From positions 16,601,346 through 16,665,345 of the forward strand of contig CM020618.1 in assembly GCA_009829735.1 (NCBI GenBank): DNA of 64,000 nucleotides. Direction: 5' to 3'. The stretch's first letter is position 1. Each line of letters begins with the position of its first letter. The translations under genes and the position numbers were made by a program. Source of the DNA: Pyropia yezoensis (Eukaryota; Rhodophyta; Bangiophyceae; Bangiales; Bangiaceae). Shown in pieces: positions 1 through 64,000 of the stretch. The notes beneath the pieces are model-generated. The model worked only from the letters and a program-made list of their open reading frames with translations, searched no databases and was not told the DNA's origin.

Positions 1-394
1 CCCGGCGTCGCGGCCGCGGCCGCGTACAGACGTGCACACATACCATTCGGCCGCCCAGTGCACTCGGCTCCACGCACCGTGCCGTCGCTCCAGTCGCCAT
101 CGTTGGCTCCCGTGCGTGGCTGCTTCCCTTCCACCCCCCCCCCCCCCCCTCTCCCGAGAGGGTACCCACCGTCCTCTGCTTGCACGTGCGCCGCCCACGG
201 CGGCGGCGGCGGCGGTGGGGACGGCGGTGGCCGGCTGCTGTTGTGGCGCCGGCTAAGGCAGTGGCGGCTGCCGTGCGCCCCCCCCCCCCCCCCCCCCCCC
301 CGCCCCCCCCTTTCATCTACCATCAACTATTGACCGGTCCCTCGTACCGGCGCCACAACGGCCGTCTGCGGCGGCGGCAGGAGTGGCGGCAAAG
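1..394. other. Low-complexity 5' flank with C tracts
   Basis: GC-rich leader without a convincing gene. It contains two long C runs (about 134-149 and 278-301) and GGC repeats. It may include the promoter and leader of the following plus-strand gene, but I see no clear TATA box. Confidence 0.5.
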
Positions 395-1924
395 ATGAAG
401 GGGTCACCCTCGACGGCTGCACCTGCGGCGCAAACGTCAGCCGCCCAAACGGCGGCCGGGCCACCGACGGACCCTGCCACAGAGGGCGCTCCCTGCGCGA
501 CCGACAGCGCGGTGGCGGGTAGAAAGCGCTCTCGTGCACAGGCGACGGCGACGGATAATGTAGCCAGCGTCGGGGGCGACGGCGACGGCGACGGCGACGG
601 CGAAGGTGATGCCGGCGGCGATGGCGCGGACAGTGGGCGGTCCAGTGGGCGGTCCGCCAGCTCCCATTCCGAACAGCCGCCGCGTCAACGCCGGCAAGCC
701 AAACTGTGTGGGCCACAGGCGGGGGGTAGGCGTGCGGGTGACCAAACGGACAAGGGACGTGCGCCACTTCCCCTTTTGGGGGTCTTGCACCCCAGCGCTG
801 CCGCGGCGATTGCTGTGGCCCGTTCTGCCGCTGTTGGCTGTTCGGTTCATGCCGCGGACGCCGCAGCCACCGCCGCAGCCACCGCCACCGGCGCCGGCGT
901 CGTCGCCAGCGCCGCTCGTGGTCGGCGCCACATGGGGGGTGGAGGCCCGGCGGGAGGGCTGCTTGTCGAGGAGCGCGTGGCAGGCCAAGCAGGGAGTGAG
1001 GCGTCAAAGCGCGCAGCGCGGGCCGTGGTAGTGGCACGCCGAGTGGCACAGGTGTTGGCGTGTGCGCCGTCCAAGCGCTCTGTGGATGAGCGCTTCTTGT
1101 TGGGCGTCGTGCAAGGTGCGGCCATAGACGGGTTCACGGCACCACCATCGCTGGTACCGGCGAGGGCCCCAGGTCGGGCAGATCGCGCAGATTCTTGTGC
1201 GAAAGAGGACCAGAGTCAGCCGCAGCAGCAGCAGCAGCGCCAAGAACAGCAGGGGCAGCAGGAAGAGGTCCACTTGGAGCCGGCCATCGCGTACGAGGTG
1301 GCACCGTTTGTCATGGGCGAGCGTGCTGTCCCAGGCGGCGGTGCATCGGAGGTGGGCGTGCGGCCCTTTCCGCGGCAGCGCGTGTGGAGGTGGGACCGGC
1401 ACGCACTGCAACGCGCGGTGCGGTTTCCGCTAGTGGGCGAAGGAACGAATTGTTCTGGGTCCGCACATGTGGACGATGCGGGAACGACTGCGGCCGCCGC
1501 CACCCCCACCACCACGTCGGACACTCCCGCCAATGCGAAGGCCCCTGAGAAACTCAACAAGCCGGTGCAGCCGAAGAAGAGGGCGCCTCGTCGACCACCA
1601 AAGCTTCCGGTAGAAGCGACTGCTCGCGTTGGCGCCCTGTCTTTGGAGCCCCTGCCACCGGACTGTGTGGCGTTCATCAAAGGGCTGCCGACCGGTCGAC
1701 GAAGTGAGACGGTGCTTTTTCAAGTGCCTGGCGTGCACGGCTCGATGACGGACATCACGGCGGGCGCTTTGCGACGGCTCTCCCCCCACCCCTCCCGCCA
1801 CCCCCCCCGCCCCTCCCTCATCACCCTGCCCAGCCCCGCTCCCCGTTTCAAGCCCCGAACCCATCGCGTTTGTCATTGCAGCTCAAAGCGAGCTCCCGTT
1901 GGGAATGAGGTCGTGTGGCACTGA
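395..1924 (+). CDS. Hypothetical low-complexity basic protein
   Basis: Open frame of about 509 codons from the first ATG at 395. I do not recognise the family. The N-terminal third is Ala/Thr-rich with a Gly-Asp repeat and a basic KRSRAQ patch. A Gln-rich stretch follows (about 1216-1265), then a basic segment PKKRAPRRPPKLP near 1570-1610 that could be a nuclear signal. The best protein-like part is about 1620-1770, with PPDCVAFIKGLP and VPGVHGSMTDITAGALRRL. After 1775 the frame becomes Pro/His-rich. A good splice acceptor, TTTGTCATTGCAG, ends at about 1880, so 1775-1880 may be an intron, but I cannot place its donor. It converges on the methyltransferase/SET gene and may belong to the same accessory block. 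Confidence 0.35.
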   Translation: MKGSPSTAAPAAQTSAAQTAAGPPTDPATEGAPCATDSAVAGRKRSRAQATATDNVASVGGDGDGDGDGEGDAGGDGADSGRSSGRSASSHSEQPPRQRRQAKLCGPQAGGRRAGDQTDKGRAPLPLLGVLHPSAAAAIAVARSAAVGCSVHAADAAATAAATATGAGVVASAARGRRHMGGGGPAGGLLVEERVAGQAGSEASKRAARAVVVARRVAQVLACAPSKRSVDERFLLGVVQGAAIDGFTAPPSLVPARAPGRADRADSCAKEDQSQPQQQQQRQEQQGQQEEVHLEPAIAYEVAPFVMGERAVPGGGASEVGVRPFPRQRVWRWDRHALQRAVRFPLVGEGTNCSGSAHVDDAGTTAAAATPTTTSDTPANAKAPEKLNKPVQPKKRAPRRPPKLPVEATARVGALSLEPLPPDCVAFIKGLPTGRRSETVLFQVPGVHGSMTDITAGALRRLSPHPSRHPPRPSLITLPSPAPRFKPRTHRVCHCSSKRAPVGNEVVWH

Positions 1925-2029
1925 ACGGAGCTGCCCCACGTACGCGACGCGCCGCTTCCCCTGCCCTTCCCCCCCACAACTCCACACTCAACCCTAACCC
2001 CCCTCTCCGCATGCCCGTCCCAGCACCCG

Positions 2030-4150
2030 TCATAGGCCCCACCGGTACTGCCATTCAGCGCCACTTGGTGCCCGCAACGCCCAAGCCGCTGCCCCGGTAG
2101 CGGTGACAGTACGGGTGAGCATGCGTGGCCACTGGGTGGGGTGGCCGGGAATAAAGGCCCCCGACGCTCGGTCGGTGAGCCGGCGGGGCTGCACCCGTGG
2201 TCGGGCCGCGGCCTCACTCGTGAATGGGCGCAAACGTGTGGGGCGTGCTGCGACGGTTGTCGGCTTCGGTCCGCTCCCGATTTCTGCCGCTTTTGTGTGG
2301 CGAACAGTGGTCTGCCTTGTTGCACTGCCCCGCCGGCGGCTCGTGCTGCTGCCGCTGCCGCCGTCGCGGACCGATGCTCCAGCGCGGTCGCCGTCGTACA
2401 TGGCTTGTCTGATGTCCGTGGTCAACCACCGGTAGGACGTACCGTAATCAGTACGCAGTTCCTCCCCCTGGCCTATGTCCCGCGTGGCGACAAGGGCGAC
2501 GACCCCCGGCTTCACAAGCTCCGACAGAGTCGGGTCTTGGCCGTGAGCGCCGGGACACCTGACACTCATTTCGACATTGACATCCTGGCCGCCCAAACCA
2601 GCACCCGCAACAACTGCAGAGGAGTCGCTGGCAGCACCAACAGCAGCAGCAGCAGTGGAATCTACAGCAACACTCGCAACACCCTTGCGTGTAACACCGC
2701 CCGGTGGTCGCTCGGCAGAAGGCAAAAACGCCGCCGCCTCGGGAGCCTGCTGCACGGCCAAGAAGCTCTTGGCCGTGGCTGCCCCAACTTGCTGCTCCAG
2801 CCGTGTCTGCCGGCGCCCGTCATTGACCAGGCCCGCCACACACCAGGCAGCGGGAATCATGTATGCCAAAGTCGCCGAGGCGGCGACAGCGGAGCCATAG
2901 TGTACCCGGCTCTTGCGCGCACGGAGCGGCCGGTCCTCGTCCTCGTCGACGATTTCTTCGCCCAGCTCCTCCCGAGCTCGGCCCTGCTCCTCTTGCGCCT
3001 CCGCGCCGTCACGCTCGTGTTGCTGCTTTTGCTGCTGCGGGCCGCCCGGGTGCTGCTGCTGCTGTCGCTGTTGTCCCATTCGGAGTCGCCCCGTTGTCCC
3101 CCGCTGCCCTTCGTCTCCTCCCATGCTTCCTTCAGGTCGAATATGGACCTTGACGGCGTTCTCGGAAAACGCCTTGGACGTAGGTCCCAAGGCCCCCAGT
3201 GTCGGCGACGCGTACCGGTCGGTCCGCGTCATACCACGTTTGGCCAGGATACATGTGGTCAGCGCGCCGTAGAACGGGCAAATCGTATCGCCCTTTCGGA
3301 ACCGGCGTCCGGCAAACAAGCCGCTCCCGGCGGTGCCTCCCGCAACGCGGGAATGTGCGACAACGACGCGGTAGTGAGCGGCCTCCACAGCCAGCATCAG
3401 CTCGTGGTCCTCCACCGCAAGGCGAGCAACGAGGTCAGGAGGCCAGTCTCCCACGCTACACCAGCCAAGTCCAATGACCACTCCGCCGACCTCAGCTCCG
3501 CGCACAGGCGCGCGGGGGTGCGTGTGGTACCCCGCCCTTCGCTCGTTATCATTTTGTGCGGCCCACCGGTTGGCAAGCAGGAGGAGCATGTGTGCTGGCA
3601 GGGCCGTGAAGCTTGGCTGGCCGGGCACGCGCGCCCAGGCAGCGGCTGTCGTTTGAAAGGACGGCGCCAGCAGCAGCGGGGCGGTCTTGGCCACGACCAG
3701 GTCACCAGCACCTTCAGCAGCACCTGTCGCAGCGACGGCGGCGGCATCATTGGCTGACAGCACCTCTCGCGCAGCGTGCACCACCTCTGCAGTAACGTCG
3801 GGGCACGCCCGGAAGCCGCCACTAACAACCTGGTCGAAAAACTCTCGGAACAGACGTGGCTGCGACGCTGCAATGACGGCCGGGTCGCTGTCGGCACAAA
3901 CAACGCGCCGATGCTGGCCGCTGGGCATTCTGATCGCGGCCATCGTGCCCGCAAACATGTCGAGGACGAGGTCGTCCGCATTGGACATTCGCATGATCAA
4001 CTCGGACAGGAAGAGGACAGACTTCTGCTCGCTTCGGACGCGTGGCGCAAGGGCGCGCGGGCGTCTCTTGTGGTGAGCAGGGCGAAAAGGAGGACACAAT
4101 AATGACGTCTGCTGCTGCTGCGGCTGCAGCTCCTCCTGACGCTGCTGCAC
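2030..4150 (-). CDS. DNA methyltransferase SAM-binding motif fused to a SET domain
   Basis: This frame continues the methyltransferase. VRSEQKSVLFLSELI matches the HPTQKP helix of beta-class enzymes, and DLVLDMFAGTMA (about 3975-3940) is the FxGxG SAM-binding motif I. Having DPPY before motif I is the normal beta-class order. Downstream lies a SET-type lysine methyltransferase domain. It starts with GSGLFAGRRFRKGDTI (about 3330-3285), is split by a Gln/acidic insert, continues with AAWCVAGLVNDGRR (about 2850-2810) and ends with VALVATRDIGQGEELRTDYG (about 2495-2435). The tail after 2420 is Ser/Arg-rich. A DNA methylase and a SET domain in one reading direction suggest a chromatin- and DNA-modifying fusion, perhaps nuclear. 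Fusion in one polypeptide is inferred from conserved order, because the two halves are in different frames. The substrate of either domain is unknown. Confidence 0.6.
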   Translation of the reverse strand: MQQRQEELQPQQQQTSLLCPPFRPAHHKRRPRALAPRVRSEQKSVLFLSELIMRMSNADDLVLDMFAGTMAAIRMPSGQHRRVVCADSDPAVIAASQPRLFREFFDQVVSGGFRACPDVTAEVVHAAREVLSANDAAAVAATGAAEGAGDLVVAKTAPLLLAPSFQTTAAAWARVPGQPSFTALPAHMLLLLANRWAAQNDNERRAGYHTHPRAPVRGAEVGGVVIGLGWCSVGDWPPDLVARLAVEDHELMLAVEAAHYRVVVAHSRVAGGTAGSGLFAGRRFRKGDTICPFYGALTTCILAKRGMTRTDRYASPTLGALGPTSKAFSENAVKVHIRPEGSMGGDEGQRGTTGRLRMGQQRQQQQHPGGPQQQKQQHERDGAEAQEEQGRAREELGEEIVDEDEDRPLRARKSRVHYGSAVAASATLAYMIPAAWCVAGLVNDGRRQTRLEQQVGAATAKSFLAVQQAPEAAAFLPSAERPPGGVTRKGVASVAVDSTAAAAVGAASDSSAVVAGAGLGGQDVNVEMSVRCPGAHGQDPTLSELVKPGVVALVATRDIGQGEELRTDYGTSYRWLTTDIRQAMYDGDRAGASVRDGGSGSSTSRRRGSATRQTTVRHTKAAEIGSGPKPTTVAARPTRLRPFTSEAAARPRVQPRRLTDRASGAFIPGHPTQWPRMLTRTVTATGAAAWALRAPSGAEWQYRWGL

Positions 4151-7100
4151 AGAGGATGCGGCGGGCAGCGCGGCTTGGCCAGCTTGGACGGAGCACCGGC
4201 GTCCAACGCACGCCGAGTACCCACGCGTCGGCCAGCGCGAGGCGGGACGTCGTCGGGAGCACCCCCCGACGCCCCCGCCGACGCGGTGGGGGCAGCACCA
4301 CCACCACCCGCACGTGCACGTGCACGCGCGCTGCCTCGACCGGCACCGCCTCCCCGTTCTGAGGGGCGTGCCACGCGCTTCGTGCGTCTTTGAGGGCCCA
4401 GGCTCCAGTTCACGTCGCTTTCGTCGTCGTCGTCATCGCCGTCATCGTCCGTGTCGTCCTGGTCGCCGCCCTCCGAGTCGGAGCCGTCGGCAACGTCGCT
4501 ATCCATATCGTCGTCGTCGCCAACATCATCGTTGGGGTCAAGCACTTCTCCGTCGTCGTCGGCCCCGTCGTTGGAGCCGCACGGCGTATTGTCCCCGTCT
4601 CTGTCCGTATTCTCCTTGCCGCTGTCGCCGCCGCCCCCGCTCCTGCCGTCGGTGTCCCGCCGCCCGGTGCTCTGCCCCTGCTCCTGCTGCTGCGGCTTAC
4701 CAACCAACTCTCTCAGTCCCGGCGTTCAGCGAAGGACCTCGACATCCCGCAGGGGAACCACGTTGTCAATGACGTTGTGGTGCGCGGGGAAGCGCGACGG
4801 GACGGCGTTGAACGTGCGGTAATTAACAGCCCGGTAGGCAGCCGCGGCGGGCGCTCCGTTCCTGGTCGCGTGGAGCACGTACTGGGACCGGTTCGTCATC
4901 ATCGTCGACGACCGTCTTGTCGGTGCCCACGCGTTGGGCGCCAGAACGGCCAACAGGGGGCACGATTCCCCCTGAAAAGCGGGTGTAGCTCGCCGTCGTC
5001 GTTTTCGCTGCCGTGGTTCTCCAACAGAAGGTTCCCAGCCGCCCCGCCAGCCACCGCCACTGCCACGGTTGGGGTCACGACCCCCGCCGCGACCGGCAGC
5101 TGAGCGGTCGGTCGTCCTTGGCGGACCTGTGGTCGTAGCGGCGACCGCACCGTCGGGCGCATCAGGGGCAGCACCCGTTGCAGCCCCTGCCTCAGCAGCA
5201 GCCGCACGTTGACCCCCCGACACTGGTTCCTCCCCACTGCCGGGAGCTGCAGCTACGGCTGCTGCCTTGTCACCATCCGTCGGCGGGAGTGGGTCCTCCA
5301 ACTCGCTCAGATGCGTCACCCACAGCGGGAACTGCATCGGGCTGCAAAATAGTAGCACGTGCCCACCAGGACGAACCCAGTCGTGTACCCGCGACAGGGT
5401 CTTCTTCAGCACGTCCTCCGACAGGTTGTCGTAATGAAACTTGGGCATTGCATGTAGACGGCGGGTGTTGTAAGGGGGGTCGGACAGCACGAGCTGAACA
5501 GCGCCACGCAGGTCGGGGCCAATGCGGCAAGCATCACATCCTCCGATGCGGCTGCTGCTGCTGCTGCTGCTGCTGCGGGCACCCTCGTTGGCGGCGCTGT
5601 GGGTGTTGTCGAGGTCCCTCACGTCGCACACATGCGATTGCACAATGGCACGCATGGCCGTCTGCACAGTGCGGATGTGACGGGCCAGCGGGTCGTCGTT
5701 GGTGACAGGCCTGCAACTCCCCAACGAAGCCGCAGAGCCGCCCTCGGTGCCAGGCACTGGCGGAGGGAGCACTGGTGACCCCCCGGCTATGGACGCCGCT
5801 CGTCTGGCCGGCGCTGTTGGTGCTGCTGACGGTACAGGCGATGGTGCTGCCGGCTGCGCCCTCAACGCTGCTGCCGGTGCTTTTCGTGCTGCTTGTGCTG
5901 CTCGCGGTCCTGGCTGGCCTTGCCACCCAGCGGCATTGACGGGCGTGGCACGCCCACCACCTACGCCGCAGCCGTCGTCCTCGTCGTCACACACACGGGG
6001 AGCGGCGTGTGTTGCAACAGCAGCAGCAGCGACAGGCGTGCCACCCCGGTGTATGTCCGCAGCCAACACCGCACGCGCTGCGGCGACGCCTGCGTCGCGC
6101 GCAAGAGCGCGGTTCACCAGGCTCACTCGAGCGCCTGCGTCCTCCACGCGACAAGCACGCATCCTCCCGGGGGCGCCCCCCCCCCCCGCCCCCCCCTCCT
6201 CCGCGGTGGCCGGCGTCGCAGGCGGGATGGTACCCATCGCTGCTGCCCCCGCGGCATCGACGACGACGGGTCGAAAGCCGGTTAGGCCTCGGACGGTCGG
6301 GTTTAGCACTGGGGGCACCCCCACCACCTCCCACGGACAGCGTGCTGCCAGTCCTCTCCCCACAAATGCAGCGGCTGTCAAATAGCCCGGCTTTGTTTCC
6401 CCATCGACAGCAGCAGGAAGCGCGTCAACCGCCGACGCAGCCGACGCCGGTGGTGGAGCACCCGCCGCCGTGGCGGTGGCTGGGCGGGAAGGCGCTTGCA
6501 GATGCTGTCCTCGCTGCGGCTGGCCCCGCTGCGGCTGCTGCATTGCAGTTGTTCCCAACAGAGCGGCTGCCGCGTCGGCGAGTCGCTCGGGCTTCGTCAC
6601 CTCCACCATGGGGTAGACAAAATGAGCAGCAGCCATGCGGAGCTGTGCACCCGCAACGGCGGTGCGGTGGAGTGCCTCTGTACAGACGGGAGTCCCGTCC
6701 CTGTCGGTCCTGGAAGTTGGGGGGGGGAGCCCGTGGGCAATGTCAAACCGCTGCGCAGCGGGCGCGAATACGCCGGCAGTACCTTGCGGTTCTGACAGCG
6801 TCGTAAACGCGCACGACCGTGAGTGCCACAAGAGGTACGGGGCGAGGCAGTTCTCGATGCTTTCAAAGCCGATGAGCCTTGCGACGGCATCCCAGGAGCG
6901 CACGACGGCAGTCACAGCACATCGAACGGTGGTGTGGCGAAAACCACATGCACACACGGCACCCAAGTTGGGGCGGTGTGCAAGGGCTGCCTCCCGTGTC
7001 GGGGGAACCGGAAGAAGTGCAAGTCGCACACACTCTGTCCCTGTTGTGGGGCAAACCCCCCACGGACAAACAAGAGGATGGTGTGTGGTCCAACAGTTTC

Positions 7101-7164
7101 TTGGTCGGGACGGGGACGCAGGGCCAAGCCCCGCTGTCCCTCCCCTTATCCCCCCAGGGTCCAC
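3997..7164 (-). CDS. DNA methyltransferase, N-terminal and catalytic half (DPPYN type)
   Basis: Reading down the minus strand, this frame holds the first half of an amino-methyltransferase of the DPPY class. A folded-looking region (WDAVARLIGFESIENCL, about 6900-6830) and a long Ala-rich linker lead to SDPPYNTR (about 5484-5461), the motif IV active site; DPPY is usual for N6-adenine enzymes and SPPY for N4-cytosine. HDWVRPGGHVLLFCSPMQF follows at once, fitting motifs V-VI. After a basic patch comes VNYRTFNAVPSR (about 4820-4780), then a highly acidic Asp-rich stretch (about 4600-4430). The frame has one in-frame TGA at 4726-4728 and changes frame near 4000-4150 into the part carrying the SAM-binding motif. 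A spliced intron could account for either break. No ATG opens it; the true start is probably in an upstream exon. The 5' end overlaps the divergent NTPase gene. Confidence 0.6.
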
Positions 7165-9855
7165 TCAGAATCTCGCCACTCAGAATCTCCCACCCCAGCA
7201 CCTGCCCACCGGGCCACACGAACATCATGTACTTGCCTATCTGCTGTCGTTGTTTGGACGGGGACACAGCGGCTCATCCGCGGCCCGTCGCCCTTGCACG
7301 CCGAGCCCGTGACGGATGTGGCCAAACAGCTGCGTTTATTCATTACGCCCAACCCGGTGTATGGCAAAGGGCTGTCCAAGAGGCGCTTTGGCGACAACCT
7401 CGTACCTGCAGCTGTACGGAAGCTGTACTCCTTTCGGCATGACGCCCGTGCCACGGGGTTCGTGACGGGCCCGCCGGGTCGAGGCAAGACGCTGCTCCTG
7501 CTGCTGCTGCTCCTGTCGGTCATCGAGGAGCCGGACCTGGTTATGTCGCTGACCCCCGAGGTGCTGGACTGGTGGGCACGTCTGCCCGTCTACGTGCTGT
7601 CTTTCAATGGTATCACCAAGGCCACAGTTGGTGACCACGTGCTTGCCGCGATTGACTTGGGCTTACCGGGTCTCCTGCGCATCATCTACGCGGAGTCCTG
7701 GGACCCAAGGACCACCGGCTACCAATTCAGCACGTACCGGGATGACGTGTCGAAAATGCTGATCGACGGACAGACAAGCGTCGCCGCAGTCAAGGCGACC
7801 GCCGCCACCCTCGTGCAGGCTCGGGTGCTGCCGGCGTCAGCGGACGGCATGCGTGGGCTCCTGCTCGTTGACGAGCTGCCTCACTACTCTCTCGCTGCTC
7901 TACCTAAGGATGAGCGCGAGGCCTTGCTAACGCTGCGGAAGAGGTGCAAGAGGGGCATGGACGTGCTGCGGCTCATGTACGTCAATGGCGAAGGAGCGGC
8001 TGGACCGGCTCCTCAGGCGCCGATCTCGGCGAGGACAAGGCTGCTATCCGCTATTGATCACTTGTCAGCAACGTCGAATACGACGGCACCCACATCCACG
8101 GCGGAAACATCCACGGCGGCCGCGGGAGCAACCGCATCCGAGACAGCCACTGCATCGACAAGCGAGGTCGAGTCGACGGGCCGTGATGCTGCGCCCGTCA
8201 CCGACGCTGAAGTGGACGACACCGTACAACCTGAAGACGCTGCCTTGCAGACGGCTGAGGCAGTGCGGAAGGAGATCTGTGATTGGTGCGAAGAGCTGCG
8301 CATCCGGCCGTTGATGACCGCGTTCGAGGAGCGCTTTGCTCAGCGGCAAGGTGGCCGGCTGATGGGGTCCCTGTCAACCGTCCAAGAGGTCGTTGTGATT
8401 CCTCTGCTACCTCTGGAGGAGCTACGAGCTCAACAACGTCTCCGTCTCCTGGACCTTAGGGTTGCCCTGCGGTGGTCTACTGCGACGGGACAACGGCGGC
8501 TGCTGCCTGTCGGAACTGTGGCCAGGCATCTCGCGTCGCTCACCCTCGGCCATCCTCGGGCGGCCGTCGTCCTTGACGAATCTATCGAGGGGTCGAACGA
8601 CGGCGACAACTTCTTCTCTACTCTCCTTCGTGCCCTTGCCCCGACCAACCTATCCGTGGCACAGAAGAGCATCGACATCTTGGCGCAGCACCCGGTGGTG
8701 ATGGCTGTTGGGCTGCTCAACTACGACGCGCCCTCGTCTGGCTTCCTCACGGAGCAGCTATCGTGGAACACGGTCTTTGGGACGGGCGCTCTCCTGCATC
8801 GGTCAAGTGGGCAATCCAAGACCCGGAACCCCACCATCATTGTGACGTTCTTCTTGGCGGCACTGTCGGCCTGGCTGCATCGGGTCCCGCGGTCGACCGA
8901 TGTGGGTGCTGCCATTGACGTACTTCCTGCCCCCGACAACTGCGGCGGGAGGACAGAGCTGGAGGACTCGGAGGCGGCGACGGACGCGGACGGCAAAGGA
9001 GAGGAGGATGACCAAGAGGACTCGGTGGTGGCCGCTGTGATCGACGTCTCTGGAGATGATGGCGGGGTCTATGCCGCGTGCGACGAGGTGCGACGCGCTC
9101 TACTCGTGGGTGATGTGCCTGTTTCGTGGGAAAACCTCTTCCTGTGGACCGAGGTGCTGCTGAGCTGCTGCCGGGCGCTGCTGTGTCGAAACCAGGCTGC
9201 TCTGCACGCGCCGGGGCCACTTCCGTACCGCAGGTACTCGTTGCGGAAGCTGTATCCCGCACCTGACCGCCTGACGGGCCAGGCGCCATGCCTGTCCCGA
9301 GCTGTTCTGGACGTGTCGATCCGTTGTCGTGGGGTCGCCTACTTCTCTTCCATCCCGCAGCTGCTCAAGGAGTACTCTGAGGAGGACCTGGTTGGGCATG
9401 TGTGGAGGCCGTGGAGCTCCACCTTTGAAGGAATCGACGGCATCGTCCTGACGCGTTGCTTGCGCGGGGCCAAAGGGGGGCCTCGGAAGGGCGAGCCCGT
9501 GGCGAGGGCGGTGCAGTTCAAGAGCGGTAAGCTGGTGGCTGCGGACATAGCCAATTCCTGCACATCTCTGCGCGGGCTGTTTGGACCGGAGCTGTGGAAG
9601 CAATGGGAGCGGCGTACTGCCCTCGTCGTAACGACGCGATTGAAGGCGCCTCCAAAGCTGGACTTGCGCTCCCGCCAGTCGACGTCTGCTGTTGAGAGCG
9701 TGATCGTGGTGGACGCTGACTCCGTGGACAATGCGTACGGCAATACTATCTCTACATTCGTGGTGTGTGCCGAATCGTTGTTTGGCACGAACATCGTGCG
9801 GCGGCGAAGCGTTGGCAAGCCTCCGACGAAGCGTCGACGGGGCGCCTCTTCTTGA
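7078..9855 (+). CDS. P-loop NTPase with C-terminal PD-(D/E)XK-like nuclease domain (Crinkler/RHS-like)
   Basis: Intact frame of 925 codons from the only suitable ATG; protein-like sequence begins near 7230. A Walker A motif GPPGRGKT lies at residues 131-138, followed by a Leu run, and a Walker B-like GLLLVDEL ends near residue 266. A Ser/Thr/Ala-rich spacer sits at about 330-400. The middle (about 400-620) resembles a STAND-like ATPase with helical lid. An acidic linker lies at about 625-655. The C-terminus has EGIDGIVL (Asp about 787) followed by AVQFKSGK (Gln 813, Lys 815), the D...QxK signature of restriction-endonuclease folds. This layout is that described for Crinkler-RHS-type NTPase-nuclease proteins, some of which derive from transposons. 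A basic KPPTKRRRG tail could be a nuclear signal. It is transcribed away from the methyltransferase/SET gene, with overlapping 5' ends. Family assignment is from motifs only. Confidence 0.6.
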   Translation: MVCGPTVSWSGRGRRAKPRCPSPYPPRVHSESRHSESPTPAPAHRATRTSCTCLSAVVVWTGTQRLIRGPSPLHAEPVTDVAKQLRLFITPNPVYGKGLSKRRFGDNLVPAAVRKLYSFRHDARATGFVTGPPGRGKTLLLLLLLLSVIEEPDLVMSLTPEVLDWWARLPVYVLSFNGITKATVGDHVLAAIDLGLPGLLRIIYAESWDPRTTGYQFSTYRDDVSKMLIDGQTSVAAVKATAATLVQARVLPASADGMRGLLLVDELPHYSLAALPKDEREALLTLRKRCKRGMDVLRLMYVNGEGAAGPAPQAPISARTRLLSAIDHLSATSNTTAPTSTAETSTAAAGATASETATASTSEVESTGRDAAPVTDAEVDDTVQPEDAALQTAEAVRKEICDWCEELRIRPLMTAFEERFAQRQGGRLMGSLSTVQEVVVIPLLPLEELRAQQRLRLLDLRVALRWSTATGQRRLLPVGTVARHLASLTLGHPRAAVVLDESIEGSNDGDNFFSTLLRALAPTNLSVAQKSIDILAQHPVVMAVGLLNYDAPSSGFLTEQLSWNTVFGTGALLHRSSGQSKTRNPTIIVTFFLAALSAWLHRVPRSTDVGAAIDVLPAPDNCGGRTELEDSEAATDADGKGEEDDQEDSVVAAVIDVSGDDGGVYAACDEVRRALLVGDVPVSWENLFLWTEVLLSCCRALLCRNQAALHAPGPLPYRRYSLRKLYPAPDRLTGQAPCLSRAVLDVSIRCRGVAYFSSIPQLLKEYSEEDLVGHVWRPWSSTFEGIDGIVLTRCLRGAKGGPRKGEPVARAVQFKSGKLVAADIANSCTSLRGLFGPELWKQWERRTALVVTTRLKAPPKLDLRSRQSTSAVESVIVVDADSVDNAYGNTISTFVVCAESLFGTNIVRRRSVGKPPTKRRRGASS

Positions 9856-9899
9856 CATCTTCGCCTTCTACCGGCGGTGGCGTCAACTGTCGCCCAGCT

Positions 9900-10324
9900 G
9901 CAGGCGCTGGATGTGGGGGGGGTCGGGGGGGGATTGGTGGGGGGATTGATGCGGGGGGGGTTGGTTGATGTGGGGTTGGTGGGTGTGGAGCTGGTGGATG
10001 TGGGATTGGTGTGTGTGGAGCTGATGATGGGTGTGAGGTGGGGCAGTTCCCCGAAAGACGGCGGGCGCGGGGGGTGGAGCGTGTGGGTGGGGTGGGGGGC
10101 GTCGGGTGGTGGGTGGGGTGGATGGGGGGTTGGGTGGTGGTGTGGGGGGATTAGGTGTTGAGGTGGGGGGGGTGGGGGAGGTGGGAGGGGCGGGGGGGGT
10201 GGGGGGGGTGGCCCGGGGAACTGGATGGGCTGCGGGGATACTGATCGTGCTGGGGCTGCTGTGCTATCGTGCAATTTGTTTGTTGGGTGGGTGCCGCGTG
10301 CAGTCGGTGGTGCCGGGCGTCGGC
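9900..10324. repeat. G-rich GT/GGT low-complexity tract
   Basis: A strongly purine/G-biased stretch built of degenerate GGTGGG and GTGTGG units follows the NTPase stop codon. Open frames here, including a Pro-rich one on the opposite strand, only reflect composition. It probably includes the 3' flank of the NTPase gene. Confidence 0.6.
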
Positions 10325-11303
10325 ATGCTCTCTGAGCTGGGCCTTCTCCCGCTGGTCTTTCGGGTGGACGCGGTGGGGGGCGTGGCCGACGGGGGCACCT
10401 CGGGCCTGCCGGCAGCCGCGCCCGTGGATGGCTCCCCCACGGCACTGCCCTCCCCGCCGCTGGCGGTGGCGCCTGCCCAGTTTTGTGCCGCCTCCCTCGG
10501 TGCGCTGGCGTCGCTCGAGGCGCTCCTGGCGCGGTACTTTGCGGGCTGGGCGTTTGGTGACGCTGCACTCTCTGCCGAGGACCTGCTGCTGGCGCGCTAG
10601 GCTGCCCTAACGCTCTCCCTGGCCGGCCGCAAGGCGCTGGCCCACCGGGTGGCCGGGTCGGACCTGGTGTCGAAGAAGCTGGCGAGGATCATGTCCGCAA
10701 CCGAGTTTATCCTCCACGAGGAGCTGCGAATGGCATCAGGGGAGGTGGCGTCGGTGGTGGGCGTGCAGCAGGCGGCGGGGGTCTTTCGGGACCTCGCCTC
10801 GGGGGTCGCCATGGGCGATGACACGCGGGCGGGCGGCGGTGCCGTGGCGAAGCCACCACCACCCCCCTCCTCCCCCCCCCTGACGAGCGTGCAGGCGGAG
10901 CGCCTGGCGCTGTGCTTGGCCGTTCGCGGCGCGGGCCGCCACTGGCGGCTGGGGCTCCTGACGGCGGCGGTTGCGGACCTGCCACCGGGCCAGGTGGCGG
11001 CCACCTTCTGCGACGGGGACGACACTCCCACCGTCTCCCTTGCAATCGGCGCCGAGGCGGTGTTGGCGTCGCACGGGCGCGTCGCCGCCCGCATTGGGTG
11101 CCTTGGCCTTGGCGACGCGTGGGCGGTGCGGCCGCTGGTGGATGGGCGGGCGCTGGCGCGGGTGCTGCCCCACCTGCCGCGAAGGCCCCTCGTGGGCGAG
11201 ATCTCTTGCTACGCAGGTCTGGTGGCAGCTCGCCCACCCCGACGCCACCGTCGACGGCTGCGCCGCGTGGATCCGCACGCACTATGGGGGGGAGTATGCG
11301 TGA
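10325..11303 (+). pseudogene. Decayed unknown protein
   Basis: From the ATG at 10325 (MLSELGLLPLVFRV) one frame continues through a single TAG (10598-10600) into LTLSLAGRKALAHRVAGSDL and a long helical stretch (KLARIMSATEFILHEELRM). A C-terminal region follows (DTPTVSLAIGAEAVLASHG, RIGCLGLGDAWAVRPLVDG). Near 11210 the sensible reading moves by one base to VWWQLAHPDATVDGCAAWIR and a natural-looking end, THYGGEYA, at 11303. I do not recognise the family. The conserved-looking C-terminus argues for a former gene rather than chance. It lies directly downstream of the NTPase gene on the same strand and may have been part of the same unit. Confidence 0.35.
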
Positions 11304-12189
11304 GGGGGCTGTGGCGGCTGGCGTGTCGCAGCGCCTGGCGTCCCGTGTGGCCGCCGTGCATACCCTGTCCCTGCTGCCAGAGGCAGGCGCAGCAGTGGGA
11401 GCTATGTCGGCACGTTGCGGCCGCCCCGGCGTGGAGGAGGGGATGCCCTATTCTGCTGGGCCCTCGACACCTTTTTTTGTGTTTGTTTGCTGTTGTTGAG
11501 GAAGAAGCGCGCCAGCTTGTTGGCTTCCCCACCCCTACAATAGCAAGAACAATTCTCTGCTGCGGGTGCAATCGCCATGGGCAGCAGCCCAGCACATCCA
11601 CAGTCACTGTCTGTTTCCACCCGGAGAGCGTGCCCGGGCGCAAGCCGACTGCACCCACAAGCCAGATTTGGTGCGCTCCGTCGGTCTCTACACCGCCGCC
11701 GCCGGGGAGTGCGCCAGTGGGTGACGACACGGATGGGCCGGGCGTCCTTCCCCGGGCGGGTACCCAACACTCGTCTGGGCGGTGCGTGCACCCGCCGCCA
11801 CCGCCACCGGCCCACGCGACGCAGACACACGCGGCCTGTGCGTCCGTGCCCCGGCCGAGAGCGCCCGCCTCCTCACCTTCCTACCCGTGGGGTGACAGCA
11901 GCAGGCCCTGCCGCGCCGGCCACCCTGACCGGCGGGGGCGGGGTCAAGCTTGGGCCCGGCTGGCCGCGGCAGGCACCCCGTGCACGGTGGTCAGGCCCTT
12001 TCTTAGGCCCCGTCTTGACGGCAGCGCCCGAATGTGTCTCAGACACAAAGCACAGGCTGGGAGCCCTCCCATTGGTCGGAACCACAAGCGTGCCGGAAGC
12101 ACATCCCGGAAGCACGTTATGGGGCACAGCAAAACTACTCGGACACAAACGAATTAAATATAGTTGCAGACACACTCAGACACGCCTGG
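11304..12189. other. Intergenic region, no gene seen
   Basis: No convincing coding sequence. The end of this stretch (11993-12005) carries a 13-base sequence, AGGCCCTTTCTTA, whose exact inverse occurs at 13302-13314, so an older or larger element may begin here. Confidence 0.4.
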
Positions 12190-12228
12190 AGAGTGGTCGA
12201 AAAAACACTGTGTTTTTCCGACCACTCT
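12190..12228. repeat. Near-perfect 39-base palindrome
   Basis: AGAGTGGTCG and an A-run are followed by the inverse, a T-run and CGACCACTCT. This would form a stem of about 18 pairs with almost no loop. It has the base make-up of a bidirectional transcription terminator, but no neighbouring gene end fixes that role. Confidence 0.5.
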
Positions 12229-12508
12229 GAAGCACGCCTTGAGCACCCGATCTCCGCCCAAGAGAGCAACTGAGTGCCTCACAGCTTCCAGCGAAGATGT
12301 CATCAGATAGATCCAGCCAACGGACGGCGTGCCCTTGCACTGGATGTAGCCTACAATGGGTGGTAAGTTTTTCCCTGCACCCACCAGGCACGAACACGTG
12401 CGTGTGCTTTGTGCCTGGCCGTCGAGACTGCCCCGGTTCTCGGACACGAAAACACGGAGTGCACCCTGTGTCTCGGCAGACTCGTGCACTTTTCCGGCCG
12501 CCGTCAAG

Positions 12509-13316
12509 ACAGGGCCTTAACGCGCACGTGAACGTGAGTGAATGCAAGTTTGGAGAGCTCTGATTGGTCATCGCACGGCGATATGTTTGGCGTGCGGCCC
12601 GAAACGGGCCCTCCGACCATGCTCGCTCACGTGTACTTGACCGTTCACATTTCAAGTAAAGCGAGTTCCCCGAAGCACGTCAGGCGTGAGCGGTTTTTTT
12701 TTTTTTTTCCCGCTCACGCACTCACGTGCATCCAGCGCCGTGGAAGCCTTCTCTGGGATGTTTTTTTCGGAAGATTCGCACACCCGTGGCGCTTCTCTTC
12801 CAGAACCTGTAGTCGGCAGGCCACCGCAGAGGCAAGGCCACACTGAAAAAAGCGGCTCGCCCTCCCAGCGACGAGGTCCTCCACGTCACGGTGCGGGTCG
12901 CGTTGCGCAGGTGGCGGTGTGGGCTCCGGCGTGCAGCGCACGGCGCAGTGCAGGTCGTGAGGCACGTCGTCGTGGGGAACCTCGTCGCTGTGGGCAACGA
13001 GGGGGTGTGGGAACAGAGAGCGCGCAGCTTCTTGGCCCGCCACGAGAAGCTGGCAGGGCCTCGCGCGGTGCGGCGTGTCACACAGCGCGTTCATTTGGTG
13101 GGGTGGCCCGCCGTCGCAGTATTTCAATTCCTGTCTCCGTTTTCATCGATTCCTGAAAAAATGCCCCATTCAACATGAAGTGCGGAGGTCGCGATCACGT
13201 GCGTGAACGGTGTGAACGTCATTGGCGTTAAGACAGAACGTGCCTCAATGACGGAATTGTGGGGCGTGCGTGATCACGTTCACTCACGTTCACGTGCGCG
13301 TTAAGAAAGGGCCTCA
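12509..13316. mobile_element. Small non-autonomous DNA transposon with terminal inverted repeats
   Basis: A 25-base stretch at 12516-12540 (TTAACGCGCACGTGAACGTG...) recurs exactly inverted at 13280-13304. Both arms are bounded outside by GGGCC(T)-type ends, and the right arm extends as TTAAGAAAGGGCCT. The interior has A/T runs and further CACGTGA/TCACGTG motifs but no recognisable transposase. The superfamily cannot be told from the ends, and no clear target-site duplication is visible. The shared AGGCCCTTTCTTA at 11993-12005 suggests a nested or related second end. Confidence 0.55.
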
Positions 13317-13515
13317 AGATGGCGATGCGAACACGCAGATGGTGGTCATCGATGAGGCTTTGAACGGGAGTTGCCGATACTATTTGAGCGCACTCTAATG
13401 CATTTCATTTTCTACAGATTTTCATCAAAATCTTCACAGAGAGCGAGTGAGAGAGGTCCCGGCTTGAACGACATAGCACGTTGGTCCTACAGAGTCGTTC
13501 CGACTCGGCTGCCCC

Positions 13516-14280
13516 TCAAGCGCGCGCAGGCTCGCCGTACACGAAGTCGTCGGCCACCACCACGTCCCCGTGGCCGTCGTCGTGGTCCGTCACCTTGCGG
13601 TTGCCCAGCGTCATGCGCACGTACGACACCACCGGCTTGTTGAACACGACACCCAGGAAGCTGAGGCCGCCACGCTTGGCCGGCGCAAACACTTTGGCCA
13701 GCCGCCGCCCGTGAACATCAAAGTACTCGAGGCTGGTCAGGCGCTCGCGGTCCACGTCAAGGAGGACAGCCCCAAAGCCGGTGGTCGTGGCCTTGACGCC
13801 CCGCTTGCCGGGAACCTCGAACCGCACCTTCAACACATTATTCTTGAGGGGTGTAAACAGGCGCGGGGCGGAGAAAGGGAGCAGCTGCAGCGCCAGTTTC
13901 TTGTTCAGCGACGTGAATCGGTTGTCGACAATGTGCTGCACCGGCGGCGGATTCGACACTCGGAATTCCCCGCGCTTGGCATCAAACACCGCCCCACGGG
14001 GCACGACGGTATTGAAGAAGTCGCCAGGCATCTTGAACGGCACGCCGTCTGCATCCCAATTGATGCTGCGGCGGCCGTCGCGGGCAGGCGGGCCCGAGCC
14101 ATTGTCCGGCTCGTTGAGGAGGCGGCCAAACTTCTCAAACGCGGGGCGGATGTCCCCCGCAGCCGATCCACGCGCCCGCACCACTCGCGCCCGCAGGCCC
14201 GACGGGCGGTGCGCTGATACAACCGCGACGGCGGCGGCGGCCATGGCCGTGACGGCCGACAGGCGGGCGAGGAAGCCCAT
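13516..14280 (-). CDS. Secreted protein, bacterial-type SFLGVxFxxPVVxxVRxTxGN family, copy A
   Basis: Single-exon gene of 254 codons. It starts with a signal peptide (MGFLARLSAV, Ala-rich core, VVSA cleavage site). The mature protein has GRRSINWDADGVPFKMPGDF, FFNTVVPRGAVFDAK, RLFTPLKNNVLKVRFEVPG, TTTGFGAVLLDVDRERLTSL, then SFLGVVFNKPVVSYVRMTLG and ends in VVVADDFVYGEP. From memory this order matches a family common in bacterial secreted proteins (INFDGVP, FFNVNSPRGVVFST, FGAVFTDVD, SFLGVSF, VVMDDFIYGEP). That suggests a beta-sandwich, possibly sugar-binding, and acquisition from a bacterium. No catalytic residues are evident. It is divergently arranged with a close paralogue at 15922-16683. 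Alternative upstream starts would destroy the signal peptide. Confidence 0.85.
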   Translation of the reverse strand: MGFLARLSAVTAMAAAAVAVVSAHRPSGLRARVVRARGSAAGDIRPAFEKFGRLLNEPDNGSGPPARDGRRSINWDADGVPFKMPGDFFNTVVPRGAVFDAKRGEFRVSNPPPVQHIVDNRFTSLNKKLALQLLPFSAPRLFTPLKNNVLKVRFEVPGKRGVKATTTGFGAVLLDVDRERLTSLEYFDVHGRRLAKVFAPAKRGGLSFLGVVFNKPVVSYVRMTLGNRKVTDHDDGHGDVVVADDFVYGEPARA

Positions 14281-15921
14281 GGTCTTGGGGGGGGATTGGT
14301 GAAGAGCTAGTGACGAACGGGGTGTGTACGGGAGGGGGGAAGGAGTTGGTCGGCAGCGGGAGGAGAAGGTAGGAAGTGGGTGGGTGGGGCAGGTGAGATC
14401 TCTGGTCGGGTGTGAGGGTGGGGAGGCGTCTGCGTTGGCGAGTGTATTGAGTTGGGGATGAGGCGAGAGGAGATCTGACCCGATTGCCTTCGCGACGGTG
14501 CGTCTTTGTAACGACTCGTCGGCGGTGCCCAACGGCGTCTGCGGGGTCCTGCTCGCCCTGCAGGGCCTGGGCATCAGTGGGCGCGCGCGTGCGGGGGGCA
14601 GTGGTCCGCCGCCCGCACGCGCGCACCCGATCTTGTCCCCCCGGGCCTGCGGCGGGGCTTGATGCAAGTGTTGGCACAGCAGTTCAGTTGTGGTGCGAGG
14701 CGGAGGGCGGTCGTGGGTCAGACGGCGTTGCCTACAAACACTTTCGCCCACACCCCTTGAGTGTCCTCCAATGATAAAAGGGCACACTGTCGCGGCGCAT
14801 GCACGCTGTGGTGCTTCATTGCTGTCGGTGCCGCGGCCACCGGATGGCGAGGTGTCATTCTACCGATGCCGCTCCGGTGGTGGTGACCTGTCCACGCCGC
14901 ACTGCTGGTCCCCGCTTGATTGGTACTTGACCCAATCTATGTAAATCTGGCGGGACTCGAGGACGGCGAAATCGCAACTGTCAATCGTGTCGGTGGACCA
15001 GGCGTCTGCGTCCCCCAATAGACGACCGGCGCGTCCGGTTGTCGCGCTGAGGCGTGGACCGGTGGGCCTGACAGACCTGTCGCTACAGTGCCCACGAGCC
15101 TCTGCCCGTGCAGGCACTCAGCCGTTCGCGCGGGACACTCGCTACAGTGCATCTGATGACCGAACGGGACTGTATGTACTGTATGTACAAAGGTAGCGTG
15201 TCTTCAGTTGCTAGCGCAGACCAGCAGAGGTTCAGGCAAGGACAATGGTGGATCCGTCCACCTACGGGACAGTAGGGTGTGCCAGCACACGCTCCGCTGG
15301 GGCAGGGCCCTCGCGCCTACAATGTAACTCCCGTGGTGCTGCCAACCGTCACGGTCCAACCCACCGTGACGCGAGCAGCGCGAAGAGGCAGAAAAAGTAA
15401 CACCCCGTCTTCCCTCTTCCCCCTGGACCTCGCGCCTTTTGCAGCACAGCGCTACTATCATGCTCACGCAGCTGCCCTCCGCAAATGCGGAACTCCTGCT
15501 GTCAGGCACGGTTTCCACCGGGACGCACAGCGCTTGCGCGCTCGTGTGTGGGTTTACGGTGCCGCCCCCATCCCCGTCCACCCGCGTCGCGGCCGACGGC
15601 TAGACGCGGCGGCGCCCACACAGGCCGGTATGGCACGGAACGGCAGCTGGCACCAGCGCCTCAGTAGCAGCCGTTGGCAGCGTGGCGCCAACCTCCATTT
15701 GCCGCGCTGCCCGCAGGGCGGCGTCGGCGGCGGCCGACTTGCAGAGAGGGCGCGGCAGCACGCCTCCCTATCGCATCCCGAAAGGTGTCTTGGGTGTCCT
15801 GTACAAGAGGACACCGCCGGGTGGGTGTTCATTCCTTCACCACCATCCTTCACCCACACACACACACGCTACTCCCATCCAAGCACGCACAAGCACCCAG
15901 TTGACTCTTCCTCTTACCGCC
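14281..15921. other. Intergenic region between divergent paralogues
   Basis: About 1.64 kb without a supported gene. It must contain the promoters of both secreted-protein genes. The plus-side leader has a CA repeat (about 15855-15870) and a pyrimidine-rich run up to the ATG context CCGCCATGGG. The minus-side leader reads CAAGACCATGGG. The middle shows nothing recognisable. Confidence 0.5.
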
Positions 15922-16683
15922 ATGGGCTACCTCACCCGCCTGTCGGTGCTTGCGGCCGTCGCGGCGGCGACGATCGCTACAGTCTCGGCTGATAGCCGTG
16001 AGCTGCCGGCCAAGGCGGTCAAGGACACGGGCGCCCACGCGGGCGACATCCGCCACGCGTTTGAGAAGTTTGGCCGCCTCCTCGGCGAGCAGGACAACGA
16101 GTCTGGCCCCCCCGCCCACCGTGGCCGCCGGAGCATCAACTGGGATGGCGCGGGGGTGCCGTTCAAGATGCCTGGCGACTTCTTCAACACGGTGGTACCC
16201 CATGGGGCGGTCTTCCACGCTAAGGGCGGGGAGTTCCGCGTGTCCAACCCGCCGCGGGAGCAGCACATTGATGACGACCGCTTCTCGTCGATCAACAAGA
16301 AGCTGTCCAAGCAGATCAAGACGTTCTCACCAAAGCGCCTGTTCACCCCTCTCAAGGGCAACGTGATGGAGGTGCGCTTTGAGGTGCCGGGGAAGCGGGG
16401 TGTCAAGGCCACGACCACCGGCTTTGGCGCCGTTTTTGTCGACCTGGACCACGACCACGTGACCAGCCTCGAGTACTTTGACGCCCACCGCCGGCGCCTG
16501 GCCAAGGCGTTTGTCCCATCCAAGAAGGGTGGCCTCAGCTTCTTGGGCGTCGTGTTCAACAAGCCGGTGGTGTCGTACGTGCGCATGACACTGGGCAACC
16601 GCAAGGTGACGGACCACGACGACGGCCACGGGGACGTGGTGGTGGCCGACGACTTCGTGTATGGCGAGCCCCAGCGCTCGTAG
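15922..16683 (+). CDS. Secreted protein, bacterial-type SFLGVxFxxPVVxxVRxTxGN family, copy B
   Basis: Single-exon gene of 253 codons, paralogous along its whole length to the 13516-14280 gene. It has a signal peptide (MGYLTRLSVL, Ala-rich core, TVSA), then HAFEKFGRLLGEQDNESGPP, RRSINWDGAGVPFKMPGDFF, FFNTVVPHGAVFHAKGGEF, TFSPKRLFTPLKGNVMEVRF, TTTGFGAVFVDLDHDHVTSL, GGLSFLGVVFNKPVVSYVRM and DDFVYGEPQ. The C-terminal half is nearly identical to copy A. The linker after the signal peptide and the region around residues 105-125 differ most. This indicates a recent inverted duplication with the C-terminal fold under constraint. Probably exported to the cell wall or medium; function unknown. Confidence 0.85.
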   Translation: MGYLTRLSVLAAVAAATIATVSADSRELPAKAVKDTGAHAGDIRHAFEKFGRLLGEQDNESGPPAHRGRRSINWDGAGVPFKMPGDFFNTVVPHGAVFHAKGGEFRVSNPPREQHIDDDRFSSINKKLSKQIKTFSPKRLFTPLKGNVMEVRFEVPGKRGVKATTTGFGAVFVDLDHDHVTSLEYFDAHRRRLAKAFVPSKKGGLSFLGVVFNKPVVSYVRMTLGNRKVTDHDDGHGDVVVADDFVYGEPQRS

Positions 16684-16999
16684 TGGACAAGCGGCGCGGA
16701 CAGCGGGCGCGAGGGGGCGCCTGAGATGGAGCTGCTAGTAGGCTTACACGTATGTACGGAAGAGGAGTGTCTTGCGGGACGCGGGATTGAATATCTAATG
16801 CTAGGAGTCTTGGGATATGTAGCCAAAAGCTATCCACAAGGAGTGCCCTAGATAAATACAGGGTATGAGACTGTTAAGAAACAAAGACGGCCAACGATTC
16901 GATAACAAAAGATAACGAAGAATTTAAGGATTAAATTGTTCCTATCTATGTAGATAGGTATACCTTACGGCCTCGATGAAAAAAAAAAACGTTATTCCG

Positions 17000-17815
17000 A
17001 GATGTACTCGGCAAGAGTCCCCATGGGGGCACAAGAGCAACTTTTCCAAGACTCTTGAACCGTTCCTTGAACCATTCTGCCGTCGCTCAAGGAATGTGCT
17101 GACATCAATTGTCCTAAACGTTTCTCGGAACGGTTCTCAGCGCAGTTCTCAGAACAGTTCTGAGAATCTGATGGGTACGAGGCGTTCACAAATATTCACA
17201 GATCTGCTCAAGAAAACACGTCCGACAAATCCTTGTGTGTGTGCGTCTCTGAGGCCGATTCTATGGCACAGGCCGTTGCAACGAGATGCAACTTCGGTTG
17301 ACTGCCACATGAGGTTCCAGGCAGCCAGGAACAGAAGTAAGCACACCATCGCAAAGGGCAGCACACAAGGAAACGACACGCCCAAGAGGCACGAAGATTG
17401 CCAAAAATGAAAAATGGTCAAGCGATTCATTAAAAGGACAACATCCGATAAAAAGGCGCTCTCTGACGGTCTTTTGAGAGGGTGTTCCGCGGGCCATTTT
17501 CTCAGAAGTGGTCCTTTTAATGAATCGCTTGCCCATTCTTCATTTTTGGCGATCTTTGTGCCGTCTTGGGTGTGTCGCTTGCTCCTGGGCTGCTCTTTGC
17601 GATGGTGTGCTTATTTCTGTTCCTGGCTGCGTGGAACCTCATATGGCAGTCAACCGAAGTTGCATCCCGTTGCAACGGCCGGTTCATATAGAATCCTCCT
17701 CAGAGACGCATGCCACAAGGATCTGTCGGATGAGATTTTTGTGCAGATCTGTGGCTTCTCGTGAACGCCGTTTTCGATTCTGGGTAACTTCCGAAGGCAC
17801 TCTTGCCAAATGGAT
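17000..17815. repeat. Long inverted repeat (foldback) centred near 17475
   Basis: Sequence from about 17180 to 17439 recurs inverted at about 17511-17770 with high identity. For example, TGCAACTTCGGTTGACTGCC on the left pairs with GGCAGTCAACCGAAGTTGCA on the right, and AGCGATTCATTAAAAGGAC pairs with its exact inverse. The central 70 bases are also partly self-complementary, so there is almost no loop. Weaker similarity continues outwards to about 17000 and 17815 (GGCAAGAGT motif). It resembles a foldback element or the product of an inverted duplication. Confidence 0.7.
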
Positions 17816-18679
17816 GTCTGAGAGTCTTATCCGAACCGATTGACACTGTTAGAAAAAAATCATACTGGTAATTCCAGAGAATCTTGGCAAACATTGGTCT
17901 TGCTGTTGGGGAGGTTTTTTCAAATATTCGGATAAGTGCATTTTTGCTTGTCAACGACGCTCTAGGAGTGAATTCCTGTCTCGCGCAGTGGCGTCGACGA
18001 CCAAGATGGGCGATAGTCAAGAGAGGCGCGCAGACAACATCTTTATGCGTGTTTGGCAAGATCAGCGAGGTGTGAAGCCCGGAGATGCGCATCGAGGTGC
18101 AGTCGCACTGCATACTCGCCTGAGATGGCGTAAAGATTGGGGTCGAGAAGGCAAGTGGAGCGCGTGCTCAACCACTGAAGGGTGCTACATTATGTCAACT
18201 GGACGTGTCTTGAGGACGATCTAGTACTTCAATTATATAAAGTTACAGTAAAAAGTCCTAACTGTTCTCTAAACTGTTTTCAGAACTGTTCCTGAGATCG
18301 TTGTTGAATACTGTAGAAGAGACTGCAGGTGGCAGATTCATCATTGGATTCGCAACCATGTCCCAGAAGGCATTTGAGAGCCGAACTCAGAAGCAACTGA
18401 GAAAGCGTTCCCGGACATTTCCGAGGTCCAGCAGCATTTCTTTCGAAACTCCTTGTGACTTCAGAATGTTCGAAATATTCCGCAGTGCTCTTCGAAGTAC
18501 ATATCTTCATAATCTGATGAAGTAGTATAGAGTGTTGACGCGAGCTGTTCGTGATTAACTTCCCAGTGACGATTTGTGAAAGTTCGTTGTGACGATCCTG
18601 GGATCGGCATGAAGAAGTCCAAGAATTCTCTCATGTATCTTTCAAACCGGCGAATCTCATTTTCAACGACGCGGTCCGC

Positions 18680-18900
18680 ACTGCGCTCGACCGTCTCTCT
18701 GAGTAACTACGGGCTGCAATAAACTCTCGAAGTCTTTTGGAACATCAGAAAGGGCAGAGAGAGTGTGTCCTGGAAAATTGGAGCCTGTGCTGTGTGTAAC
18801 GTATTTCAAACGTACTGCAATTGGCTTCATTCCGTGCTTTTCTCGAACACGTTGTGAGATATTTTTGATCAGGCCTGGTTCTGACTCAACATGTCCGTCC
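18680..18900 (+). repeat. Interspersed repeat family, copy 1
   Basis: Starts near CTCGACCGTCTCTCTGAGTA and ends with GATATTTTTGATCAGGCCTG. It is related along its length to 24449-25045, with scattered differences, and is much shorter. No coding content is recognised. Confidence 0.55.
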
Positions 18901-20435
18901 TTACAGGTCTATTCCATAAAGCTATTCACTTCAGAATTTTTTTTTTTCTGAGCCGCATCTCGTCGTGTATAGCTCGAGCTTGGTGAGCATGATCCGCAGT
19001 GCGCTCCGGCCCTGTGGTTTCAAAAGCAGGACCCACGAACGTATTCTTGCGCCTCAGTGCACGCCCAGCGGGCAATGGGGCGTCCTCTGGCCTCTTCGGT
19101 GCGATCGGGGCGAGCCCTTCGTGTCCGAGTGACAATCGGCATCAAATTCGTGGATACTGATTTTGGCTAAACGGGGGTTACATGATGACTCGTTCCGCAT
19201 CGCGTCAGGAGTTAGACTACTGATTGCACTGTCAGGTTCGCAATCACGCTACGCCAGGCGCGGACGAGACAGCCAGCCATTATCCCTTCATTGCGATCTC
19301 GGGCTGGGCGGTCGGTGTGGCTATCGCCGTTGCCTTCACGACAGCGCGGCAGGAGCCCACCCTGCTTCGTTCGGACAGTGACAACAAGCTGTGAGTTTTT
19401 CCTCGTATGGGAGAGCAACCAGCTGTCGGCAACACGGAGCAACCGCGCGGTCAACCGTACCTGTCTAATGCAAAAGGGAGAGACAACGGCGCCCTCCTCA
19501 CTCTCACCTCCCATCTCACCCCGATGCGGGAGACGTACCAGCTGCTTGACCAGGTCGGCCTTCGTCTTGGTGCACAGCTGCGTGGCCTTCACCGTCGCTT
19601 GAGGCGGGGGTAAACAAAGGAGACACAGCAAGCTCACATTCCCGCAGCAATAGTAGGATGCATATGGGGGGAGTTATCGGCAGTGTGAGGACAATAGGCG
19701 CGGCCGCTGCACGGCGGCCACCACTGGACCCAGACTGTAAAGATTTCCCCCCTAATCCCATGCCTAATACCTAAGGGATAATATCTGGGACCTCTCCATA
19801 CAGATCCTGCCGAACCAACTCCTGGCAACAGTGATCAACTCCTTGTATTGTGGGGCATGACGCGGTGTACCTTCCAGACTCAAGATGAGACAGCTGCTGC
19901 CCCACGGTGTCTGCCGGCCGCACGACAGCAGTGCAGGGTCAGTCGGCGGGCAGGCACGCGCACACTCGCGCACACACGCACGCCCCGACCCCGCGCCCAC
20001 TCCACACAGCACACGCTAAGGGCGACGGTCGCGTACTCTTGGGGGAGCGGCGGAGGGTCCGGGGAAGAAGGATGTCGAGGGTGTGGGGGTGTGCAGGGGG
20101 GGTGAGCTTGACGACGGTGGGCAGGTGGTCAAAGGTAAAGTGGTCTTTGCTTGGGGTCTCGGGTTCGATGGTCGATGGTCTGCCCCCCCCCTCTCTCTGC
20201 CCTCGCCCTCGGTCACTTCGTACATATACCCTCGCGGGTCTCTCAGAAGGCCCTCCGCGTAGTCCCTCAAAGGTCGGGCACCAGGTGCCTCGAAATGGGT
20301 GGGGGCGGTCGCCCCCTTTCTCACAGGACGTGTTCAGAGGGGTTCCATGGCCGTCCGAGGACCCGGCGTCGGCACGGGTGCTTAGCGTGGCCATGGGACC
20401 CTCTGGAACTACGAATGGCGGTCTCGGATTGGTCC

Positions 20436-20513
20436 GGATGGAGGCCTTGGATGGAGGCCCCGGATGGACGCCCTGGATGGAGGCCTCGGATGGAGGCCCC
20501 GGATGGAGGCCTC
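20436..20513 (+). repeat. 13-base minisatellite, six units
   Basis: Six uninterrupted units of GGATGGAGGCCYY (exactly 78 bases), differing at the last two positions and once internally. Flanking sequence carries looser GGATGG motifs. Confidence 0.85.
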
Positions 20514-20989
20514 TACGTTCGGTGTCAAGCCGCCTCGGTGTCGGCCGCATGGATACGCCGCCATGCTACGTTGTCGTGTCCGCGCTGGCCTCAACGTAGA
20601 GCCGCCAGCGTCATGGTGCAATGTCATCACCGGGACACGTGGTGTTGAACCTTGGTTGTCTATGATCAAAAGAGGGCGCCGGAACCCGCTCGGCCACGGG
20701 CAAATCTTGACAGCCGTGCTTGTCGGCTGAGATTTAATCCACCGGTCCATGGGTAATTCTGAGCGATTCAGGAGGAGTTACGCTGTAAGAACTTAGTCCT
20801 TATAAGCGGCCATCGACAGCCCGTCATGGCCTGTCGAAAGGCGCCACCGTCAGCACCCATGACGAGCCACATCTGCCACAGCAGGCAAGTCCATTAAAGT
20901 GTCCTCGCTGCAACATTCCAGCGATGTGACTGGCTAGCCGGCTGGCCGGCTCGGTCGACTCGATGGAACCGTGCTCACACGCCTCTCGG

Positions 20990-21450
20990 ACCTTCGGACT
21001 GACTGGCGTCTGGGGCCGGCTGGGGCGGCGCACTAGGCGCCGCATGCCGGACCCCTTCGTTTGGGGCAAACTGGGGCTGCACTCCTTTAGTGCGCACACC
21101 TGCCCATGCTTTGTTTTGAGAGCCATGCTTTGTTTCTGGGCCGTTTTGTGCCTTCTGGCGGCGCGACGGGGAAACGCATGCTTTGGGGCACCTCGGGTGC
21201 CCCGACGCGAATATATACGGCGTGGGTGTCGGCGCCACCGGGGGAGACCGGACGGGCAACCACAGACACAGACCAAAGACGACCTTAACCCTTTGAACCC
21301 CCCTCGATCACCACCGACGTCGCGCCGTCCTCTTCCCCAGATCCACCACCGTCACCACCTCCGCCCTCTTCCCCGCACCCTGTCGCCCAATTGGCTGGCA
21401 CGGGTCGCTGACACCATCACGAGTACGTTGAGGGCTGCTCAAGTGTGGGT
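20990..21450 (+). repeat. Interspersed promoter-bearing repeat, copy 1
   Basis: Shares about 450 bases, in opposite orientation, with 62805-63260. Conserved landmarks are GGGCTGCACTCCTTTAGTGC, two ATGCTTTGTT motifs, GGGGCACCTCGGGTGCCCCG (itself a palindrome), a TATA-like AATATATACGGCG and a CCTC/CCCC-rich 3' part. It could be a long terminal repeat or another dispersed repeat with its own promoter. No coding partner is visible, so the class is left open. Confidence 0.6.
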
Positions 21451-22140
21451 GGTTTCTCACACAAATGTCACGAACGGCCAAAAATGGGATGAGCAGCCGC
21501 ACAGAGATTGCCCTGAGATTCATTACATACTCCTGGTGATGTAAAACCGCAAGCGGCGAGCAAGAAGACGCGGATGGCAGTGTGGGGGGTGGGTGTGGGT
21601 GGGAGCGATGGTGGAGGTGGAGGTGGGGATGACGGTGGTGCGACGGCCAACGACGGCAACGACGACGACATCCCCACCGCACGACGAATCGACCACGGCG
21701 TGTCACTAATTACGTGTTCGCGTGACGGCCAAACCCCCACATCGAATTATGATGAACAAATCCTTTCCTTGGTCGTAAAGGACGAACCATCGTTTCGTCG
21801 ATCCCTTCACGACGACAGGTGTCTAGGTGTGGAATATAATTACGCTTATCCCGGTCCGGCACAGATGTTGTCCTCTCTACCGCTTGGCCGGCCTCGCCAG
21901 CCAGCCACGGCGCTGGTAACCCCCAGTTTCTTCTTCAAACACCTCGGTCTCCATCATCTCACTCGCAGCGGGGGGCGGGAACTGAGGTCGGGGCGTGGTC
22001 ACTCGAGGCTTTCTCACGGCAGCAGCAGACGACGGGGTCGCTGGCTGCTTCTGCCCGCACTTAAACTTATTACCACAGAAGCCTCGTTGTTTTACGCAAT
22101 CACGTTTGGACTTTGATCGGTATGTACGAGATTAACGTAT

Positions 22141-22175
22141 GGACTTTGATCAGTATATTACACTGATCAAAGTCC
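22141..22175. repeat. Hairpin with 14-base perfect arms
   Basis: GGACTTTGATCAGT and its exact inverse flank a seven-base AT-rich loop. A weaker outer repeat (GGACTTTGATCGG near 22110, and GTGATCGCG after the right arm) suggests it is the end or core of a small inverted-repeat element. Confidence 0.6.
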
Positions 22176-24448
22176 AAGCGTGATCGCGTGTGGAGCGTGA
22201 CGATAGTACCCTCCATTTCTTTGGATTTTGTAAACTTGGACGTAGGCACATCACTGGGACCGCCGTCTTGAGCCCTTTCGATTGAACTAGCTTTTGTTCG
22301 GGATGCGCAATGTCTAGAGAATTCACACCGAAATGTAAAGTTTTACACTTTTCTTTGCTTTTGACGTGCTTGAGAAGCAAAGACGTCCACGCAACCCGCT
22401 GGACACTACCAGGAGCGCCGGGCGATGGCCGACCTTCTCCAATTGGTCAGCTCCGAACTGCAGACCGTGCGGCCCGCCTGGGGGTCAGAAGGCTTTCGAT
22501 CACAAACTATTTAATCGAGGCTATCGTGGCTTCAGGATCTTAACATTTTGAGAGTTCCAGAGTCATGCGCCACATATGAAGATCGACGAGCTTTTACTGC
22601 CGATGCTGCTCGCTCTCCACCTCTTCCTATCGCCCACGAACGATACGTCATATTATTTATGTTACTTCGTTGAAATACATTCCCTGAACCGCTCGAGGCT
22701 CGCCCCCATATTTCTCAAAGAGAAAATCTCGAGAAGTAAGTCAGCAGAACTCATATGTACCTCTCCTGGACGTTCTTCAGGAACCGCTGCATAGACTGCT
22801 CCGGAAACGATCGTGCAACCTCTCTTCACTAACACTCGTGGTATGCTCGCGGATAGCTCCAAAACGGTCTTGAGAGAGTTTCCACAGCTCTTCCTGGAGG
22901 CCGCCTTCAGGACGAGAGGTAGACTGGGGTGAGATTTCTTCACAGCACGCTAGCGGGCAAGGGGCCTTTCCTGACAGCGCTTCTGTGTCAGTATCGTTCA
23001 AAAGAAGAGTGCTTCCTACTCGGCCCCCACAAGTGCTATTCGATATTCCTGTAACCGCTTATGCCACCTTCTGACGCCCTCCCCCCCGTCCGCCACAGCC
23101 GCTCGGGCGGCGCCGCGGCCGTCGCTCGTCGTGTGCAAGGCGGTCAGATCATCTCCTTTCGCCCTCTCTCTCATGGAAGACCGGCGCCACCTCGGCCATT
23201 GCCACCCTACCCCACCCTGTCCCCCAACTCCACTCTCTCTACCTTCGTGAATTCCACCTCCCCGGTCTCTGCGCCAATGCCGAATCCCCAACGAAGTCGA
23301 CTTGGCGCTTGAGTTCACTAAGGCATATAATCTGAAAGTACGGAGAGCATACTTATCGTGTACTTCATCACTGTAAGTACATGTATTGGACGACGAACAT
23401 GGTCTTTGGGTATTCTTTCCACAGCTACAAGGAGTGATCTTGCAGATATCCACACGACAAAAGTCAGTCGCCTTCGTTCCCAAAATGAACTCTCCCTGCC
23501 TCAGTCTTTCCAGTCCTGACACAGCGCACGGATATGTTTCCCACGACCTCAACATCAACTTGATCCTTGGTCGGTATTTGAATTAACAAACATATGTAAT
23601 CCCAACTCTCCCGCCACATCATGCCTAGATCAGCTGACGTTTCCCGGCATAGAGAGGGATCAAGGTGCATGACCAGGTGAATGACCACGTCTTTCCAAAG
23701 TTGCTTTAATATAATACTTTGTATTACACAAATGTTTTCTCAGAGTGAAGCATAATGCAAAAAACGCGTACCGTAAATACCGTGCTCATCTGAGTCTGCT
23801 TGCAACTTGTGTTTTTTGGTAGATTGCTTGAGCAGTTCTCAAATAAGCTCTTGGGTCTGTCCTCATAACGTTTTTGAGGGACGTTCAAGACTTTTACGTC
23901 CTTCTTTTCCGGGCCCACCATGGAACAAATCAAAGACCTGTACTTCAGAACAAGTAGAGAGCGCAAAAAACACTGTTTCAAATCAACATTGAGCGAATCT
24001 TCTTGAATTCGTCTCACAGTTGTCAGCACTATTCAGAAGACTCCCACAGCTGGAATCGCATCTTCGTTTGATATCGCTAGTTTATGGATGTCCTTGTGAA
24101 GTTTCCTGTCAGTAGTCCTCCAGAGCACGGTGTGGTCGTGCGAGCACTGGACAAGTCTTTGTGGCCTATGAAGTGCTGGTTTAATGATGAATGAACCTGA
24201 AATACGTCCTGGTCTCATTAACGGATGACAGACTTCCGTAGGCTGAATTCGTTGATCACACGTACTTCATTAAAAGATTAGCTGAGCACTCGCGAGCCCA
24301 GTTTAAGTTTTGACTTGTCGTATAGAAGTTCTTTTGGTTGCCTCTGGTGTGTGATCTTCGTGCAGACAGCGAGGACATTGAGTGTACAAGACACCAGTGC
24401 GCTTGAAAGACTACATGTGACGGTGGATGGGCTTACAAGCTCTTTCCG

Positions 24449-25045
24449 CGCTCGACCGTCTATCTGAGTACCGAACGGGTTCGAATAATGCTTCGAAGTC
24501 CTGTGAAACAACGGAAAGGGTACAAAGAGTGGTTTCTGGAAAAATAGAACAGGTGCTGTATGCAACGTCTTTCAAAGGTATGGCTGATTTCGTAATTCTG
24601 TCCTCGTGGACCGAGACTGACTCTCTCATAAGGGCTCTCAGCCAATCAGATAGGCCGCTGTGCCAGACTCCTGGGCCGATATGCCCACGCAGGCTGGAAT
24701 CGCCTCTACTACTCTTCACATCTCCGGAGAAACAAGTGGTTCTGCCAAGATCTCCTGGCAACAGGCTCCTGACAGTAGAAGTCCTCCAGTTTCTTAGCAG
24801 AAATAGTGAGGAACAGTTTCGGCCCTTTCTGGCCCGGTATAGATACGATCATATGATTCTGATTGTCATGCAGCTGATAGCGCTGTCCAGCCAATGCGGT
24901 GCCCGTACATTTCAGAAAGTGACTCCATGTCTCGGTCTCGGGCCACCAGGACAAAATTCTTCAAGCAGCAATTCTGGAATTGGCTCCATTCTATGCCTGT
25001 GCAGGACGCTTCGCGAGATATTTTTGATCAGGCCTGGTTCTGACT
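24449..25045 (+). repeat. Interspersed repeat family, copy 2 with extra central segment
   Basis: Both ends match 18680-18900: CTCGACCGTCTATCTGAGTA on the left and GATATTTTTGATCAGGCCTG on the right. About 370 bases in the middle (near 24595-24965) are absent from the other copy. Either copy 1 carries a deletion or copy 2 an insertion. No coding content is recognised. Confidence 0.55.
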
Positions 25046-25601
25046 CTAGATGTCCCCCCTCAGTTCGGGATGCGGGAAACGGGGTGTCTCTCTGGATCCA
25101 CTGTCTCGATAGTCTACCGCCTGCGAGGAGGCATCCATAGACACCGACTCGAACAAAGCGCGGAGCGCAACAAACAGCCTCGAGGTAGCTTGATGCATCC
25201 TTGATTGCCACCGTTACTGGTGCGCCGCCAGCCGCCAAGAGACAATAAAGGTAGCGGGCGCTGCGGCCCGCCTCCGAGAAACTGTGTGTGGGTCGAGGTG
25301 GTCACCTGGAGGCCGTTTTGAGTCGCAGCGACGGCTGTGCTGCGTCCACTGTCTTCTTCTGGGTATGGAACTTGTTCCCGACCCTACTCCTCTGCTTGTT
25401 TTTTTCGGGGCCCGACCATAAATCATAAGGACGTCTTTGGCACACGCGGCGCACTCTCTCTCTGTAAGGGCACGTCCACCAATGTCGGCATTCAAGAAAC
25501 CTCCAAGGGTATGTAACGTTACCGAGTGAAAAGCGATATGTGCGTAATCAATGACCAGCCGATGAGGTGCGAGCATTAATTGGAACCTTGTTAGGCACAG
25601 G

Positions 25602-25699
25602 GCTATCGCTCGACCAAAACGAGGTGTTTTTGGTCGAGCTATGAAAACCGGGTGTTTTGGTCGAGCTACCAAAACCGGGTGTTTTGGTCGAGCGATAGC
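25602..25699. repeat. Hairpin with 19-base perfect arms and repeated loop
   Basis: GCTATCGCTCGACCAAAAC at 25602-25620 is matched by its exact inverse at 25681-25699. The 60-base loop contains two near-copies of TGGTCGAGCTA..AAAACCGGGTG that are related to the arms. The region is a compact structured repeat of unknown role. Confidence 0.7.
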
Positions 25700-26461
25700 T
25701 CTCAGGCTATCAGGGGCCCGCCAGAACGTGATCTGATTGGCTGTTGATATTCGCTTTTAAGGGAGGAACCACAAGTCTGACTTACATACTGAAATGTGTA
25801 TAATGAAATTGTATCAACATATTCAATATTGACATTGGTGGACGTGCTCTAACCCGATAATCTTGCAACCCTGGTCTCAAGGTCCTGACGGGGTCGTAGA
25901 CGCAGGTTGCTCCCCTCCGACTTGTGCCTGCGGCAAACGATGCTCGCCATCACCCAAACCCAGGAGTGCGCACGCACATCAAGAGAAAGAGCATGTCTCA
26001 GAGAAGCCACTCCAGGCTGACGGTTGTTGGTCTGGCACACTTTTCTTGAATAACCGCTTCACAATCCAGGGAAAAACACCCCCCCTCTCACCGGCCACGA
26101 GGATGAGGTCAGGATGGCAGATTCATCATTGGGCTCTCATGCTCGCAGTGCTCATTTTTACGGACTCCCAGTTACCCATCCATCTATCTGAAGGGTGATG
26201 ATGAAGCCAGCGCAGGGACCGCCCCCAACGCATGGGCGAAGACCTAAAACCTTTAGTCTCATATCCGTCCTCCCCTGCCGACAGCCACCCCAGCCCGCAC
26301 CCTCCCGCTGCATTCTCGACGAGCCCCCCTCCAACAATGCGCTGCCGGCAGCGTCGCTCTCCACCCTCAGAAGAAGCACTGTGGGCGTGCCCCTTCGTTT
26401 GCCTCTACCCCGAGCAGCACCGCATCCTACCGCCCTGCATTTACATTGTACCGCTAGCAGC

Positions 26462-28218
26462 TCACGTAGGCATGGCGGCTGCGCCGCGGCCGCCGAGGCC
26501 GCCACGGCGCACTACAGGCGTCAGGGTCGGTGTCGGAGATGGCGTCGGCCTTGGAGTCGGCGACGCAGACGGGGTCTCCGTTGCCAGTTCCGACGCCGAC
26601 GGCATCGGCGAGGGCAATGTCCACGCCGGCATGGCAGCCACCGGCGTCGGCGTGGGCGTTCCCCCCCCCCCCTCTTCCAATTCCAGGTCCCCGTTCATGT
26701 AGGCGGTGGTGGCCGCGGCCAGCAGCGCCTCCCGCGCGCGGACGATCGAATCGGGTGTCGCCCCCGCCTGGCGTGCCCAGTCAGCCTCCTGTTTGTCTCG
26801 CCGCGCACGCGCAGCCGCCACCGCCCGCCCGGCGGCCGCCCGCGACACGCGGAGGCGGGTGTGGCGGCCGCGTCGCGGCCGGCCAGAGGCGGCGTCGGCG
26901 CCTCCCCCGGGCGGCGCGTACCGCACGCACGGAAGACGCAGCAGGTCCGAGACGCGAGCGTTAAACGGGCGGAGGACGTCCCGTGTCGACACCAGCCGGC
27001 CGCTGTGCCAGCCGCTGTACTCGGCCGGCGGGTGCCGCCCGCCCGCCTGCCGGTCCGCCCACAGCTTGTCCACAAACGCGTGGTGCAGGTAAAAGGCGGG
27101 ATCGCCGGGGGAGACGCGGAGATCCGCCATGTCTCCCGGCGCCGCCTGCGGAGCCAGGTCAGCGGCGCCAATGGCGTCGTGGGGCACGCCGTGAGCCACC
27201 TCCAGCGCCTCGACAAACGAAAAGTAGTCGGCGGGGCCCGCGACGAGGGCGTCCAGCGTTGGTGCCTCTTCAAAGGTGATGCCGTTCATCCCCCACCGGG
27301 CGCCGGACGTGAAGCCCCGGCGGATACAGTGAGGACGCGGGAAGGAGGCGCGAAGGTTGCGGAAAGGCCCGCTGCGGATGCACTCGCTGGGGCGGGAGTG
27401 GCCCAGGAAGGTGGGCCAGACGGAGGACAGGGCCGGCGCGCGCGCATCACGGGACCAGTCCCCTGCGACAGGCCATACCGGGGAGAAGCAAGCACCCAGA
27501 GCGTCGTACGGGGGAAAGACACTGAAAACGAATGACAGTTAGAAATGACTGCCACTGCTTGAACCGACGCCTCGGAGAAAGAAAAGGAGCATGGACAAGG
27601 GCGACCTCCCCGCACCCACCTCCCACTGACGAGTGCCGCCGCCGCCCATCAGTCGCCCCCGCCCCCACCAGAGACCACACTCACCCCAGCCACCCCCCAG
27701 CGAAACGTACAATACGGCAGCGTCACGGTCGGGTCATACCGGCGGAGGGCGTTCTCCATGGCCAGCACAAACGCGCGGTGCCACGGGAGGAATTGGGCGC
27801 CCCAGTGGGCGTCGTCGGTGGTGGCGTCGTGGACGCGCACCAGCGCCTCGGCCGAGCCGTCGGCAATGACCCACCGCCACGCGGCGACGAGCGCGGCGGC
27901 CTCGGCGGCGGTCAGGTCACGCACCTCCTTGCGCGTCCGCACCGGCGACGTTGCGGTGCAGGCGCGGAGGAGGGCGCCGCCGCCCGGCCCCGCCTGACGC
28001 GCCACGGGCGGCCACGGCGGGGGGGGGTGGGAGTGGGGGGCGGCCGCCGCGGCAGCTGAAGCGGTCGCAGCCACCGTTGACGCCCCCGGCGCGGCCGCCG
28101 CGGCCACCGCGACCCCGAGGACGGACGCGGCGATAGCGGCGGCGGCGGCCGCCGCCGCCGCCGCCGCTGCGGCTGCCACCGGCGCAGCCCGCCAGGCTGT
28201 CCTGCCGCCGAGCGCCAT
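26462..28218 (-). CDS. Tyrosinase-type copper oxidase, two exons
   Basis: Exon 1 runs 28218-27711 and exon 2 27462-26462; joined they give 502 codons plus stop. The intron 27710-27463 starts GTACGT and ends GTCGCAG. Splicing there restores the family motif LPYWDW exactly across the junction. CuA ligands are in RVHDATTDDAHWGAQFLPWH (just before residue 147). CuB ligands are in EVAHGVPHDAIG and DPAFYLHHAFVDKLW. The N-terminus is MALGGRTAW followed by a poly-Ala hydrophobic run that could be a signal peptide. The C-terminus is a Pro/Thr/Ser-rich tail (PTPTPTP) like a wall-anchored or O-glycosylated stalk. The likely role is oxidation of phenols or tyrosine with molecular oxygen in the secretory pathway or cell wall. 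Whether it is a monophenolase or only a diphenol oxidase cannot be told. Confidence 0.85.
27463..27710 (-). other. Spliceosomal intron of the tyrosinase gene
   Basis: 248-base phase-1 intron with donor T|GTACGT and acceptor CGCAG|GG. The choice is fixed by restoration of the tyrosinase LPYWDW motif and by the combined exon length being a multiple of three. A stronger-looking donor 30 bases further in (GTGAGT) does not restore the frame. Confidence 0.8.
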
Positions 28219-30546
28219 GGAGCGGATGTGGGGGAGATGGGTGGCGACGGACCGAACAACACAACTATAAAGCCGACGCGCACGGCCGGCTGGAGGTTGA
28301 CCTCGTAGCCGCTGGCGGGGAGAACCCCTCCTGTCGACAGACGGAAGTGGTGGCCGCAGCGGTGGCAGTGGCAGTGGTGGCAGCGGGAGCAACAGCGCCA
28401 AGACGGGTGGCGAGGAGGACAGAAACGGCCCGCGGTCCCCGTGCCCACCCGCAGTGCCGTGTGGTCGACAAGCCGCACCTGATGGTCCTACCGGCCGACT
28501 GTCTGTGCGGCCAGCCGGCGCCGCCCCCGGCGGATGCCCTTTTATGCGTCGCCCCCGCCAGGCCCCGCCCCTCCCTCCCTCCTGGTGTCGTCACCCCCCC
28601 CCGTGGGATCATCCTCTGCTCCCGTAGAGCCCCCTTCACCGTCCGCGCATGGCGCGCCGTCTGGCCGAGGCCGCGGGGTATCCGCCGCCCCTCGTCCCCC
28701 TTGCCCCCAACCCTTACCCATCGCACGCCCTCTCCGCGCTGCCCCACTTGCGACACCCCTTTCCCGGCCGCCGTCTCTACGTTGGACGGTCGGCGCGGCG
28801 GCGGGGTGATGGACGGCCATCCGCCGACGGCCGTTAGACCCACTGGCGCCCCCTCCCGACCCGCCCTCATCATCATGATTCCCCTCCCCGCCCCATCCCA
28901 CACGCTGGAAGAACCCCGCCACGTCCCCCGACCTGCGGACCACCCGCCATGCGCTGCTGTACCGACTGTATTCGTGGCTACGTAGAGAGGGGGAGGGAGG
29001 GGGTGGTAAGGGATAGGCTGGCCTGTCGGCAATGAGAAGGGAAAAAAGTACAGCGGGGGAGGGGAGTCGACTGTCAGAAACGCAAGGGAATACAGGGGGG
29101 ATGGTGGTGTGGTGGGGGGTGAGGGAAGGGGAAGAGCACATCCCCGGTCGGCAGGCTCGCGCCTGTCCCGCCCCCGCCCCCTCTCCCCACTCCTCCCAAC
29201 GGCGCGACGGCGGCGCCCAAATATAGCGCCCCACCCCCCGCGCGGTCTCACGTGCGACGGCGCGGCCGCGTGGCGGGCGCCCGGCCGCTCCGCGCAGCGC
29301 CGTCAGCGCGGCGGGCGTGGCGACTCGCAGAGGCGGGGACGACGAGTGGGGGCGAACACGCTGCCGCCCCCCTCCCCGCTCTCCAACCTCCCCCGCCGCT
29401 GTGCGGTGGTCAGTCAGGGGCGGGGCCCCGCGCGGGGCGCGCCCCGCCGCCGCGCTTGCAGATCATCATCGGCTGCGGCGCGTGCAGCGCTTGCAGATCC
29501 GCGCCCCGCCCGCGCGCGTGGGCTGTGGTCCACGCCATCGCCCAAGGCCCCCCCTCGAGCAAGGCCCCCTCGAGCAAGGCCCCTTCTGTAAACACTTCGG
29601 TGCCTGACGGGTTGGGGGTCCCGTTGTTCCCGCCATTTAGTTACTCGAGTTGTGACGGTGTAATGAGCCCCGCGTACTGAAACTCATGCATGCGATTGTC
29701 TATGTACTTGCGCGTGCGCTGCGTGTCGTCTTGGACGCACCCGCAAGGAAGAACAGAACCCGCACCAAGTGGTGCGGCTTGTGCGCGCGTGCGTGTGCCG
29801 TGTGTGTGTGTGTGCTTGAGAGTGTGTTAAGGGTGTTGCTGCCGTGGTGTGCACGCCGCCTGTCTGATGCATGTTTTTGTGCGTGTGCTTGGGTGTGAGT
29901 GAGGGCGGCTTGCTGCCATGCGGAGGCCAGTGTTGGTCTCATGTGGTGTCCCTTGTCGCCGGGGACGGTAGGTCGCCGGTGATGTACTTCGTCGCGGCGT
30001 CGTTCCTGGCTTGTCGAGGCTCTACACTGGCGGCTGGCGCCTCTGCTTGCATCGGACACCGCAGGTCAGGGGACCGTTTGTTGCCCGGCTTTTGTGTGTG
30101 CTTAGCATCGGAGAGTGCGATAAAGAACAAGATATGCGTGCTCAATCACGCTGGCCAGGGCTACTGGTCCATGCCTCCCCTCTCGTTTTCTACAGCACCC
30201 GGTGGTCAAGAGATGGGTCTGGAGCGTGCCCTCTCGTGGGTAACCGTTTCAGCTGACCGTTGCAAATCAAAGGCCACACTTCTTTTCTCTTCCTTTCCCT
30301 ATTGCGAGCTCTTGCGCAAACACACGGCAGTGAGAGTGGGACTGAGCACCACCGGCGCAGCGACGCGCAAAAAGAGTCTTGTCTCTCGGCCGAGTGGAGG
30401 CGGTCCACAACGAAAGTCGACAGGCAGAGGAGATACCGGTGCGATTACCGAGCGCGATTACCGAGCGCGATTACCCACACACCACCCAGCACCTAACACC
30501 CGACACGGTCGACACAACGCCGCACCTTCACCACGATCGTCACGGC
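28219..30546. other. Intergenic region, no supported gene
   Basis: About 2.3 kb of GC-rich sequence upstream of the tyrosinase and downstream of the ubiquitin-L40 gene. Long frames on both strands are Pro/Arg-rich and carry no motif. Short repeats include CTCGAGCAAGGCCCC (two copies near 29555-29585) and three GCGATTACCGAGC-like units near 30440-30475. GT-rich sequence occurs at 29790-29900. Confidence 0.45.
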
Positions 30547-31201
<655 letters not shown>

Positions 31202-31249
31202 TGTGACTTAAACGTAGCGGTCGCACTGCGCGACAGGTGTCGATACTGC

Positions 31250-33307
31250 GCCACGGTGGCCAACATAAATCAATTTCTATATTGCTTCCCAATTTTGTCC
31301 GATGCGGTCGATGTCAAGATCAAGGTCAAGACTGGGAAACAACCTCACAGCAATCCATTCAGCCGGAAAAAGCCCATCGACCAATGGGCAGTTGACCCGG
31401 ACCCAGACTTGACTTTGACCAGGTCGGACAAAAATTGCAATACATATTGTGTTTAACGAGATGGTCAAAACGGGCAAGTGTCGTAGCCATAGTGCCATCA
31501 ACACTGTCCTGTAGGCCGGGATGCCCTTGCGGACCAGCTGGTCAGGGTCCAGGGACAACCACGAGCGTACTGTGTGTACAGCTCTGCCGCAGCACCTGGT
31601 GCTTGCGAAGATCAGTGGTCCTGTCACAGGGACAGTCCGCAAAATCCGGCCGCGATGTGTTCCACAAGGACCATACCGCATCTGCTCCGGGGCGCCCCCA
31701 CCTGTGCTTGTTGCCACCCATCGCGGGATTGGCGAGCCGGGGCGGTCGACGCCACGGCAGCACGGCCGCGCCTCGTCTGTCGCCGACTTCGTTTTAGTTT
31801 GACATCGAGGCTCGAGCAACGGCTCACTGCCTGACAGTTGCGGCATGGTTTAAACCACAGCGGCCACACCTCGCGCCAGAGGGGTGGGCACTCGGGTTGC
31901 CTCTCCCATCGGGCATTGCTGATTGGTGATCGGCTGGGCGAGCGGCACGAGCAAATCGCACCATTGGCGCAAGGGCGCCCATGCTGTTGCTAGCCGAACC
32001 CAAAACGAGACAGTTTGGAATAGAGCCCGCCATCGCGTAGGGCGGCTCTCCCATCCGCTGGTCCTGCTATCACTGGTCACCCTGTCGCCATGCCATGTCC
32101 TGAGCTGGACAGTAGACAGTGGGGGAGGTGCAGAAGATAGCGCGCTGTCGCCCTCCCCGCGCAATTCTCAGGTCGCGAAGGTACGACTCGCAGTCTGCGT
32201 GCGGTGGCCTGCCTACGTATCGTGCCTCCTGGCAAAGACCGCCGGCCCCATGAGAGCGCCCTCTTCTTCTTCCGCCGACCGAAAAGCGTGGCAACCGATG
32301 AGGGTGGCGCAGTCCCACGCTCGCTGTCAAGGTGTCAGTTCTGGCGAAAGTTAATTTCAGGAGTCGCCGGCTGTGGTTGTGCCCTTGGCCACCGCACCAC
32401 TCACGGCAGCAGGGAAGGGGGGGTGTCGGTGCACTCGAGCAAGCCCGATTCCGCCAGACCAACGTGCATGCAGCTGGCCCTGCGCGACGGGCCGGAGCGA
32501 AGGGCCAGCTCGCAGGCCGCACACCGTCGTCGGGCAAACGTCGCTGTGTACGACCAACAGAACAGCACATTTGTTTGGCCTATGCCAGCTAAGCGACCAG
32601 TCACGGACAGGAGGCCTGTCGTGCCCAGCACCGTCCTTCGTGCACCCGCCACTCAGGGGTGTGTGGGCGGCGGTGGCGGGTGTAGCGTGGACGGAACGAG
32701 GTGGGCGCTGTGGCGGCGACGCCCCGTTCTGATAGCTGCCAGTGAGGGAGGCAGTGCCGCGTCCTCTGGACGTGCTCCACGCGGTGCTTGAAAGCCGTCC
32801 TTCTTGACTGTCGAACACCGCGCTAGGTCCTGGCGTGGGGGTGGGACTGCCATCCAGAGCGGGCCCGGGAAGCGGGGTTCTGTTTCTTAACGGAGACGTC
32901 CCGCCCGACTGGTGCGCGAGGCATCTCCTCTAGGTGCACCCCTGCCCAGTGCGCCTGCAGCACAGACTCGGCCACGACAAGCGATAGCAGCGGTATAGTC
33001 ACGCGCACCTACTTTTGCCCTGTGTTCGCAGGTCTCTCGCCCGGACGCTCTGCTCCCTCGTCCATCTCCTCCGCGCGCGTATCCTACGGCGAGGAAGATG
33101 CCGCGCCCTCACCGGGTCGGGCCACCCACCCCTTATCGGCGGGCTTCTCCGCCCGACATAACCATCCGAGGGCGGCTGCGCGCCTCTCCACCCCCCTTCT
33201 CCGAGCCACTTCCCCCCCCTCCCGCCTCCTACTCCCGGTGCCCCGAGCCGACGTCGGACGCGACTTTTCTACGCCCTCCTTCGCTGTCGGCTCCAGCGCA
33301 CTCTGCC
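31250..33307. other. Intergenic region, no supported gene
   Basis: About 2 kb with overlapping frames on both strands, none with a recognisable domain or clear codon bias. The last 300 bases include an acceptor-like GTGTTCGCAG near 33030 and probably hold the promoter or leader of the next gene. Confidence 0.4.
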
Positions 33308-34573
33308 ATGGGCGGCGCTGTTGAACGTGCGATCGACAGTGTTGGGGGGTCCCTGTCGGCGGCCGAGTTTCGGTTGTTACGCAACAACTACCCGCCAGCT
33401 TCTTTGGAGAGTCCCCTCCGCCGCCGTCGCACGCGCTCCACCTTGGCTGACACGGGCGATGGACGCGCTCGGCGTCCCTTGAGTGTGGCCGTTTCCCGGC
33501 GGTCCAATGTGCACGGCGTCGTGGCCCCGGTCGGGCGCCCCCGGTTGGCAACCGCCACTACCAACGCCGTCACTCCCCCCGCTGAGATGGCGGCCGTGTC
33601 TGACTTTTCGGAGCGGCGCAAGAGTTTACGGGGCGGCCGGTCGCTTGCGCCACCGTTGGACCCGTCAAGGCTTCCCTTGACCGCCCCCTACAGCTTGCTC
33701 GACTGTCGACCCGCTCCGACTGGCGCCCACTGGTCTGCCGACGTTGTTAGGTTCGGTCACAACGCACTGCGGGTGGAGCTGGGCGACCTCCTCGCCGCGC
33801 TTCGCACCCTGTCGTCGGCTGCCGCCGACCCGCTGTCGGATGAGACCGCGCTGGCTGTCGCCGCGGACCGCTTCTTTCGCTGGCTCGGCGCTTTTATCCC
33901 GCTCTTCCACGCCCACTACGCCGCAGTTGGTTCGGTGCTGTTGCCACTGATAGGCACGGGCAGTGGAGTGGAGGTAGTTGTGGGCTGTGTTGGCGCGGTC
34001 GGGCGCCGCCTAGCCCAGCTGGGGGCCGTCCGAAAAGCGGCTGGCCGTCCCGGTGCAGCCGTCGGCAGCACTCTCCGGCTGCTGCTGGCGCGTGCCTCGT
34101 CGGCAGGGGTGGGTGTCGTGATGGCCGCGCTGGCCGCTTTTACTGTTGCCGAGGCGGTTTTGCCGCCGCGGCTGGCGCGCCGTCAGGACGGAGGAGCCAT
34201 TCTCGCCCGGCTGGTAACGGCCATGGAAGAAGTGGCGTCGAGGGGTGGCGGAAGGAATCATCGTGGTGGCAGTGGTGGCAATGCGCTGCGGGGGGTGGGG
34301 GGGAGGGATTCCACTTCCACCTCCCCGTGGGCGACGAAGCGTGGGGCTACCGGGCGGGACGAGCGCGGTCGCGGGGCGGGGAGAGGCTTCCGTGCCTCTC
34401 AGGGAGGCGAACTCTATATGGGCGCTTTTGTGTCGGCCATGGGCGAGGGAGGGGGCGCGCGCTGGCTCCGACACCGCCTTGGCTGGCGGCAGCGGTGGGC
34501 GTGGGGGGGGGCGGTGACCAAGTATGAGCGACACCACCGGGCAGAGATTGCCAGCCTGGTGCAGCCGTTGTGA
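33308..34573 (+). CDS. Hemerythrin-like helical protein (tentative)
   Basis: 421 codons from the ATG in GCCATGGGCGG; an in-frame ATG at 33098 is also possible, but its extension is only Pro/Arg-rich. The N-terminal 130 residues are basic and disordered. Residues about 140-215 look like a hemerythrin HHE bundle: VRFGHNALRVELGDLLAAL (His 151) and FFRWLGAFIPLFHAHYAAVG (His 201 and 203) resemble the usual H..LRxEL and FxxHHxxEE patterns. The expected Glu after the second His pair is absent, so full di-iron binding is doubtful. A hydrophobic helical region (VEVVVGCVGAVGRRLAQLGA to LAAFTVAEAVLPPRLARR) and a Gly/Arg tail follow. Alternative: a lineage-specific protein without metal. Confidence 0.45.
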   Translation: MGGAVERAIDSVGGSLSAAEFRLLRNNYPPASLESPLRRRRTRSTLADTGDGRARRPLSVAVSRRSNVHGVVAPVGRPRLATATTNAVTPPAEMAAVSDFSERRKSLRGGRSLAPPLDPSRLPLTAPYSLLDCRPAPTGAHWSADVVRFGHNALRVELGDLLAALRTLSSAAADPLSDETALAVAADRFFRWLGAFIPLFHAHYAAVGSVLLPLIGTGSGVEVVVGCVGAVGRRLAQLGAVRKAAGRPGAAVGSTLRLLLARASSAGVGVVMAALAAFTVAEAVLPPRLARRQDGGAILARLVTAMEEVASRGGGRNHRGGSGGNALRGVGGRDSTSTSPWATKRGATGRDERGRGAGRGFRASQGGELYMGAFVSAMGEGGGARWLRHRLGWRQRWAWGGAVTKYERHHRAEIASLVQPL

Positions 34574-35241
34574 AGTCGAGTGCTGCTAGTGACGGTACTT
34601 TTTTTTCCACGATAGCTGAAAGAGTCGTGTCGAGGACGATGCTTCCTCCGCAGCGACGAAAGGCCCAGAGCGATGGTGCCCTTACAGGTGAGTCTCGGAT
34701 GGCGTGAGCGCACGAAAGCGATCCGAACAGGAGTGGACAACAAGCCAGTCGCGTCTTATGTACAATGCAAGAGAACAAAAATACGGTAGCAGCACATCCA
34801 ACTAGAAACATATGGAAGGAGGGAAACATGACCGCACCGAGAGAACCATAGGAGCAACCGCAACACACTCACCAACCACAAAAAATAGTACAGAGCGGAC
34901 AAGTGGCAGAGGTGCCACCGAGAGGGAAACAACTCGACCCAAAGCGCCCCTCTTCACGCCTCCGGGACAGGCCAGCATTGCTGCGGCGCTACACACGCGC
35001 CAAAACCAGGCACGCGGCGTGCGGGAAGGCCGAGCCACCCATACACAAACAGGGCGATACAAAATAGACAGCACCCCTCACAGCCAACCTGCTAGCATTG
35101 CCACCGGGACCCCACACCACAAAACCACCGCGTCGTCGACAACCCGCGTGCTCGCACCACTGGTTCCCCCCACAGAATCCAACCAGCCCCGCCGCTCACG
35201 TGTAGGCCACGCAGCGAGTGTCCACACCGCCTGCCGACCGC
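34574..35241. other. Intergenic region between convergent genes
   Basis: 3' flanks of the plus-strand hemerythrin-like gene and the minus-strand HIG1-like gene. AC-rich, with no supported coding region or RNA. Confidence 0.5.
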
Positions 35242-35691
35242 TCAAGACCGCTCCTGCCGCGTATCCCACATTGTCTCCTTCACGGCTAGCGCGGCCAGAC
35301 CACCTACGGCAAGACCTTGCATGACTATCCGGGCGTGCATGACCTTGTTGGGCGCCGCGTTCTTAGAGAACATGTTGAGGCCGATCGCTGCTGCCGCCGC
35401 CGCGCTCACCACCGCACCAGCGGTAGAGAGGGCGCTGCCGGCCGCCTGCTCTCGCTTGCGCTCAGCGGCCAAAACGTCCCGCTCTGCCCCCATGTCAGCA
35501 GCCGCGGCCGCGCCGGCGGGCACTTCCGACGGGGGTGGGTCACTGCCCGCAAGGCGCTCTTGGTAGGCGGCCACCTCGGCCGACAATTCGGCAGTGCGCA
35601 TGCGGGAATAGGCCTTGCCTCCATAATGGGCAGCGACGCCAGAGAGGAGCACCCCAGCCCACAGCAGTTTTCCGCTGCGGTGGGTGTTCAT
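35242..35691 (-). CDS. Small membrane protein, HIG1-domain-like
   Basis: 149 codons from a good start (GTGACCATGAAC). A first hydrophobic segment (KLLWAGVLLSGVAAHYGG, residues 8-25) is followed by a charged helix (AELSAEVAAYQERL) and an acidic/basic linker. A hydrophobic Ala-rich segment (about 87-108) and NKVMHARIVMQGLAVGGLAA near the C-terminus come next. HARIVMQG fits the H/R-x-R-x3-Q core of the HIG1 signature, although the preceding Gln/Ile position is Asn. HIG1 proteins sit in the mitochondrial inner membrane and help assemble respiratory supercomplexes and cytochrome oxidase. Length and two-helix layout are compatible, but the extra N-terminal segment is unusual, so the call is tentative. 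Confidence 0.5.
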   Translation of the reverse strand: MNTHRSGKLLWAGVLLSGVAAHYGGKAYSRMRTAELSAEVAAYQERLAGSDPPPSEVPAGAAAAADMGAERDVLAAERKREQAAGSALSTAGAVVSAAAAAAIGLNMFSKNAAPNKVMHARIVMQGLAVGGLAALAVKETMWDTRQERS

Positions 35692-36875
35692 GGTCACGTG
35701 AGGACAGGGGCTCTGAATGTGGGGAGGAGGTGTAGCGAAGGGAGTTGACGCAAGGGAAGGGGAAAGCCGGTGTAACAATGGCGGAGACACCAAGCGGGGA
35801 CGGCGGGCCACCGGCAGAAGATGGTCGTGTGGGTGCCCAAAAGTGAAGTCCAGCTGGGAACGTGGGCTCGGCACATACGCAGGCAGCAAACGGGCACAGG
35901 CACACGGTAGGGGTGGGCGGGCGACCGAGGCAAGCGGGCCAGGCAGCGACAGACCCAACCGACAGACCCAAACAACACAAAAAGGCGAGCAAGGCCGCCA
36001 ACACAAAAGGGGGGAGCAAGGCGGAGCCAGCGAGCCACGTCAAAAAGGCTGGCCGTGCCAGCGTTGCAAGAGACGCAGCTGCCGCTGCAAGGGGTGGTTC
36101 GGTGCTTCCCTGCCAATGGCCAACAGAAAACGGCGTGGAGAGGCGGGACCAACTCCGTGCGGGCCCGCCGTCATGCGGAAGGACCGCGGCGTGCGCTGGT
36201 CGACTCATGAGGGGGGTCACGGGACCATTCCGGGAATGCACCACGCACGAAGATAGAAAGCGCGTGGAACGGCCATCGAGTGCCATCGCAAAGTGAGGCT
36301 GAATCCTGCGCTATTCAAAATCATCAAAATTTCACGACACACGACCTCCCGTGTCGACTAAATTTAGCTCCCACAAGTCAAGGTCAAGGCGTCCTCGTCG
36401 ACGGGATCTTTGCGAGTGCCGACAAGGCTGCCGGCGCCGTGACCTACTGTACTGTACCGGCAACGCCTCGCCGCCTAGCCGCACGGCCACTCACGCCGCG
36501 CGAGCTGCCCGGCGGTGTGGCCGGCGGTGCCCCGCAATGGGAATCACGCCTTGGTCTATGCCGCGCGGACCCCTCTCTGTCCACATTGGTGACAGATATG
36601 TAGACAACGACGTTGACAACCCATCCACAGGGGCACCACGCATTGGCACGAGGGCCAGCCCGTAGGCCCGCCCGCTGTGCGCAGCTGCCAATACGTGGGG
36701 GCAGGCGTGCCCTCCTGACGGTCAGCCCACCCTCCACCCGCGTGCCAAGTCATCAGCTGCGGGGCGCGCCCGACTACCACGACCACCAGAGATAGCAGGC
36801 AGCATGGGCGGGCGCTAGACCGGGTGGAACCGCGGCAACCGTCAAGCTCCAACACCCACCACCCCCCCGCCCCGC
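35692..36875. other. Intergenic region, no supported gene
   Basis: Contains the upstream region of the HIG1-like gene and the 3' flank of the phosphatase gene. The frames seen are compositional. No repeats of note. Confidence 0.45.
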
Positions 36876-37631
36876 TTACTTGCGGACGCCCACCAGCTCA
36901 GCCTCTTGCTGCACGCGGCCGTTGGCAGCCGCCGCGCCCAATGGCGCCTCCCACGAGGGGAGGCCCAGCTGCTCCAGCGGCATCTCGTCGATACGGTCGA
37001 GGTAGATGTCCGCCCCCGCGGTCGCGTACGCCGGCCGCCCCACTGCCTCGTTGGGCAGCGCCACCGCCACCATCCCCGCCGCCTTCGCCGACACCACCCC
37101 CGCTGGTGCATCCTCCACCGCCACACACCCTGCGGCGGGAACGCCCAGCCGGCGAGCGGCCTCGAGGAAGAGGTCGGGGGCGGGCTTCCCCGCCGCCACC
37201 ATGTCCGCGTGGACAACTGCGCCAAAGAGGGCAAAGAAGGGGACGTGTCGCGACGACTTGGCCGCCAGGAGGTCCCCAGGGGAGGACGTGGCCACCGCAA
37301 TGGGCACGCCCGCCGCGTGGAGGTGCCGCACCAGCCGGTCGACGCCCGGCAGCAGCTCCACGGACGGCATGATGGCCAGGAGCGCCGCCTCACGCTCCGC
37401 CAGGTACTCGTCTACTGTCAGTTGGGTGATTCCCAACCGCTCCAACGTCAGCACCGCACAGTCGCGGGCGGTACGGCCGAGGAGGTCGGGAAGCAGCGGC
37501 CGGATGTCCTTGCCAAAGCGGTCGCAGATGCCCGACTCGACGGCCAGATAGAGAGGTTCGCTGTCAATAAGCGTGCCGTCCATGTCAAAGATCACTGCCG
37601 GCGGCCGGGGGGGGGAAGGGCTGGGCGACAT
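36876..37631 (-). CDS. HAD-superfamily phosphatase, GS1/HDHD1-like (pseudouridine-5'-phosphatase type)
   Basis: 251 codons, starting MSPSPSPPRPPAVIFDMDGT just before motif I (DMDGT near residue 15). Other HAD motifs are VATSS (II), GKPAPDLFLEAARRLGV (III, catalytic Lys) and CVAVEDAPAGVVSAKAAGM (IV, paired acids). ICDRFGK, IPFALATSS-like IAVATSSPGD and SSRHVPFFALFGAVVHAD closely follow the HDHD1/GS1 pattern. That family removes phosphate from pseudouridine 5'-phosphate in human and from glycerol-3-phosphate or FMN-type substrates in plants and fungi. The C-terminal 30 residues extend beyond the usual length. The frame is open further upstream, but that extension lacks an organised domain. Probably cytosolic; exact substrate unknown. 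Confidence 0.88.
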   Translation of the reverse strand: MSPSPSPPRPPAVIFDMDGTLIDSEPLYLAVESGICDRFGKDIRPLLPDLLGRTARDCAVLTLERLGITQLTVDEYLAEREAALLAIMPSVELLPGVDRLVRHLHAAGVPIAVATSSPGDLLAAKSSRHVPFFALFGAVVHADMVAAGKPAPDLFLEAARRLGVPAAGCVAVEDAPAGVVSAKAAGMVAVALPNEAVGRPAYATAGADIYLDRIDEMPLEQLGLPSWEAPLGAAAANGRVQQEAELVGVRK

Positions 37632-38120
37632 GGCGCCACAGCGTCGAATATGTAGGTAGGCAAGAGTGCGTGCGGGCGACTGCAAGCTGGGTGCGGTGGG
37701 GCGAAGGTGGGAGCGAGGTCGGCCGAGAAGCGGCGGCTCGACCACATGCAATTCTCGAGGCACTTGCCAAGAATTCCGAGCTTCGTCGAAACTCCCTCTG
37801 GTTCCGTTTCGGATGCAGGCGAAGCGTAGTCCGCAGGGCTGTTGGCGAAACCTACGGCACGCCCAGCGTCGCATGGCGTACAGTCATTATTCGACTATAT
37901 GAAGGGGGGCTAGGGGTTAAATCGGAATGTCATTTACAGCGGATTCGCAACGAGTGCGTGGACTGACAAACACCGCCGGGCGTCGCAGCAGTGTCGACCG
38001 ATCAAGTTACACGCTCGCAAGAAATCCGCGTCATCGGGTGAGGCGAGCAGGGCGCACCAGTCAGGCGCACAAGTTGCTTCCTACGCACGACCAGTCACAA
38101 CCACAATAGCACGAAGGCAT
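37632..38120. other. Intergenic region upstream of the phosphatase gene
   Basis: Contains the phosphatase leader. An ACTATATGAA sequence at 37895-37905 could act as a TATA element in the minus direction. No gene recognised. Confidence 0.35.
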
Positions 38121-38564
38121 CTACTCCTCGCACTCGTCCTCCCCCTCCCCTAGCGCCATGTCGACCGTCTCATCCAACGCCTCCACATCATCCTCCGCAG
38201 CAAACCACTGCTCAACAGCAACGGAGCGCTCATTGTCAGACACACCCTCAAAATCGTCCCACAAGCGGCTGTTAGCCATCAAAGCTACCACCTCAGAAAC
38301 GTCAGTGTGGACGTTATCCGCCACAGGTACGACCCCGTGCAGCTGCCGGCGCACTTCAGCGGCTGCCTCGTCCGGCAAGACCTCTGCAGTGAGCCAGCAG
38401 TTAGCCAGCTGCACCGCAGTGACCTTCTCCCACTCCTCAGCGATAATCTTGGCGGCGTCCCTCCGGATGGTGTTGGTCGGCGGCGGCGTCAGCGAGAGGG
38501 ATGAGCCGAATCGGTGAGGCGCGCCCACGGTCAGTCCTGCGCAACGCATAAAATTATGGAGCAA
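38121..38564 (-). pseudogene. pogo/Tigger-like transposase C-terminal remnant
   Basis: A 147-codon open stretch without its own good start (it begins LLHNFMRCAG). IIAEEWEKVTAVQLANCWLT resembles the WxxVxxxTIxNCWxxAG segment that closes the DDE domain of Tc1/mariner-superfamily pogo/Tigger transposases. The acidic C-terminal tail (EDDVEALDETVDMALGEGED) is also usual there. The N-terminal DNA-binding domain and the catalytic acids are not present in the neighbouring sequence, so this is a fragment. Confidence 0.45.
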
Positions 38565-38715
38565 CTCTCTGGAAAACAGGAATCGCCCTCGGGCGAGGAA
38601 GCTTGATTATGTGACCCTGTCATATAATCGAGCCGCATATAACCGAATAATTACTGTACTTACTATATTATATGTACAGCAAGCAGCAAGCTGCAACACC
38701 GTACACAGATACATT

Positions 38716-38830
38716 GTGCGTCCCGTAAACAGTGGACTTGCACAGGTCGTGCAGTGTGGGTTTGATTGGTCCAGTGGCCGATATTTGACATGATCACGAC
38801 ATGTGCACGTCCACTTTTTACGGGACGCAC
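38716..38830. repeat. Inverted-repeat hairpin, 28-base arms
   Basis: The arm at 38716-38743 (GTGCGTCCCGTAAACAGTGG...) and the arm at 38803-38830 are inverse copies with two mismatches, separated by 59 bases. The surroundings are AT-rich (ATATAA motifs near 38620-38680). It looks like a very short inverted-repeat element or a structured RNA-coding segment between the transposase remnant and the bZIP gene. Confidence 0.6.
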
Positions 38831-39024
38831 TATACGACTGGATGGGGTTTGAATCTGGGCATTTTGTACTCTGTGAGGTCGTTGCCCGATACACATACCG
38901 CAGACCACTGCACGCGTCGCGGCCCGCGGCACACGCGAGCTCCCCGCCTCGCACTCGCCGTCCTGTACGCATATACGTATACGTCCGCAGCACCACCCCC
39001 ATCCGACCCCCCCGACGTCCAGTG

Positions 39025-40800
39025 CTAGTGGAGCCAAATAGAAGCCTCCCCGTCTCCTCCCCCCAGCAGACGCTCCACCGCGGCGCCCAGCCGGGTAACC
39101 TCCCCCAGGTAAGCGACGAGGACCTCATTTGCCGCTGCCAAAGCCGCAGCCTCGGCCTCGGCGGCCGCCACCGCCGCCCGCTGCTTTTGCCGACACTTTT
39201 CCACCGACGCCCGGTTCTTGACCCGCCGCGCCGCCCGGTCGCCGCCATGGTCGTTGCCGCTGCCGCCGCCGAGAGCGGCGGCAGCGGCAGCGGCGGCGAC
39301 AGAGGCAGCGACGCCGCCATCCCCGGCGGCGGGGGGCGCGGTACTGGGCTGCTGCCCAATGGGGAGGCCCTCGAGCGACGGGTAGCCTGCTAACGTCGCC
39401 GCTGCCGGCTGCCACGCAGCCGACGGACCCACGGTCGCCGCAGGTGACCGGCGACGCTGCCGACGGAGAGGGGGACCTCCCAATGCTCCCCATCCGCCCA
39501 CGGCAGCAGAGCCGCCCCCGGCTCCCCGCTCGCCTCCGCCACCTACGTACCCGCCACCACTGCCACCGCCGCCACCGCTGTCCGCCAGGGTCCCCCACAG
39601 CGCTGACACAGACAGGTCCGGATAGGCCGCGGCTGCCGGTGCCGCCGCCGCCCCTCCCTTCTCGCCGGCCGCCCTCGCCAGTCGGGCAGAGGCAATAGCG
39701 GAGCGCTTGCGCTTGCGTTCCCGCCGGCAAGCGCGGACCAGCTCTGCCCGCGCCGCGGCGCAGTGACCGTCGTCGACCACAACTGCCGTGGTCGCCACCG
39801 CCGTCGCCTCTGCCGCCGCAGCAGCCGCAGACTTGCACAGCCAAGCCCCGACCGATGCCGACGCCGACGCCGCCGATGCTGATGCTGACGCTGATGCCGG
39901 CGCCAAGGCCGACGCTGGCACCGCGTCAGCAGCAGCAGAGGGCACAGCGGGGGAGGGCGGGCACTTCCAGCAGCTGGGCGGGGAGGCCGCCCATACGTCG
40001 ACCCCCCGCGGGGAGACAATGAGCAGTGGCAGCCGTGATGATGATGCCCCCTTGACGGGCCCAACGCGCGCGTGACCCGTCGGGTGCGCGGCGGTGACTG
40101 CAGCAGCGGCGGCGTCCGCCGCATCTGCCGGCGAAGGAAGAGGTGCGAGGTTCAAGCTGCTAGACTGCCGCGGTGGCGGCGGCGAGAGTGATGCCTCATC
40201 GGCACTCCACATGCACCCTGCACCAGCGAGGAGAGGGCGCCGCGACAACGACGCTGCTACCGTTGTTGGCGCTGTTGCCGCCGTGATGATTGCGCCGGAG
40301 GGGGCAGTGGCGGTGTGAGTGGTGGTCGTCGTAGTGGTCGCGGTGGTACTGGAAGGGAAGGTCCCCCCGCTACCGCCCAAGCGCCCGTCTCTGCCAACCA
40401 GTCGAAAGGGAACAGGGCGGGCAGGAGCGCAGGAAGCGGCTGCATCCCCTTTGATGTCATAGTGGGGAGATGTTGGATGCCAGTGGCAGCCGACGTGGCC
40501 GCCGCCCGCGTGGCCGCCGCCAAGGCCGCCGTCGTGGCCTCCACGGTGCTCATCGTGTTGGGAGAGGCCGTCGGCGGGCGCACCCACTGCACCTCCCCCC
40601 CGAGAGCCATAGCGGCCCAGCAGGATCCTGTCGCCGTCTACGTCGCTGCTGCCAAACCGGACAAAGCAGCCGTTGGCGCCCCCACAGCCGCCGCCGCCGC
40701 CGCCGCTCTGTGCCGGCACGTCTGGCTCAGACAGCAAGTAACCGGCGTCGTCCTCGCCACGAAGGAGGTCGTCCGTCAGCAGGTCCGCCGTGGATGCCAT
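39025..40800 (-). CDS. bZIP transcription factor
   Basis: 591 codons, single exon, starting MASTADLLTDDLLRGEDDAG, an acidic N-terminus that could activate transcription. Most of the protein is Ala/Gly/Ser/Pro-rich and probably disordered. The C-terminus is a bZIP domain. The basic region at about residues 523-542 (RRVKNRASVEKCRQKQR) keeps the invariant Asn and the Arg nine residues later. It is followed by a zipper (about 543-580) with heptad Leu, Leu, Val, Val. The Ser-Val-Glu-Lys-Cys-Arg core recalls the CRE/AP-1-like class. The zipper begins unusually Ala-rich, so dimers may be weak or need a partner. The domain ends 11 residues before the stop. Nuclear regulator; targets unknown. TTACGTAA at 31175 would be one kind of site such proteins bind. 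Confidence 0.9.
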   Translation of the reverse strand: MASTADLLTDDLLRGEDDAGYLLSEPDVPAQSGGGGGGCGGANGCFVRFGSSDVDGDRILLGRYGSRGGGAVGAPADGLSQHDEHRGGHDGGLGGGHAGGGHVGCHWHPTSPHYDIKGDAAASCAPARPVPFRLVGRDGRLGGSGGTFPSSTTATTTTTTTHTATAPSGAIITAATAPTTVAASLSRRPLLAGAGCMWSADEASLSPPPPRQSSSLNLAPLPSPADAADAAAAAVTAAHPTGHARVGPVKGASSSRLPLLIVSPRGVDVWAASPPSCWKCPPSPAVPSAAADAVPASALAPASASASASAASASASVGAWLCKSAAAAAAEATAVATTAVVVDDGHCAAARAELVRACRRERKRKRSAIASARLARAAGEKGGAAAAPAAAAYPDLSVSALWGTLADSGGGGGSGGGYVGGGGERGAGGGSAAVGGWGALGGPPLRRQRRRSPAATVGPSAAWQPAAATLAGYPSLEGLPIGQQPSTAPPAAGDGGVAASVAAAAAAAALGGGSGNDHGGDRAARRVKNRASVEKCRQKQRAAVAAAEAEAAALAAANEVLVAYLGEVTRLGAAVERLLGGGDGEASIWLH

Positions 40801-43800
40801 GCCCCCCCCCCCCGGCCCTTTCCGGTTCTCCGCCCCCTAAAGTGCGGTCGTAGTGGGGACAGGACGACTGCAGAGCTGCGCAGGGAGGTTCCAGGGGAAG
40901 GGGGGGGGGGGGGGAGGGGCGCCCCTGCACGCCACTGCCGTCCACACCAGACAAGGCACCCGCCCCTACTCGCCTGCGCACCCGCCCGCCCGCCCGCACT
41001 CTAAACCACTCCCCCACCACCGCCCCCCTTCCACCCTTCGCACCACTACTACCGCGCCAATGGCAACGTGGCACGGTTGCCGCGGAAGACCGCAACCCGA
41101 CGGCAGCGGCGCCCTTGCCCGGGTGGAGGATGGTCGGTCCAAGGCGGTCGCGGTGGGGGGGGGAGGCCGGAGCCGGAGGGGAAGAGAGAGAGTAATCTTG
41201 CGCGAGAAAAAGGACCCTAGCGAGTCGCCACGGGCCGTGAGGGCAAGGAGCGGAAAGGGGGGGAGAGAAGAGGACTGCTGCCGCGCGCGGTCGCGAGCCT
41301 GGTACCACGAGCTGCAGAGGCAGTCGGCTCCAGTCCCTCTTTCCCCACCCCGGCGCATGGTCGTCCTTGTAGGTGGGCGCGGCAATACACGCGGCTGGCG
41401 AGGCAAGGCGCTGCTCGTGTGGCAAGGCGCTGCTCGTGTAGCAAGGCGCTGGGGAAGGATACCGGAAGGGGCAAGGCCGTCACAGCAAGGGCCTGCTCTC
41501 CCGGCAGAGGAGGCGGGGGGGGGGGGGGGGGGAAGGGGTCGACGGGCGGGGCGCCGGGAGGGGGGGGGTAAGAAGCACAAAGAGAGGGCGAGCCAGCCCC
41601 CTCCCCGCCTCGCCCTCATCCGGTGCCCACTCCCCCATCCATTCTCCCCTCTCCCTCCAAGGACACCCGCCCTCCCTCCTTTGCGGGGCGGCTTGCACGG
41701 AAGCGGAAGAAAAAAGAGAACATCGGGGGGGGGGGGGGGGGGGGGGAGGAGAGCACCGGCGCGCCCCGACCGGGAAGGCCACGCGACAGTGGCGGTAGCG
41801 GCCGTGGGCAACGGCAGCAGGTGTGGCGACGTCGGGAGGCGGGGGGGGTGGTCGGGCGAGGTGGATGCGGGGAGACCCCAACGGGCCACCGCCTCGGCCG
41901 CCGCCCCGTGGCGAGCCGCCAGGCCGACGGCGCACCCGTGGCGGGCGCACCGCGAGGAGAGGAGGGGGAAAGGGGGGCGGCGCGGGGGAGCGGGCGGCAC
42001 GTGCGGCCACGCGGGCAACCACCGAGGACCAGGGCGATTGATGAGCGCGGTTGCGAAGCGGCCACGTGGGTGCGTCCGGGCGGTGCGAGCAGAGGCTTTT
42101 CTTTTTCAGTAGAAATATTTTCAAGTTTGTCTGTCGTGTACGGACCGTACAGCCTTTCATTGGCGCCGGGTTCAGAAACGTGTTCAACGGGCGCAATGAA
42201 AGTATCGGCGGCTGGCATGCTGCATTGCCACGCACTCGCACACGCGTGGTAAGAGCCAAACTCAACGGCGCATGGCCGACCCCGCTCGCTCATATGCGAG
42301 CGCACTCCAGCGTGGGCTGCCACCTTACTACCCCTTTGAGACCATGTACCATTTAAAGAAGGTAAGGGCAGGCAAGGGCGGTTATTGGAACGTTGTTGTT
42401 CGCCAGTACCAACTTGCGTCTGCCCAGCCATGCGGTGGCCACCGCTACACACGTACGTTCCCTGTACGCGTGCAACAGGCGGTCGGCTGGGGAGAGACGA
42501 CCCACGCGTGGTACTTTGCCGCTGCTGCTGTGCGGCTTCAGACGCGCATTACCCCCGGCGTAGGCGGGCAGTGGTCGCACAGCTCGAGAAAGGAGAGTGG
42601 AAATGTGTGGTCCCCCCATCGGTAGCACCCCAGTTCAGCGACACCCCAGTTCAGGGACACCCCAGTTCTGGGTCACCCCGGTTCAGGGACACTCCGGTTT
42701 AGGGGCACCCCGGTTCAGGGACAACCCAGTGGTGGACGCCGCTGGCACTCGGCCCCATTGCCACAGCAAATGCAGCGTGCCGGTGCGGTCATGCGTGCGC
42801 AGGGTCTGTATTGGTACACCGTGCTGCTTTGTTGCCCTTCTCTTTGGTCGCCGCCCTCTGCATATCATCGGCTGCGAGGATACTACCCTACGCATCATGC
42901 GCCTACGCCTACAGAAATACAGCTGGCTTGCGGGGCGCTGCCGACTGCGGCAGTCGGCTGCGTCTGGCCACGACGTCTCAGGTTGGGCGTCCACCCACGC
43001 GGCTGTAGGGGGCGCCTGAGCGTCCAACCTTTGCTCTTCAGATGCAGGATCTGTTGATCAGCTCACTTTTGGTTTGGAGATCCATGGCGCTCCGAGCAGT
43101 GCCTTCAGCGGGTGGAGGGAGACATACGGCAAATGTTGCTGGGCAGTTTCCGCGTTTTCCTAGGCCTCTTAGCTTGCATGGCCATTGTTGAAGGTACAAC
43201 TCAGAAAGAGAGTAACCATGGTCACAGGAAGATACGGCGGGGGTGAGGAGTGCTGGTATGACCAGAAAAGGGTAGGGCAGGAGCGAGCGTTTGCCTTTGC
43301 TCGACATCATGTCGAGCATGATGCTCTCACTCTGGACGCAAACCTGGTCTGGCTGTGAGTCGGGTGCTGTCATGGGCTCTTTGGTGAGCGCAAAAGAATA
43401 GAGGTTACATAGGACCTTGGTCTCAAGCTTGCGGGTTACCGAAAAGTACAGCTAGACGCCTCTCCAAGGGCGGTAGCGGGGGTCCTTGGGGGCCACTCTC
43501 GGCGGAATGGCCAAAGCCGTGACCCGTTCCGCCCACCCCCCACCCCATCCCTTCTTGGGGGATTCCTCAGGGACTCTCGCCAAGCAACTCCGTGCAAATG
43601 CAACGTGGACGCCGGCAGTGGTTGCTTGGCGAGGGGGGGGCGGGAAGCGGCAAAGAAGGCCGCAGCACTGCTTGGTGGGGGTCCCCTGGCCCACCCACCG
43701 CTCCCCCCCAGACACACGCCCCCAGAGCCCGCACTGCTCGACCCCATCACTGATCCGTAGGTACCGTGCCCGAGTCGCCTCCCCCCGGCCGGATGTCAGG

Positions 43801-44990
43801 CGGGAGCGCGACCGGGCGACGCAAGAGTTGCCCGGCCGACCACACCCCGGTCGTGCAGCCAACAGAGCCGACCCCCCCCCTCAACAAGAGCCAGCAGAGG
43901 GCGGCGGAGGGGCTGATGGACGAACCGCACGAGGTCTTGGCGACAACCGCAGCCGTGAGCCAATACATGGCGCAGGCGATAGGTAGATAGTCGTTCGTGG
44001 GGGTACCACAAAATTCAGTGTATGCATCGTCCAAACTCTGAACGATGACCTGCCGTGCTTGACAAATATTTGGTCCCGACTCGAAAGGCCCCTTTTCGGA
44101 AAGAAAGTACCAACCAGTAGACTGAATACAGACAGCAGCGAAACCCGACCACAGTTTGATAGTGAAAAAGAGGGCAACTCGGCCAAGCCTACCGGCCTGT
44201 TTGGCCGCGCCCGAGCGCAACGCATCCGTGACGCCGCCTACCCCACACGGGCTGTTCAGCGCAGGGGAGTGTGGGCGCATCTCTGCAAGCCCCGCTTTGT
44301 GGTTATGGAGCTGCTGTAGGTCCCTTTCCATGTGTTGCATGTCACGCCGGTGGTGGCTGTGGAGAGCACTGGGACTTTGCCAGGACGACTTGGCGGTCCC
44401 TTGGTTGGTAAAGCACCGGTTCTGCACGGGGGCGCCCGAAGTCAACGCCGTCCGCGGGTGCAAACTGGAAGTAGAGGCAGCAGGGGGCGTGGCGAGGCGC
44501 TACTATACAGCCCCCCCCCCCCCCCCCTTGTGCCGATGCGAACCATGGAAGAGTGCGCGATGGCTTTTAGGAAGCTATCCATCTACAGCACTCTGTGCCG
44601 TGCAGGCCGGTCGTCCTTTTTTTTCGTTCTTAGGCGCCTTGGCCAAGAGAGGACATGACAAGCGTGGAGACGACGGTACCTCAAGATGTGGACGTTGGAT
44701 CGGCCGCGCAGTGGGAATGAGCAATGGCTTCTTGAGGGACCTGTACGTACTGTACGTACAGTCTTTCGGTACGCGCGCTGCATGGCACGGGGTTCCCGCG
44801 GCTCTGCTTGGTTCTTCAACCGAACGCTGGGAACCCCCCATCTCTTTTTGCATGCATGGAAGAGTAGCTCCATCCTTTTTTTTTGGCCCTCTCTCTCCAG
44901 CCACATCCCTTCTGGCTCCTCTCTCCAGCCACAATCAAGTGTTACGGCAAGGAGGCTCTCAACGGTCTCACCATCAAATATCTCCACTCG
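40801..44990. other. Region without a supported gene
   Basis: About 4.2 kb. Long frames on both strands in 40.8-42.1 kb are Pro/Arg/Gly-rich and antisense to each other. A small frame beginning ATGGCCGACC at 42272 (MYHLKKVRAGKGGYWNVVVR inside) looks more protein-like but has no recognisable family. A 19-base GGCAAGGCGCTGCTCGTGT repeat (41401-41451, 2.6 units), a minisatellite at 42626 and long G runs near 41517 and 41729 are the notable features. Confidence 0.4.
42626..42729 (+). repeat. 16-base minisatellite, six and a half units
   Basis: Tandem CACCCCAGTTCAGGGA units, six full and one partial, with one to three differences each. The spacing is strict at 16 bases. Confidence 0.85.
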
Positions 44991-46658
44991 TAGCTTTCAT
45001 GAGATCCCCCCGCAGTGCCTGTGGGTCAGTGGACCCCCCCCCACTCCAACCCCCCCCCGCCCCTCTCTCCCCAGCGGTGAGATGAAAGTGGTGGGGCGGG
45101 GCGCCCAAACCCCCCCCCCCCCCCCCCCCTCCACCGCCACCGCGCTGCCGTAGATGTGTTTTGCGTCTCTCTTTTTTTTGGTCCATCCCCCCCCCCCCCC
45201 CCCCCCCCCCCCCGATCGCAGGAGCGCTACCCTGCCAACCCCCCCGCCGTGCCGGGCCCACCGCCCGCCACGCCCTCTGCCCGCCGCACCTGCCAGTACA
45301 GTATGTACAGTACCTACCACCTCGAGGCGCGGGAGGGAGGACGCCCCTGCGGGGCACAACGTGCGAAAGAGGGGGGGGGAGGGGGGAGGAGCCGGGGGGG
45401 GGGGGGGGGATCTGCCGCCGCCGCGGGCTCCCGGGACCCGCGCGGCAGAGGCGCGGCGGGAAGGCACACCCCCCCCCCCTTGCCCACTCACTCCAACCAC
45501 CACCCGCGCCTTGGCCGCTGTGGGGGTCTGTCTCTGTTGCAACAGCGCCGTGCTGCCCCCCCCCCCCCCCCCCCCCAAAACGCCCAACGCCCATCCCCCT
45601 CCTCCCACCCCCCAACCCCCCCCCCCCCTGCGACCGTCGTGGCCTTGTTTGCCTTCCCCCCCCCCCCCACCCCCCCCCCCCCCCCCCCCCCCGCACCGGT
45701 TCCCCGTCCAAACCCACCCCCCCCCCCCCCCCGCACCGGTTCCCCGTCCAAACCCACCCCCATCACCTTGCCCGTCTCCGCCCCCACCCTCAGCCACACA
45801 CAGCCACCACGCCGTCGCCCACAGACGTCCACCACCCTCCCCACCCCCACTCCCCCTTCCTCCCACCAAACGGGACGCGACGTGGCCACAACCCCCCCCA
45901 CCCATGCCAGCCGCCCCCGTCGCCCACGATCCGGCGGCCGGCCGGCCGGCCTGCCGGCGCTGGGGGGTGGGCGCGGCGGGGCAGCGGGGAGCAGGGGGCC
46001 CCCGGGGGGTTCCCCCGTCTGGAAAAAGGGGGGGGGGGGGGGGGGGGGGGGTGGGATCCACGGGTAAAAAGCTGCGCCGCCCCCCCCCCCCCCCCCCCAT
46101 CAGACCACACCGCCTCTCCCCTGGACCCACCCTCCCCACCGCCAGCCGCCGCGTGCCACGGCGTCTGCCCCTCCCCCTCTGCCAACCCACCCACCCCACC
46201 CACCCCACCCACCCCACCCACCCCACCCACCCCACCCCACCCCACCGCCCACCACCCCACCTCACGCACGAGTGTCTCTTCCCCTCCCCCCCCCCCCCCC
46301 CCCCCCCCCCCTTCCTCCCACCCCCCCCCCGCACCTCCTCTCTCCACCTTGCCACCACCCCCCCGGCCACCCTCCCTCCCCCATTCCCCCCCCCCCCACG
46401 CCCCCCACCCACCCACCCCCCCCCCCACGCGCGTGCGTGTGCACCAAACACGCGCGGGCAGCACGTGGGCCCCACCCCCCCTCCCCCCCCCGCCAGACAC
46501 GCAACTCCACCCCGCGCCCGCCGTCGCCGCCGCCGCGGCGGCGGGTCACCTGGTGGTGGTGGCGCCGTCGCTGGTGAGTTTTTGGGGGGAGGGGGGGAAG
46601 GGGGGGGGGGGGTGGGGGGGGGGGGGTGGGGGGGGGGCCGGGAAAGCGCACGCATCGC

Positions 46659-46704
<46 letters not shown>

Positions 46705-47498
46705 GTGCAGCGTCTTAGCGGGGAGAGGGGGGGGTGGGCATTTTGGGGGCGGCGTGCGAGACGTGGGGGGGAGGAGGGGGGCGGCGGGGGGGGGGGGGTC
46801 GAGGGCGGCGGGGCGTCGCGCGCACCTAGGAAACGTCCCTACCTTCCCGGGAGGGGGTGTTTGGGGATGGGAGGGGGGGGGGGGGGGAGGTGGGGTGGGC
46901 GTCGGCTGAGGGAGCACAGGCCGGGCGGGCGGGCGAGAGAGCGAGACAGAACACGCCCGCCCCGCACCGCCCGCCGCCATTGCTGTCGTGGGGGGCTGCC
47001 GCTGGAGGGGGGGGGTGCCACTCGCACCACCACCCCCTTTGGCGGCGCGCCGCCACACCCACCCCACCCACCCCACCCACCCCACCCACCCCACCCACCC
47101 CACCCACCCCACCCACCCCACCCACCCACCCACCCACCCAACCAGCCCCCCCCCCCTTGCCACCTCCACCCCACCACCACCCCACTCCCTCACGCACGCG
47201 GCCGGGCGGGGGCCGTCGTCGCGGTGAGCACCCCCACCCGCCCTCCCTCCCTCCCTCCCTCCCTGCCGACCCCCCCCCCCCCACCCCCCCCCCCCCTCCC
47301 TTCCCCCCCCCCCCAGCAAAGCGGCAGGCACCCCGCAGCGGCAACGGGCGGCGTGGCGGCCGGCGCACCACCCCTGCCAGTGAGACGCGGGGCCCCGCTG
47401 CCGGCAGCGGCACGGCGGGGCGGCCCCGCGGGGGGCACGCCCAGGCGGCCTTGGCGGCAGCCGCGTCGGCGGTGGCGGTGGCGGTGGCGGTGGCGGCG
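44991..47498. repeat. Extreme C/G low-complexity tract
   Basis: Dominated by C runs on the plus strand and G runs of up to about 30 bases. It includes CCACCCCACC microsatellites (about 46184-46246 and 47058-47135), a CTG/CTGCTG run (about 46660-46697) and a GGTGGC run ending at the assembly gap. Very long open frames here are a consequence of the C runs (poly-Pro, poly-Gly) and are not supported as genes. Confidence 0.7.
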
Positions 47499-47998
47499 NN
47501 NNNNNNNNNNNNNNNNNNNNNNNNNNNNNNNNNNNNNNNNNNNNNNNNNNNNNNNNNNNNNNNNNNNNNNNNNNNNNNNNNNNNNNNNNNNNNNNNNNNN
47601 NNNNNNNNNNNNNNNNNNNNNNNNNNNNNNNNNNNNNNNNNNNNNNNNNNNNNNNNNNNNNNNNNNNNNNNNNNNNNNNNNNNNNNNNNNNNNNNNNNNN
47701 NNNNNNNNNNNNNNNNNNNNNNNNNNNNNNNNNNNNNNNNNNNNNNNNNNNNNNNNNNNNNNNNNNNNNNNNNNNNNNNNNNNNNNNNNNNNNNNNNNNN
47801 NNNNNNNNNNNNNNNNNNNNNNNNNNNNNNNNNNNNNNNNNNNNNNNNNNNNNNNNNNNNNNNNNNNNNNNNNNNNNNNNNNNNNNNNNNNNNNNNNNNN
47901 NNNNNNNNNNNNNNNNNNNNNNNNNNNNNNNNNNNNNNNNNNNNNNNNNNNNNNNNNNNNNNNNNNNNNNNNNNNNNNNNNNNNNNNNNNNNNNNNNN
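47499..47998. other. Assembly gap (500 N)
   Basis: Exactly 500 unknown bases, probably a scaffold gap of nominal size. It follows a GGTGGC repeat and precedes the helicase-containing gene, whose 5' part may be missing. Confidence 0.98.
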
Positions 47999-50900
47999 TC
48001 GGGCACGTCGACGGGTGTGGTGCCCGGGACGATGGCCGCGTCGGCCGCGCCAGCGGCAATGGCGCCGTCCGCGCCAGCGGGTGCGGTGTCTGTCGTGTCG
48101 GCGGGCGCGGTGCCAGGGACGATGGCCGCGTCTGCAACTGAGCCGTTGGCGCGGCAGCAAGAGGTGCCCGTTGACGACGACGAAATCGTACCGGTGCGAA
48201 CGGGCCGGTGTGCACCCATGTTGGCGGACGAGCCGGTGGTGGAGATGCTGGACATCACAGGCCCTGAGGTGGGGCCAGCGGTAACGGGGACGGCTGTGGC
48301 GGTTGGCACCGACCAGTCAGGGGTTGCGGTGGCCAGGCGGGCACACAACACGGGTGCCCTCGGACTGGTGCATGAGTGCGACGCCCTCTTTGCTCGCGTC
48401 GGCCCTCGGGAGACGACCCAGGCCGACGCCCTGTGTGTGATCCAGGCCATGTCGACGCTTCTTCGTACGGACCAAGGTGTGCAGGTTGCCCAGGCGCTGT
48501 TGCCCACCTGTCCCACTTGTATCTGCCACACGCAGGCGACCCGGTCGTGGCACGAGAGATGGCAACCGCCGTTCGACATGCCCTTCGCGGCCCGGGTTTG
48601 GCAAACCTGCCTCGCGAAAACCTCGAGGCACTCGTGGACATGTTTGTCCTCCCCGTCATGGTTCCTGACGTGTGGCGGGCAAAAACAACGATCCACCGCC
48701 TGGCGGTGCGGGCGGCGGCGGTGGCGGCGCCCACACAGATGCTGGTGACCGGCCGGTCTGGGCGGAAGCGGCTGCGTCTCACCGCCCCTGGTGGCCCTGC
48801 CGTCCCGGCCTTGGGCGGTCCTAGGGGCCCTGCGGGTCCGGCTGCGATGCCGTCTTCCCTTCATTGGCGTTGACCCCCCCCGCGCGGACTTTCGACACCC
48901 TAGGGCGGACGAGCCGCCGGCGACGCTTCCCCGGCAAGATGCGCATGTTGTAGCGGACGCTGGCAGTGGTGGTGGCCAGGAGCTCGCCCACTTCAGCCGC
49001 GAGATGGTCGCTGCTGTCGGCGCCGTCTGCTCGAAATGGCTGCGCGAGCACGGGCCGCTGGTCGATTCTCCTTCCTGGCCGGAACAAGTGCGGTTTTTCC
49101 GTACCGCTGGTCCATGGGCGTCTGGCCACCCGAGGCCCAGCGCTTCCTGCTCGACGCATGTGCGACAGACACTGCCACCGTGCATCAGGCGGTGCTGGCG
49201 GGCAAGGGTGGTACTGGAGCGCCCCAGCAGCCGTTAAAACTGCACACCCGCCTGTGGTCGCATCTGGTCGAGTCGGTCTTCGTACCTGCCGTCGTGGAGC
49301 GGGGTGGCGGTGACGACGAGCCTGTCCCGGCCGGTGCGGGCAGCCCTGACGACGTTGCCCTGCTGATGTCCATGCCAGGGACGCTGGCAATGTTGCCGAC
49401 GGACTTCTTCGATGCTTTTAAAGAAGTCAAGCGTGGAGAACGGCCATATGTGACATGGCGGCTTTGCTCTTCCCAACCGTTCTGGGACACCCGGGCGCTG
49501 CTGCTGCTGCCGCCCCGGCTGCGGCCCTGTTTTCACGTTTTGCGAGGTCACTGCCTCGGACACTGGCGTCGGGTGGCTGGTGGCGCCCAGCTCAAAGTTC
49601 CGACTGTCCGCCCGGGACGTCATCCGTCGCCTAGCCGGTGTGGGTGAGCGGGGGGGCGGTCGGTCTGATTCGTGGTCCGTCATGGACCTGTTGGATGGGT
49701 GCTCACCCGTCCTGCCCGACGGGGGGGGCGCGGTGACTCCGCCTGCGAGACCACCAGCGCTGCCGCCCCGGGTCCGCCTTGTGGTGGCCCGCGACCTTTG
49801 ACGCCCTGCGCGTCATCCAAAACGCCCTGCACTTGCTGGATGTTAGTGCGCGCACTGCTCGTGCGGCTCGTCACTGGAACGGCATCCCCCTGCAGCTGTT
49901 TGCCGTAAGTACGGCGTTTGTGCGGGGCGGCCGACAGGTGCTGACGGACGTGAGCGCGGGGCCCCCGGCTGCGGCTGTGGGCTCTCAAGGCGATTCGGAC
50001 AAAATGTCAGAGGGTGGGGCGCTCGCCCGTGTCCTGCACCTGCTCATGCGGCTGGGCATCCACCGAGACGTGTCGCAAGCACGGAGTGTCATCCGCTACG
50101 CGCTCGTCGGGTGCCTCGCCCGATTCGCCGATCCCGCTGGGTGCTCCACCCATTTTGACATCTGGACGCGGGACACATCGCCCCCGTTGTCAACGAGTGG
50201 GTTGACTCGCTGCCGAGCCTTTGGGAGGTTGCCGTCGGAAACGACAAGGCGGCGCGGTCGCGATACAGCTGGGTGTACTATGCGGCCATTTACAACCTGG
50301 GGAGTATACCGCTTGCGTCTGGTGTGCGGGCATCTCGGAGGGCGCTGGCCAACGCAGCGATTGCCTGGTTGGCGTCCCCCTCGGGTATGTCGCCCTGGAT
50401 CGGACGAGATGGGGAGAATACCTCCCAGGCCCTGCACAAGCTGGGGAGTTTGCTCTGTCCGCCTGCCAAGCCTGGCAAGCGGGTCAGCCCCTGGTCGAAC
50501 AACTTCGTCAGCGCATCGACGAAGTACTCGGCGGGTCTGCTGCGCCAGACGACACTGGGGCGGGTGCTACGCCAGACGACGCTGGGGCGGGGGCTGCGCC
50601 TGCCGATGAGGTAGGTGCCGGGTCAGGTGCCGACAAAGATGGGCGGCCTCCCCCAGCGCCCGATGCGACCATGGCGATTCCGTCCGGTGACGGTGACCCC
50701 GACGGCATTACCATTGGCGACGACACGGGGGACGAAGTCCAGTTTGTGTGCTACCTGCCCGCAGTGGCGGTCCCAGACAATGTTTGGCTGCGCAGGCCGT
50801 TTCCCCTGCGTATGATGCGGAACCCTGCAACGTCATTGTGTTCATTGACGACGACGATGACTGGAATGACGCAGAGAGCGATGACGTGACTGTCGTCAGT

Positions 50901-51840
50901 GTGGCCCGGGTGGTCCGGGCCGGCCAACTGGTCGGGCAGCGGCGCACGTCCTCCGCCACTGGGGCGGCCGCCCATGTGGCAGTAGCTCAGAGTGCTGCCA
51001 CCTCTGTCGCGACTGTAGCTGCCACCTCCTCCGCGACGGCAGCCGTCCCAGGCGGGCCCTCTACGCCCGAGGTTTCTGTTACCGCTGCTGCTCCCGATGC
51101 TCCATCGGCGGCGGGTATAGCCACAGGCGCGGTGGATGCTGTGGCTGTGGGTGCTCCTGGCGTGGTGGGGCTCCTGCGGGCACGGCGGCCGTGGCCGACG
51201 CGGGTGTTGGCGGAGGTGCACCTGCTGAACTGGTACTGCTGCAGCAACTGACACGGCGGGGTGGCTGCGGTGGGCACGGCAGTGGCTCGGGGGGAGGAGC
51301 CCTCTCCCGCTTTGCCTGCAGTGCAGACGCGGGGGCGGCAGTTGTTGGAGGTGGGACTGCCGGCGTGGGAGGTCCTTGTATCGGTTCCCCGGGTGGTGGG
51401 GGGGACGCGTCTCCCACTGCAGCACCTCTGCCCGCGGCGGCGGCGGCGGGGCGGGGGGTGGTGCCAGCCAGGCCAGTCCTCCCACACTGTGTGGAGCGGA
51501 TGGTGATCGGGTGGCGCTCGGTCAGCGGACGCTCTGTACGTCCGAGTCTGGGTGGACGGGTGTCCCAACCCACCTGCACCCGTCCCCATTGTACGCAAGA
51601 GGACCTGGGGGCCGCTGGCAGGCCATCGTTGTCGCCACCTTGTGCCAGCAGCCGCCCGCGGTACAGATGCGGTGGAGCAGTCCATCGAAGGGAGCAACAA
51701 GAGTCAGGGCGGCGGCGGCGGACGCAGTGGGCGCGTGACCACGTCGTCATTGTGCTCCGCTTTGGCGTGGCTCGCATCGACGCGCCCATAACCCTGTCGT
51801 CGCCGCAGGTGGGGGGGTCCATCTTGGACGACCCGCGGGC
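47999..51840 (+). pseudogene. Frame-broken N-terminal part of a very large protein upstream of the helicase
   Basis: Successive protein-like stretches on the same strand in shifting frames. They include ALCVIQAMSTLLRTDQGVQV (about 48430), RENLEALVDMFVLPVMVPDV (about 48620), FPYRWSMGVWPPEAQRFLLD (about 49100), MSMPGTLAMLPTDFFDAFKE (about 49370), DALRVIQNALHLLDVSART (about 49800) and RVLHLLMRLGIHRDVSQA (about 50030). They read as a long helical protein and have no family that I recognise. Ala/Thr/Gly linkers follow (50.9-51.5 kb). Continuity with the helicase is inferred from strand, spacing and absence of other signals. Frames change at least six times; introns, base-calling errors and decay are all possible. 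The 5' end lies in or beyond the gap. Confidence 0.35.
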
Positions 51841-54140
51841 GTGTCGCATGTGCAACGTGCTCGCGCGTATGCCCGCCCCCCGGGGTGGTCCCCCCCGGTG
51901 GGGGCGGCCGCCACCACCGCCGCCACAAGGACCGCGGGGAGAGTGTTAAGTAGACCCACAGACGCCACCCCGGGTGATTTGTGTGCCTTTTGGGTACCGG
52001 AACCCATTGGCTCGGTGTGCAGCACCCCCGTGGACGCCGTGTTTATTGGCCGCTGCGAGGACAAGGAGGGGCAACCCGGCGGGGGGGTTGGTGGCCCACC
52101 GCCCGCGGGGGCAGGCCAGTGGTGGGTGGACAAGACGCCTGGCCCGGGGCTGGACGAGGGGGACGATGACGCCGGCACGGCGCGCCACGGTGGCGCATCC
52201 AGTCCCCCCCGGCTGTGGTGGTTTGCGGTGCGTCGTTCAGACGTGCGGCGGATGCTCCATCGCCGGACGGCGAATGTGGTCGTCACCCTGTCTCATAGTG
52301 TCCTGTCGGACAGCCGCGAGTTTGGCGGCCTCGGCCACTGGGACCTTCTTCCGCCAGTCATGCAGAGGGCGCTCGCCATCCACGCAACGCCTCCGCACGG
52401 GGGACAGCAGGTGGTACCTGTACCGGCACCGGGGCCTCCCCCCCTGCAGAGTGCTCCTCCACGCTACGCCCACCTGGACGAGTTCCAGTGGCGCGCAGTC
52501 GATTGCATGCGCCGGGGGCTGTTGTCGGACGAGTTTGACGTGCAGCTGGTGACGGGCCCCCCGGGACGGGCAAGACACGCGCCATTGTCTCCATGGTGGA
52601 CATGGTACTTGGGACCCTGCCAGACGGGCGGGTGCTGCTGACGTCGCGCACCAACACGGCGTGCGACGAGCTGTTGGACGCAGTGCACGAGTTGTTCTGT
52701 CCGTCGGGGGCTGCCAGTCGACACGGCGTCGCGAAACCCGATGCCGTGACGCTCCTCCGTGTGGGTGAACCCCCTCCGGATGGCCACCGTGCCAAGACAA
52801 CGCACATTGACGCCGTGGTGGACGAGCGCCTTTCCTGTCGCCTACCCGTCCGTGACAGCCGCGGTGGAACGGGCAAGGGCACGGGTGGCCGATGTGGGCC
52901 GCCGTGTGGATCGTTCCCGCGCCCAGGGTGCAGAGCCGGGCGCGGGTGGGTCACAAAACCTCCTCGAGGAATGTGCCGATGCGGAGCAAGCCCTGGAGGC
53001 TGCCTTGCGTCGCCAGCAGCGTGCGGAACGGGAGCTCCGCAAGCGCATCGTGGGCGGCGCGTCCGTCATTGTCACAACCACGTCAACGTCGACGGGGGCG
53101 CTCGTGGGGGGTCAGGCTTTGACGCCATTATCATTGACGAGGGTGCGGCAACAAGCGTCCCTGCGTCTGTCGCCGCCATTGTTCGCGCCAAGCGGGCGGG
53201 GCGTGCGGGTGGCTCGTCAGATGAAGAAGAGGACGGTCATCCGGCAGAGCGGACCAAGTGCATTGTCCTTGTTGGCGACAATGCCCAGCTGAGGCCGAGC
53301 GCCGGCATGGAGTACAGGGGCGAGACACGGCCGATGGCATCCAGCGTTTTTGAGCGGCTCGCCAGGTTTCTGTCCGCTTGCGTCATCCTCTCCGTGCAGT
53401 ACCGCATGCGGCCGCTGTTATGGTCCCTCCTCCGAGAAGTCTTTTACCGGCACATTGGCATATGGTCGGACGGGCGCGGGCCCAAGGCCCGCCATGAGGA
53501 GGGGTTTGGAACACCCGCGTGGCTAAACCATCCGGGACAGCCTATTCGCTTTGGAGGGCTGCAAGTGACAGACACCTCCCGCCTGCCGGCCGACGATCGG
53601 GCGCACAAGACGGGTTCCACCACCCCCACAACAAGAGCCTGATTAACGTTGCAGAGCTTCGGTTGGTCGAGATGGCTCTTACGGATCTACTGCGGGCGTG
53701 GGCGACGTCCAGCGGGGCTACCGAGCTCAAGGTGATGCTCATCACCCCGTACACTGCGCAGCGGAACAAGCTGAATGAGGTGGTGCAGTCGATGAGAGAC
53801 AGCAGGCGGCTGCCCCGCAGACCATGTGCCGACGTCAGGGTGTCCACCGTGGATGGCTGCCAAGGCGCTTCTGTGGACTGTGTCATACTCTCCCTCGTGC
53901 GGTCAGAGCCTGGGGCGCCACCCGGCGGGAGCACCGACTTTTTTGTCCGACGAGCGGCGCGTGAACGTCATGATGTCGCGGGCACAGAGCCATCTCCACG
54001 TGATTGGTGACATGGACTACCTTTCAAGCTCTGGGGGTGTGTGGAAAAGCTGGTGGGACAACGTCCGCCGTAGGTGGAGCCGTCCAGATCGACGGGACCG
54101 CGAGCACATCAACATTGTGGCTCCCGACAGGGTGTACTAG
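51841..54140 (+). pseudogene. Upf1-like superfamily 1 helicase, frame-disrupted
   Basis: All SF1 motifs of the Upf1/SETX/IGHMBP2 group occur in order. Walker A GPPG(T)GKTRAIVSMV is near 52555, a coiled insert with ECADAEQALEAALRRQQRAE near 52980, and motif II IIIDEGAA near 53130. Motif III VLVGDNAQLRPS is near 53275, motif IV QYRMRPL near 53400, VSTVDGCQG near 53840, and DERRVNVMMSRAQSHLHVIG near 53960-54010. The order and spacing are typical. The region before Walker A (DLCAFWVPEPIGSVC, RMLHRRTANVVVTLSHSVL) matches the pre-helicase domain. Frame changes lie at about 52561, 53106, 53610 and 53939-53944, three of them in C, G or T runs of six. An intact gene with sequencing errors is therefore possible. 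Likely RNA/DNA helicase; could be host or part of a mobile element. Confidence 0.7.
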
Positions 54141-54427
54141 TCGGGAGTATCTTTTGTTTCTGGGGGGGATGTGGGGGGGGGGGGGGGGGGGGCAGGGGGG
54201 GGGCTGTACGGCACCCCCCTCTTTTTTATGCTTTGAAGGTGTCGCTTTTCATGTGGTGGTCGGTTGTTCCCCAGTGTTGTTCCCAACTGCTGTCGTTGAT
54301 GTTTTGAGTTGCGTGACCAGTTGGACAAAGGCTCATATGGCAAGGTCGCGCCCAAGTGCCACAGCACCGTCCGTGTATGTGAGCCCACAGCTCAGCGCCC
54401 AGGACTCCGCCGTGGTCGGCAGGCACG

Positions 54428-54996
54428 ATGGCGGGCTCATCGCGTCGCTCTCTGTCCGACTGTGAGCGCGCGGGGTCATCACTGGCCTCCTCCAACAGAA
54501 GAGGTCCTTCCGGGCCATCGGTACGGATTTGGGGCGCTCCAAGAGCCCCATCGCCTACGCAGCTATGGGCCATCCGCACGGAGTCCGCCCGCGCCAGGGT
54601 GGACAAGCGGGGTCGCCCCAATGTTTTGACGGACCGTGAGCTCTGTAACCTCAAGCGGGCGCTTGACACCGACGGGTTTTCCTCTGTGGCATCCCTGAAG
54701 GAGATGGTGAATAACACGCGCACCCAAGCGACCAGAGGGCCCGAGACGGGACCAGTGTCAGTCTCCGCTGTCCGCAGGGCCGTCTGGAGCTTGGGTTTTC
54801 ACTCCAGGGGGTAGCGGCCAAGAAACCCTTCCTGTCTGCCAAGAACGTCGCCAAGCGCCTTGTGTGGGCCACAGCGCACCGCGGCTGGATGGCTCTGCGC
54901 GACGGGTGGGACGCCATTCCTGCTTTGTTTTTCAAGTCTCTCGTGGAGTCGATGCCCTGTCGTGTGGGGGGTGTGATAGCCGCTGCGCAGCGGATC
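54428..54996 (+). pseudogene. Tc1-type transposase, catalytic core deleted
   Basis: The N-terminal helix-turn-helix part is recognisable: SFRAIGTDLGRSKSPIAYAA and then RGRPNVLTDRELCNLKRAL and VSVSAVRRAVWSLGFHSRG, followed by AAKKPFLSAKNVAKRLVWAT and HRGW. The sequence then jumps directly to the family's C-terminal WDAIPALFFKSLVESMPCRV and stops. The DDE/D core of about 150 residues is missing. Frame changes occur at G4 (54472-54475) and G5 (54807-54811). The element cannot encode an active enzyme but could be mobilised in trans. It begins shortly after the helicase gene. Confidence 0.7.
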
Positions 54997-55022
54997 TAAA
55001 ACCGTGTATCTTATTTTCCGTG
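54989..55022 (+). repeat. Inverted-repeat arm, left (34 bases)
   Basis: Begins AGCGGATCTAAAACCGTG inside the last codons of the Tc1 remnant. It is matched inverted at 55598-55631 with two mismatches. It could be the right end of the Tc1 element or the left end of a 640-base inverted-repeat element. Confidence 0.65.
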
Positions 55023-55597
55023 CATCGGGCCCAAACAGGCGGGCAGTGGATTGCAGGGGGGCGCCCAGGGGCCCGTAAAGCCCGATTTCCGCGTGCAAGA
55101 GCGCACACGGCCGCGTTGTGACCGTGCTTCCTACTCTTTTTTTTTTTTTTCTCCTCGACGACCGTCATCAGGACGGCAAGGCCTACATTCCCACGGCCTG
55201 TGTCCGTCTCGCCGGAGGGGCGTGCCGCGGGGCGCACAACAAGGCGACCATGACCCGAGAGTACGTGTACGTGCAGCAATATCCACGTTTCATGACGTGC
55301 CCGAATGGTGTTAGTCGCTGGTGCTGCACTGCTGCACTGCTGTGCAGGCTTCCTCACGTGACCGCGCATTGCAATGCATGCGACGGGCACGGCATTCACG
55401 TGTTTGTGAATGTTGCTGCAGGCACGGTGTTTTGCGCGACCAGGGCCGCTCTTCAAATTGTGCATGCCCTGCAGCGTTTTACATGATGCCAAGGCGTGCA
55501 CCGCTGACAATGTGAAATTTTACGGCTTTGCAGAAGCGGCGACGCCCGGGCCTGCGGGGCCTGCAAACAGGCATTCGACAGTGCGCGCACGTGCCGT
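55023..55597. other. Interior between the inverted repeats
   Basis: Contains a T run near 55136-55150 and a frame (GKAYIPTACVRLAGGACRG, YVYVQQYPRFMTCPNGVS) with several Cys residues but no recognised domain. It is probably the body of a non-autonomous element. Confidence 0.4.
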
Positions 55598-55631
55598 CAC
55601 GGAAAATAAGATACACGGTTTAAGACCCGCT
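55598..55631 (-). repeat. Inverted-repeat arm, right (34 bases)
   Basis: Inverse of 54989-55022, reading CACGGAAAATAAGATACACG on the plus strand. Two mismatches lie at the outer end. Confidence 0.65.
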
Positions 55632-56530
55632 ACGCTGGGGGTGCTAGCACGAGGTATTGTCCTGCCCAGGGCCTGGATTTGATGGGTGGCCTGTTGTCAA
55701 ATCGATCCGTACGGATCTCGTCTTTCGCCGTACGGATAACATTGGGATAATATTGGGTACCGACTGTACGTAACGCTCTTCGGATCTTTGTAGACATTGT
55801 TCGCCAGAGCTGACGTCTCGCATTTGGTGCATAACGGAACGAGCTGGGCGGTCACATAGTTGTTCTTTTGTGTGGGCGCGTGAATTAGTGTCTTCCGATT
55901 GCGTCATGGTGGGGGGGGAAACCATAAAAAGAGGGCGACGGGCGGGGGAGGGGGGGGAATTGAATTTCGATATCTGAGATCCCCGACCACCGGCTGACAC
56001 TGACGCGGATCGAACGGGAGGGGAGGGGATTTGGGCGGCGGCACGAGATGATGTTGAATTGGACGGTGACGGGGGTGTCCGGGGATGGGTGTTCTCATCC
56101 GTCGGCCGCACGTTCAGCCACAGGCAGGTCCGGTCAGTCGCTTCCCTCGGCGCCCCCCGGGTCTGCCGAGAGCCGTAGGTCCACGCGGCCCGCGCGGGGT
56201 CGTGTGCTGGTGACAGGCCATTTGGAGGCACCGCGCTGTGAGCTCGCAGCATGGCAATGCCGTCTGTGGCGGTGGGTTTGAGGTACACGACTGCCCCCCC
56301 TCCCCCCCCACCAAGACGTCCAGGATGACATTTTTCCCAAACGGTGCTCGTAATGCATTGCATACGGACGGGGCCTGCCGGAAGCACCAAAAGGCTGGGT
56401 GCCCGCTTCCCAACACGCCGCCCCACATGCACCGTGGCGAGCAGGCAAGGCCGAGGGTGGGTTCAATTGCAGTGTTGTTATTGTCCCGCAGCACGGTGGC
56501 GGTCACTCTCCCAATACGTGCCGTCGGGAG

Positions 56531-56561
<31 letters not shown>

Positions 56562-57041
56562 CGCTCGCTCGCCATGGTTCGGCGAGCCGCACGGAAGCTG
56601 GCGTGTCAGTCGGCTCAAATGCCGCAGTGCATGCGGTGCACTCCGTCCCGCACCCACCGTCGTGCTACTGGCGGCTGCCATGAGCACAGCGTCTGTGCGC
56701 GGTCTGCAATTGGGCCGCCAACCCCATCACCACCACCGCCGCCGCCACACCACCACCGCCAGCCCCACCACCGCCACCGCGAGCCCCTCCACCACCACCG
56801 CCGCCGCGCCACAGGACACTCTCACGGCAGCCACCGTCGGCCACGGGTGCCTCGGCGATGAGACGGATCTTTAATTTCCGGGGCGGTGAGCTAAGGCCAC
56901 GCGACAGCCCACAGGGGCACGTGGCGGTGCGAGCATCCTCCGCTCTGCCCCCTGACTGCGAGGTAGCGTCGGTTTGGGGGTGGCGGGGGGCGGGCGGCGT
57001 GGGGGAGAGGAGGGGGGCGGGGGGGGGGGCGGGGGGGGGGG

Positions 57042-57076
<35 letters not shown>

Positions 57077-57348
57077 GGGAGGACCTGGACCGCCGGCATC
57101 CTGACGGCCCGTGTAGCCCATCGCCAGCGTCTACAGCACGCGTACGGCAGCGAGTGAGGGCCCCGGCCCGGATGGTGCCTTGCCAGACGATAAATAGGGC
57201 GGTAGGTGGTGCCCCGTGGTTCCCCATCTTTGCCGACCCCATCAGCCACCGTCGACAATCCCACCCACCCACCCTCCTCACAGTCGTTCCCACACACACA
57301 ACCCGCTCTTCCGCCTCCACCCCCCCCCCCCCCCGCCCCGGATTCACG
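55632..57348. other. Intergenic region upstream of the Fanzor-like gene
   Basis: Low-complexity G runs (about 56530-56562 and 57020-57074). Frames on both strands are poly-Gly or Pro. A small palindromic GTACGGAT/ATCCGTAC pair occurs near 55708-55737. No gene is supported. Confidence 0.45.
57190..57196 (+). promoter_or_regulatory. TATA-like element before the Fanzor-like gene
   Basis: ATAAATA followed by GGGCGG, about 155 bases before the start codon. Suggestive of a core promoter; no other evidence. Confidence 0.3.
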
Positions 57349-60300
57349 ATGAACGATGATGACGACGGCAGCGACCAAGACATTGGCGGCGACGTGCTGG
57401 ACGGCGACACCACCTCAGACGAGGAGCGGGACCCGACACAAGAGCAGGCGTACGTTCAAGACGCACGCAACGTGGTGACGCTCAAGCGGGCGGTGCTCGC
57501 CGCCAACCTGAGCCGCCTGCAGGGCGTGTCTGCACCCCACGGGGGCGACGCGGCCTCGTCGGCCGACTGGTCTGCCGCCGTCGCGCAGTTGCAGCAGGCG
57601 GCCAAGGATGAGGAGGCGGCGGGCCCCCTCGACGGCGCCGGCGAGGACCTCCTCGCGGCCATCACAGGCGAAGCACAGGCGGTCAGCGTGTACTGGGATG
57701 GTCGGGCGGCGCCAAGCGAGGCCGAGGTGGAGCTCGCCGCACGCGCCAAGACGGCCGCTGGGCTGATTGGCGTGGCCGCCGCGGGCTTGCCCCAGCGCGA
57801 GGCTGCCACTGACGCACCGCCCGCCCGCAAGGGGCGGACGCAAAAGTGTAGCGGATGTGGCGAGCCCGGGCACAAGGTCACCTCTTGCAAGGCCCCGGCT
57901 GGTGCAGGGCCGGCAGCCGCTGCCGCCGCCGCTGCCGCTGCCGCCGCCGTCCCGGCGGCGGCGGCGGCGGCCGCGCCCAAGTGTCGCGACTGCCTGGGAG
58001 GGGGCCACAGTAGCGGAGACGCCGCCTGCCCGGTGCAGCGGCACTGTGGGGGCGTGCCAGCGGCCTACGACCGCGGCGTCGACCCCGACTGCAAGGACCC
58101 GCTTCAGAGCACTGGACGGCAGACGCGGGCGTGTACCGTGCCGGTGGGCGTCCTGGCAAGGGCGGTGTTTGGGGACGACACGGACGACGCCCACACGCGC
58201 GCGGCGGTGGAGACGGCGCTGCAAGCAGAGCTGGAGGACCTCTCTGGGGCGGCTACCAAGCTCCGCTTCCTCATGCTCCGCGTCCTCGACGTGGCATTGC
58301 GGCGCCTGGTGTCGACCGTCGCGGACGCAGCCGCCGACGACGCCGACTGGACGGGGGCCGTGCCCGCAAACTGGGCGCCCGTCTGGCTGTGGTTGGCCTA
58401 CGCCTGCGGCTGCGAGGGTGTGTCTGGCAGTCCCCTGCAGGCGGGCACCGTGTGTGCGGGCTGTGGCAAGGGGCGGACCAACACGCGGATGGCGCGCGCC
58501 CGCTCTGTGGTGACAACGAGCCACCCGCTGCTGGCAGAGGCGCTCTCCTACGCCCTGACGCAGGTGATGGCCGTCACGGCAGCTGCGTGCGACCGGTATC
58601 TTCCGGCGAGCAACAGCACGGCACGATGGGAGCCCGTCGCCACCATCGTGGCCACCCACGCCGGGCGGTGTGTGGACGCGGCGTGTCGCAAGCTGGGCGC
58701 CTAGGCGGCCAAGGACGCGCTGGCCACCTCCCCCGCTGCCACGGCTGCTCCAGCGGGCGGCTCTGCCTGGGACACGGAGCGGCGGCTGACGCGGTGGGCG
58801 GCCGCGCGCTTCCGCGCGGGTACCGCGGACAAGGCAACGCCGGGCCGGCGGGGCCTCGACGGCGTCCCCCAGCACCTGGTCCAGGCGCTGGCGCAACGGG
58901 TGGCCGTCATGCGGGCGGCCATGCCACCCTCTGTGGCGGGCCTCTTTCCAGCAACGCCTGTGAAGAAGCGCCGCTGGTGGGCGTACGTTCCGTTTCTTCT
59001 CCACGTCCTGAATGTGGGTGTGGGGAGCCCGTACGCCCTCATCCCTGGCGCCCGAGCGGTGCTCCACGGTCACGGCACGCTGGTGCCGGACAAGATGCTC
59101 GCCCTGTCGCGGGCAGCTTCGGCCGCCACTGGCGTAGGGGTGCGTGGCCACCCCAGTCTTCGGCCATGGCCAGAGCTGCGAACGGGCGGTGCAGCGGTGC
59201 TGGCCGCCATGGCTGGTGTCGGTCGCCGCGCCAACCGGGCCGCATCCCAGCTGTCTACCGACGGCGTGGCGGTAACGTTTTTTCTGTCTCGACCCGACAC
59301 GGCCGCAGAGGCCGAGGCGCGGGCGGTGGCCTGGGCCAAGAATCTGGACGGAGGTGGACGTGCGCGGGACCGCGGCGGCAAAGGCTTTGCGTCCCGGGCG
59401 GGGGTACTGACGCTGCCGTACTGTCGGCAGCACCGGGTGAGCGCGTGGCGACGGCAGACCTCCCCGCCCGCCCCGTTGTAGCCGCGATGCGCGCCGCGTG
59501 GTCCCGCCACATGGGCTTGGACGCGCTCAACCGGGCGGCCGTGGCGCTCCTGCGTGGGGCGGGCGTCCAAGACGGGGTGGCGGCAGCCGCAACCTTGCCC
59601 GAGGGCCACCCACCGGGGGGGTCTAGGAAGCGGGCGGCGGCGGGCGCCCCGGCTGCAGGGGCGGGGACAGGGGGGGGCCGCTCCAAGAGACAAGCGCGGC
59701 GGTCGTCACCCGACGGGAGCGACGATGATGCGGCGGCGGTGGCCCCGGCGGCGGCGGGTGCGACGACGCCCCCCGAGGCAAAGACCTACCAGACGGCGAG
59801 CCCCGGCGGTGGCCACGGGCGCGTGCGGCGTGGGCCGCAGGCGTCCATCCGACGGGCCCGCCGCACCCAGCTCGCCACCTCGGTGCGGCGTGTGCTGCGT
59901 CGCACGCGCCTGTCCCGGTGGACTGTGCCCCGTCACGAGGCGGAAAATGTGGCACGGTGGCTGGTGGACCCCACTGCCGCGGCGGGCAACAGTGCCAGCG
60001 GCACCACCCCAGACGCGCCGCTGCTGGACCAGGTGGACGCGCTGCCCCGGCGCAAGGGGTGTCGTCGACTGGCACCCGTCCCCGGCCTTCGCTACAGCCT
60101 GAGTGCCGCCCACTTTCGCGAGGCCAGCGGCGGTAACTTTTTGGCCCGTGCGTGGAAGCAGTGGCGGGCACGCAGCGGTACTGAGGCGGGACCGTTGGCG
60201 GTGGCGGTGGCGGGACTGGTGGCGGCGGCGGTGGGTGACGGAGGCGGCGTCGCTGGCCACCTACCACCCGTCGACCTGGCAGCAGCACACGGCACGATGC

Positions 60301-61472
60301 GTACCGGCGACGACGGCAAGCACCTGCAGGCAACGCTCGAGTGGGCCGCCCGTCGCGACACGGCCGCGTACGGCCAGCGATTTGACGCGCAAGCCACGCG
60401 ACACCTGCGGACGGCGCGTGTGCGCAAGGCCATCCAACGCGGCCGCTTTGCTGCCTCGGTGGCGCGGGACCTGACCGGCGGCCTCCTTCGCCAGGTCCGT
60501 GGCGGCGGCGCGGTCATCGTGGCCATGGGCACCGCGCGCGTGCGCGGGGGGGACGCCTGGCTCCGCCGCCACCTCCGACGGCTGTGCTGGTTTGTCGACC
60601 AGGACGAGTTCAACACCAGCCAGGCGTGCTCCGAGTGTCACGACAAGATGGTGCTCATCAACTCGACGGGCAACTCCCCCCCCAAGATTCCAAGAGAGCT
60701 GTATGGGCCGCCGGCCGGCCCTCTGCCGTCAACACGGCGTGTGCGGATGGCGGCTGGCTCGCGTCGGGGGCGGCCAAAGAGGGCCCTCCCCTCTGCTACC
60801 CACGTGACGCGCCGAGGGCCAGACCCCGACGCCTACCGGGCGGCCGTCCGAGCCACTGCCCGTGCTGCTGCTGTGGCGCGGCGCGCGGCCGCGCTGGCCG
60901 CCTGTGCCGTCGAGGACCGCGCCGTCTATGCCGACCCAAGACGGCTGAGCGAGTGGGCGGCCAAGGGCTGCTACACGTGCTCTCTCGCGGCCCCACAAGG
61001 CCACGGTCATCCAGCGCCACACCCGCCCGTCATTCGCAATCGGGACGACGTTGCGGCCCGCAATATGGCGTGCGTGGCCGCTCGTCGTCTAACGGGTACG
61101 GACGTGTGGCCTTTCAAGCGCCCGTTTGGTATGAGGTGGGCCTGGACCGCCAAGCGTCCTCCAAGTGGTGTTCCCGTCCCGCCTGTACGTCGCACCCGTG
61201 CGACTACGCGGGTCGATGTATGGCCCGTACTGGCTGCAGTGGACACTGTCGGCGACGGTGGGGGTGAGGGTGGCGGTGGCGGTGGCGGTGGCGGTGGCGG
61301 TGGTAGGGGGGTTGTCGACGGCGACGCGACGGCGGCGTCCTGTACGACACGACGCGGTGCTCCTGGTGGGGAACAGGTGGCGGCGGCCGGCAGTGCCATG
61401 GACGGGGTACGTCGGGCGGAGACCGGGGCGACAGACGCGCCCCGTGGTCTGGTGGACACTGCAGCACGCTAA
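57349..61472 (+). pseudogene. Fanzor/TnpB-like RNA-guided nuclease homologue
   Basis: Starts MNDDDDGSDQDIGGDVLDGD. Zinc knuckle CSGCGEPGHKVTSC at residues 167-180 is followed by a second, CRDCLGGGHSSGDAAC, after an Ala run. The middle has KKRRWWAYVPFLLHVLNVG and LSTDGVAVTFFLSRPD (near 59260), both typical of Fanzors. The nuclease half contains LVDPTAAAGN (near 59967, candidate RuvC-I Asp, weak), LRYSLSAAHFREASGG and AVIVAMGTARVRGG. FVDQDEFNTSQACSECHDKM (near 60600) carries the relocated Glu seen in Fanzors plus one half of the zinc ribbon. GCYTCSL precedes NRDDVAARN (near 61040), the RuvC-III motif. One TAG (58702-58704) and one frame change in a G5 run (59400-59404) interrupt it; the last may be a base-calling error. 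Fanzors are nuclear RNA-guided DNA nucleases that ride on transposons. No transposase or clear ends were found here. Confidence 0.8.
61265..61306 (+). repeat. GGTGGC hexamer microsatellite
   Basis: A run of GGTGGC units (about seven) within the 3' part of the Fanzor-like frame, after the RuvC-III motif. The natural C-terminus probably lies before it, near WPFKRPFG (61110-61135). Confidence 0.6.
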
Positions 61473-62804
61473 GACAGCGCACATCTTGCCCGTGACCCTC
61501 ACCTACCACGGGGTGCGTCAGCCGCCCCCTTTTTCGCCGACGAGCCAATGATGGGTAATTGTCGGCCGTTCACTAGTAGGTTAGACGCCGGCTTTTCCCG
61601 GGGACCTTTCCCAGGATGAGTCGGATGTTTTCCGGAGGGGTTTAACCGATAGTTACAGCATCGATAAGACATGAGGGAGCGAGAAAAACAAGGTGGTTGT
61701 CACACAGCACTTGTAGCGCAGCACGAGGGCTGTTACTTCCTGTCTTTGTCTTGGAGTGGAAGGATGATCTTGTTTATCTCTAATATTAAATTATTGAGCG
61801 TGTTCCAGAGATCGTACAGGGTAGATTCAGCTTTTGCATGCGAACTTCGATCCACAGCGCAGCGCGCATGGCCGCCATCGCAGGATGTAGCGTAGGCGCT
61901 GGGCCGCCGATGAGGCACTCGGCTTGCTGTCCAGACAAATTCTCGAGGAGCTTTTCTGAACGTCTGGTGATTGGCTCGTCTGAAAAAGGGGTCACGGCAG
62001 AGTGGGTGCTCCTTTTATCGTGTGACGTTTTCTTGCTTCTCTGTTGAGACAGAGAATAACACATGGCTTGTTGTTCTTCTCCGCCAGATTCGACAGAAAA
62101 TCGGCTACGGGGGCTACGAAAGAGTACAATGACACGAAAAAAACAATGGTGGACTGAGAAATGTTGTTGTGAAGCGCTGTCGTGCCTGCAGACGCGTCTC
62201 GGCGCTTCATCCATCGTCGACTGGCGCTCTTGCACGGCGGTTGTACCGCGAACTGTACGCTACCACCCCCTTCCCCCCCTAATCCCTCTGCCCCCGCAAG
62301 CTGCGCCCTCAAAGAGGGCTCTGAAGAGGAAGAGGGGAGTGAAGAGGGGGGGGACGACGACAGTGAGGCGGGCGCCGGGAGTGGCCTCATTGACATGGAC
62401 ACGTGACGTCCGTGCCCTGGAGTCCACTGCCGTTGCCTGTCTCGTCTGCGTTTTCAGGGTACAGTGTTTCGCGGATACTTTTTGCTGCCGCCAGTTGGTT
62501 GTTGCGATCCCACACGAGGGAGGTTCACAGGTGGTCGTTACTCGTTAAACGATGAAGAGTGGGCCGCTGCCGCGTTGTGGCGAAGGCGACGATGAGGAGC
62601 ACAAGGGCGGCCCAGCCCGTGATCCCAACGACGGGAGTATGACCGGCTGTCTCGTCGACACCATGCGCGGCGGGATTATGGAATTGGTACGGTAGTCACT
62701 GCTCCAACTCCTGATTGGATGTGGAATCGGTCATCATGTAACCCCCGTTCGGCCAAAAGCGAATGACGGCCAATATGATGTTAATCCCCATTCGTGTGAG
62801 GACC
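61473..62804. other. Region without a supported gene
   Basis: AT-richer sequence downstream of the Fanzor-like gene. A frame ending in an acidic tail (KEGSEEEEGSEEGGDDDSEA, about 62310-62370) may be the end of a lost gene. A stretch near 62700-62760 is related, inverted, to 19160-19230. Confidence 0.4.
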
Positions 62805-63260
62805 CACCCACAACCGGGGAGCCCTCAACGTACTCGTGGGGTGTCAGCGGGCCCTGCCAGCCAATAGGGCGGAAGGGTACGGGGGAGAGGACGGTGGTCT
62901 TGACGGGGGTGGGTCTGGGGAGGAACATGGTCGCGACGTCGGTGGGGATCGAGGGTACAAAGGGTGAACGATGTCTTTCGTCTGTGGCTGTGGTTGCCCC
63001 CCTGCTCTCCCCCGGTGGCGCCGACACCCACGCATTATATACTCGCGTCGGAGCACCCGAGGTGCCCCGAAGCATGCGTTTCCCCGTCGCGCCGCCGGTA
63101 GGCACAGAACAACCCAAAAACAAAGCACGGCTATCAGAACAAAGCATGGGCGGGCGTGCGCACTAAAGGAGTGCAGCCCCAGTTCGCCCGAAACGAAGGG
63201 GATTCCGTGGATGGCGCCCAGTGCGCCCCACCAGCCGGCTCCAAACGCCGGTCGGCCGGG
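62805..63260 (-). repeat. Interspersed promoter-bearing repeat, copy 2
   Basis: Inverse of 20990-21450 with good overall similarity. The TATA-like segment here reads TATATACTCGCG on the plus strand. The matching GAGGGCTCCCC and GTGAGGACCCAC end-proximal segments are also shared. Possibly a terminal repeat or another dispersed element. Confidence 0.6.
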
Positions 63261-64000
63261 AGGTTCGACCGGCTGCAAGGTCCAGCAGGACCTTTTTCAC
63301 TCAATCCCTTGGCCGGCCAGTCAGTCACCAGCCAGCTGGCCGAATTCAGTCAATCCAAAAGCCGGCGAGCCAGTCATATCACACGCAGCCGCCAGCGAGG
63401 ATATGTGGTGTCCTCGGTGTCGGTTGATCATGTAGCTCGTCCTTGATGCTAGCTGTCGACCAGCGCAGAGAGTAATGTTCTGGCAGCACAGACGGGGATG
63501 TCCGCCCGTTGTTGGTCGACGATGTCACTCGTTCCTCGTTGTCGAGTTTTGAAATCCATGACCAGGTTCCGACAGTGAGTTGACGACGGTTTTCGTGAGG
63601 CCAGCCGACGTTCGCAAATTGTTAGCGGTACAGCGCGGTGTCGCCCAGGGTAGTGGGGAGTTGATGTGTCTTGAGAGGAGTTAGCGGGGCATGACATGTG
63701 AGAAGAGGTCCCAGTCCATATCCCCTGGGTTCCAGGCGTGGATTTAATGGGCAAATCCTTACAATTCGGACCCGACCGCGCGTTCGGATCGCACCGGAGG
63801 GCCCAGAGGACCCCGCGTTGCGCTTCGGACGTGCACACAGGCGCAAGACCATGGTCTTGGGTCCTCGTTTTTTTATCCCTGGCCCGGAGCGTGGTGGGGA
63901 TCATTCTGACCAAGTGAGAGCTGTAGCCCAGGAAAGGCGGCCAAGAGAGAAATCAGTTTCCAAGTGACTTTCTATATGGAATGGACCTTTAGTCTCTCCC
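63261..64000. other. Region without a supported gene
   Basis: No gene recognised. Repeated CCAGTC/GCCGGC motifs occur near 63300-63370. Confidence 0.4.

Follow-up and report, generated by a model that had tools for sequence, protein, structure and literature searches.

Fanzors are eukaryotic RNA-guided nucleases of interest for genome editing, and Fanzor1 proteins are relatives of TnpB carried by DNA transposons. The 3' end of the element is transcribed into a structured guide RNA, which the protein binds; the guide pairs with target DNA beside a short adjacent motif, and a RuvC site composed of D, E and D cuts. Whether positions 57349-61472 of the window, i.e., the complete stretch of 64,000 nucleotides from Pyropia yezoensis analyzed here, encode a protein of this kind is the question raised by the locus. 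Judged by sequence motifs and profile matches, this segment is most probably a Fanzor1 gene copy of divergent sequence, with some reservation because automatic alignments do not back VDPT as the RuvC-I motif. The Fanzor-type identity proposed in the preliminary description is hereby retained and narrowed to Fanzor1. Of the functional elements, TDG, the two zinc-finger halves, the Glu and the second Asp can be assigned, the first Asp less surely; large insertions separate these motifs, and a zinc-knuckle region is added N-terminally.

Reading frames and N-terminal zinc knuckles

According to the open reading frames of the plus strand, frame A starts with an ATG at 57349, meets an in-frame TAG and continues to 59481, and a second frame carrying the C-terminal half is open from 58014 up to its stop (Table 1). 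GC content by codon position, calculated in 240-nt windows, fits frame A up to about 59,300-59,440 and the second frame from there on, the change being close to the break that had been placed at 59400 in the preliminary description. Together with the TAG at 58702, the coding frame is thus broken twice. As read, it is not intact, with decay, introns and sequence errors not being distinguishable as the cause.

In a possible but doubtful variant of the main reading, the same Fanzor1 gene is spliced and intact, with introns covering both the TAG and the switch of frame. A putative intron of 141 nt from GTGATG at 58564 to CCTAG at 58704 would take out the TAG and keep the frame, and another of 356 nt from GTGAGC at 59437 to CCTACCAG at 59792 would link frame A to the second frame. 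However, 57 and 65 GT-AG combinations satisfy the frame and length conditions, so that such pairs are expected by chance, and the codon bias of the second frame begins near 59,420, i.e., inside the second putative intron.

The N-terminal half, within which the REC region is presumed to lie, does not match any Pfam family at E ≤ 1, and among the NCBIfam models, which gave no Fanzor or TnpB match, it only hits SAMP2 at 0.1. The CCHC knuckle described earlier for this part is present; shuffling the N-terminal ORF 100,000 times produced its CX2CX4HX4C pattern in 27 cases, and the knuckle scores 13.5 bits with PF00098, under the cut-off of 20.8. The knuckle-bearing N-terminus is the sole unusual feature of this probable Fanzor1 copy.

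Table 1. Features of the putative Fanzor1 locus (positions within the window).
Feature	Position	Strand	Basis or remark
N-terminal half, frame A, 451 aa	57349..58701	+	Acidic start, zinc knuckles; frame open, codon-position GC biased as for frame A
CCHC zinc knuckle CSGCGEPGHKVTSC	57847..57888	+	Exact CX2CX4HX4C, frame A
Second, looser knuckle-like CX2CX4HX6C	57982..58029	+	Pattern match, frame A
In-frame TAG, frame A (or 3' end of an intron with terminal CCTAG)	58702..58704	+	ORF frames
Continuation of frame A up to next TAG (59479-59481)	58705..59481	+	ORF frames, codon-position GC
LSTDGVAVTFF, putative WED-domain TDG motif typical of Fanzor1	59251..59283	+	Frame A
Change from frame A to second frame	59286..59480	+	Codon-position GC; frame A stop at 59479
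C-terminal half, second frame	59484..61472	+	Stop 61470-61472; codon bias about 59,420-61,000
VDPT, favoured RuvC-I motif, D at 59967-59969	59964..59975	+	Alternative D at 60027
RYSLSAAHFREASG	60090..60131	+	Resembles SpuFz1 RYTANQRAVETGSR downstream of RuvC-I; by-eye comparison only
DEFNTSQACSEC, relocated RuvC-II Glu (60606-60608) and first CxxC of zinc finger	60603..60638	+	Second frame
CYTC, second half of zinc finger	60969..60980	+	Follows 110-residue insertion
NRDDVAARN, RuvC-III Asp (61044-61046)	61038..61064	+	Second frame
3' hairpin, candidate guide-RNA scaffold or element-end hairpin	61415..61538	+	34-nt arms, 79% complementary

Catalytic and zinc-binding motifs

All motifs quoted in the preliminary description (knuckle, TDG, DEFNTSQACSEC and NRDDVAARN) are found in place, and the Fanzor features stand in the expected order. 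The Fanzor1 references are the proteins from Spizellomyces punctatus (SpuFz1, PDB 8gkh), Guillardia theta (GtFz1, 9cer) and Parasitella parasitica (PpFz1, 9cf0). The relocated Glu precedes the first zinc Cys by exactly six residues (E414 and C421 in the ORF), and this spacing bears out the relocation claimed before, as an extract of PMC10711439 gives an alternative Glu ('Ealt') six residues ahead of the zinc finger as a Fanzor position. It is shared with the references, where the segments corresponding to DEFNTSQACSEC are DEFRTSSFCPKC in PpFz1, DEYKTSSVCPRC in SpuFz1 and PEHYTSQECPSC in GtFz1. Between RuvC-II and RuvC-III, the C4 zinc finger is made up of CSEC and CYTC with a gap of 110 residues, and zinc-finger insertions are mentioned for some Fanzor1s in another extract of PMC10711439. 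At RuvC-III, NRDDVAARN corresponds to WNRDQAAVLN in PpFz1 and WNRDMLSTCN in SpuFz1; GtFz1 has NRN.

An extract of PMC10711439 describes TDG as a hallmark of the WED domain of Fanzor1, which would place LSTDGVAVTFF in such a domain. The pattern [ST]TDGxxV occurs a single time in the six frames of the window, whereas 40 null windows gave 0.1 on average. SpuFz1, the reference for which the letters of this motif were seen, has TTDGASVSV upstream of RuvC-I, in the same order as here, and the SpuFz1 piece itself scored -0.5 bits.

Assignment of the RuvC-I Asp is uncertain, VDPT (59967) being favoured from the sequence and D 60027 being the alternative. The VDPT residue is the only D preceding P among five Asp at a fitting distance, and its counterparts would be IDPN in SpuFz1, MDPG in PpFz1 and CDPG in GtFz1. 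With VDPT taken as RuvC-I, the D-to-E gap amounts to 212 residues, between 269 in PpFz1 (counted by hand on the sequence letters) and 157 in SpuFz1 (from D383 and E541 in an extract of PMC11423790). However, a MAFFT alignment with the Fanzor1s paired their Asp with D 60027, and in the alignment with viral TnpBs VDPT is out of register with the TnpB Asp. DPG is not matched at RuvC-I in the ORF, VDPT being nearest; the DPG feature is not absolute, however, since DPN is what the proven Fanzor1 SpuFz1 carries. Likewise, the regular expression in an extract of PMC10711439 did not match, as DPG is absent, the zinc-finger gap is 110 instead of 12-18 residues and the distance from CxxC to D is 21 instead of 4-8.

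A combined signature, D-x(125-275)-E[FYH]xT[ST]xxCxxC...CxxC...RD, retrieves one segment in the window, compared with none in 100 Markov-1 windows of about 63 kb each and none when the ORF protein was shuffled 100,000 times. The signature of Bao and Jurka, D-x(125,275)-[TS][TS]-x-x-C4 ZnF-x(5,50)-RD, is matched by the ORF ending at 61472 when spacings are widened, with one match in 100 null windows and one in 100,000 shuffles. These spacings (zinc-finger gap 5-160, and 3-50 before RD) were widened after the sequence had been seen, and the nulls were run on the identical widened patterns.

Similarity searches and alternative readings

Profile matches are weak but specific. At E ≤ 1, the 701-aa C-terminal frame matches a single Pfam family, the TnpB/Fanzor zinc domain PF07282, with 15.9 bits (E 0.014). 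Its 219-aa end piece matches PF07282 with 19.8 bits (E 9.3e-4) and no other family even at E ≤ 10; this best score is below the gathering score of 26.3, and the match spans just 19 residues. The search with Fanzor profiles suggested in the preliminary description placed the ORF first among 467 window ORFs, yet below the inclusion threshold (9.2 bits, E 0.022; runner-up 1.9 bits), when a mixed profile of three Fanzor1s, the TnpB-like L79 and three viral TnpBs was used. The ORF core reached 11.0 bits, exceeding all of 2,000 shuffles, and the best aligned stretch was the EF.TS..C..C region alone; support for a Fanzor/TnpB identity from this profile is weak. A profile from the three Fanzor1s only resulted in E 0.09 and 7.0 bits versus 6.1 for another window ORF, likewise below the inclusion threshold. 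In unguided MAFFT alignments, E, T, S, C, C, YxC and RD came into register with the viral TnpBs, and DE, TS, C and C with SpuFz1 and PpFz1.

Other comparisons yielded little. BLASTP against a 57-residue PpFz1 piece did not recover the motif. Phmmer searches of the window protein against the PDB returned no Fanzor or TnpB, neither among the 38 matches at E ≤ 1 of the one run (best 0.0065, mostly antibody linkers) nor in a second with a dioxygenase at 0.33 as single match. There were no matches in PHROGs, and no relatives turned up in viral contigs by protein search, in genome contigs or in plasmids. A first motif pattern found nothing in the viral contigs; a second search gave 16 loci, four with TnpB-like frames of 371-405 aa (one cut off) and twelve with frames of 32-35 aa. 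AlphaFold models, expected to bear on the RuvC fold that the motifs would imply and on the REC2 helix pair of Fanzor1, were unusable, with a mean pLDDT of 38.0 from both single-sequence and 4-sequence inputs.

A chance resemblance to Fanzor, be it of a zinc-ribbon protein from another family or of a spurious reading frame in GC-rich DNA, is quite unlikely. In its favour are the profile scores under their cut-offs, resting mostly on one short motif, the uncertain RuvC-I placement and the GC-rich DNA, which yields long open frames on both strands here. Against it stand several features in correct order, with a combined signature absent from all null sequences, a codon-position bias backing the very frames that bear the motifs, and a sole Pfam match at E ≤ 1 belonging to the expected family. 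Very unlikely is a relative of TnpB or of Fanzor2 (IS607-type). The core does score higher with the profile including TnpBs than with the Fanzor1-only one (11.0 versus 8.0 bits), and the viral TnpBs with a Glu before the zinc finger (L002, L005 and L013) have EYYTSKxCPxCG, YxCxCG and HRD aligning in register with this ORF. These viral TnpBs are compact, with stop-to-stop frames of 398-405 aa and without the large insertions seen here. Against such a relative stand traits typical of Fanzor1: the WED-region TDG, the large size, the insertions in RuvC and the zinc finger, and the context of NRD. Moreover, a Pfam scan of 29 different longer window ORFs did not reveal a serine recombinase.

The 3' flank and relation to known Fanzors

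For the Fanzor1 reading, the unusually stable hairpin downstream of the RuvC-III motif, ranking 12th of 844 across the window, sits where a guide RNA would be expected; it is a candidate that fits the earlier guess of a guide RNA in the 3' flank, without being proof. At the Rfam gathering cut-off, the window did not show any match, and tRNAs were not found in it either. Terminal inverted repeats are not evident, as none exceeded the null: ACC-type repeats gave the highest score, 15, the best match outside them had 13 nt, and the maxima of 30 null pairs went up to 16. A tblastn search at E 1e-3 did not detect a second gene copy in the 64-kb window. A Helitron-like 3' end, CTAG then T downstream of the hairpin, was dropped, four letters being expected by chance.

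Besides the Glu spacing and NRD (NRN in GtFz1), this copy would share with the reference Fanzor1s the TDG motif and, if VDPT is right, DP(x) at RuvC-I, and it has a large insertion as in PpFz1. It differs in the N-terminal zinc knuckles, the zinc-finger insertion of 110 residues, a RuvC-I motif that reads DPT and the interrupted frame. The distance from TDG to VDPT is about 237 residues if unspliced versus about 55 in SpuFz1, and the size of about 1,100-1,370 residues compares with 600-700 for most Fanzor1s according to an extract of PMC11423790.

An extension of the host range to red algae, as claimed in the preliminary description, does not hold, since red-algal Fanzors have been in print since 2013. 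CMe-1A from Cyanidioschyzon merolae is a Fanzor1 family whose elements are about 3 kb long and number about 150; intact proteins are still encoded by some of them (Bao and Jurka, 2013; PMC3627910). By description, not by sequence, it is like the present copy in being Fanzor1 with no TIR found, and it would belong to the same phylum. The GC content, the eukaryotic genes and the long open frames of the window agree with a bangiophyte host but are not specific to one. In contrast to its about 150 copies, there is one interrupted copy here. As a single interrupted copy, this locus is a modest addition, a further and divergent Fanzor1.

It is unlikely, though worth stating, that a Fanzor1 lineage of about 1,100-1,370 residues has a CCHC knuckle domain fused N-terminally, takes its guide RNA from the 61415-61538 hairpin and is encoded by a spliced working gene. 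If true, the CCHC fusion would provide a nuclease with an additional grip on nucleic acids. Independently of that reading, should paralogues in the host share the zinc knuckles, these could represent a newly added domain. A Fanzor1 as divergent as this one, in a GC-rich host, helps to show which residues are truly constant, namely the Glu, the last Asp, TDG and the zinc cysteines, and how far the Fanzor scaffold can be enlarged.

Motif chain and its resemblance to Fanzor1 proteins

The region at 57349-61472 (plus strand) most likely represents a divergent, interrupted gene for Fanzor1, an RNA-guided nuclease related to TnpB. Its motifs (see table) follow the same order as, with letters taken from PDB alignments, in the solved Fanzor1s SpuFz1 of Spizellomyces punctatus (TTDGASVSV, IDPNKRD, DEYKTSSVCPRC, WNRDML), PpFz1 of Parasitella parasitica (MDPGRRD, DEFRTSSFCPKC, WNRDQAAVLN) and GtFz1 of Guillardia theta (CDPGKRD, PEHYTSQECPSC, WNRNVAGAFN). 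For SpuFz1, excerpts of PMC11423790 give D383, E541 and D606 as catalytic residues. According to passages of PMC10711439, Fanzors are marked by a Glu six residues ahead of the zinc finger and the WED domain of Fanzor1s is characterized by TDG, both of which are present here. The DPG at the first catalytic motif, RuvC-I, is absent, the candidate motif reading DPT; SpuFz1 likewise deviates with DPN.

Features of the Fanzor1 candidate and of neighboring genes
Feature	Position	Strand	Remark
Zinc knuckle CX2CX4HX4C	57847	+	
CX2CX4HX6C	57982	+	
LSTDGVAVTFF	59251	+	TDG motif
VDPT	D at 59967	+	favored RuvC-I
RYSLSAAHFREASG	60090	+	
DEFNTSQACSEC	60603	+	Glu and first CxxC
CYTC	60969	+	
NRDDVAARN	61038	+	
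KRPFGM	R at 61119	+	shortly after NRDDVAARN
HAD phosphatase open frame	36879-37883	-	residues 89-312; best solved matches HDHD1A and pseudouridine-5'-phosphatase, E about 1e-37
UPF1/NAM7-like helicase fragment	52539-53639		AAA_11, AAA_12; best solved match UPF1

Only one segment in the whole window matches the combined Fanzor pattern; 100 Markov-1 null windows and 100,000 shuffled versions of the ORF protein yielded no match. Other patterns do occur in such controls, i.e., the Bao-Jurka pattern applied with a widened zinc-finger gap (one match in 100 null windows, 1 of 100,000 shuffles), the loosest motif E..[TS][TS]..C..C (10 matches and 2 shuffles, respectively) and the knuckle pattern of 57847 (27 of 100,000 shuffles). 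The knuckle spacing recurs at one other site, in a Cys-rich low-complexity minus-strand frame near 2640.

The weak point of the chain is RuvC-I. Five Asp residues (D 59967, 60012, 60027, 60036 and 60237) lie at a fitting distance upstream of the Glu, with only D 59967 being followed by Pro. When MAFFT was given SpuFz1 and PpFz1, D 60027 came to lie opposite the Asp of these proteins, and in the alignment with viral TnpBs neither D 59967 nor D 60027 was in register. VDPT is tentatively favored as the putative RuvC-I.

Profile and structure comparisons

In the 701-aa C-terminal frame, PF07282 was the only Pfam family detected at E<=1 (15.9 bits, E 0.014). The score increased to 17.7 bits with piece 59934-61140, where DUF637 also appeared at 0.048, and to 19.8 bits (E 9.3e-4) with 60444-61100, still short of the family cut-off of 26.3 bits. 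A three-sequence Fanzor1 profile ranked the candidate ORF first among 467 window ORFs, albeit at 7.0 bits and an E of only 0.09 (next ORF 6.1). When enlarged by the TnpB-like sequence L79 and three viral TnpBs, the profile gave 9.2 bits (E 0.022; next ORF 1.9 bits). Against the core alone, it reached 11.0 bits, exceeding all 2,000 shuffles (530 scored at all, maximum 3.6), while the Fanzor1-only profile reached 8.0 bits (773 of 2,000 scored, maximum 5.3). The latter failed to recognize the true TnpB ISDra2 (-1.8 bits), which shows how coarse such small profiles are. Comparing the protein with the PDB by sequence alone retrieved neither a Fanzor nor a TnpB. AlphaFold models had a mean pLDDT of 38.0, both for 59934-61140 alone (pTM 0.25) and for 59943-61140 aligned with three of the four viral TnpBs found, omitting the cut-off L004 (pTM 0.23).

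Interruptions and the 3' end

The N-terminal frame opens at ATG 57349, is interrupted by TAG 58702 and resumes to 59481, while the C-terminal frame terminates at 61472. Codon-position GC (240-nt windows) supports coding in the former to about 59,300 and in the latter from about 59,420 to about 61,000. Beyond this, the bias returns to the N-terminal frame; hence, past NRDDVAARN, the protein may truly end elsewhere than at the ORF stop.

In the sequence as given, the TAG is genuine, and so is the switch of frame at around 59,300-59,440. Introns could explain them, as splicing at a 141-nt GT-AG pair (58564-58704) would take out the TAG without shifting the frame, and the two frames would be connected by a 356-nt pair (59437-59792); however, the same is achieved by 57 and 65 GT-AG pairs, respectively. 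A sequence error could also account for both interruptions. Our leading guess is that they stem from a decayed transposon copy.

A predicted hairpin at the 3' end has arms of 34 nt (61415-61448 and 61505-61538) with 79% pairing. A 150-nt segment here gave z-scores of -6.3 (plus strand) and -5.0 (minus strand) with 60 shuffles, and of -4.1 when the entire window was scanned on the plus strand (rank 12 of 844, 40 shuffles); for 61400-61640, z was -3.75, with equal stability in 0 of 200 shuffles. Fanzor and TnpB guide RNAs originate at the element's right end (passages of PMC10711439), so that the hairpin is suitably placed for one; a DNA hairpin close to the terminus of an element would fit just as well. 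A search for terminal inverted repeats found none above null.

Genomic setting and relation to known Fanzors

The window is GC-rich (0.59-0.74 in 27 of 32 2-kb blocks, 0.50-0.59 in the other five) and contains 500 N between 47498 and 47999. Outside the candidate, its genes look eukaryotic, and the HAD phosphatase frame suggests nuclear eukaryotic DNA; SET and bZIP matches are both weak. The frame with the bZIP match shares its DNA, on the minus strand, with a very stable plus-strand fold at 39226-39375 (-112 kcal/mol, z -6.5). The helicase fragment precedes the Fanzor start by about 3.7 kb. Closer to this start are 30 G at 56532-56561 and a 99-base G-rich stretch at 56976-57074 (75% poly-G matches), both likely sites of errors in sequencing and assembly. 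Just 3' of the candidate, interspersed repeats at 62470-62758 and 62789-63268 have opposite-strand copies about 42 kb off (19161-19447, 70% identity; 20986-21467, 84%), suggesting mobile elements in the window. Additionally, a 589-base near-palindrome (17181-17769, 82% identity to its own reverse complement) contains the strongest fold of 844 scanned (150 nt at 17401, z -9.9), and a 632-base inverted repeat pair (13529-14160/16039-16670, 82.6% identity) overlaps long open frames without Pfam match at the limits used.

The preliminary description expected a red-algal copy to extend the Fanzor host range. This argument fails even for a red-algal host, since excerpts of Bao and Jurka, 2013 (PMC3627910) already list rhodophytes among the hosts, with about 150 copies of the Fanzor1 element CMe-1A in Cyanidioschyzon merolae. 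Passages of PMC10432273 and PMC12451028 added no red-algal Fanzor, and Fanzor was absent from the matches listed for Porphyra/Pyropia literature. N-terminal zinc knuckles in Fanzors were not met in passages of PMC3627910 ("zinc knuckle" and "gag" with 0 occurrences) and PMC10711439 ("N-terminal" with 0), which does not prove them to be new. The product would comprise about 1,100-1,370 residues, its length varying with introns and with where it ends, in contrast to 600-700 in most Fanzor1s (PMC11423790, in part) and up to about 800 in some (PMC10711439, in part). Most likely, the gene is a new addition to the already known Fanzor1 family, its N-terminus being large and unusual.
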